This document shows positions 1 through 64,000 of a stretch of DNA of 64,000 nucleotides, in pieces. The position numbers and the translations under genes are program-made. The notes below the pieces were generated by a model. It made no database searches. It worked only from the letters and a program-made list of their open reading frames with translations, and was not told the origin of the DNA. This stretch comes from Anaeromyces robustus (Eukaryota; Neocallimastigomycota; Neocallimastigomycetes; Neocallimastigales; Neocallimastigaceae): contig MCFG01000109.1 of assembly GCA_002104895.1 (NCBI GenBank), forward strand, positions 1 through 64,000, read 5' to 3'. Every line of letters begins with the position of its first letter. Positions within the stretch are counted from its first letter, which is position 1.

Positions 1-562
1 TTAATAAAAGCAATGAAAACATATATTCTATTTTATATCTTATATTTTATATTATATTATTACTATTTTTGATTTGAAATGTTTATAATATTAATGTTAT
101 TATCTTCTTTATATTATATTTTTTATTATTTTAGCAAATTAGTAACAAATTAGATAATTAAAAAAAATTATATTTTAAATGTCAATTTTAATTCTTTTTT
201 AAAAAATATTTATAAATATCTTATCTATAGTTTACAATACCATAAAGGCAAATTAAAATACTTAAATAATAAATAAATCGTTAATATGGTATTATAAAAA
301 GTATATATTTTAAATAATTTTTCTTTTAATTATCAATTTTAAATGTAAAAAAAAAAAAAAAAAAAAAAAAAAGAAAAAAAATAATTAAAGGCTTCTCAGT
401 TTTTTTATATTATTAAACTTGTACTTTGATATTTTTTTTTAATTAATCTAATATATTCTATTGATTTTAATATAATATTAATGTATTAGTTAATATATTA
501 TTTCAATATATTATTATATTATTATATTATATATTACTTATATAATATTGAATATAAATCTC

Positions 563-563
563 T

Positions 564-646
<83 letters not shown>

Positions 647-671
647 CTTATTTATTTATTTACTTATTTAA
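563..671. repeat. (TTTA)n microsatellite
   Basis: About 27 tetranucleotide units, perfect except for a few TTAC variants at the right end. Confidence 0.95.
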
Positions 672-1428
672 TAAAATCATTATTTCTTAATCTATTTATT
701 CATATATATTTTTACCAAAATAATAAATATAATTTTTATTAAACTTTATTTATTATTTATTGATTAGTAAAACAATTTTTTTTTTTTTAATCTATCTAAA
801 TATTATATATATAAAAAAATTTTTTTTAAAAAATTATTTAATTAATATTATATATTATTATAAAATGAATTAAATTGAATGTATATAAATTAATAATAAA
901 TATAAATTCGAAAAAAAAAAAAAATTAGTTAACTGAAGATTTAATATGTATGTGGCTTAACTAAACTTTTAAAATATAATAAATAATTGAATAATGGAAA
1001 AATTATAAAATTAATTAAAAAAAAAATTAAAAAATTAAATTAAACAAAGTACAGATAAAAGTTAAGAATTGTTTCTTTATAATAAAAACTTTAAATAACA
1101 ATTATAATAACTATTAGCAATTTAAAAGCATGGTACGTATTGAGAAGCTTTTTTTTAACGTGCATATTATGATATTTGTAAATATGTTTTTTTATATATA
1201 ACGAAGAAGTAATAAAAATACTTTTATTTTAAATTATATAAATTATAAAGATTTAAAAAAATTAAAATATATAATATCTATTAAAAAAAGACTTTTCTTA
1301 ATTACAATGAATAAAATTAACAACATAATAATGCTATTAATTAATTTATTATTAGGTTAATATTATATACTCTCAAAAATAAATAATGAAAAATTAATTT
1401 ATTTTTAAAAAAAAAATATTTTTAAAGA

Positions 1429-1772
<344 letters not shown>

Positions 1773-2996
1773 TTTCTTTCATTAATTTATTTCATTTTAT
1801 TAATGATATAAATTAAATAGTTCAAGTTAAAATAAAATTATAAATTAAAGTTAAAATAAGATTATAAATTAAATTTATAATTTAAAAAAAAAAATATTAG
1901 AATTATTAGAATTTATAAAACTTTTAGGTTTAAATTATCTTGTTTAAACTATAATTATTCTACATTAATATAAAAAAATTAATAAATAAAATGGAATATA
2001 GAATTCTAATTATTCTATATTCTACTTTATTTTTTTATAATAAATTGTTTCTCATAATAAAATAATATATACAATAATAATATAGTTATATATATTAAAA
2101 CTATAAATTACATCAACTGTAATTATATATAAATTATCCTTCATTTTACTTCATAAATCTTATTTGTACTTATAAATTTTCATATGTACATAAACGTATT
2201 TTTAATATATTAAATTTTATATATAAGAATAATATTTTTTACAATTTTTTACATATGAATGAATTCTTATTTATAATACACTGTAATATACACATCTATA
2301 ATTGCATTTATATATATTAATTGTAAATGATATATTTATTAATACGCTAATGAAAAATATTACTTAAAATAGTTATATAATGTTAATATAACAAATAATA
2401 ACAATAACAATAAAAAAAAAAAAAAAAAAGCAGAAATAAAAAATATTACTGAATAAGGAAAAAAATATAAGCAAACAAATTTGATTCATTATTAAAACTG
2501 TTACATATAAAAGCTTCAAACAAAATGACAGTTTTTATACTATATTAAAAAGCACATAATACAAGCAATACAAGCACATTTAACTAATTATCAATTTAAG
2601 AAATTAAAGAATATAATAAAATATACTATTAACAAAACTACATAAAAATATAATTGATTTATTATAATAAAAAATAATTGATTTATAATAATAAAATATT
2701 ATTATTATCATTTCTCATTATGACCGATCATAGAATTATGGATTTTCCATCACAATTAATAATTAAATTATTAATTACTTATAAATTTTATACATAATTT
2801 TTTTTTTTTTTTCACTATATCTTATTTAAATTTTTTTTTTTTTTTTTTTTTTTTAACTTTAATTGATAAATATATTATAAATATTTCTTAATATATGTCA
2901 TATTTTTTTTCTACCAATAATAACTAATAACAAAAATACCCTAAATAAATATTATTATAATATATTTATACTTACATTTTTATATATGAATTACAT

Positions 2997-3055
<59 letters not shown>

Positions 3056-3060
3056 TTCAT

Positions 3061-3147
<87 letters not shown>

Positions 3148-3159
3148 TTAATTATATAT

Positions 3160-3198
<39 letters not shown>

Positions 3199-3200
3199 TT
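2997..3200. repeat. (TTTA)n array
   Basis: A 200-bp TTTA array. It carries the same TTAATTATATATTTA interruption (near 3146-3163) that is seen twice in the 1429-1772 array. Confidence 0.92.
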
Positions 3201-3334
3201 ATTTAGTTTAGATAATTTTAAATATATTTTATATAAACAATAAGTAGTGATGTGACATAACAAAAAAATTATTATTTATATATTCATATATATAAATATT
3301 TACAACAAATTTACAAATATAATTAATAATTCAG

Positions 3335-6300
3335 TTATGAAATCATTTTAAGCCATGAAAAATTATTATTATAATTATAATTATCTCTTAAATTTAAAAG
3401 TTTTTCATTGATATTATCTACCATATCAAAAATATTCTTTCTTATATTATTAATTAATTGACGACGTATTTTAGAATGAATCATAGAAGAGCCAAGTGAA
3501 TATAATATTCTATTAAAAATTAAATATAACAATAACAATAAAAATAAGAAAAATATTATAATTTATGTATAATTCACATTAAATATTGCAATAATTTAAC
3601 TAGATATATTTAAATATTTAATACAATTATTATAATAAATATTAATAATTTACCCATATTTAGATCTTTTCACTTCTAAATTTAAATCATCAACAAAACA
3701 TTCAATTTTTCTTGGAACAATAATTCTGTAAGGATCATTTTTACAAAGTTCAAATTTTGTCATTATAGTTATACCTCTACCACCAATCTTAAATTAAGAT
3801 ATTTATTTATGATTAATTATGTATATTTTTTTAAATATTTAATTAAAATATATTTTTATATTTTATAAATTGTAATATTATAAAAGAATTCATTTATAGT
3901 ACAGTTAAATTAGCAACTCCCCAGTCGGTCATTTTTGGAAAACCTTTCTTTTTATGATACCAGAAAGGAACATCTCTTATATCAGCTTGAATTTCAAAAC
4001 TTTTTTCCAACGTTACAAATTTATTTATATGACAATATATATATATATATATAAATTTATATAAAGAACCTTTCAATATATAGTTATTTCAATATATAAT
4101 TATTTTATCTAAACACTCTATATAAAAGTCCTTACAAGTTTAAAGTAATATAATTCCTAAAGTCATTATTAATAGATTTTCTTAACCCAATTATTGAAGA
4201 ATGTTTTATCTATAATAGTGTTATAAATGATAAATTATAAATATAATAAATATATTTATTTAAATATTATTTTAAATATTAGTTTTATATGTATTTTTAT
4301 ATTTATTTTATTTTTTAATATGTTCTTTTTTTTTTTTTTTTAGTGCTTAATTTTATATTATATTGGCTAACTTTTGCTTCCATAATATTTGGTAAAAAGT
4401 TATCACTGGATAAAAATATATCTTCCATAACAATATGATAATTAGAGTCTTCATATTCTAATCTTGATATTGGAATATATCTTATATTTTGAATAATAAT
4501 CTTTATTATAAATATTATTTATATATTATTTATCATGTTATGAATATGTTATGAATATAATAATTATATATATATATATATATTTAATTATATATTAATA
4601 ATAGAATATTTTTTATTTTTTGATTTTTACTGGTAAACTCATAGTAATTATATCTTTAAATAATTCTTTTTTAAATATAAATTTTCCATTTCTGATATAT
4701 AAATAAAAAAGAAAAAGAATTAAATAATTAATATTATAATAATATTATAATATTAAATAAATTATTATTAAAATAATAGAAATTAATTATTGATACATTT
4801 ACCTACTAATAAATATATCTTTCATTAATTGAACTAAATTATCTGAAAACTTTCTTGTTAATGGATCTGATAATAAATTATCTAAATATTTAGAACTTTC
4901 CATTAACACAATTTCTAATTCCTTTTGAAAATATTCTTGATGAGAATATTTTTCAGAAAATGTTAAATATCCTTCATCTAATAAATCCATACCAGTATCA
5001 ATATATTCTTGACTTTGAATAAATTGAGGATCTTTTAAAACTTTATATAAATATCTGTTAATCTATATATATACAATAGTAATTAAGTTATTTAAAAATG
5101 TTTTTATATTTTAATATTTATTATTAAAAAAAATAGACTCTTAATCAATATAAATTTATTTATATATAATATTTTTTATTAAAATATTTATAAATATTTA
5201 TAAATATTTACTTTTCTAATATATTCTTTTTTATATTTGTCATTTTTAATATATTCATGAACATTATTTAAAGAATAAAATAGTCTATTTAATGAATATC
5301 CTTGTGCTAAATTCTCCATAATATTCTATATTTTATTACAAATATTTAATAGTTAATAGTTAATAATTAATAATTAATTATTATTTGATTTCTATATATA
5401 TATATATATATATATAATAAAAGAAATAACTAATTATATATTTCATATACCTTTAATGCTCTTAATGATTCTGTAGTATTAGTATCATTTGTTATTGAAT
5501 CCATGGATCTTTCAACTTCTTTCATAATAAACATTCCATTCTTAATGAAATCATTAAATATTTTAATTAAAACAGATATAACATTTTGGTACATATCTTC
5601 TCTATATTTTTAATATTTTTAATATAGTATTTATTAAAAGCAAAAAATAAATGAATAAAAATCTATAAATAAAAAATAATAATAATAATAATAATAATTA
5701 AAATAATATTTATACTTTTGAATTTCAGCAATAATTAATTGAAGTCTTTTTAATATATTATAGATGACATCTTTATCAAATTTTGATTTAATAGTACGAT
5801 TAACCATTTTTAATTTAGTTTTTGGAATTTTTTCAGAAATTCTATTTTTCATATCTTCCATTTGACGAGAAGTATCTTCTCCAATAAATGAATGTCTCTT
5901 ATTAATATTTTGAACTTTATCTGAAATATTATTTAAAGAATTTTTTTTATTATAATGACGATGATGTAATCTAGGATCATAAATAAAAGAATTAGGATCA
6001 TCTAAACTATAACTTCTTGGTAAACCTGTAACAGAATTTCTTCTTTGATCAGAAAAATTAGTTGATAAAGGACGTTTAATTTTATATTGATACTTATTTG
6101 ATCTATATTTATTTTTATAAAAATTATTAATATCATTCTCCTCATCAGATGAAGAGGATAAAAAGTCATTATTATTCTTCATAACATTATTTTGGTTATC
6201 TAATTCATAATTTTGATAAGGGTTAGGATTATTTGAAGCAGTTAACTTATCACCAGTTGGTGGAATACCATCATCATGAATACTAATATTTTGATATGAT

Positions 6301-8535
6301 CCACTACTATGTCTACTATTATTATTATTAATATCATTATTACTTACATTTCTTTTAACATTTAAAGAATTCATAGATTGATAATCATTAAAATTAAGAG
6401 GATGTTCAATATAATTATCATTACTATTATTATCATTATCATCATTATTATTTTCATTAAAATTATCTTTAATAAATGGATGTTTATTTAAATTGTCAGA
6501 ATCAAATTTTTCTTCCAAGAAACTATCATGTTCTTGTTTTAAAGGATTTTCTTCTTTATTAGTATTATGATATTTTATTTTTTCGTCTGGATTAGTAAGT
6601 GTTTTATTAAATATTTCTACCATAACTTCTTTAATTAACTGGTTAATATCAGAAATAAGATTTCTGAATTTATTATTTGATAAAAAGAGATGAATAATTC
6701 TAAATATTTCGGTATATGCTATAAATTATTATTTGAAAAAAAATTGGAATGTAATAAGTATAAAAAAATTATTATTCTTTTTTTTTTTTTTTTTATTTTG
6801 AAAAAAGAAATAAATTATATTTTTTTTTCTAATTACCTTGTTTAATTTCACTATTAGAAGTAGGAGTATGTCTAGTTTCCCTTTTTCCTTAATTTTAAAA
6901 ATAATAATAATAATTAATAAAATATAAAAAAATTTTTTTATTAAAATATATATATATATATATTTATATCTTATTTTCTATTATTAATTATTTTTTTTAC
7001 ATAAAAAAATAAATATGAATTTACTTTTAATAAAATCAACCATAGGATAATAAATATTATTAGCTATTGAAGTTTGAGTTGATAATCTTGAATAATATAA
7101 AAATTTTTGTAAACTTTCATCTTTATTTTTTTCTTGAAGCATAAGATAAGCAATATCTAAAAACTTTAACCAATCATTAAAAATATATTTTCCTTCAGCA
7201 GAAAGATGAACAGAATAATCCTTTAAATGACGAGAATTTCTAATATGATTAATAAATATAAAAAGTTGTTGATTAGTTGGTAATTTTCCATCTAATAAAG
7301 CTTGGATAACATTGAAAATTTTTTGCTTTTTTTGATAATCTTTATATTTTAATTTTGGATCATGAATAGTTTCAATATCTCTGAAAACTCTTTTAGGATC
7401 ATCACTAGGTGAAATAACAATATCTGGTAAAGGTTTATATTTATTTTTAATATCATTACTAATTCTTTTTTTCTCAGATTTAGATAAATGATAATAAGGT
7501 TGATCATGATTATATGATAAAGATGATGATGTATCAGAAGAAGAAGTAGTTGAAGAAGATGAGGAAGGTGTATTTAAATTTATTCTTGGATCATCTAAAT
7601 ATTGTTCATCCATAGAACGTGAACGATGTAATGTTCCAGCTTGATGATAATAACCACCACCTAAAAAAATAGAACGACGACGAGGACGAGGATCTACACT
7701 TTTAGAACGAATTTTTATTTTTGAATGTTGAGAATCATGAGATGAATTTAAAGAAGAAAGTGAAGCAGATCGATAATGACGTATTGATCTCATATTTCCA
7801 TAATTATTTTTAGAATCATAAAGAGTTTTATCTTTCTTTGATGATGAAGTAAAATCATAATAATATGGACGTTGAGATGATTCTTGAAGATCATTTTGAT
7901 CTTGATCATAATAATTAGATTTATCTTGTTGATTATAATTTGATGAAGAAGGGAAAAAGGAAGAATTATTATAATAATAATTTCCATTACTAGATAAATA
8001 AGGATTTGAATAAATATTTGTATTTTTATTGGGATTATAATAGTTATGAGGTTCTTTGCCATCTTTTTTGGAACCAAAATATTTTAAAAATAAAGAAGAT
8101 TTATTATTAGTATTGGAATTGGAATTATCTAATTGACTTTTGTTATACTTTCCATCATTAATATCTTTTTAAAATATATTATATTATGTATATTTATATT
8201 TAATTATTCATTATTAATTAATCAAAAAATTTAATTTTAATATTTATTAATGTAACTAAAAAAATATATATTAAATTGTTAAAAATTCTTTACCTCCTTT
8301 ATTATCATAAGATTCTGAAGAATTATCTGATGATACAGAATTAGGTCTACGGGATGAATGCCTGGATAGACGACGAGATAAGCGATTCTTATGACTTCTA
8401 AAACTAGCCTATTGTATAAAAAAATTCAAATAATATTAAATATTAGTGTTATAAATTTTTTTTTAATATACTAAAAAATTATAGTTTACGAAAAAAATAA
8501 ATAAATAAAAATATAATTTAAATCGAATATACCAT
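3335..8535 (-). CDS. HAM1-like protein (HAM1 N- and C-terminal domains), 14 exons
   Basis: My model has exons 8533-8535, 8294-8408, 7025-8164, 6837-6887, 5716-6718, 5451-5601, 5212-5325, 4803-5062, 4631-4691, 4372-4500, 4136-4209, 3903-3999, 3654-3787 and 3335-3509. These sum to 3507 nt (1168 residues), with every junction in phase. The N-terminal 250 residues are Ser/Asn/Arg-rich. From about residue 260 the HAM1 N-terminal family is recognisable: the helix around LPTNQQLFIFINHIRNS, LMLQEKNKDESLQKFLYYSR, then IPISRLEYED, NFLPNIMEA, FEIQADIRDVPFWYHKKKGF and IGGRGITI. The C-terminal HAM1 part (IECFVDDLNLEVKRSKYG onward) ends at residue 1168. Exon 5 carries an Asn/Asp-rich insert of roughly 280 residues inside the domain. 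The family is mainly fungal and is thought to be lipid-binding (BPI-like fold); its cellular role is not established here. The least certain points are the ATG-only first exon and the donor of exon 10 (GTTAGC). Its nearest neighbour upstream, the GH31 gene, is transcribed divergently 5 kb away. Confidence 0.8.
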
Positions 8536-9589
8536 TTGAAAAATATTTAAATGGAATAGAAATCCTTAAATTAAAACTATATATTATTATACAATTATTT
8601 TTTTTTTATTTAATATATATGTTTCAATGATTTAAAAAAAATTATTATTTTTTTAATGTTTTAAAAAATATATATTTTTATATATTGAGATTTTTGTATT
8701 CCTTTTTATATTAAAAATCAAAGAAAAGACTAATAATTAACTATAAAATAGTTTAATTATTATTTTTATAATAATAATAATGCTATTTTAAGCTTTTTTA
8801 AAAAACATAACTATCTTTTACATCTTGAAATAATATTATACAATAGTTTGAATAATTAATATAGCTTAGTTTACAAAATTGTTAATAATAAACTTTTTAT
8901 ATTTTACTCAATAATATAAAAAAGATATATTGTTTAATACACATCTTTTTTTTTTTAATTTACAATTTTTAATTATTAATTATTTACTTTATTTTAAATT
9001 ATTAATTTATTATTAATTTTAATATTCTATAATATGTCAATTATTTCTTTCCTCTAATTATATTATAAACTTTTTAATATAAAAATAAAATTTACTATAT
9101 TATTCCTACTAAATTTTAATAATTTGACATTAAATAAAGTATCCTACAAAATATTAATAATTAATTTATCCTTTATTAACATTAACTCCTCTTAGAATTT
9201 TCTCAACATCAAATAATAAATTGGCTTTGAAAAATAATTTAACTTAAAAATACTTTATTAAAGTATTTAATACTATAATGCATTATCCTCATAGTCTATT
9301 ATTTAAACACAAATTTAAATGATAAAAAAAATATAAAAATTTAAAATATAAAAAATAAAAAACTATGGGAATACAAAAATTAATATAAAAAAAAATACTC
9401 CTGAAGTTAAAAACAAATGTAATAAATTATATGAAAATATTAATTGATATATTGACATAATAAGAAAAAAATATTTCAGACACAAGAATATTTATAATTC
9501 AAAAAATATTCTACTATAACAAAATATTAACAAGAATATTTACACTTTTTTTATCATACAATAAACTATTATTGTTATAATTATCATTG

Positions 9590-9663
9590 CTAATATTATT
9601 ATTATTATTATTATTATAATTATTATTATTATTATTATTATTATTATAATTATTATTATTATA

Positions 9664-9695
<32 letters not shown>
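9590..9695. repeat. (ATT)n trinucleotide array
   Basis: ATT units interrupted by a few ATAATT variants, in the spacer upstream of the HAM1-like gene. Confidence 0.9.
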
Positions 9696-9696
<1 letters not shown>

Positions 9697-12147
9697 TACT
9701 TAAGGATTATTCTAAACATGTTATTAAATTATTATGAATTAAAATAATAACTATTATAGTTATAATTATCTAATGATGTTTAACTAATAATCACACATAA
9801 TTATTAATATTTAAAATATTATTAAAGCATAATTATTAGTATTTAAAAAAATTATTCAATAAAACAAAACAATCCCAATAATCATTTTCCAATTATATTA
9901 TAATTATAATAATAATTTATTATGAATTAAAATTTCTAAATATAAAACAGAATAATCCTAATAATCATAATTTATCCAAATTAAATATTTTTACAATTTT
10001 TTCACTTTTTTCATATGATTATTAAGATGAAGTAAAATAAACATAAATTTAAAATTATTAGTAAATAATGCGCCACAATAAATTATTATATAATTTACAT
10101 TATATAATAATTTAATACGTATTAAATTTTATTACAATACATAAATTTATTAAGAAATTAATTAATAATATAAGAACATAAAATCTATAAAATTATTTTA
10201 TTATATACATAAATTAATGTATTATTTACATTAATTATAGTTTTATAACATTAGGTAAAATATAGAAAATAGTGATTAATTATTTATATTAGTTATAATT
10301 ATAAACTCCTTATTTTTCTCCTTAAAAATAAGGTAAAGAAATAATTATACAAATATTAAATAATTATAATTTTAAAAGTATAAAAAGAATTAAAAATATC
10401 TAATATAAAATGTAGACAAAAATTAAGTTCAAAAATATAATAAATAATTAATAAATATAATAAAGTTTATTAAAACAAAATTCTTTCCTTATTTAAAAAT
10501 TTTCTGAACCTTAAAAGTGTCATACCTCAAAGATATCCAGATAAAAAAATTTTTTTAATATAAAAAAATAAAAAAGTGTAATGAATAAATATTAATTACA
10601 TTATGTGTAATTTATAAAAAAAAAAATAATAGTTTTTTAATATTCCACAATAATAATTATTATAACTGTAAGGAATATGAGAAAAAAAAAATAAAAGAAA
10701 AATAGAAAAAAAGAATTTTATAAAAGATGAAATAAAATTAATAATTAATATATTATTGTATATTTTCATAATTTTATAAAAAATGTTTTTGTAATATATT
10801 GAAATATTTTAAAAAAAGCCCTTTTTTAAAAAAAATATTTTTCTTTTTATTTGGAATTCTATTTTAATAAAAAGTATTGATTTTCATTTCAATAAGCATA
10901 TTAAAAAGTAACTAAATATCAGGATAAAAATAATAAAAGAAATATTTTTTAAATTAAAACTATATTAAAGGTTCTTTTATTAATTACAACTTATTACGAG
11001 TTTTATTAACTTTAGGCCTTGCTTTTTTTTTTTTATTTCCTTTTGAATTATTAATAGTCAACTTATATCATAGTAAATGTAAAAATTAATAATCCTAATA
11101 ATTAATATAAATAATAATAATAGTATAAAACTAGTATTTATATTAAATTTAATAATAATAATAGTAATAATATAAAATGTTTATTAAATACATTATTTTA
11201 AATCATTAGTGATAGTTAAAAAAAAATAATTTATGAAACACTAAATAAATATTTAAAAATTTTTTTAAATTAAAAGTAGCATATTTAAAGTGAATGATTA
11301 AAATTATTAATATTTATATGAATTCTACTTTTTTAATACTTTTTCGTTTTATATTTCTCTTAATAAGAACTTTATAAACCTAATATTATATATATTTATA
11401 TATTTATATATTTATTAATATTATTACATACTTAATAAAACTTCAAATAAATTATTTTAATTACTTTACATTTTTTTCATTAATATTATTATTATAATAG
11501 CAATTATTATTATAAGGAACATTTCTTATAAAATTAAGTTATTTCAAAAAAAAAAAAAAAAAAAAAACAGTTACAATAATCAAAAATTTTCCCAAATAAA
11601 TGTATTAATTAATATAATTAATTCTTTTAAATAAAAAAGGTATTCTTATTTAACTTCATGTGAATGGCAAAAAGGAAAAAAAAAGAGTATTAATTCATGC
11701 TAATATATTTGACAAAAAAAAGGATTTTAAAAAAAAAAATAAAATAAAATATATAACAAAATTTATAATATAAACGAAATTAATGATATAAACATTAATA
11801 TATTAATTATATAAAATAAAATTAGTAATACAATGTATATTTTATAATAATCAATAATAATAATAAATTAATAAATATATAATACTATTTTTTTGTAATG
11901 TTCGGAAAAATTAATATTTCAAAAATACTAAAATAAAAAAAAAAAGAATTCTAAAGAAAATTGTTAATACTAATAAAAAAATATTAATTCATATTTATAA
12001 TTATTTAACTTTAGTATAATGGCATTGAATAAATAAATATTATGTAAAATTATTTTTGTTCATTTTTGGAAAAAAATATTTTTAATATTTTCCTTTTTTA
12101 AATTAAAAAATATATTAATTTTTATTTAGTATTGAAATAAATTATGG

Positions 12148-12178
<31 letters not shown>

Positions 12179-12719
12179 CAAAGAAAAAAGAAAAATCGAA
12201 TAAAAGAATAAAACTTTTATATACAAATAAAAAAAAAAAAAAGAATTAAAAGCACAAAAATAAATCAATTTATTACAGGTAATACTATTTAATTTCTTTA
12301 ATGTTTTTTATTGAATTAAATATAACACTAAAATATAAATACATTTGTTAAAATATTATAATTAAATATTATAATAAAATAATACTAAATAGATATTAAT
12401 ATATCAAAAACTTAAATTATTCATTATTAATCTTAAATTTTTTTTATTTAACAAAAAAAGTTATTATTGAACAATTACTTCATAATATCTAAAAAAAAAA
12501 ATTAAAGTTTATATGAATTTATAAACAAAATTTATAAATGAAAACATGATTCCATTATTCCATAAATGAACATTTTCTCATTTTTTTAAAAAAAAAGTTT
12601 TTTCCTTAGTGTTGAAGATATAAGTAATTTAAAAAAATAAAATTGTATTTTGGATAAAAATTAATTAAAAGATATTAATAATTAAAATTTGGTTATACAA
12701 GAATTAAATTAATAACCGT

Positions 12720-12832
<113 letters not shown>

Positions 12833-13702
12833 AAAATTATTATAAATAAAATTCATTATAATTTCTTTTTAGTCCTCCACTTTTATGCAAAAATTTATAT
12901 ATTTAATCAACAAAAATTTTAAATTTTAATATAAAATTAAATTAAAATTTTAAATAGTAGTACCAAAAAAAATTAAAAGGATACAAAATATATAATTTTA
13001 AAGAATATTGTTTTTAATAATATATTATTTTATTATTATTACATAGATTATTTTTTTCTATTTTTTATATATGGATATATCAATTATTTATAAATATTCC
13101 TTCTTTTTTAATTTAATATATTAATTAAAAAAGACAAATATATAATAGCATAATATGTAATTTTTGTTGAAAAAACTATTAAAAATAATAAATAATATAC
13201 CAAGAAAAAAAATAAAAAGAAAAAGAATATTCAATTTTTATAATAATTATAACTCTAAATTATACAAAATATATTCTTAGTATATCAATTTATATTTTTA
13301 AAAATGATTAAGCATGTTACATTAAAAATATTATTATTATTATTATTAAAATAATAAATTAATAATTATATTTCCTATAAAAGAAATGAATTTTTCTCAA
13401 AAACTAAAAAAATTTTTAATCATTAATAAATAAATAGTTTATTTTTTTTTAATAAAAAAAATAAAACTTTTATTAAAAAAATTATTTTAAATATTGATTA
13501 TTTAAAAATATATATATATTAAATATATATATATATTAATATATATTATATAATAAGATAAATAATTATAAACTTATTTAATTCAATACAACCTAAGCCA
13601 AGAAGCCTGAGCATAAATCAAAATAAAAAATTTAAAAAACTACATATATTATCTTTTATATAAAATATTTATTACAATTTATTATATTTTAATAAAATAA
13701 AC

Positions 13703-16700
13703 ATGAAATTTGATAAATTATTATTAATCTCTCAAATTATTGCTTTAAGTAATGCTGGTCTCATTAAAAGAAATGACAAATGTTCTTGTAGTGTTAACCC
13801 AACTATTCGTAAGGATTGTGGTTATTACGGTATAAATGAATCTGAATGTGTTAACATTGGTTGTTGTTGGGGTCCAACTAATGTTGGTGGTGCCCCATGG
13901 TGTTATTATACTGCTAGTGGTGGTAAAACTAGTGATTGTTCTGAAGAAAGTAAAACTTGTCAAGTAGATGTTAATAAACGTGAAGATTGTGGTTTTTATG
14001 GTATTAACAAAGATGGTTGTCAAAGTCGTGGTTGTTGTTGGGCTGAATCTAATATTTCTGGTATTCCATGGTGTTTCTTCCCAAATATAACTAAAAAAAC
14101 AACTACTACTACAACTACTTCAACTAGAACTACAAGTACTATACCACCAACTACTAAAACTACTACAACAACTGTTCCACCAAAAACTACTACTACTACT
14201 ACAACAACTGTTCCACCAAAAACTACTACTACTACTAAAACTACTACAACAACTGTTCTACCAAAAACTACTACTACTACTACTTCTGTTCAAACTTCAC
14301 CAACCCCATATAATAAAATTTGTGAAGTAAATGAAATCAATCGTAAAGATTGTGGTTATTTAGGTATTACAAAAAATGAATGTGAAGCTGGAGGTTGTTG
14401 TTGGTCTGAATCCAATACTGAAGGTATTCCATGGTGTTTCAATGAACCAGGTAAAAATATTCGCATTAAAAAGGAACCAATTACAGTTCGTTTCTTAAAA
14501 CCTGAAGGATGGAATAATATTAATCTCTGGGCTTGGGATGCTAATGATAAAAACCTTTATGGTGAAGTTTGGCCAGGAAAACCAATTACTGATCTTGGTA
14601 ATGGTTGGATCAGTTATACTTTCCCAGAAGATATTAGTAATGTTAATGTTCTTTTCAATAATGGTGTTGACCAAACTAAAGATGTTAGAGGAATTAGCAC
14701 TTCTACATGTCTTAAATTATTTAATGATAATGTTTTAAAAACTGTTGATTGTGGTTTAGATTTAAGTATTTGTAAAATTCCAGGACTTCAAAGAATTCAA
14801 TGTGGTTCTAAAGGAATAACTCCAGAACAATGTACTGACTTAAATTGTTGTTATAAGGATGATGAATTAACTGATGCTCCATCTTGCTTTTTTGGAGCTG
14901 GTATTCCTAAAAATAGTAGTACTGGTTCTTGTAATATTTTCAATCCACTTCAACGAACTCAATGTGGACCAGAAGGTATTAGTGAAAAGGATTGTACTAG
15001 AAAGGGATGTTGTTATAATGAATTAGCTGGAGCTCCATCTTGCTTTTATCATGGTCCAAATGTTCCATCTTGTATTGTAAATCAAGATGATCGTGAACAA
15101 TGTGGTATTTCTAACATTTCTCAAAATGATTGTGAAAAATTAGGTTGTTGTTTCGATCCAAGAAATAATCAATGTTTCAAAAAGGGAGCTAAAAGTACAG
15201 CTATTCTTGGTGATTGTGTTTATACTGTTACTGATTTAGAAACTTCTGATTCTGGTTTAACTGCTGTTCTTGATCTTGAAGGTAGAACCTGTCAAAAATA
15301 TGATATTGATTTCCAAACTTTAGATTTCGAAGCAAAATTTGAAACTGATACTAGACTTCATATTCATATTCAACCAACAGATATTGAAAATTATCCACAT
15401 AATGTTGATATGCCAAAACAAGCTTATCCATTTACCATTGAAAATGAACCATTAAATGATTTACAATATTCTTATGAATTAATTGATGGTCAAGATTTCC
15501 AACTTCAAGTCAAACGTAATGATGGATCTGTTGTATTTGATGGTATTTCCTTTATTTTTGAACGTCAATATCTTGAAATTTCTAAAAAAATAAAACCAAC
15601 ATCTAGTATTTATGGTTTTGGTGAAGTTCTTGCTCCATACAGAAGAAATAGTGAAAATGTTCAACATGCTTTATTTAATGCAGATAATGCTACACCAATT
15701 GGTGAGAATCTCCATGAGTTCCCCTTAGGACACCTGCGTTATTTTTTAACAGATGTGCCGCCCCAGCCAAACTCCCCACCTGACAATGTCTTCAAACTGG
15801 ATCAGTTCGTAAAAGAACCTTAACGCTAGAAAGTGGACCGTGAAGTCCAATTCCACATTATTGAATAAGTAAAAAAACAATAAAGGTAGTGGTATTTCAA
15901 GATCGCCGAAGCTCCCACTTATGCTACACCCTCTCATCCATTCTATATTGAAATGATTGATGGTAAAGCTTACGGTTTCTTCCTTAAAAATAGTCATGGT
16001 ATGGAATTTTCTATTAAGAATAATATTATGACTATTCAAATCATTGGTGGTAACTTTGATATGTACTTCTTTATGGGTCCAACTATGGATGATGTTGTTA
16101 AACAATATTATAAGGTTATTGGTGCTCCAGCTTTATTACCATATTGGTCACTTGGATGGCATCAATGTCGTTATGGTTATAAAGATATTTGGGAAGTTAA
16201 AGATGTTGTTGCTAATTATAAAAAGAATAATATTCCATTAGATACTATGTGGATTGATATTGATTTTATGGATGGATATAAAGATTTTACTTATCATCCA
16301 CAAAAATTCCCAGTTCCAGAAGTTAAGAAATTTGTTAATGATTTGAAAAAGAATCATCAATATTATGTTAATATGATTGATCCAGCTATTTCAACTACTA
16401 AACAATACGGACCATATGAACGTGGTCTTGAAAAAGATATTTTCATAAAGGATAAATACGGTAAGAATTTCATTGGTGAAGTTTGGCCAGGTAAAACTGT
16501 ATTCCCAGATTGGCATCATCCAAATATTCTTGAATATTGGACTAATGAAATTAAATTATTTAAAGATTATGCTATGACAGATGGTAATTGGATTGATATG
16601 AATGAAGCTGCTAATTTCTGTAATGGTGCTTGTGATACACCATATGAAGATGCACCATTTGTTTTAGGAGAATTTAATCCAAGAACACCACCATTTGCTA

Positions 16701-17872
16701 TTAGTCATTTTGGTACTGGTAAGGATAGAGCTTCTTTAAAAACTAAAAATCTTGATATGGATGCTACTTACTATGGAGGTCTTATTGATTATGATATACA
16801 TAATATTTATGGTCATATGGAAGCTATTGTTACTAATAAAGCTCTTCTCAATATTGATCCAGTAAAAAGACCATTCCTTCTTTCACGTTCAACTTTCCCA
16901 GGTACTGGTAAATATGCTGCTCATTGGCTTGGTGATAATCATTCTGAATGGCCATATCTTTATTATTCTATTTCAGGTATGCTTAATTTCCAATTCTTTG
17001 GTATTCCTATGGTTGGTTCTGATATTTGTGGATTTGTTGATAATAGTAATGAAGAACTTTGTGCCCGTTGGATGGAACTTGGTGCCTTTAATCCATTTGG
17101 TAGAAATCATAATGGTTTAGGTTATGATTCTCAAGAACCATATGTTTGGGGTTCTGTTGCTGAAGCATCTCGTAGAGCTTTAGCAATTCGTTATAAGATT
17201 CTTCCATATATGTACACTCTTTTAGTTAGAACTCATACTCATTCCGAAATGATTCTTTATTCATTTGCTGGTGAATGGCCAAATGACTCTAAGGCTGCAG
17301 GTATTGATAAACAATTCCTTATGGGTAAAGGTATTTTAATTACTCCAGTTATTGAACAAGGTGCTACTTCTGTTACTGGTTACTTCCCAGAAGGTATTTG
17401 GTATGATTGGTATACTCACGAATCTTTCAGTGGTCCAACTATGAAAACTTTAACTGCTGAATTAGTTCATATCCCAGTTCATATTCGTGGAGGTTATATT
17501 ATTCCTACTCAAGGTCCATCACTTACTGTTTATGAAAACCGTAATAAACCATTTGAACTTTTAGTTGCACTTGATGCTTCTAAAAAGGCAACTGGCAGAT
17601 TATATCTTGATGACGGTGTTAGTATTAATGTTAATGGTAAATTCAGTGAAATTGAATATTCAGTTGAAAATGGTACTCTTACAGGTAAAGGTACATATAA
17701 TTATGATGAAGATCAAAAACTTCATGAAATCACTGTTCTTGGTGTTACCTCTCAACCATCAAAGGTTATTGCTAATGACAAAGAAGTTAGTTTTGATTTC
17801 TCTAAGAATACTTTAACTATTAAGAACCTTGATATCAGTATGAATGCTGACTTTACCGTTTCTTGGAATTAA
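13703..17872 (+). CDS. Secreted GH31 alpha-glucosidase with six trefoil domains and a CBM26-like module; interrupted by an rRNA-derived segment
   Basis: The product is a family-31 glycoside hydrolase expected to release glucose from alpha-glucans outside the cell. It begins with a signal peptide (about residues 1-19) and an IKR dibasic site. Trefoil (P-type) domains follow at about 28-68 and 86-125, then a Thr/Pro-rich linker to about 200. A third trefoil lies at 207-246, a starch-binding CBM26-like module (GWNNINLWAWD, GNGWISYTF) at about 258-342, and three more trefoils at about 347-482. The GH31 catalytic domain fills the rest, with nucleophile Asp in WIDMNE (codon at 16595) and acid/base Asp in HWLGDN. 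The open frame from 13703 stops at 15823, within an antisense LSU rRNA piece (15707-15934), and resumes in another frame ahead of HPFYIEMIDG. Removing 15702-15911 as an intron (donor GTGAGA, acceptor GAAG) joins both halves in phase: 3960 nt, 1319 residues, reading ATPIAPTYATPSHPFY at the junction. Without that splice the gene would be a pseudogene. Family and domains are certain; the splice is inference. Confidence 0.88.
14092..14300 (+). repeat. Thr-rich linker-encoding ACT/ACA repeat in the GH31 gene
   Basis: Tandem Thr codons punctuated by Pro-Pro-Lys. A unit reading TTTVPPKTTT recurs, giving a mucin-like, probably O-glycosylated spacer between trefoil 2 and trefoil 3. Confidence 0.85.
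15702..15911 (+). other. Candidate spliceosomal intron composed of rRNA-derived sequence
   Basis: GTGAGA at 15702 follows ATT G, and AG at 15910-15911 precedes CT CCC ACT TAT. Excision of these 210 nt brings the 5' half (remainder one base) and the 3' half into a single frame through HPFYIEMIDG. About 23 nt of rRNA-derived sequence would remain as coding sequence (APTYATP). The acceptor has only a modest pyrimidine tract, and there is no textbook branch site. This is inferred from frame only. Confidence 0.5.
15707..15934 (-). rRNA. Partial large-subunit (25S/28S) rRNA fragment, antisense within the GH31 gene
   Basis: Read on the minus strand, this segment matches eukaryotic LSU rRNA from the GAGGGTGTAG...AAGTGGGAGCTTCGG block, through ACTTATTCAAT and GACATTGTCAGGTGGGG, to AGTTTGGCTGGGGCGGCAC and GCAGGTGTCCTAAGG. 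It ends at CTCATGGAGA. The block belongs to domain V and includes the P-loop helix. Recognition rests on my memory of yeast and human LSU sequence. The conserved cores are nearly identical, while the intervening part differs as expected for another phylum. It is only about 228 nt and lacks the rest of the rRNA, so it is a displaced copy and not a functional rRNA gene. The edges share a few bases with the flanking GH31 codons, so the ends are uncertain by a few bases. Confidence 0.93.
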
Positions 17873-20436
17873 ATAGGTTTATTAAATTGAAAAAAAAAAA
17901 AAAAACATATAAATTAAATAAGTATATAATATTAAAAAAAAATATTAAAAAAAAATTCATACATATATATATTAATTATATTTCATAAATTATAAAAATT
18001 ATTACTCAAAAAAAAAAATATATAAAAAATTTAAAATAATTATTTAGAAAATAGAAATAATTAGAAAATAGAAAAAAAATTAAAAATTAAAAAATTAGAA
18101 AACAAAAAAAAAAAAAAATAATAATATAAAAATAAGAAAATAAAAATATTATCTAAAAAAATGGTACTATTGATATATATTAATAAATTATTTATTAATA
18201 ATTTTATAATAGTAAAATATATAAAAATATAAAAATATTATATATATTTTTTAATTTTTATATTATCAAATCAAACAAAAATCTTTTTTTTTTATTAATA
18301 AATTTAATTATTTAAAAAAAAAAAAAAATTATCTCTTGTTACTCTAATTTTTTTTTGTGTGTGTGTGTATTTTTGTTTAAATATTTTAAAAAAACATAAC
18401 TTGTATTATTTATCATTAATCATTATTACATTTTAAATTATGAATTTTTAATATGAATTATGATAATTTTTATATATCATATTATATAATTTCAAATAAA
18501 TGAATTGTTATTTCTACTATTGTATATATTAAACTTTAAATAAAAAAATACTATAAAATAAAAATAAAATAGTTTAAAAAAAAATTTTTTTTTATTAATA
18601 TATAATATATAAATTAATATAAAATATGTTAAAAAGTGGCGTACTGATTGAGACAACTATAAAACTATTGTATATTAAAATAAAATTAGAAAGAAGTAAA
18701 GCATTGCTACATTTTTAATTAGAAATTTTCAATTTGAAATATAAGAATAATAATAATTTTTAAAAGTAAGTGGCGTAATGTTATATATATACTATAATAC
18801 AACTGTATATAAAAATATATAAATATATAAAAAATAAAAAAAAAGGTACAAAGTTCTAATATATAATAGTATAGATATCATCAAATGATTATCATTTAAA
18901 TATTAAAATAAAAAAAAACTTTATCTCATATAAATAACCAATAAAAAAAACATTAAATATAAAAGATGAATTTTCTTGTCTTTTTAATATATCAAAAAAA
19001 GTATATTTTTTCTATTTTATTAAAATTATTAGCAATCCTGTAAAATAGAAAAAAAAAAAAGGAAAAATTGAATAAATTTTTATGTATGGAATGCTGAAAT
19101 AAATAAGGATTTATTATATAATAAATTGAAGTTTAATTAAATATAATAAATTTTATTAACCTTATTAATGATGTTTTTTATATGATATATATAAGATATT
19201 TCTGTATATTTATTAATAATTCATATTAAATTTTTTTTCTTTTCATTTTTTTCAAAATGTTATTATTCTATTTTTAATTTTTTTTTTTTTTTTTTATTTT
19301 CATATCTATATTTTATATTTTTTAGTTTCACTACTGCACTGATATTTATTAAATAAAAAAAATAAAAATTGTATTCCATACAATACCAAAAAATAAAATT
19401 TACTAAAAAAAATATAATAAAGAATTTGTTATTACATAAATTTTAATTTACAAAAAAAAAGGTTTAATGTTAAAATAGAATTAATATCATTTATGTGATC
19501 TCATTAAAACTTTAAATTTAAAATTTTCAGTTTTATATTAAAAATAAAATAAGCTATATATATATAATATTGATTAAATGATAATTAATTGATATAGTTA
19601 TGTAATATTAATTATAATTAAAAAAATGAAATAAAATGAAATATAAAATAAACAGTTAAAATTAATGAAACTAAAAAGAAATTAAAATATAGAAGTTAAA
19701 AGATAAAGTATAAAATACATTTATAATATTTTCTTTAATTAATATTAAGTCTATTTTAATAATATTTTTTATCTTAAATATAATTAATTGAACTTTTTTT
19801 TGTTGTTTGTTGTATAAATACATTAAATTAAAATTAAAATGATAATAAATATATTAATTAGCATGAGAATAAATAAAGCCATTCCAGTTAACAATAAAAA
19901 TGCATTTATATTGGATATAACTTAACAAAAATGTTTAATAATATTTTTTAAAAAAAATTAATATATAATTATTATTTAATTTATTTTAATTTAAAAAAAA
20001 AAAAAAAAACTTGGTATTTATAAATCATTTTCAATTTATTTTAATATTAAAATGATGGTGGTATTTTTATATATTATTCTCCGTTTATATTTAATAATAA
20101 ACTGAAAGTATTAACTAGATAATATTTTTATTTTAAGCTAAATATTAATAAATAAATAATATTATTTTATATTAACAATTGAATATATAATTTAGAAATA
20201 TAAAATGAAATCAAAAAGTATAAATTAAATTAATAAAAACTTGTTCATTATAATCCTTTGTAATTATTGAAATTCATAATTATTAAATAAAAAAAGTAAT
20301 ATTAAATTATACTTTTAATTCTTGAATTTTTAGTATTTACACCAATGAAATATGATTTATGTTGATAAAATACCAGTATTAAAATAATTATTAGTAATAA
20401 GTAAATTATATTTTTAGAGTTTTTGATTTTATTGGT

Positions 20437-20487
<51 letters not shown>

Positions 20488-23400
20488 GATTTTGATTTTA
20501 ATATTACAAAAAAAAATTTTTTCTATTAATCATATAATTAATCATATAATTAATTAGAACTGCATTAATTAAATTAAATTATTAATGTGAAAAATAAATT
20601 TTTTTTATTGAAATACTTTATTATTAAATAATAAAAATTATTATATATTGTATAAAAGCTTATTTAAGCTTAGAATAATTTTATGAAATAAAAGATTATC
20701 AATCAGAAATAGTTTGAATAAACTTAAAAATTATCATTATTAATTTAATTGAAATATTGATTTTTTTTTTTCAGTATTATTATATTATGATGATTAGCCT
20801 TATTATGGCATTGTTATTACTAATGATTATAATGATTGTCATTTAATTATAATTATTATAATTATTTTAATTTTTTAACAAAATTTTAAATTAGTTATTT
20901 ATTTAATAAAAAATAAAATAAAATAAATAAAATAGAAAAGCCATTTAAATTATTAAAAACAAAAAATAAATATATAATATTAAAAATTATAAAATAAAAA
21001 ATTAATCACTAATAAAATTAATAATAAAATAAATAATTTTTATCTTAATGTCTAATAATTATTAATTACATAATATAAAATTTGAAAATGACTAATAAAA
21101 TGGATTATACTATTTTGTTTTATGTTGATTAATTATTTTTATAATAATTAATAATAATAAAAAGCGATTTTAATTTATATAATTATCCAATATAAGTAAT
21201 AAATACCCAAATATAAATAATTACCATCCATAATAATAGTGACTTGTCACATTTTTATTTTTTTTTTATTTCAATTATTATATGATAAAAATACTTGAAC
21301 ACAAAATGTTTAAAAGCCGTTTTATTTTATTTTTTTTTTATTTTATTATTATATAAATAACAATTTAATAATAATTTAATAATAATTATAATTATTTTAT
21401 ATAATTAACGGCCATTATTTTCTTAACCACCTGGTTAAAATTAATTAATAAATATTTTAAAAAAAAATATGAATTGAATCTGGACAATCCATAATTAAAA
21501 ATTTAAAATAATATCATTAATTAATTAATTAAAAAATTTGATAACAAAAATTAATTTAATTGAATTTTATTAATAAATTGAATTTTTCTTTTTTTTTTTT
21601 TTTTTATTATTTCTTCTAGACTCATTTTTCTTGGTAAATTATATTAATAATTATTTTTAATTAATCACTTATTTAATAAAAAATAAACTTTATATTTAAT
21701 ATTAGTAATAAAAAAAAAAAAATTATAAATAATTAAATATACTTTATCCCCTCAAATGATAAAATAGGATTATTCTAATTAAAATAAAAGGTCATATTTA
21801 TAATTATTAATTAATAGTAATAAAAAAAAGCATATCATGCTTAAATTTTTTTATATTTTAAATATATAATACTTTATGTTTTGTAAATTTAATTAAAGCA
21901 AAAGGATTAATAATATTCTAATATTCTCATTAATAATTAACAGTAATTTCTTTTAATATTATTATTATTAAAATAATTTATCTATATATATTCTATTATG
22001 TTTTATATATTCAATATAAATTATATTATGTCTTATACATTCATTAAATTATGATACATCTTATTTGTTATTATTATTATTAAATAAATTTAATTGGACT
22101 AATAATAATAAAAAAAAAAAAAAAAAAAAAAAACAGTGAACAAAAAACAAAAAAACAGAAAAATAACAATTATCAAATATAATTGTAATAATATATTGAT
22201 TAATATATTCTAATTATATATTAATTATTATTTTATTAATATTAAAAGATATATTAACATCTAAAGCAACTCAATGCATTTCATAAATATTAATAATAAC
22301 AAATAACAAATAAAAATTTTATAAAATTTTTTCTATTATTACATTTATCAAACTATGCACTTTTGGTATTTTATTAATTAAAAATGAAAATTTTTAATGT
22401 AACCAAATTTAAACTTTAAAATTTTAAATAAATTAAAATCTAATAATTTTTCCTTTTTTGATCAATTATATATTAAAAATTATATTGAAAATTTAAAGTT
22501 ATTAATAATAATAAAAAATTTAAATTATATCAATAATAAAAAATATAAGAAATTAAAACAGAGTGAAAAGAAAAAAGTTAATCATATGGCAGAAACCTTT
22601 TTTTTAATTTTATTATAAAATTAATAAAATGTTTTTTTTTTTTTTTTTAATTTTATAATTTTAATATTTAATAATATAATATATAATATATTATGTAATG
22701 TATTAGTATATAAAATGTTATATATGAAAAATGTAAAGGCTTATATATATAAATATAATAAAAATATATAATAAAAAATATCTATAATAAATATATTATT
22801 AATATTAATAATTAAAATTATTTATATTAATGATTAAACAATGAAATAACAAATTGTGATGATAATAATAAATATAACTATATACAGTAACTTTAATGCT
22901 TAACAGTTTTCTGTTTTTTTTTTTAAATATATATATAATACAAATTTTATTATTAAATGATAAAATATTAAAAAATTATTTTAATTTAATTTAGATCGTC
23001 CTTCCATAAAATTTATTTCCTTTTATGTAAATTTTTAGAAAGTCACTAATAATAATAAAAAATAATTTATTACTAATGTTCAAATCTTTTATAGCAAATA
23101 ATAAATTTATAGAAATCATATTACCTGTCACTCTTTATAATATTAAATAAATTACAATTTAAAAATTAAATAATATTCTTATTTTAAATGAAATTAATAA
23201 TACTATAATAAAGAAAGAAATAAGAAAAAAAAAATAGAAAAGAAATAAAAAAATGTTTATTAATAAAACAAATTAATTAATTAAAAAAATAATATCTAAA
23301 TTTACTTTAAAAAGTATTTTTTTTTTACATTATAGCTTTAAACAATAAAATAAACCTTTTTAATTACTTTATTTTTTTATATAAAAGTCCAGTTTAATTA

Positions 23401-25645
23401 GATCTGTGTATTTTAAATATTTAAGTATATCTAATAATTAACAATTAAATTAACACCCTAACAAAAAATTATTTAAGTTGGTTTTATTTATTTTTATCAA
23501 TAAACATGTTATTTTTTTTGTTTAGTTTATAATTAATATAAATACAAACTAGGTTAACAATATGGAAAATAAAAAATATATAACAAAATACTTTTTATTT
23601 ATTTATTACCATAATTAAAAATAAAATAAATAAAATAAAAAAGATTATTATAAAAATTAATTCCAATGATTACAAAAATATTTTTTTAATATAAACAAAT
23701 TAATTTTGATAATTAAAGTAGTAAACATTTAGTTTAATATTTTTAATAATTTTAAATAAAATAAGAAAAAATAATAATAATATAAAAATATAGAAATTTT
23801 AATTATAATTATAATTTTAAAGTTTTTTTTATATTGAAATTATAAAATAAAAATATTAATTTAATAGTTTTAATTAGAGTTAAGATTTATATTATATACA
23901 TAATAAATATTATATAATAATTATATAACAAAAAAAATTTACATTTTTTTTATTATAATTTTTCAATAAGTAAAATATTTAATTATTTTAATATTTTACT
24001 ATATTTTATATAATAATTTCTTATATGTAATTTGATATTTCTGATTATTCTGTAAATTGTGGTTTTATTTTGTATGAATGTATGAATTACATTAGTAAAT
24101 ATTCTTCACTATAAAAAAAAAAAAAATAGGTTATTAATTTTTAATTATAAATTTATTTTAATTTATTTAATATAAATTAATTATTAATAATTTTTTTATA
24201 AATTTTTTAACAAAAAAATTTATTAGAATATACATAATGTATATAATATTATATAATATTTTAAAATAACATTTAATTAATTCAATATAAAGTATATTGA
24301 CTTTTATATATAACAATTTAAATTGATTTCTATTTCATTTTAAAATTTTAATTTATTACCAATTGTTTATTTTATTTATTTTTATATTTTATATTTAATA
24401 TTTTATTTAATTATTATTTTTATTTATATTTATTTATATTAATTAAATTTATATTTCTATTAAAATTATTATATATTCAATTTTAATTATAATATATGTG
24501 ATTATAATATACGTATATATTATTGATTTAAAAAAAATTTTAAACTTTTTTTTATTTTTTTTTTTTTATTTTATTTTCTATCTAAACTTTTTGATGGTAT
24601 TAGATTATTTAGGTAAATTTTTTAATTAAAATTACATTTTTTATTTATCTAAATATAAACATATTTTTTCTTAAAAAAAAAAAACAATTTAAAATATTTT
24701 ACTTAAAAAAAAAAAGGAATTTTTTTCTAAAAACTAGTTTATACATTTTGATTAACTTTAATTAATTATAGTAGTATAGTAGTTATTAATTTCAAATGAC
24801 TAGTCATTCACTGTAAAAATTTTATTTTCTCATTTTCAGTAAATTCTATGCTAAAAAAAATTCTATTAGGCATGACAAATCATATGGAGAAATTATTATA
24901 TACAGAATTTTGTATCATGTGTTTTTTAAGTAAATTTAGTATATGAATTTGTTCTTTTTTTATTCTAAATTAAGAAAATTATTATTTTATACAGAAATAA
25001 AAATAAAAATAAAATGAAATTGAAATTAATTTTTAGAGAGAAAAGAATATTATGTATAAGAATAATTAATAAATTTTTAATATTTTAAAATTAATTAGAA
25101 AAGTCTGTTATTTTATTATTGTAATAATTTTTATTTTTTTTTATAGAATTAGAGTTTTAAATAATTATTCTTTTTTTAAATAAAATAACTTTCTTGATTA
25201 CATTAATTAAAAAATAAAAGTAATTTTTTTTTTTTAAGTTATAGTTTTTTAACGTTCTAAAATGTTTTTATTTCAAAAATAATTTTTAAAATATATAAAA
25301 GTAATTGAAACTAAAAGGTTAATTACATTTTAAAGAATATTAATTAAAAAATTCTTATATTTTTAATAGAAAAGGTTAAATTTTTATTATAGAATTATGA
25401 AATTTTGTAAAGGTTAGAAAATTCTAATTAATGAATCATAGAAAGAAAAATTATAATAAGAAAAAGAAAAAAAAGAAAGTAATTGTTATAATAATTAAAA
25501 AAAAAATTAGTTTCAGAGATATTTATGATAATAATTTAAATTTAATTAATATTTTATTTTTATAAAATATAGAATATAGTTTTTAATATATTATTATGTT
25601 TTAAAATATTAATAAATTGCTTTTACCATTAAAAAGTAATTGATT

Positions 25646-25688
25646 AAAAATTGCCTCATTTTTTGTATTTAATATTGAGGCAGTTTTT
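25646..25688. repeat. Inverted repeat / potential RNA hairpin
   Basis: Left arm AAAAATTGCCTCA (25646-25658) pairs with TGAGGCAGTTTTT (25676-25688). The stem is 13 bp with one T-G wobble and the loop is 17 nt. The G/C-rich core TGCCTCA/TGAGGCA stands out in this desert. Confidence 0.6.
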
Positions 25689-26770
25689 TCTTTTTATTAA
25701 CTTTTCTTTATTTTATTTTATTTATTTTTGATTAATCATTATTATTATTAATTTATTGATTTATTAATATATATATTTTTACTTTATATTAATTACTTGG
25801 GTATAAATGTAATATAATAAAATATTTTTAATTTTAAATAATTAATTTTTTTTTTGTATCTTGTATCTGCCGTTACATTAAAATAAAGAATAAAGATATA
25901 TAGTATTTTTCTTTCATTTATTAATTAAATAAATTAAAAACCTTGAAAATTATAATAAAAGATATGCAAAGATAAAAAATAGAAAAAAAAAAAATAAAAA
26001 GTAAAAAAAAAAGAAATTGTAAAATAATAAAACTTATTATTTAATTAAAACTAAAATTAATTATATTAAATAATTAATTATAATTTATAAAAAAAAATAA
26101 AGCCTTTTTTATTTTTAAATTTTATTTTATGATATATTATAATAAAAAATATAATAATTATTCTAAATTATCAAATTAAAAGAGATCCAATTTTATTTAA
26201 TTTTTTTTTATTAAAAAAAAAAAAAAAAAGATAATGCAGTAAAATTAAGAAATACAGAAAAATACAATTATATGAAAAAAAGAAATTGTTGGAATTGAAA
26301 AATTATTTAAAATATTTGAACTGAATTTGTATATTCGTATATCATTTCCTTTTTTTTTTTATTATTATTATTAATCATAATAAAATTAAATATTGAATAT
26401 TAGGAAATACTTTTATAGAATAGTTTTTATATTGTATTTATGTTTGTATTTGTAATTGTAATTTAATATAAAAATTTTAATTCTTCTAAAATTCTATTTA
26501 TTGTTTCTGTTTTATCTTAATATAAATCACAGTAATATGATTTTTATTAATATTATAATTATTATTTAAAAAAATCCATTATTTTAATTATTTTTTTTTT
26601 ATCCTGCTATTATTACTTACTATATTTATATTAATTAATTTTTTTATTTCACCTCAAAAAGTTTGATTAATCATGCTGTATGATAATGGATATAATTAAT
26701 AATATAAAAATTATTTCAATAGAAATCAAAGATATAAATATGAATATATTTCATTAAGACATAATATAAG

Positions 26771-26818
26771 AATATATTATATTATATTATATTATATTAT
26801 ATTATATTATATTATATA
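26771..26818. repeat. (ATATT)n pentanucleotide array
   Basis: About nine perfect units of a five-base repeat; the same unit forms the array at 62346-62430. Confidence 0.9.
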
Positions 26819-27988
26819 TTATTTTTTATTATTAAATAAAAAATTTCCTTTTCATATAAAAATTTAAAATATAAATATAATAGTGATATATAAATGTATT
26901 GCACTCAATATATTATGTAATATATAATTTAACAATTAATTAAATTATACATTGAATATATTAAATATAAATAACTTTATACCCATATAATATTTTAAAT
27001 AATTAGATATTATTATAATATATTATAATATATTAAATCAATATATTTTAATATATGTTAATGTGATGACTTTTACCTACAGAATTATTTTTATTTTAAA
27101 ATCTTTAAAATAAAATAAAATTAAAACTTATTTCATTTCTAGTATATTATAATATATTATAAAATAAATAGTTTCCCATTCTATTATATATATTATAATA
27201 AATAAAATAAATAAAGTAATAAATAAATAATAAATAAAAATAAATAAATAAATAAAAAGAAAAAGAAAACAAATAAATTAATAAATAAGTAAATAATTAT
27301 TTAATTCTATATGATAACATTTTTTATTTTTTTATTTTTTAATTTATTTATATATTAATTATTATATTATACTTTCATTTATTTATATTATTTATTTGTT
27401 ATTTATTTATAGTGATAATTTATTAGAATTATATTTAAAATTTATTATTATATAATTAATATATTTGATTAAACTATAAACATATTCTTTTTTTTTATTT
27501 ATAAATAATTTTTAATATAAACTTTAGAAAGCTTTCAAAAAAGTATAAAAAAAGGAAGAAAAGACTTCAAAAAAATTTTTTTTTTCATATCATTTTAAAA
27601 TCGTCTAATTAATAATCTAACAATTATTAAGAAATAAAGTATAACGAAATTGTAGAAACCAGTTTTAACAGTATATAAATTTTTATAAATACTAAAAAAA
27701 AAAGAAAAGCTATCTTAAATCAAAAAACCTATAAAAGATATATATATAAGAATAATTGATTTCCCAAAGAACGCTTTATTAATAATTAGAAAAGAAATTA
27801 CAAAGCTCTGGAAAAGAAAAATATTATAATCAAATTATTTCTATTTTTTATATAAAAAAAAACAATATTTTATAATTATATATATAATATCTATAATATA
27901 TATAAAATTTTTTAAATATTACATTTCTGTGAACCTTTAATCTTGTTGAAATAAGAAAAACAACAAAAGAATTTTCTATAAGCTCAAA

Positions 27989-28285
27989 ATGTACCTTACA
28001 AATACTGAATACAACGAATATACTAATATCTACAACATACCAACTGTTCATTCATACCACTATAATACTCATAAGGGTCATGAATCAATAATATCATATG
28101 ATCAACATAATATTTGTAGTTCTCCATCAAGTATGTGTAGTTCTCCACCAAATATCCATGCTTACTCATTAATAAATCATAATGATTATGAATTATTACC
28201 TCGTTTAGGTCGTAGACGTTCTTCTGCTCTTTTAATTCCATGTCCATCTGTATTGGAAACAATTCAAGAAGTTGACGAATGCTAA
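27989..28285 (+). CDS. Hypothetical 98-residue protein
   Basis: A single-exon frame starting MYLTNTEYNEYTN and ending ETIQEVDEC. I do not recognise its family. It is rich in Tyr, His, Asn and Ser in the first two thirds, with a small internal duplication (CSSPSS then CSSPP). The C-terminal part is different, with a basic RRRSS motif typical of basophilic-kinase sites and then LIPCPSVLETIQEVDEC. Composition argues for a real gene: it is a local G/C peak in a 15-kb desert, uses the same codons as the neighbouring genes (CCA, CGT, GGT), and is not a repeat translation. No signal peptide or membrane segment is seen. An overlapping minus-strand frame (28023-28262) is judged a shadow. It could also be the last exon of a longer gene, but no good upstream acceptor/exon was found. 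Confidence 0.6.
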   Translation: MYLTNTEYNEYTNIYNIPTVHSYHYNTHKGHESIISYDQHNICSSPSSMCSSPPNIHAYSLINHNDYELLPRLGRRRSSALLIPCPSVLETIQEVDEC

Positions 28286-29413
28286 ACTCTTTAAAAAATT
28301 AATAAACCCTTATTTTTAAGAAATAGGAAAATAATCAAAATTCATCTGAAATAATTAAATAATATATTTATATAAAATATATATAAAATATATTTAATTA
28401 TACAAAATTTTCAACTTTATAATTAATAATAATTTCTTTGTCATAATTAAATAATATGAATTTGAATATATTATTTAAAATGGAAAAGAAAATATTTAAT
28501 ATAGACAAATCAATTTAATTATCATTTTGATAATATATATTTTTTATACCATTAAAAATTTAATAGTAAAATTAAATTTTTTAATAATATACCAATATAT
28601 ATGATAAAAAGTATTTCATATATATATATATAAATAAATATTATATTATATTATATTATATTAATTATAAATATATAATTATTTATAATATAATGAAAAA
28701 AAGAAACAAGAAACATTGTAAATAGTTAATAAATAAATACTAATAAAAATTGATAATATTTTTATTTTTATGTAATTTTTAAAAATTATTTTTTTGTATA
28801 TAGTTTATTTTTCAAATTTTTTTATTTTTACTCTTTTATTATAAATATACCATTGACTTTAATATAATAAAATATTAAATAAAAAAATTTAAATTTAATA
28901 AAAAAAAATAAAATAAAAATAAAAACAATTAAAAAAAAATCTTAAAAAAAAAAAGTGTTATTATAGATAAAATTACTGTGATTTCAAAATGATTAAAATA
29001 AATATAAATATAAATATGAAATTTATAATTTTAACTATGGTTTTAAAAAAATGATTTATATAAAAAAAATCGTTTAATGGAATATTTATTATAAAAGTTG
29101 ATTAATGTGAATATAATTTTTAAGGAAATAAAAGATAATATAGTTTTTTTTTTTTTTTTTTTTTAATAAAATGATTATTACGTTAAATTTTATTTATATA
29201 AAATGTCAAATTGTAAAATATTAATTATATAATAGATTATTAATATATTAAAAAAAATTTTAATATATAATTAAAAAAAAAAAAAAAAACAAAAACAAAA
29301 AAAAATTAATAAAAAATTAAGGTATTAATTTAGGATAAATTAAATAATGTTATAAAAAAAATAAGCGTAATAATTAATATTTTTAATTTTATTAACATTA
29401 TTAATAAATAAAT

Positions 29414-29464
29414 AATAACAACAGTAATAATATTATTAATTATAATATTATTACTGTTGTTATT
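29414..29464. repeat. Perfect 22-bp inverted repeat with 7-nt loop
   Basis: Left arm 29414-29435 (AATAACAACAGTAATAATAT plus TA) is the exact reverse complement of 29443-29464, around the loop TTAATTA. The mixed-sequence ACAACAG / CTGTTGT ends exclude a simple A/T coincidence. Confidence 0.9.
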
Positions 29465-29687
29465 TAAATATTATATTTTTTTAAGAATATTAATAGTCAA
29501 ACAATATATATAAAATTATTTATATAAATTTAAATAAACAATATTTAATATTAACTAAACTTTATTACAATATTTTAATTGTTAGTTGTTAATTAATACA
29601 ATTATAGTGTTTTTTTTTTTTTTATTGTTATTGATATGTTTAAATTCTTTTATAATATTCAATAAAAATTTTAAAATTAATAATAAT

Positions 29688-29791
<104 letters not shown>

Positions 29792-32700
29792 GACATTTTG
29801 TAAATTTAATAAATAAATAAATATAAATAATACCTATATATATATATTTTGCTTTAATGCTTTAATAATTTAAATAAAAATTAAAAAATAATTTTTTTTT
29901 TCAAAAATAATAGTATTTTATCACATATAATAAAAAAATTGTTAAAATATTAGTATGGATCATACATCAAATATTAAAAAATAAATTAATTTTTAAAAAA
30001 TAAAATTTTTATAATTGGTTATTAGTTATATAAAACCATTATTAGGTATATCTTTTATATCTGACATTTTATTATTAATAATAATGCTACTATTAATAAA
30101 ATTGAAAACATTTTATTTCTTTTAGTTTTTTAGTTTTCCTTTTTTTATTATATTTTTTAAGACATTTAATATGATATGAAAGTAGTTTTTAATTTAACAG
30201 AAAAAAAAATTCAAAAGATGTTAAGTTTTATATTTAAAAAAGTTAAAATTTTAATATAATTATTATTAAAACAATTAAATAGGAACTTTATTGTTTTGTT
30301 TTAAACTTTATGATATGATACTTTTTTTTTAGAAATTAAACTATTTTTTTTAATTATAAAATAACAGAACAACAAGAGTAATAATTGTAGTATTAATACA
30401 ATTAATAATATTAATTATAATCAAAAGTGATACTTTTGTATATAATTGAATAAGTATACTTAATTTTTATAACAATAATAATAAACTATATAAAAAATAT
30501 AATAATAATAGAATTATCAATGTATTTTTATAAATATAATAATTCCTTTATATATAGAAATTATATATATGAATAATATTATTCAGTAAAAAATATAATA
30601 ATTTTCAATTATTAATTATTAATAGTTTGATTTTTTAATTTTAAATTATGAAATAACAAAAAAAAAATATTACAAAGGTTTTAATAAATATAATAAATAA
30701 CTATAGATATTATTTTTAAAATTTTAATTTTTAAAGATTGCTTTTAATAATTAATATATATTGATGATGTATTAATTTTTAAATAAATTTTTATATTTAT
30801 TTTTTTTAATTTTTTAATATTTTAAAAATGAAATCCACATAACTTTTATTAAAATTATAAAAAAAACATATAAAACTATACAAAAAAATAAAAATTAAAA
30901 TTACAAAAAAAAATAATAATAATAAATTTTAATTTTTATTTTAAAATTAATATTAAAAAATAAAGTTTTTTTTATGCTTATTATTAAACTTTATTTTTTA
31001 TAAAATACGTGATATTGTGGTGCTTTTTCATTTTTAATTCTCTTTTTCATTATTATTATTATTTTTTAATTTATCATTGTATTTTTTTTTTTTTTTTTTA
31101 ATTTATTTCAATTGTTTTTCTTTCTTTTTTTTTTTTTATTTAAAAATATAATTATACAATGATTTGCTATAAAATTCGTGATTTTAGTTATTTTTTAATG
31201 CCAGCTTCTGTTTTTTTTTTTCTTTTTCTTTTATTGTTTCATTATTTATTATTTCATAATATTATGTATTTAGGTATATATTATTTTAATTAGATCAAAA
31301 TCAAAATCAAAATACTTATTGTTAATTCATTTTTCATTTTGGCATCTGTATTCATACATACATTTCTATTCATAATGATATAATTTTTATATTGTATATA
31401 TGTTTAAATTATTTTTTAAGTTTTATAAATTAAAGTATATATAAATTTTTATTTTTTTTTTATAAATTTTTTTATAACAAAATAATAAATATTAAATATA
31501 AAAAGATTTTAATTAAAATATTATGATATTTTTTGAAGAAAAAATATGATTAAATTTTTTTTTTAAAATTTAATATTTAATTTATGTATTATAATAATGA
31601 AAAAAAAAATCAAAATAAATAAATTAAAAAAATTAGAATATATAGTCTAAATATCTTAAAATATATAATTACAAAAAAAAAAAAAAAAAAAAAAAAACGT
31701 TATATTCATATTCTAGAACATTTATATCATAAAAAAATTAAAAAATCATATTTAGAAAAAAAAATTCTTTATTTTAAAAAAATATAAACTAATTTAATAT
31801 ATATAATATATATGATATTTTTAATTTATGGTATTTTTTTTTTTTTTTTAATAAATTTGTTTTATTTAATAAATTATTTATTTTTATTATTATTATTGAT
31901 ATTAAATGATAATTATTATTTAACCATCTTTTAATTTTATAATTTTTGTTAATATATAAAAAAAAATTTTTTATTTATTTAATTTTTATCAAATAATTTT
32001 TATCTTGTTATTATAATTATTTAGATTTTAGATAAATTTTAATATATCTTTAAATAAAAAAAGAAGAAAAAAAAGGAAAATAATAATAATAAAATATTTT
32101 TTTTTAATTTATTTTATTTTGATTTTTTATTTTATTTTATTTTTTATTTTTTAATGTTATAGCATTTTTAATAAATAAATTAATTAAATTTTTTTATCAT
32201 TTTATTTATAAATAATATGGATATTTAATTATTTTTTTTTATACATATTAGTTTTTAAATATTAATAATATTTTTCTTTAAAGTTGTACTTTAATCTTTT
32301 TCTTGGTGCTATTAGATATTTAAATATTAATATATAAATATTTATTATTAATATATATACATAAATATAAAATTAAAATAATGAATATTATATATAAATA
32401 TGTTATTATCATCATATATAATAAAAAATAATATATATATATTTACGTTTTGGTAGTTTGATCTTCACTCTTTTTTCTTTTATTTTCTATATATATATAT
32501 ATGTTATAAGTATTATAGATAATATAAAAATTTTTTAATTAATATTAATTATAATTTTAATAATTATTTTAAATTTTATAGCTAGTATTTAATATTTTTA
32601 ATTACCTGAATTTATACTATTTATTTTATGGATATTATTAGTTAAAATAATAATAACAATAATAAACGAAAAAGATATTGTTATATATAATGTTAAAAAA

Positions 32701-33079
32701 AAAATTTTTTTTGTTTAATTTAAAAATATTATTATTTATATTAATATATATATAAAAAAAAACAAATTAAATTAATTATTTATAAATTTAATGAATAAAT
32801 TTATAAATAATTATTTTAATATAAAAAAAAAATTTTTTTTATATGATTTTTTTGGGTTAATTAAATATATAAGTATAAAAAAAAAAATAAAATAAAATAA
32901 CATAAAACATAAAATTAGAAATGATAAAAATATAAAAAAATAATAGTAATAAAATTATAATAAATCATTAATAAAAATAATAAATTATATAAAAATATAT
33001 AAATGTATAAAATATATAAATAAATTCAAAAAAAAAAAAAAAAAATAATAATTATTATATATAAAAAAGTATAAATATA

Positions 33080-33664
33080 TTACTTATGTAATGGTATCGA
33101 TATTTTCATGGAAAGGGTATTTTCAGAGGATTTTTCATTATTATTAGAGGCATTAGCAGGATCTTCATTATAAAGAGGACAATCACGATTAGTTTTCATA
33201 TGACCTGTTTGACCACAACGACTACATTGAACATTTTGACGACTACTTGTACTTTCTTTTTTACTTTTATATGTTTTTGAATCCTTTTTTTCTTTATTTT
33301 TTTGTTTTAATTTTGATACATGATCTTGTGTACGTTTTTTCTTTTCTTGTTTTTTATCTTCTTCATTACCATTTGCTTGTGAAGATTCTTCATTTTGTTT
33401 ATCGATTAATTTTCTTTGACGAAGATAAGCATTTATAACTCTAGGATCTTTAACAGTTTCAACACGAACTTCTGTACCACCATTTGCACATTTTACCTTT
33501 TTTATATTATTATTTAGTTATTATCATTATTATCAATAGTTAATAATTATTTATATTTTATATATTTTTAATAACTTATTTTTAAAAAATGTATCATCAA
33601 TATCATTATTATTGATATTAATTAAAATTACTATTCTTATTATTCTTATTTTTACTAATATTAA

Positions 33665-33724
<60 letters not shown>

Positions 33725-34538
33725 TATATAAAAATACATACAGTTCTTCTAATATATAAAATTCTATTTTTATTCACATTACTAACTGCACTTTCTGCAT
33801 TTGATATACTATCATCTTCCATATCTGAATATGTATTATCTATTTTTTTTTTTTTAAAAAAAAAAATTAATAAATTATAAATAAATAAATAATTAGTAAT
33901 AATAATATAATTATAAAATATTAATAAGTTAATTTACTTAATAGAGTATAAAAATTTTTTTATTATTATAGATATTAACTTACGCTCATTATTAATTTGT
34001 GGACTTCCTGCAGAATAATACATTGAAGGTGAAGAAGGACGACTTCGATCTACACCAAATTCTTTTCTTCTTTCATCTTCTTCTTTCATTTCATTCTAAT
34101 AAAATTTAATTATAATTATTGTTATTATTATAAAAATTTTTTATTATTAAATATTCTATTATATATTTTATACATTATATATATATATATATATATATTA
34201 TTTACCTTTTTACGAGTTTCATCTGCATTTTTATTTCTTTCTTCGTAATCATCATTTTCATCTTCACTTAAAGTTGGTTCTTCTGTACTTGTTAAAGCAT
34301 TTAATTGATTAGTCCAAATACGATCAATTTCTGATTTATAAACAATTTGTTGTTCTGCAATTGAAAATTTATGATAACTTTTTGGTCTTTGTTCCATTAA
34401 TGCTAATAATTCTTCTACATTTTCATTAGCTCTGAAAAACATTTCTTTCATAGAAGCACGAATGAAACTAAAACCTTCTTCACGACCTGTAGGATCACCT
34501 GGACCATGAAGCTTTAACATACCTTTTCCCTATAAAAT

Positions 34539-34590
<52 letters not shown>

Positions 34591-36073
34591 TAATATAATG
34601 ATAATATAATGATAATAAAAAAAAAGAAAAAAAGAAAAAAAGAAAAAATGAATATATAATACTTATAATTTGATTATAATCAAACAAATTTTTATGTGAT
34701 ATATAATATATAATATAAAGAGATTTAAATTTTTTTTTTTTTTTTTTAAAAAAAAAGATAATATATATTTACTTGTGTAGCTAAAACAAAATTTTTTGTA
34801 GTAATCCAAGGTGCTAATTGAATTTCTATATCTAATGCAGATTCACCACCATCATCTAATTCATTTATAATTTCATTTTGAGCATAACCTGCATCTTCAA
34901 GACGTTGTTGACCAACTAACATACTTTCATGTAAACAAACCTATATAAATAATAATAATAATAATAAAAGAAATGATAAAAAAATTATTATTATTAATAT
35001 TTATATATATTTATAAATTTGTTTACATATTCATTAATGTTTTTTTTTTTTATATTTATATTATATTTTTCAAATAATATTTTAGATTTATTGTTTTATA
35101 TATATACCTGTTCTGGTGTAACTAATTGAAGTAAAGAACGTTCATCGGTTATAGAACTTGGTTTTAATTTCCACCAACCATCATTTGTACCTTTTTTCTG
35201 TAATTGAGCAAATTCCTTTAAACGTAATCTAAAATCTCTTTCTTGTAATTCAGGAAATTGTTGACGAAGTTTATCATAACGAATTCTTTTTGATGGATCA
35301 TTTCTCATTAATCTATAAGCAGCCATCTATAATATATTAAATTTAATTATAATTAATCATTAATTATTAATAATCTTTATATTTATAAATTCTATACTTA
35401 TCATTATTATCATTATTATTATTTATTATTTATTATTATTATTATTTCAATTCTTATTAATATATTATATATAATATTTACTTGAAGTCTTCCTCTAATA
35501 ACTGAGGTAACTTTTCTTGAATTAGGACCTGGAACTTCTGCAACTGGATACGTTTGACCAACAACATATAAATATGGTATATTTCTAATGTAATATTTAA
35601 CTTCATTTTTATAGGTATGCCTTTTTTTTTATTTTTTTATTTTTATTTGTATTTTTTATTTTTATTATTTATATATTATATATTAATAAATAATTGATTT
35701 TATTTTATTTTATTTTTTTCATTTTATTTTATTTTATTTTATTCTTATTTCTATTTTCTTTTATATATATATATGTATTATACCTTATTATAAGATAATC
35801 TGTCGAACGAACATTTTGTTGAAATATTGGGGCTTTAAATAAATTATTATGAATACACTGTATAGTTTGACCAGATTTAGCATCACCAAAGCCTAAGAAT
35901 GGTGAAGAATCTACTGGTTCTAAGATATATGGTGCACCATTATCACACTAATATATAATAAATAATATATTTAAATAAACAATCAAACAAACAAATAAAA
36001 AGTAAAAAAATTATAAAAATTATTTATTATTTATTAATATGATTCTGTTAATCGAAATTATAGTAATTATAAT

Positions 36074-36104
<31 letters not shown>

Positions 36105-37527
36105 TATTTATTGTATATTGTATTATATTACTTCTGGTGAAAAGGTATCATGATCATCAGCTTTTCTATAGTAATTTGATATTAAACTTGCCATACCAAC
36201 ATTTTGAATAATAGGTGGATATTCTTCCTATAAATAAAAAGTTTATAATATTCAAAACATAAAAATATTAATTTATAATTTAAGGTAAATATATTAAAAA
36301 AAATAATTGTTTTTTCTTTTTTATGCATATATATAATTAAAAATTTTGAAATAAGAAATAAGATATTTACTGAATATTCCAATAAAAGATATTTTGAATT
36401 ATCTTTTAATGTAATATCCTTTGTACTCTTCATTGGTGTACCATCCTTAGGTTTAACCTTCTTTTTCTTTCCATTTCTTACACGTGAAAATATTATAGGT
36501 TTATTAATTTCAAATTTTAAGGATGGGCGATGAAATGATCTTAATTCTTTTAATGGTAATTGAGTTTTAAACTATATTTATTTTTAATTATTATTTTTTA
36601 TATTCAAATATATAAAGTAATAAATATATAAATCAATATAAATCAATATAACAAATATAAACAAATATTAATTTAAATATAAATAAATAAATAAATATAA
36701 ATAAATAAATAAATAAAGATTAATATTATTATCATTCATAAAAGGTTAAAAATATATAAATTATATATAATATTGAAATATATGATTATATGGTCATTAC
36801 GTATGGATGTTGTAATCTTAAAGCAGGAAGTGAATGTTGAATTACAGCCTGTCCTAACTGCTGTCTTACACGACCAGATTTATTTTTAAATAATTGGGAA
36901 TCATAGTAATAATCATTAGAAATATTAAATTTATCCATAGTTTTCTTTGGAACATAACTAATTTTTCTAAATTTTTTCTCCATATAACCTTGTAATTTTG
37001 GTTTTTCAGGAGGTCTAATTTCGGGTATATATTGATCAATAACTTTTTCATTAGAAATTAATGGTAATTTCATTTTATCACGTTCTGTCCATATGATAGA
37101 ATCTGTCCAACTACCTTTTTCTAAATTTGAATTTCTTACTGAATAATCTTCCATTAAAGACTTTTTTCTTTTTTTTTTTTTTTTTTTTATTTTATTTATT
37201 TATTTGTTTATTGAAATTAAATAAATAAATATATAAATATATCAATAAAATGGTAATATCAAATAAAGATAGATGATTTTAATTAAAATTTTTAATTATT
37301 AATTATTAAAACTATTATTGTTGTTATTTATCTTAATTCTTACTCTATTTTATTTTCTGGTATATCTTGTTCAGATTCTGAATTTGAATCAGACCATATA
37401 ATCTTCTTTTCCCAATCATCTAGCACTATAGGTCTAAAATTTCCTGTATATATTTGAATAGGTTGTTCTTCATTTTCCAATTTCTTTAAAAATTTATTTT
37501 TATAAAATATTTTAAAACATTTTATTG

Positions 37528-37567
<40 letters not shown>

Positions 37568-38618
37568 TTTTAATAACATTCTTGGTTATCATTAATAATA
37601 ATAATAATATAAAAAATAATACTTATAAATGAATTAAATAGAATACTTACATTATCATTTGAAGACTCATCACTTTCATATTCACTATAATGACTTTCAT
37701 CTTCTTCATCGTCACTATCACTAGATGAATCAGATTTATTTTCTGATAATTCTCCATTCATATTTTGAAGTTCTAATTCCTTCTTTAATAATTGCAAAGG
37801 TACTAATGGTTGCCTTAGTATAATACGATCATCTGGTTCAACTTCATAATATTCATCAACAACAGTTACTATATTATTTTTTCAAAAAAAAAAAAAAAAA
37901 AAGAAATTAATATTATAATATGAACATCTTATAAATAATAAATAAACTAATATATTATTGTATTATTATTATAAAATAAAATAAATTATATATATGTTAA
38001 TAAATGTATATTGAAAAAATTTACCACGTAAATCTTTTTTTACAGGCTTTACTATTGTTGGTTTCCTTATAGCAAATAATTCTGAAAATTTTAAAATTTT
38101 ATCCTTTTCAAAATCAGGATAAAATGTTTTTATTGAAGGTTTTTCAACTTTAATTTGTGGTATTTCATTACTTTCTACTTTATTTTCTACTTTGATTTCC
38201 ACTTGATTATTTGCTTGACTTTCCGTTTTACTCTCCGTCTGAGTTTCTGTTTTAGTTTCTGTCTTACTTTCTGCTTTACTTTCTGCTTTACTTTCTGTTT
38301 GAGTTTCTGTTTTAATTTGTTTGACAGGTTCTGATATATATGTATTACAATTTTTTTAATAAAGGAAATATAAAATAATATTTTCATAGCAAATGGTTAT
38401 AATTAATATGTTTTACATAATATATAATAATTTATGATGTAATTTATTATAATTTTGAAATTAAAATTTTAAATGTATAATTAAAATGAAATCCGAAATC
38501 TAAATTTCAACTTATTTATTTAAATGTGTCGAAATTTTAAACAAGTATTCATCTTATTTTATTTTATTTTATTTTATTTTATTTTATTTTATTTATTTTT
38601 TTTTTTTTTTAGAAATTT

Positions 38619-38659
<41 letters not shown>

Positions 38660-39135
38660 ATTATAAAATATTTTTTATATATACCTGTTTCTTCCTTTTT
38701 AACTTCTGTTTTTTTTGTTTCCACTTCATCATAATCTTCATCATCTTCTCCTACAATTGAAGATTTATATAAACTTGAATGAAATTTAGGAATGACGCTA
38801 CTAGGTTTAGCTCCATAAAAATTATTTTGTAATTTATTAATTTCAGGTTTAGATTTGGAACTTTGTACATCATCATCAATAAATTCATTTATATCAGAAT
38901 AGTCAATTGCATTAGAATCATGTTTTATTTCTGTTAAATTACTATCATTATCAGAAGATTCTGGTGTTTTTTCTTCTTCACCACTTCCAATATCCAATGA
39001 AGATCCTAAAAGATGGCTTAACGCATCTTGGTCTACATTTTCAAATGTATCACGTAATGAATCATCTAAATCATCTTTATCAATTTTTCCTTCTGAATCA
39101 ATATTACCGAATAAAAGTGATAAATTCAGTGACAT
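33080..39135 (-). CDS. TAF1: Transcription initiation factor TFIID subunit 1 (TAF1), 15 exons
   Basis: TAF1 is the scaffold of TFIID, which binds TBP and core promoters in the nucleus. Exons: 38685-39135, 38025-38330, 37651-37868, 37344-37483, 36801-37167, 36371-36571, 36132-36227, 35784-35947, 35482-35620, 35108-35326, 34773-34940, 34206-34529, 33984-34095, 33742-33839 and 33080-33496. They total 3420 nt (1139 residues), all in phase. The start MSLNLSLLFGNIDSEGKID is the TBP-binding TAND region. Residues about 430-900 match the central TAF1 domain (DUF3591): SWTDSIIW, RSFHRPSLKFE, EEYPPIIQNVGMASLI, SSPFLGFGDA, VGQTYPVAEVPGPNSRK, MRNDPSKRIRYDKL, LAPWITTKNFVLATQ and KLHGPGDPTGREEGFSF. A zinc knuckle CX2CX4HX6C (C1092, C1095, H1100, C1107) precedes the stop. 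No bromodomain follows, as in yeast TAF1. Exon 2 has a Glu-Ser-Lys/Glu-Thr repeat stretch. It is divergent from the aminotransferase gene, about 1 kb apart. Confidence 0.93.
33661..33716. repeat. (ATT)n array in a TAF1 intron
   Basis: About 18 ATT units ((AAT)n on the sense strand) inside the last TAF1 intron, between 33497 and 33741. Confidence 0.92.
34541..34588. repeat. (AAT)n array in a TAF1 intron
   Basis: About 16 units between TAF1 exons 11 and 12; on the sense strand this is (ATT)n, the opposite polarity to the array at 33661. Confidence 0.9.
36069..36106. repeat. (ATTT)n array in a TAF1 intron
   Basis: About nine ATTT units in the intron between exons 7 and 8. Confidence 0.9.
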
Positions 39136-40151
39136 TATTTAAATAAATAAATAAATAAAAAATATATAGTGTTTATGTATTTTATTTATGTGTATATTGA
39201 TATTTATTATTACAAGTATATGATTGGAATGTTGATTTTATAAATAGTTATTAAAAAAAAAAAAAACATATATGAAATAAGAATATTCTAATTAAAATAT
39301 TATAAATTAAAATACTCTTTATTTCATTGTTAATTCAAAAATTAATTTATTGAAAACTTAAATTATTGAATTTTACTAATTGAAATTCTTATTATTGAAG
39401 TAATTGTGTATATACAAAAATAAATTTTATATTTTAATAAATGAATATTGATATAAAAATTTTTATTAATATATATTATTATGAATATTAAATTATAGGA
39501 TTATATAAACATGTTTCTAATAGATATTAAAATATGAAATAAATAAATTATAAAAATTATAGTTTTTGAGAAATATATAAATTATCAATTTGTTCTTTAT
39601 TTATGCGTATTAAGTAAATCATTTAAATAAAATCATTAAATTCTTATTATGTGAAATGGATGACTCTTTTTTATCCAATGGACTTTAAATTTCATAGAAT
39701 AGATAAAATTATGTATATAAATTATTTTTTCTCCTTTATATATTATTTCTCTTTGTTCCTCACTTTTTATTCTCTTCTTCGCTAACTGTAAAATTAAAAA
39801 TAAAGAATCTTAAAAATAAAATAAAATAAAATAAAATAAAATTTTATATTTATATAAACCAAAATATATCTTCTTTTTTTCTTTATATTAAAAATTTTAT
39901 TTTTATTTGAATAAAAATTACTTAATTACAAAAATTTAATGTTAAGATTTTCTGTTTTATTACTGAAAAGTAATATAAATTTTTATTTATTCCTGATTGG
40001 TTTAATATTAAAAAATTTTTAGTTAACAGTTATGTCTTCTATTTTTAAAAATGTGTAATTTACATTTTTTGTAAATAATAAATTAAAAAACAGAAAAAAA
40101 TTTTTTCTTTTTTTTTACACCAAAAAAAATATAAAAAAGAAATATAAGAAA
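39136..40151. promoter_or_regulatory. Divergent intergenic region between TAF1 and the aminotransferase gene
   Basis: This 1.0-kb region must hold the promoters of both flanking genes. It is almost all A/T except for a pyrimidine-rich tract at about 39730-39782 (CT-rich, ending TTCTTCGCTAACTG), which resembles a transcription-start or leader region for the plus-strand gene. No specific factor site could be named. Confidence 0.5.
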
Positions 40152-41506
40152 ATGTCTGAAATATTATCAAAGAGAGCACAAAAAATTGTTTCAAGACCAA
40201 ACCTTTTATTAAAAGGTATAGCTAAAGTAATGGCTAACCCTTATAATGAAAATAATATCAACGGTATCATTAATTTAGGTACTGCTGAAAATAAATTAAA
40301 TAATAAGGAAATTTTAGAAAAGGTAATAATAATTATAATCTTTATTTAGAAAGAATTAATTTATATCGATTTTCGATAAAATTTAAGATATGATATGTAA
40401 CAAAATATTAATAAAAAAAAATAATAAAAAAAAAAAAGGAAGCAAAGAAAGAAATTATTAAAGATCGATTTTAGCTATATTTTATTTGAATAAAAATAAA
40501 TTAAATTATTTATTCAAAAATAAATTCCAATTTCAAAAATTTATAAATCATTTTCTTATGCAATTTCATTTCATTTCTTTTCTTTTCTTTTCTCTTTCTT
40601 TAATTGTTTAATAATTCTTAAAATTAATTAAAAAAAAATAAAAAGAAAGATAATAAGTAATTAATACTGGAATCTCAATAGATCTTAATCTTCTAAAATA
40701 CTCTTTGAAATATTTATTTATTATTAATTTTTATTAAGATATTTTTAATTAAATTATATAAATATATTATATATATTACTATATGATTATATATATATCA
40801 TTATCTTTTTTTTTTTTTTTTTTTTCAGTGAATACATGTTAACATTTATTATTTATTATCAATATATTTTAATGTTATTGAAGATTAATGAAGCTCATGG
40901 AAAATGTCAAGATAAAGATTTATCTTATGGTACTTTTTCAGGTTCAGAAAAAACAAGATCTAATATCGCTAAAGTTCTTAATAGATATTTAAAACCAAAA
41001 GAAGAAATTAAAGCTTCACAGGTTTTTGTTGGTAATGGTTGTGGTCCAATGGTTGATATGATAGGTACTGTTCTTTCTAACGAGGGTGATGCTTTTATTG
41101 TTCCAGAACCTTATTATGGTGGTTTTAATGGGGACCTTGCAACCAGAGCTGGTGTTGAAGTTGTACCAGTAGGTCATACTGATGATGATGTTTTAGGTGT
41201 CACAGAAGAAATGTTAGAAGAAGTTTATGCTAAAAATAAAGATAAAATTAAAGGTATTATAATTGCTAACCCAAATAATCCATATGGTAGAACTTACACT
41301 GCTGAACAATTATTAGTTTTCATTCGTTTTGTTAATAAACATAAACTTCATCTCATTTCTGATGAAATTTATGCCCTTTCACAATTTAGAGATACTCTTG
41401 ATGGCAAAAAATCTGATTTTATTTCTGTAACTTCTCTTGATCTTCCAGATCCAAGCAGAGTTCATATTCTTTGGGGTTTATCTAAAGATTTTTGCATGTA
41501 AGTTTC

Positions 41507-41537
<31 letters not shown>

Positions 41538-42190
41538 TTATTTATTGATTTTTATTATATAGCTATATTAATTAATATATATAATTAACTTATTTATTGA
41601 TACATTTTTATTTGATAATAAATAATTCATTAATTCAAAATTTATTTTAAATATATAAATATATATAATTGTTATTGCCATAATATATGTATTGATAATG
41701 ATATCAAAAATAATAAAGGAATGGTTTCCGTATTGGTGCTATTATATCAAGATCATTACCAGTTATTTCTGCTCTTAAAGCTTATAGTATGTTTTGTTGT
41801 ATACCAGGTTCATATGATACTATGATTGAAAATTTATTAGATTCTGATGAATGGATTGATAATTTTGTTTCTTTAAATCAAAAACGTTTAAATGATAATT
41901 ATGAAAAAATTACAGATTCTTTGAAGAAACATAATGTTAAATATGTAGATGCTAACTCTGCCTACTTTATGTGGATTGATTTAAGAGAACAAATTAAAAA
42001 TGTTTTCCCTAATTGTAAATCACCAGCTGAAGCCGAAATGCAATTCTGGGAACGTTTACTTAATAATGGTGTATATATTGCACCAAGTGCTGCTTTCTAT
42101 GCTACTGAACCAGGTTATTTCCGTATTTGCTTTGCTACACAATGGAATATACTTTCACTTGCTTTAGAACGTATCTACAAATCATTTTAA
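40152..42190 (+). CDS. PLP-dependent aminotransferase, 1-aminocyclopropane-1-carboxylate synthase-like, 3 exons
   Basis: Exons 40152-40322, 40884-41497 and 41719-42190 give 1257 nt (418 residues). The product is a fold-type I PLP enzyme of the class I/II aminotransferase family and is closest in layout to ACC synthase-like proteins. Visible signatures are GIINLGTAENKL near the N-terminus, DLSYGTFSGSEKTR, the NPNNPYGRTY loop (Asn186), SDEIYA (Asp217 and Tyr220, which contact the cofactor in the family), and the Schiff-base Lys258 in LSKDF followed by NGFRIGAI. I start exon 2 at 40884, after TTGAAG. The more pyrimidine-rich acceptor at 40828 would be out of phase with exon 1, while 40884 gives the family-like EILEKINEAHGKCQDKDLSYG. 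Intron 1 (561 nt) is unusually long for this window and contains a long T run before the acceptor region. Substrate cannot be told from sequence; true ACC synthase activity and an ordinary aminotransferase are both possible. Confidence 0.87.
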
Positions 42191-42221
42191 TAAATAAAAA
42201 ATAAAAAAAAAATAATAAAAG

Positions 42222-42345
42222 GGAATAAAAAATAAAAGAATAAAAAATAAAAATAAATGAAAATGAAAATAAAGAATAAAAGAATAAAAAATAAAAATAA
42301 AAGAATAAAAGAATAAAAGAATAAAAGAATAAAAGAATAAAAAAT
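42222..42345. repeat. Degenerate (GAATAAAA)n octamer repeat
   Basis: Runs of GAATAAAA and AATAAAAA directly after the aminotransferase stop codon, presumably in its 3' UTR. Confidence 0.8.
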
Positions 42346-42483
42346 ACAAAAGCAATAAAATGTATAAAGTAAAATAATTAATTAAATATATGATGTATAA
42401 ATATAAAAGAATAAAAAATACAAAAGCAATAAAATATATAAAGTAAAACAATTAATTAATATATGATGTATAAATATAAAAGA
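42334..42483. repeat. 74-bp tandem duplication
   Basis: Copy 1 (42334-42407) and copy 2 (42408-42481) both begin AGAATAAAAAATACAAAAGC and end TGATGTATAAATATAAA. They differ at only a few positions, so the duplication is recent. Confidence 0.85.
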
Positions 42484-43059
42484 ATTTTATTTTAATAATA
42501 AATGCTTTCAAAAGATTAAAATTAAAATTTTATGGATAAAAAAAAAATAAAGAAAATAATAAAAACTATAAAAAACAGTTAATTTATTTTTATTTTATTA
42601 TTTTTGGTTTTTTTTATATATATATATATAATATATGTGATAGAATAAAATAAAATAAAATAATTAAATAGGTATTAAATAGAAGAATTTCTTTTTACTA
42701 ATAAATAAAGTATATATTTTTAAAAGATTTAAACTATATATTTATAAATATATATTGTTTTTATAAATTGAATAACAAAAACAATTAATCAATAATAGAT
42801 TATTGAGAAATATTTCAATATATTTTGATACTTTATATTTAATATTAATTTACTATTAACAATATATATTAATAAAGTGATGTGACAATTTTAAGTTTTT
42901 TTATAATTATTCCTTAGATTTTTTAAACCTTATTAATTATTATTTATACAAAAAACAGATATGATTTTTGAATATTTAATGTTACCTAATTTAATTATTG
43001 GCTAACCAATAAAGTAACAATATAAATAAATAAAATGTGTAATAATAAAAATATATAAG

Positions 43060-43121
43060 AAATAAATAAATAAATAAATAAATAAGTAAATGAATAAATA
43101 AATAATTAAATAAATAAATAA

Positions 43122-43172
<51 letters not shown>
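43060..43172. repeat. (AATA)n array
   Basis: About 27 tetranucleotide units with scattered AAGT/AATG/AATT variants. Confidence 0.92.
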
Positions 43173-43173
<1 letters not shown>

Positions 43174-43764
43174 ATAAATAATAAATATATAAAGATATTA
43201 AGAGAAAAAGTTAAAAAGAACCAAAAATAATTAAATTAATTTTTATATTTTAATTCTTTATAATAATTAGCTGTATTAAAAAAAAATATTGGTAGATAAA
43301 GCCTATACACAAATAATAAATTACCAATAATAATTATTTTCTATTAATTATTATTTAAAATTTACATTGAATAAAGCGTAACAAAAAAATATATTAAATA
43401 AAAAATATAATATTTATTATTATATTTTTATTTAAGTCAAGGATAATTCTGTATTTTTTTTAAATTATGATATATTAAATTTTTTTATTATTAAATAATC
43501 TAACCTTTAGCATTAATTTATTATTGGATAAATTTTCCTAAAAATTTAATAATAAGTAAAAGATTAAGTTTGATAGCTTAACAATAAAGATTGAAAGAAA
43601 AAAAGGGGAGAGGTATTATTATAGATGCTCATGTTTAATGTCACTGTCACATTTAATATATATAATTAATAAATAAATAAATAATAATAATACAATAATA
43701 AATAAATAATAGTAATATAATAATAAATTTATAATAATAGTAATAATAATAATAAAACAATTAT

Positions 43765-43769
<5 letters not shown>

Positions 43770-43813
<44 letters not shown>

Positions 43814-43920
43814 ATAATAATGAATAGTGAATAATGAATAATAATGAATAGTGAATAATGAATAATAATGAATAGTGAATAATGAATAATAATGAATAAT
43901 AATAATAATAATAATAATAA
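43770..43920. repeat. (AAT)n flanking three copies of a 24-bp minisatellite
   Basis: AAT units on both sides enclose about three tandem copies of a 24-bp unit, GAATAATAATGAATAGTG followed by AATAAT (about 43820-43895). The higher-order unit evidently arose from the AAT array by point changes and then duplication. Confidence 0.88.
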
Positions 43921-44272
43921 CTTAGATTATTAATAATAAACAATAAATAATAAATAATAATAGTTAAATATAGTAATAAATTATTATCGTAATAAATAAG
44001 AATATCAATTATTAAAATATAAAATATAATATCATAATTAAAACTATAAAAATATAAAAATATATGTAATATCATATATAATTATTGTATATATAATCAA
44101 ATATTTATAATTATTTTATAATAATTATAAAAATATATAATAATTTTAATTACTTTTTATTTTTTATTTGTTTTTTTTTTTTTTTTAATATGGAATATTT
44201 TTTGATTGTTTATAATTGTTAAAAGTTAAATGATTGATTAATGTGAATATTAATGATATATAATATAATATG

Positions 44273-44275
<3 letters not shown>

Positions 44276-44328
<53 letters not shown>
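44276..44328. repeat. (AAT)n array
   Basis: About 17 perfect AAT units. The flanking open frames on both strands are its poly-Asn and poly-Ile translations. Confidence 0.93.
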
Positions 44329-44330
<2 letters not shown>

Positions 44331-45074
44331 TTTATGACGGATATAAAAGATGTGATATACATCAAATACGACATTTTATATCTATAAACTATATTTATGG
44401 AAAATCTAAAACACCTAAGATATGGAATAATATGCAAACTTATAATAAATATACAAAATAAAATATGAAGTTAAGCAATGATAATAAATAATGATAATTA
44501 CCAACATATATAAATAATAGAGTTTATTAATTCTCTGCTATGAATATTTAAAGAATAATAATAATAAATAATAGCTTTTTTTTAATTATGAATTTTTCTT
44601 ATGATGTAATAAATTAAACTATTATATAAATATAATATAAAATGGTATAGTGGTTATATATTAGTAATATATTATATTATATTATATTATATTTTACTTT
44701 ATTATAAATAATATTTGATATTATTTTAAAATTTTATTTTATTTTAAGAATTTCTTTAATAATAAGTAAGTGAATAATTAAATAAATAATTTTAATAATT
44801 TGAAATTAATTTACTATTTTTTATTATAAAATAAAAACTAATTATTTATTTAGCTATTTATTTATTTTAAATTAAAATTAATTTTATTGGTATTTCAATC
44901 CACTTTTTTTATATTTAAATAAAAACAATTTTAAAATTATTAAAAAGCATCCTGTTATTTCATTGGATGCTATTCCTAAATTATATTAATGTTAAGATGT
45001 TAACTTTTTTTTGTATAATTAAAAAAAATTGATTAAATTTTTTTAATGAAAAAACTAATTAAAAAAAATACATA

Positions 45075-45414
<340 letters not shown>

Positions 45415-47001
45415 AGAATAATCTAATAAGAATAATTATTTATCATATGTTTTAAAGTTATATTTTTTAAGGAAAAAATGATTCCTTTATTACTCCTTTA
45501 GAAGAAAGTAATAATAATAAACAAAAAAAAAACAAAAAACAAAAAACAAAAAACAAAGTGAAATATATTACTATTTACTAGAATAACCAAACGTACAGAT
45601 GTATTTTTTTTTACTATATATAAATCATCAATAAATTATCAATATATTAGATTATTGGTTATATTATATTATTAATATTAAAATACTTTTTTAATATATG
45701 TAACTTTTACTATTCAACTTTTATTATATATATTAATAATATTATTTATTCTTGTTATATAGCTAAATAACTACTATTATTTCTAAATCTAATGTTAATA
45801 TTATTAATTATCAACTTTTTTAGCTTTTATTATTCTAAAACTATATTTTTACTTGACTGTTATTATCGATCGATAAAAAAAAAAAGGGAAGGTGATATTT
45901 AATATAAATCATAACCATATTTTATAAATAAATAAATAAATAAATAAATAAAAAATAAATAAAATCTTTTTATTCCTGATTGTTTGTTATTTGAAATCAG
46001 ACTAATATAATTAAGTGTATTATTACAATATATTAATGTATTTAATATAAGATAATATATTAAATTTGATATAGATGACAATATAAATGATTAAATGAAA
46101 TGAATTTTTATTAATATTTATTTTTTATATGTAATATATTAAATTTGTATTCAAAATGAAATATAAAAATATAAACAAAAATAAAAATTAAAAAATAATT
46201 AAAAATAATAATTAAATTTTTTCAATTTTTTTTTATATTAATAATAAAATTTGTATAAATTAATAAAAATAGAACTTTTTTTTTTTTTTTTTTATTCTTT
46301 TTACTCTATTATTTTTAAATTAAAAACAAAAATATTTATATAAGAAATAAAAAAAAGTAAAATATAATAATACAATAAAATAAGAATAAAATAATAATAA
46401 TAATAATAATAATTATTTTAATTATAAGAATATTTAAAATTATTATTGTTTTATTCTTATTATTATACAAAACCATAATAAAACAAAAAATAAGTTAAAA
46501 AGAAATAGCTGTTATTAAAGGAGTTAAACTGCATATACATATTACGTATACCAAATAAAAATAAATAAACTAAATAATAATAAAGAAAAAAATTTTTTTT
46601 TAACAATATTTCATATTAGTACAAAATAATAATAAAAAGAAAAAAAAATAATACATTCAGTGAAATAATTAATAATAAATTTCAGCTTAATATATTAAAA
46701 CCTAGTGAGTTATTCAATTAAATTTAATTTTTTTTTTTTTTTAAAACATAACAATTTATTATTTTATACATATATTTTTATAATATAATAATAAAAAAAT
46801 AGAATACTTAATTTCTATTTATTAAACTCTTCTTTTTTATTGGACTAAAATATTAATATATTAATATATATATTATTTAAAATTAATTATTATATTTTAC
46901 AGAAGAATAACACAAAGCAACAACACATATATAAATACGTATTAAAATTTTTAAAAAAACTGAATAAATTTATTTATCATTAATAATTAAGATTATCTAA
47001 A

Positions 47002-48131
47002 ATGACTGATAATGTTTCTGGAAGTTCTTATGAACATGCTTTATTATTAGCAGGTATTGCTGGTTTTTCAACCTTTATAGGAGCGGCTTTACCATGCCTG
47101 TAAATATTTTTTTTATTTTTTAAAATATTTTAAATTAAAATTATGATATTATAATCTATATGTAATTTTTATTTTTATATTTAACTTAATATTTATTTAT
47201 TTATTTATTTTTTATTCGTTTTTCAATTATTTTCATTATTATACACAGTGATATTAAAACTCAAAAAAATACCAATAAAATTAATTATTTAGTAATAGCA
47301 TTATCCATTGCTGCTGGTGTTATGGCATATATTTCTTTAGTCGAAATGATGCCACAAGCTGTGGACAAATTTAAACAAAGTGATTCTAAATTAAATCCTG
47401 TTTTCTCTCAATCTTTATTTTTCTTCGTTGGTATATTCATTTGTATTGGAGTAGATTTTATAATTGAACATGTTAGTGGTAATGAAAATCATTTTGATAT
47501 GGCTGATGGTTTAGAAAATATTAAAAATGAAATGGAAATTTCTATTGAAGAAGCTAAAAGATTAGAAAATGGATTAACTCAATCTCATCCAGATACGGAA
47601 ATAACTATTGATGAAGAGCAACAAAATGAAGAAATCGGAAAAAAGAATAAAAAGAATTTAAAACATCTTGGTTTATTAACAGCTTTTGCAATTACATTCC
47701 ATAATATTCCTGAAGGTGTTGCTACCTTTTCTTCTGCAGTTTCTGATGCTGAAACTGGTATTATGCTAACTTTAGCTATTGCTATTCATAATATCCCTGA
47801 AGGTTTAAGTGTTGCTTTTCCAATTTATTTTTCAACTGGTAATAAACTTAAAGCTTTTCTTTGGGGTGCTTTTTCTGGTCTTGCTGAACCTTTAGCAGCT
47901 TTAACTGAATATTTAATTCTTAAAATATTTCATATTACAAATACTGATTTTTCACCATTCACATATGGTGTTATTTTCGCAGTCGTAGCTGGCATTATGA
48001 CTTATATTAGTCTTTGTGAACTTTTACCAACTTCAAGAAAATTTGATACTAAAGGTAACCTTACAATGGGTGGTTTCATAGCTGGTATGGCTATTATGGC
48101 TATTTCTTTAGTTTTATTAGATATTTTTTAA
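47002..48131 (+). CDS. ZIP-family zinc/metal transporter, 2 exons
   Basis: Exons 47002-47099 and 47249-48131 (981 nt, 326 residues). This is a membrane carrier of the ZIP (SLC39) family, which moves zinc or other divalent metals into the cytosol. The two hallmark HNIPEG motifs (His184 and His213), which form the metal site of transmembrane helices 4 and 5, are intact. The order is a short N-terminus, helix 1 (AGIAGFSTFIGAALP), a helix around residue 45-62 ending SLVEMMP, a helix near SLFFFVGIFICIGVDFIIEH, an acidic cytosolic loop (residues about 108-168), then helices 4-8 with the family-typical AEPLAAL and AGIMTYISLCELLP. The layout and GAALPCL start resemble the GufA/ZupT branch, which includes yeast vacuolar Zrt3, so an organellar location is as likely as the plasma membrane. 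Exon 1 is supported by phase and by the conserved first helix. Confidence 0.9.
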
Positions 48132-48317
48132 AAAAAATTAAAATAATTTTTATAAGCAAAAGGAAAAGTATCGGTACAAACATCATAAATACCTAATAAT
48201 AATTAATATTCTACTTCACTATAAATAATAAGATAATATATATAGAAAAAAAAATTTAAAAAAAAAATAAATAATAATAAAAAAAAATTGAAAAATGAAA
48301 CGAACCAGCATTTAATT

Positions 48318-48515
48318 TACAAAACAAAAACAAAAACAAAAACAAAAAAAACAAACAAAAAAAAAACAAAAAAACAAAAAAACAAAAAAAAAAACAAAAA
48401 ACCAAAAAAAAAACAAAAAACCAAAAAACAAAAAACCAAAAAAAAAAAAAAAAACAACAAACAAAAAAAAAAAAAAAAAAACCAAAAAAAAAAAACAAAA
48501 AAAAAAAAAAATAAA
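48318..48515. repeat. A/C-only (AAAAAC)n-type tract
   Basis: Almost 200 bp composed nearly only of A runs broken by single or double C, starting as regular ACAAAA units and becoming irregular. It lies 190 bp after the ZIP stop codon on the same strand. The long Lys/Asn/Gln frame and its antisense Phe-rich frame are artefacts of this composition. Confidence 0.92.
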
Positions 48516-49062
48516 ATTTAAAAAGATTAATATTATTTTAATTATTTTTACAAAACAACAATAATAATAGTAAATTGTTGTAAATATATATAATTAATAT
48601 TAATAATATTTTTATTTTTCAAAAAATCAGTAAATAAATTAATAAATAATATATATGTACTAAAGTGTAATGAGATAAAAATACAAAGCATAATTCATTA
48701 ATAATAATTTTAACAACAGAATCAGTAATAATATAAAAAAGATAACAGTATATTATTTAAATACCTAATAAATATTGGATACTTTATTTTTCGGAATATC
48801 TGATTACCGGTTCGGATATATTGACTTGACATTTGTTCAAGCAAGAAAAATAAAAAACAAAAATATATATAGATTAATCATATATTATTATAAATGATAA
48901 ATTAAATTGTAATAAGGTATTATAAAGGTCAAGGTATTTATAAGAAATAGGGAAAAAGAAATACAGCGTTCATTCTTAATAAATAAAATTTCTTAAAATT
49001 CTCTAATATAATAGAATGAAAAAAATAATTCAATCATATATAATAATTAACTTTTTTTATAA

Positions 49063-49108
<46 letters not shown>

Positions 49109-49129
49109 GTAATAATAATAGTAATAGTA

Positions 49130-49188
<59 letters not shown>
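49063..49188. repeat. (AAT)n array with AGT variants
   Basis: About 40 units; the middle part carries AATAGT variants. Confidence 0.93.
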
Positions 49189-49189
<1 letters not shown>

Positions 49190-49639
49190 TTTGTGTAAAT
49201 GTTTAATAATATAATTTAATTTAATATAAAAAGTAAATTTTATTATTTAAACATTCATTAAATTATATAATATATATTAAAATGATTAAGTATATATTAT
49301 ATTTAATACTGTAGTATGTATCTAATAAAATACTTCCTTATTATTTTATGTAAAAAAAAATAATAATTAATTAATTTAAGTTAATAAAATAAATACCAAA
49401 AATTATATAAAAATAAAATAATAAAAATATTTATAAATATATAAAACAAAATATATATATACCTATATTCTAACAAATTTTGTATTTTTTTTTATATGAA
49501 AATCGATTTTTTATGTATTTTTATATGCTTCATTAATATTTAATAATATTTAATGATATTTATCAACTTTTAATTAATGAGATAATATATTATAATAATA
49601 ATAATTGTTATTATTAATTCATTATATAAACAATTTAAT

Positions 49640-50815
49640 TTCTTTCTCCCCTCCTAATTGTTCTGACTTGACATTCTTTTTTGATATTAATGGAATTCCT
49701 GAATTCTTAAAACTTTTTGCTATAAATATCTTGGTATATCTTTTGTTGATTCTCTTTCCTTAAACTTATTATTTTCTAAACTCAACTCAAAACTTAACTT
49801 GACTATAAATTCATTCTCTTATTTTTCTCCTTTATCGTAACATTTCTTTGTTTCCTAAAAGAAGAATTCTTACTTCCCATATTATCGGTATTTTAAACCA
49901 CTATTATCCCCTTTTAGGCTCTAACAAGAATAAAACTGGAAAAGTCCAATCTATATTCAATAGAGATTATTTTGGAGTCTTGGACACAGATCTATTAACC
50001 ATAACACTTGCATTTATACCATATCTTGTGAACTTTGGTTTACTCCCTTTTCACCGATTTGTGCTATTACTCAAATTCGTTGTCTCGATAAGTGGGAAAA
50101 ATCTTTTTGTATTATTAAAGAATTAATTACAAGTATTCCTACTTATATGCCTTATTATTATTCATGGATTAAAGAATCTTATACCTTAAAGAAGAAATTA
50201 GAAGGTCTTTCAAAAAAAGAAATTAAAGGTTAAGTATTTAGTGAGAGACACACTAACGAAAAATTGAGCTAGCTCCATTGATAATAAATATGGACTATCA
50301 AAAGATATACAAGATCTTGTTCTAACTTACTCCAACACTAATTTTCAATTAATTGTAAGGCCTTTGAACAAGATAGAAATATAATTTTTAACTACGCTGA
50401 TGACTTATTCCTGAAGTTTGCCTTAACTACTGAAGATAAATTATTGAAAATTTCTATGGACTCGGATGAAGATTATAAAGATAATATATATTACTTAATG
50501 CTTAACTCTTTCCTTAATTGGTGTTATGGATTTGAAAATTTAAATATTAATATGAAATGGAGACAGTGACATGAACTATTTATCAAAGGTTTATCAGAAT
50601 ATCTTGTTCTGGTTATTGTGGGTAATGTCAAATTTTCTTATTGTTATTATATCAATTGAGGAGAATTCGAAAAGATATATTTACTATTTACAATTGGCCT
50701 AATAACAATAAGAATACTCCGGACGGATTCAAGGGCGTCGACGTCAAAAGGATAAGAGATAGAGTTTAATCTGACACGGATTTGAATTGGTATTTCATTC
50801 GTTGAATGTGAGAGG
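49640..50815 (+). mobile_element. Degraded, unclassified mobile-element-like relic
   Basis: This segment has clearly different base and codon use from the host genes around it (CCC, GTC, CTC and GAC codons). It shows coding-like sequence on the plus strand, including an open stretch at 49848-50126. A later part reads FNYADDLFLKF and, after about 35 residues, LNSFLNWC, which faintly recalls the catalytic region of a reverse transcriptase; this is weak and may be chance. It is broken, with several interruptions. No terminal repeats or target-site duplication were recognised, so neither the family nor the exact ends can be given. It is treated as an old fossil. Confidence 0.4.
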
Positions 50816-51106
50816 TTAGAAGTTTAACTTCTTTTCTTTTTTGTTTATTTAATATTTTTAATTTGATTAATATCTGTAATAAATTTTATTATTTTCCTTT
50901 TGTATCTTTTATTACTTTTATTTATTTTATATTTCATGTATTATATATTCTTTACTTTAATATAATCTATATTTCACATATATGTTTAATTTAAATAATT
51001 ATTTTAAATAAAGATTAATTCTAGTATAAAAAAAAGTTAATTTATTATAAATATATCATTTCAAACATTTTATCATCCTTTAAAATAATATAAAAAATAA
51101 AGCAAA

Positions 51107-51124
51107 TCACGTCAGGTCACGTCA
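51107..51124. promoter_or_regulatory. Twin TCACGTCA (CRE/bZIP-like) sites
   Basis: TCACGTCA occurs at 51107-51114 and again at 51117-51124, exactly one helical turn apart. ACGT-core sites of this type are bound by bZIP factors. No gene start was found nearby; the mobile-element relic ends about 290 bp upstream. Confidence 0.35.
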
Positions 51125-53667
51125 CTTAGAGAGTGAAAAATTATGAGTAAAAGTTTAAATATTAAAAATATTAATTATAACATATTATATATGAAACATT
51201 AAATTTTAACTCATTGTACAATAATTTGAAACCCATTTAATATATCAACTAATGAAATAATACAATTATATCAGTAATTTTGGTTATAATAATTACTTTA
51301 AGTCATAAATTAAACTCTATTGTATTTTTAATATTTTATGTTTAATAGAATAAATTTTATGTGAATAAATTAAAGTTATACAAATGTATAATAAAATAAA
51401 CAACTTTTAATCAAAATTTTAATGTCATAAAAAATATAATAGAATTAATAATAATAATACTATAATATTAATAATATTAAATATTGATTTTTTAAAAAAG
51501 TTTCCTTTATTACTATAGAATAAAATTTATTATCATTGCTTATATTAATTAGTTCAATAAATAATAAAGTAGTTTTATTTAAAATAAGTTATAATAAAAG
51601 TTTTTTTTTTTTTTTTTTTTTAAAATAAAATAAAATAATATATATAAAGAAAAAATGAAAATTAAATTTTTTTTTTTAAATTCAGTGTATATTTAAAATT
51701 TATTAATAAATTTATTTTATATTATTTTATAATAAAAGGTAGTTTTTAATATAAAAGGATAATGATATATAATAAAAATGTAATTTATAATTTTTTTATT
51801 TCTTCATATATTTTTATTCTTTATATCAATAAAAATTATTGTTTATTTTCTTTAACTGTCATATATATTGACTTGATTTATTAATAAGGTCATCCATAAA
51901 TGAAATAGCACTAGCTTTTTCATTTAAGAAATCATCAATATCTTTAAATTTTCCTGTTTGATTAAATGCTCTTTTTTGTTCTTTGAGATAATAAATACTA
52001 CTACTCATAAAGAAAATAGAGTAGATATCTTAATAATTTATTATTACAATAATCTTTATTTTAAGTTTTTGAAATGCTTATATATTATAATTCTAAGATT
52101 TGCTATTTTTATAATATATATGAAGATATATTTGTTATATATTAATACCTAAGTTATAATTACTATAGAATTTCATATTATAGTGAACAATAAAATATAA
52201 TATTATTAAATATTATATTGTATAATTATTGTTAAATGTTACATAAAAATAATATGATGTAAAAAAAAATAAATATAATAATCAAAAATTAATAATATAT
52301 GTTGTAATATATATAATTATTGACATTATTTCGTTATATATAAATATGTAGTATTAAATAAATATTAATAACAAAATTTAATTTTTAATTTATCAGTATT
52401 TTAAATATTCTAATTTATCATGTATTTAAATATTAATAATAATAATAAAATATAATTTGAGATATCAATTTAAATATATATCAATTAGAGATTACAACTA
52501 TTAAAGTTTATTTAAATATTATTATAATTTTATATACATAAGTATGTTTTAAATGAAAAAAAAAAAAAAAAACTTAACAAAAAATAATAATTATTATTTA
52601 TATTTTTTTTTTTCAAATGACATAATATATTATATGAAAATTGATATTTATTAGTAATATAATAAATATTCTTATTTTTTTTTTACTATATATGTATTAG
52701 ATATAAGAATCTCAACTAACTTTTATTTAGGAAATAAATAATATTTAATAATATTAAATTAAAATATGAAAAAAATATTAATATTTTAGGTTTTTTTTTA
52801 TTTTTATTTTAATTTTATTAAGACTGTTATGATAGTTCAATATTTTATTATTATTAATATATATAATATATAATATATAATATAATATAATATATATAAT
52901 CATATAATAAATTTAATTTAATATAAAAATATATTAATTTTTTTAAAAAAGAATATTATATTTTTTCATATTAAATTTATTTTTTTTTAAATAATTTTTT
53001 AATATACTTTTTTCTTATCCTTTTTTATTGTTTTTTAATGTTTTATATTTTTACAAGTTGATAAATGTATGATTAACTTTCTAATAATTAATTATCTTTT
53101 ATTAATTTAATAATTATAATTATAATAAAATAAAATATATATAAAATAAAATATATATAAAGTAAAAAAAAAAAAAACAATAAATATAAGTAAATATTAT
53201 TAAATATTTCAGTAATATCAATATAGTTTGTATTTTCTTTTTTTTTTATATATGTATATTTTTGTAATACTATATTAATATAAAAAATATAAAATATACA
53301 TATTATTCACTAAAAAGGTATTAAATCTGAATATATTATCATATATTTAAAGTAGAATAAATTAATTAATAATAAGAAAGTATTTAATAATAAAAAAAAA
53401 CTAATAGTTTTCTTCTTTATTTTTTTTATTTTTTTTTTAAAGAACAATATTCTAAAAATAATAATAAAATAAAATTACATTTCATTATCAAATACTCTAC
53501 CATAAATAAATTACCATCAAAATTTCATATAATATTTTTTTTATAAAAATATATATAAATATAATCAAGAAATAAGAAATCAAATATTATCAAATATTAT
53601 TATTTACGTAATAATATATCAATAAAATATTTTATATTTAAAAGCTCAATATAAATATATAAATATA

Positions 53668-58308
<4,641 letters not shown>

Positions 58309-59521
58309 AAAATCATTCTTTGATTTATTAGAAAATAAAAATAATTTTTTATAGTATAAGTATAATTTAATTTAAATAATAACCTTAAAAATAAAATACA
58401 AGCTAAAAAAATTATTCTTGTATTTTTATTTTGAAAATGAAAAAATCATTTTTTAATTAATTTGAAAATAAAAATATTTTTTTTTATTATATAATTTAAT
58501 TTAAATAATAACAAGATATCCAGAAAATTTTTTTAAAAAAGTTTTTTTTTCTTTTCTTTTTTTAATTTTTTAATTTTTTTTATTTTTTTAATTTATATAT
58601 CATTTCTTATCCCTTCTTAATTTTTATATGTTAGGTTATTGATAATCAGTGTAAAATAAATGTAATAATCATTTTTTTTTATTTTCTTTATATTATTAAT
58701 TAAAAAGATTAATATTTTTTTATTTTATAAAGATACAAATTTAGTATATAGCAGTCTAATATATTTTACTTATTTTTTATGTATAAATATAATAATAATT
58801 ATAATATAATAATTATAATACTCATTAATTAACCTTATTTTACTATTTTTTATCTTTTTAGTTTTATTATTTAGTATATGTATTATTTTTTTCTGATACT
58901 AATGATTTATGTTAAATAATTTAAAATAAAGTATTAAAGTATTAAAAAATACGAGAGTATATTTCTTCAAAATTTTGTGTAACTTTTTTTTTTAATCTTT
59001 TATTATATATACATATCATATGATTATGTAAATTTTTTAATAATATATAATTAGAAGAAATATTCTTAATTATTTTTTCAGTAATAAAATAATTTCATTC
59101 TTTGTGTATTATCCATATCTACAGATAATAAATTTTTTTATTAAAAATTTTAATATAATTAAAAACGATTAAAATAAGTTTTAGTTTATTATTTTTTTTT
59201 TAAAAAAAATAATAATAAAATAATAATAAAAAAATAAAATAAAATAAAATAAAATAAATAAAATAATAATAGAATATAACAAAAAATCAAAATATATAAA
59301 AAAAAATAATAAAAAGTAAAAATATAATATAATAAAATAAACTAAAGTAATTAAATATATTATAAAATAAATTAACTATCTAATAAAATAATATCTAAAA
59401 ATATTTTTTTTATTTATAGTAAATTTGAAAATAAGTTTTTAAATAAAATATCGAAAACATAAAGAATAAATTATTCAAATTTCATTAAATAAAATAAAAT
59501 AAAATAAAATAAAAAATAAAA
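58309..59521. other. Intergenic spacer between two plus-strand genes
   Basis: A/T-rich, without repeats longer than short (AAAAT)n runs (59235-59258 and 59488-59513). Nothing coding was recognised. It should hold the 3' UTR of the Sds3-like gene and the promoter of the chaperone gene. Confidence 0.6.
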
Positions 59522-60731
59522 ATGATCAAGATTTCTGGAAAATTAAATAAATATGTTATATTAACATATTGTGATGTCTCATTATTTGGTCCAAAAATTT
59601 CTTTAACTGTTGATTCTAAAAATCCAGTAATTAAAGTTGATTGTCCTTTATTAGATAAAGTTAAGGAATTACAAGATAAAAAAATTGAAAAATATAAAAA
59701 CAATGAATTATTAGAAGAATCTGGAAGTATTTTAGAGCCAATTACCTCAGAATTTCAAGATTTCCCTGATTTCATCGTTTTACAAAATGAAAAAGATGTA
59801 ATTTTTCCTTTTATATAAATTAGAATTTAATATTCTAATTATATATTTAAAATTTATGATATAAATATTATATAATATTAATGTTTTAATAATAATGATA
59901 ATAATGGTATTTTTTAATTAATTATTTTTATAATTTTTTTTATCATAAACTTATTTAATATATTAAAAATTAAAATTATTTAAACAAATTTAAAAGTATT
60001 CTTTAATTACTATAACTACGAGATTACCTGAATATACCAATGCATTTCTCTCAAAATCATTAATTGAATTATTTGTTGAAAATTCAGTTGAAAATGTTAT
60101 AATATTATCAGCTCAAGATATAAATGTTCCTTCAGATAAAAAAATATACGGATATAGTACTTCAGGAAAATTATTGGGTAAGTATATTTAATAATAGAAT
60201 AAAATTGAATCACAAATGTCTTTATCATAATTATTATTATCATATTAATTTTTATAAAAATTATTTTTTCTTTTTTTAATTTTCATTATATACTATATTT
60301 ATTTTAATATACAAGTTCCAAATGTTGAACCACTTGATATCAATTTACCAATGAATAATTCATTCATTAACACATTAGCTGTTTCACTTAATATTAAAAA
60401 AATTCCAACAATTTATTTAACATGTTTAGGTAAAAAAATAAATAAAGATACTCAATTAGAAGAACAGGTAAATTTTCGAATATATATGATGAGTATTATT
60501 TTTTTTTTAAAAAAAAAAATTTAAATTTTATTTATTATTAATATTATAATTATTATTCAATTTTTATTTTAATGTAATATATATATATTTTTTATTTCAA
60601 TTTTTATTAATTAGAATTTAAAATTAATGAAAGAAACATTAAATTCTGTAACTGGTTTATCATTTAAGAATGTTCAATTACAATTAAGTGATAGCTTATC
60701 TCAAAAAACAGAGGAATTATTATATATATAA
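59522..60731 (+). CDS. Proteasome assembly chaperone 1-like protein (PAC1/Pba1), 4 exons
   Basis: Exons 59522-59797, 59997-60177, 60316-60467 and 60615-60731 (726 nt, 241 residues), all in phase. PAC1 pairs with PAC2 to assemble and guard the 20S alpha ring. Features that fit are a beta-strand start (KYVILTYCDVSLFGP), a central ENSVENVIILSAQDI strand, the region LAVSLNIKKIPTIYLTCLGK that parallels the human sequence around CQVWKIPAILYLC, and an extreme C-terminus EELLYI. The last three residues, Leu-Tyr-Ile, form an HbYX tail, the motif by which Pba1-Pba2 dock into the alpha-ring pockets. Overall identity to known PAC1 is low, so the assignment leans on pattern, length (slightly shorter than the human 288) and the tail. 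It is convergent with LSM4. Confidence 0.62.
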
Positions 60732-61401
60732 ATTCAAAATCTTTTTAAAAATAATATTTTTACTCTTAATAATAATAATAATAATAATAATAAAAACAAC
60801 TAAAAATTATGTATTATTAATATTCATTGTATAATAAACATTATATATATAAATACAATATATATAATAAAGATAATGCACATAAAATAAATAATAATAA
60901 ATAATAATAAAAGAAAAGATTCTAATATTTTAAATTTTTTTAAAAAATACAAAAAATATGTATATTATTTATACTATTAACATAACACAACAATTTGTTC
61001 ATTCTTTTTTTATTCTTTTTTTTTTTTTTTTATTTTCTATTTTTTCAATTTTTTTTTTGTTTTATTTTTCTATTTTTTATTTTTTTTTTTATTTTTTTTT
61101 TATTTTTTTTTATTTTTTTATTTTTTTTTTATTTTTTATTTGTTTTTTTTTTTTTATTTTATTTTTTTATTTTTTATTTATTTTATTTTACATATATATA
61201 TAAATATATAATATATATATTATTTGAAATATATGTATTGAATTAATAATAATATGTTGATTTTTATCTTATATTTTGACAATTTCAATAATAATTGTAT
61301 CTGAAATTTCTTGAAATTTCGATGTTATTAATTTGATATAACTGAAATATAGGATATGATATGACTGAGATTATATTTTTTTACAATGTTGTTATTATTG
61401 T
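60732..61401. other. Intergenic region between convergent genes, T-rich tract
   Basis: Holds the 3' flanks of the PAC1-like gene (+) and LSM4 (-). A tract of nearly pure T broken by single A (about 61003-61190) lies in the middle, with a short (AAT)n at 60770-60792. Open frames of Phe/Leu here are artefacts of the T tract. Confidence 0.7.
61003..61190. repeat. T-rich (TTTTTTA)n-like low-complexity tract
   Basis: Some 190 bp of T runs of 4-13 separated mostly by single A residues; it may act as a transcription end region for the genes that converge on it. Confidence 0.85.
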
Positions 61402-62732
61402 TTATGAGCGCATGTTATTATTGCCACCACGACCACCTCTGTTACTATTTCTTCCTCGTCCTAATATATCAATAAAATATAATATATTTATATTTATTAT
61501 TCATTATTATTTATATTCATATTAAATGAAATAAATAATATAATTATACACATATATTTATATTTTTTTCTTTTTTTACCTCTTCCTCTCATATTATTAC
61601 GATTACGCATTTGATTCTTATTTCTTTGACTTTCTTCCTTAACATTATCTATAACCTATTTTCATTATTTAAAGATAAAACAATCAAAATGCATTTATCA
61701 TCAATAAAAAAGATTTATTATAATTTTGAATAAATAAAAATATAACTATTTTATTTTACATCATCCTGAATTCTTAAATATTTAATGGAAGATCCACGAA
61801 TATAGCATTCTTCCAAACTATAGAAAGTCTCACCATCCTTTATTTATATATTATTATTTTATTATTTATGTATAAAATATGAAATATAATTCATCAATAA
61901 AATTGAATTACGTTTTATAAGATAATTTTTAAAATTATAATTATAAAAATGCATCAATTAATATACCGGTGAAGTCAAGATAACTTTTTGTAAACTAATG
62001 TTCATCCATGGCTATTTAATTATATTATTTATATAAATTTTAAAGAATATGATAATAAATATATAATATATATAAGTAAATAATAATTTCATTATTATAT
62101 ACTAACTTTTTTTCTTTTTCTTTTTCTTTTTATTTTTTTTTTTCAATTATATTAAAATTATAATATGTATCATTAAGGAAAATTTTTATTTTCTAATCTC
62201 ATTTTATTTTACGTTTATTTATATTTTCTAATTTTATTTTATTATATATTATTTTATTTATATTATATTTGTTTATGAATCATTGTTTTGAAAAATATTG
62301 TACATTCTATCACGATGATTTATATGAATATTTGATCTTCAATACTATATTATATTATATTATATTATATTATATTATATTATATTATATTATATTATAT
62401 TATATTATATTATATTATATTATATTATAACATTTCCATTTAAACAAACAAGAAAAATATAATAATAATATTAAAAATATATACATATTTAAAATATTTA
62501 AATATTTACATCACAATTTACTAAATGGCCATTATAAGTTTCACCATTTTTTAATTCAACTTGCATTGGACGACCTTTTGATGCATTTAATAATGATAAT
62601 GGTAACTATTATTCATTATATTATTATTAATAAAAAATAATAATCAATATTATATTATTATTTGATAAATATATATGATTTTTATTGATTAGTATGTAAA
62701 TGAATATATAATTTATAATTTATATATACCAT
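61402..62732 (-). CDS. LSM4: U6 snRNA-associated Sm-like protein LSm4, 6 exons
   Basis: Exons 62730-62732, 62510-62605, 61967-62011, 61760-61837, 61580-61655 and 61402-61460 (357 nt, 118 residues), in phase throughout. LSm4 is a subunit of the Lsm1-7 ring (mRNA decapping) and the Lsm2-8 ring (U6 snRNA). The Sm1 motif is seen in [20 protein letters not shown], then [20 protein letters not shown], and the Sm2 motif in [19 protein letters not shown]. The tail is Arg/Gly/Asn-rich ([20 protein letters not shown]), as in other LSm4 proteins. The family start M-LPL-LLNAS is met only if the ATG at 62732-62730, directly followed by a GTATAT donor, is spliced to the exon starting TTA CCA, so the first coding exon is the start codon alone. 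Confidence 0.93.
62346..62430. repeat. (ATATT)n array in an LSM4 intron
   Basis: About 17 perfect five-base units in the 498-nt intron between LSM4 exons 2 and 3. Confidence 0.95.
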
Positions 62733-63061
62733 TATGACTAATAAAAAATGATATTTAATATATATAGAAAAAATGAAAAAATGCTCAAGAAATTTATTTC
62801 AAAGATGATTTCGAATTAATAATTTTGATATATAAATATATAAAATTTGATGGAAATTTTATGTATAAATTTTAAAATCAATTTATGTTATTATATCATA
62901 ACTTTATATTTAAATTTAAATATAATTATCATATAATATAATATATAAATATATTTTATATATTTTTTATATTTTCAAAATTGTAATTATTTTTTTACTT
63001 TTACTATTATATTACAATGAAAGTAAAAATAAAAAAAAATTTTTTTTAAAAAACCAAAAAA

Positions 63062-63097
<36 letters not shown>

Positions 63098-64000
63098 ATA
63101 TAATATATATAAATATATTTGTAAATTTAATCTTTTGTAGTAATCATTTATTAAATTAAAAATATTAAAAAAATTTAATATTTATATTATATATATTTTT
63201 ATGTAACATTGAGAAATAATAGAAGACTAAATAATTACATTATACAATATTTTTTTATTATAATGTTTTTTAATAATTTATTTTTTCAATATATTTTGTA
63301 TTTGAAGCAAATATTCATATAATTAGTTATTTCACTAAAAAAAAAAAGATATTTATTTTAAATATATACTAATTTATTTAGATAGTAATTATTAATTATA
63401 CTATTAAATATTTATTATTTTTCATAAGATCTTTTATACCTATAAAAAATAGTTTATCAAATATATTATCCTTATTTTTAAATACAACTTCCAATTTGTA
63501 TTAACATTATTAGTTGAATATATTTTATATTTTATATTTTTATTAATGATACAATTATTAAAATATTAATAAAATTATATAAAAAAATTTTAAAAAAAAA
63601 ATTATAATAATAAAACCAAAATTTAATATAATGATGAACCATTTGTTAGAAATTATTATTGTATTAATAATAATTGAATATCATAAAAACCTAATATATT
63701 ATATTAATAAATACTAAACTAATTTCATTTGTTGTACTTAATAATATTTTATATTATCCAAAAATATGTTATATTAATATTACAATAATTATTAGTATTA
63801 ATATATATACATCTCAAAATTCTTAGTTAATTTACTATTCAATCCAAATTTGTACAATTATTATGATATAACAATAACAATATAAATTATATAAAAATAA
63901 TAATTAAACTTCATATGATTTATGCTTATATAATTTCTAAATACATTATAATTTACCGTTACCAAATACTCTAAATATCATTTATATAATAATATCATAT
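62733..64000. other. A/T-rich 5' flank of LSM4, no gene seen
   Basis: Contains a poly-A run at about 63067-63094 and otherwise non-repetitive A/T sequence. The LSM4 promoter should lie at its left end. No coding signal was found up to the window edge. Confidence 0.6.

Follow-up and report, generated by a model that had tools for sequence, protein, structure and literature searches.

How did a fragment of large-subunit (LSU) rRNA come to lie, in antisense orientation, within the coding sequence of a conserved GH31 gene, and what has become of that gene? The question is raised by a locus of the anaerobic fungus Anaeromyces robustus, situated in a stretch of 64,000 nucleotides (hereafter the window) on contig C12 of a source assembly of 70.2 Mb in 769 contigs. 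Information regarding the identity of the insert, the state of the interrupted gene, the junctions and the other rDNA fragments of this genome is presented below, and the possible routes of insertion are considered in its light.

An LSU rRNA fragment within a GH31 gene

Our analyses have identified a fragment of LSU rRNA (25S/28S) of 220 nt on the minus strand at 15712..15931, antisense to the GH31 gene. An initial annotation of this DNA had described an antisense LSU piece in GH31 coding sequence and had named a match to LSU as the check on this reading. Both are borne out by the covariance match of the minus strand of positions 15550-16080 to RF02543 (LSU_rRNA_eukarya; 158.4 bits, E 8.5e-41; Infernal, permissive scan), which exceeds the gathering score of 50 bits for this family, and by the identity of 15709-15803, at 95 of 95 bases, with a separate LSU fragment, found on contig C523. 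A whole-window Rfam scan at default gathering settings missed the LSU insert and reported no match. The extent first given (15707..15934, about 228 nt) was correct as to place, but its limits are refined here to the 220 unambiguous nucleotides, or to 15709-15934 when the TCT common to both edges is counted. The insert has a GC content of 0.436; that of the host coding sequence is about 0.32 and that of the window as a whole 0.155. No decay is seen across the 95 bases that are comparable with the C523 fragment. The portion of the LSU that it covers presumably includes the P-loop strand (helix 80).

The interrupted gene is that of a GH31 alpha-glucosidase, a starch-degrading enzyme. Its upstream part (13703..15711, plus strand) comprises an apparent signal peptide (by eye), trefoil domains, a CBM26 and an N-terminal beta domain. 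Six Trefoil stretches and the CBM26 are recognized by Pfam in 13703-15706, and this part aligns to residues 99-262 of the solved alpha-glucosidase 7xoi_A, through the N of ATPIGEN. The downstream part (15932..17872, plus strand) is an open frame with its natural stop at 17870, and its membership of GH31 is indicated by matches over the cut-off to the GH31 barrel PF01055 (E 6.2e-117) and to PF21365 (E 3.2e-23). It starts at residue 266 of 7xoi_A, leaving a gap of three residues, one of which, a Leu, is still present in the window. Both halves share one frame, and the next stop past the insert is the natural one. Five premature in-frame stops are found, all of them inside the insert: the first (TAA, plus strand) at 15821..15823 and the others starting at 15827, 15866, 15881 and 15887. 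With these five stops in the insert, and with three paralogs that are open through the same site, the GH31 gene is most likely now a pseudogene that ends at 15821 and would have lost its function.

Paralogs and the age of the insertion

When the downstream protein was used as query against the genome, 15 matches were obtained (viz. the window, contigs C667, C135, C47 and C189, and a further ten on C769 and C28, all partial). Open frames on C667 (89%) and on C135 and C47 (64% each) match almost the entire query, and the sequence on C189 is a contig-end piece with 98.6% DNA identity to C667. The site of insertion reads NLYGSHPFY in C667, NVYGSHPFY in C135 and NIYGHHPFY in C47. The earlier statement that relatives read straight through this site agrees with the uninterrupted sequences of these three paralogs, of the contig-end C189 and of 7xoi_A. 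The 1202-aa open frame of C667 (L021, C667:246000-253500) starts with an apparent out-of-register trefoil reading and may be frameshifted near its start.

Downstream of the insert, comparison of C12 with C667 gave a dN of 0.064 and a dS of 0.328 (dN/dS ~0.2), a ratio by which the GH31 gene is judged to have been kept by purifying selection for much of its history and, because of this selection, the insertion is probably recent. Private amino-acid changes in the same region number 11 in C12 and 6 in C667, a difference that leans slightly against strict intactness of the gene up to the insertion.

Junctions of the insert

At the left edge, the native LSU, as represented by the C523 copy, reads TTCTCCATGAG and the C667 paralog reads AATCTTTATGG, and TCT alone (15709..15711) is common to the two. 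The uninterrupted copies C667 and C189 read AATCTTTATGGTTCTCATCC at the insertion site. At the right edge the host sequence reads TCTCATCC, and its TCT (15932..15934) is shared with the LSU only if the latter reads AGAGGG at this position, as we take it to do by analogy with yeast, these LSU bases being covered by no fragment found in the assembly. The bases originally proposed to be shared were TCTCC on the left and TCT on the right. All five of the former are native LSU, but only TCT occurs in the paralog as well, and the latter is present in the host, its LSU side resting on the assumed yeast sequence. In a rough model, at least three shared bases are expected by chance with a probability of 0.056 at one junction and 0.003 at both.

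Relative to C667, the nearest paralog, about 7 host nucleotides (the YG region) are absent at the site, a figure which presumes that the ancestor had the paralog's sequence there; the net gain is 213 nt and the frame is kept. The GH31 halves, which had been described as nearly contiguous (ATPIGENL followed by SHPFY), are open and in one frame, but they lack this YG region of their relatives. The TCT edges, the loss of about 7 nt against the paralog and the lack of a target duplication beyond chance are together the features of filler captured in end joining, where the empty site is taken from the paralog and the right-edge LSU sequence from yeast.

The explanation that we consider probable is that LSU rDNA (or rRNA cDNA), about 220 bp long, was recently captured as filler in the joining of a break and turned the GH31 gene into a pseudogene. 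A double-strand break would have arisen in the GH31 coding sequence, the LSU fragment, whether rDNA or rRNA cDNA, would have been captured while the break was joined, the joining would have cost about 7 host bases and left 3-base matches at the edges, and the GH31 frame would then have stopped at 15821. Break repair as the route of insertion is what we infer from these junctions.

Other rDNA fragments in the assembly

Matches to rDNA were found at 19 other places in the assembly, a number which is a lower bound, since the queries were of 326, 154 and 303 nt (LSU, 5.8S and SSU, respectively). The 326-nt LSU composite matched, besides the window, nine places (C523 twice, C20, C98, C224, C723, C431, C14, and C92), with identities to the window query of 77-100%. 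The 5.8S family was found at five places (C523, C343, C42, C136, and C305), although this family also matches in 9 of the 14 prokaryote controls, and typed SSU blocks matched at five (C756, C90, C169, and C261 twice). Longer degenerate copies are present on C14, C136 and C305.

Covariance scans recognized as rRNA the five 5.8S places, the two LSU fragments of C523 (C523a and C523b, both in one scan and one of them in another), C14, C136, C305, C756 and C169. The same scans, from which the second C261 copy was left out, did not recognize as rRNA the fragments on C20, C98, C224, C723, C431, C92, C90 and the first copy on C261, and these eight places are known by their DNA identity (E 1.9e-73 to 4e-14). 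To judge from these matches, rDNA pieces do enter this genome, about 20 of them being seen when the window insert is included; most of the others appear older and diverged, and the window insert would belong to the same genome-wide population. The C523b fragment was considered as a source of the insert and rejected, as it starts at LSU-reference position 129 and the insert at position 1.

The flanks of eight of the LSU fragments (C14 left out) have a GC content of 9-24%, and the window fragment lies in coding sequence of 28-29% GC. It is the only piece that we happened to notice in conserved coding sequence. No LSU sequence was detected in viral contigs by two pattern scans. C261 carries two copies of one SSU fragment, separated by about 3.8 kb, at 33500-33597 and 29734-29831 (L050 and L051), each time after a short reading frame (by eye), and this pair is best read as one captured piece that was apparently duplicated later together with its surroundings. 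Within the window itself, positions 13158-13239 show a weak match (79.5% over 83 nt, E 3.6e-11) to the stretch of C136 that holds a degenerate rDNA copy, and positions 2810-2877, 27084-27306 and 59186-59338 match the same stretch at 66-73%. These weak matches may represent AT-rich or repeat sequence rather than rRNA.

Four of the ten LSU fragments start at one LSU base, at GATC(CAG), exactly so in C523b, C20 and C224 and one base off in C523a. In these four (L002 and L005 on C523, L004 on C20, and L007 on C224) the shared start lies near 1501 in LSU sense orientation and the flanks are largely unlike. The C523b and C20 fragments also end at, or one base beyond, a second GATC; they share one short flank match of 33 nt, and some of the copies may have a common ancestor. 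With uniform ends, 26 of 200,000 simulations placed four of the ten ends within 1 nt of one another, in a test chosen after looking at the data. An origin by cutting at GATC was rejected for the set as a whole, as the C98 fragment is ragged there and five other LSU fragments, including that of the window, start elsewhere; two SSU fragments (C90 and C169, by eye) are likewise without a GATC start.

Alternative explanations for the insert

An assembly or library chimera, in which a high-copy rDNA piece was placed in a normal GH31 gene and the gene of the strain is intact, would account for several of these observations. The insert is without decay over its 95 comparable bases, its donor would be the commonest DNA in the cell, and it is known from the assembly and not from reads. 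In addition, no intact functional rDNA unit was met in the genome searches (the typed LSU core had 0 matches, in a search that skips very common words), which implies that either the assembly or the search dealt poorly with rDNA. Against this, a repeat misassembly does not usually take the form of 220 nt after which the adjacent codons resume with a small deletion, and the diverged rDNA pieces elsewhere (77-91%) cannot be chimeras with living rDNA. We regard a chimera as unlikely.

A somewhat poorer prospect, for the window insert, is that an rRNA fragment was reverse-transcribed and inserted by a LINE-type element. The genome does hold 13 matches to PF14529, a LINE-type endonuclease, and several of these lie in frames of >1000 aa. 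In addition, 8-nt words common to both edges were found in 2 of the 9 fragments tested (C20, p 0.02; C523a, p 0.008), so that some of the rDNA pieces may have arrived in this manner. Pieces of 28S, of 50-482 nt, are also described in a study of primate LINE-1 chimeras (PMC13174262). Neither a target-site duplication nor a 3' A-rich tail marks the window insert, however: the longest word common to its two edges is 5 nt (p 0.32), which indicates no duplication beyond chance, both edges run straight into GH31 codons (by eye), and host bases have been lost. Some of the other pieces, moreover, include spacer flanking the 5.8S (by eye), as would DNA or a precursor.

It is highly improbable that the insert is tolerated or used, either by being partly spliced as an intron or through an antisense transcript that acts on ribosomes: the net length keeps the frame and seven internal GT..AG pairs (e.g., 15809-15889) would restore it, but 209 of 400 shuffled inserts also offer such pairs, so that splice rescue was rejected as being at chance level, the splice sites lie away from the ends of the insert, the conserved YG is lost, and the sequence offered nothing in favour of either an antisense function or a rescue by splicing. 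No GT/AG was seen (by eye) at the ends of the insert, where an introner-like element would carry its terminal splice sites.

Repair machinery

Capture of the LSU fragment as filler during end joining, the reading that we prefer, was already put forward in the initial annotation. The LSU identity, the antisense orientation, the short shared edges and the small deletion fit with it, but classical non-homologous end joining is without support, there being no match to Ku. For Ku (PF02735), an exon-by-exon search of the 70 Mb gave 0 matches, and 1 of the 14 controls (a bacterium) matched; for family-A polymerase (PF00476), the 70 Mb likewise gave 0 matches, in a search where an intron-split domain could be missed, and 10 of the 14 controls matched. 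As neither was found, the usual enzymes of end joining and of templated insertion are without support in this genome, which provisionally suggests a form of joining that requires neither Ku nor Pol theta. A more extended proposal, that loss of Ku and the lack of Pol theta expose breaks to abundant rDNA, pre-cut at a preferred LSU GATC, and that the pieces form a standing insertional mutagen which is still breaking genes, is in our estimation doubtful.

Comparison with known systems

Yeast without Dna2 reportedly captures large insertions at breaks, consisting of genomic DNA that includes rDNA (work attributed to Yu and colleagues in 2018); unlike the fungus considered here, that yeast was a laboratory mutant. 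Among open-licence PMC papers, no literature on rRNA pseudogenes in anaerobic fungi was found. Fungal rRNA pseudogenes, 28S pieces in LINE-1 chimeras and captured filler are already known kinds of sequence, and the present insert adds one case to them. It also illustrates that rRNA sequence within a gene model need not mean contamination.

In filamentous ascomycetes, diverged paralogs of the 45S repeat (rRNA pseudogenes) have been attributed to RIP mutation, as stated in PMC5555474. The present fragments resemble them in being diverged rDNA paralogs in a fungal nuclear genome, but they are short, one of them lies in coding sequence, and the word 'fragments' is absent from the main text of that report. 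The chimeric LINE-1 insertions of primates contain short 28S pieces, with a median length of 269 nt and a recurrent 28S start position (PMC13174262). Short LSU pieces at new places and a recurrent start position are likewise seen here; in the primate chimeras the pieces are fused to LINE-1, whereas neither an element nor a duplication was found at the window insert.

If the insert is real in the strain, this would be a gene observed soon after its disruption by rDNA, in a genome where older pieces are numerous and Ku was not detected. A parallel in this respect is with trypanosomatids that lack Ku and in which, according to PMC6635534, many insertions are found in coding genes and are retained in working proteins. 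The two systems are alike in that Ku was, provisionally, not found here and that an insertion has occurred in a conserved gene, and they differ in that the present case is one rDNA piece bearing stops. A real insertion would make the proposal linking Ku loss with coding insertions, as presented in PMC6635534, testable in a fungus with a recognizable donor.
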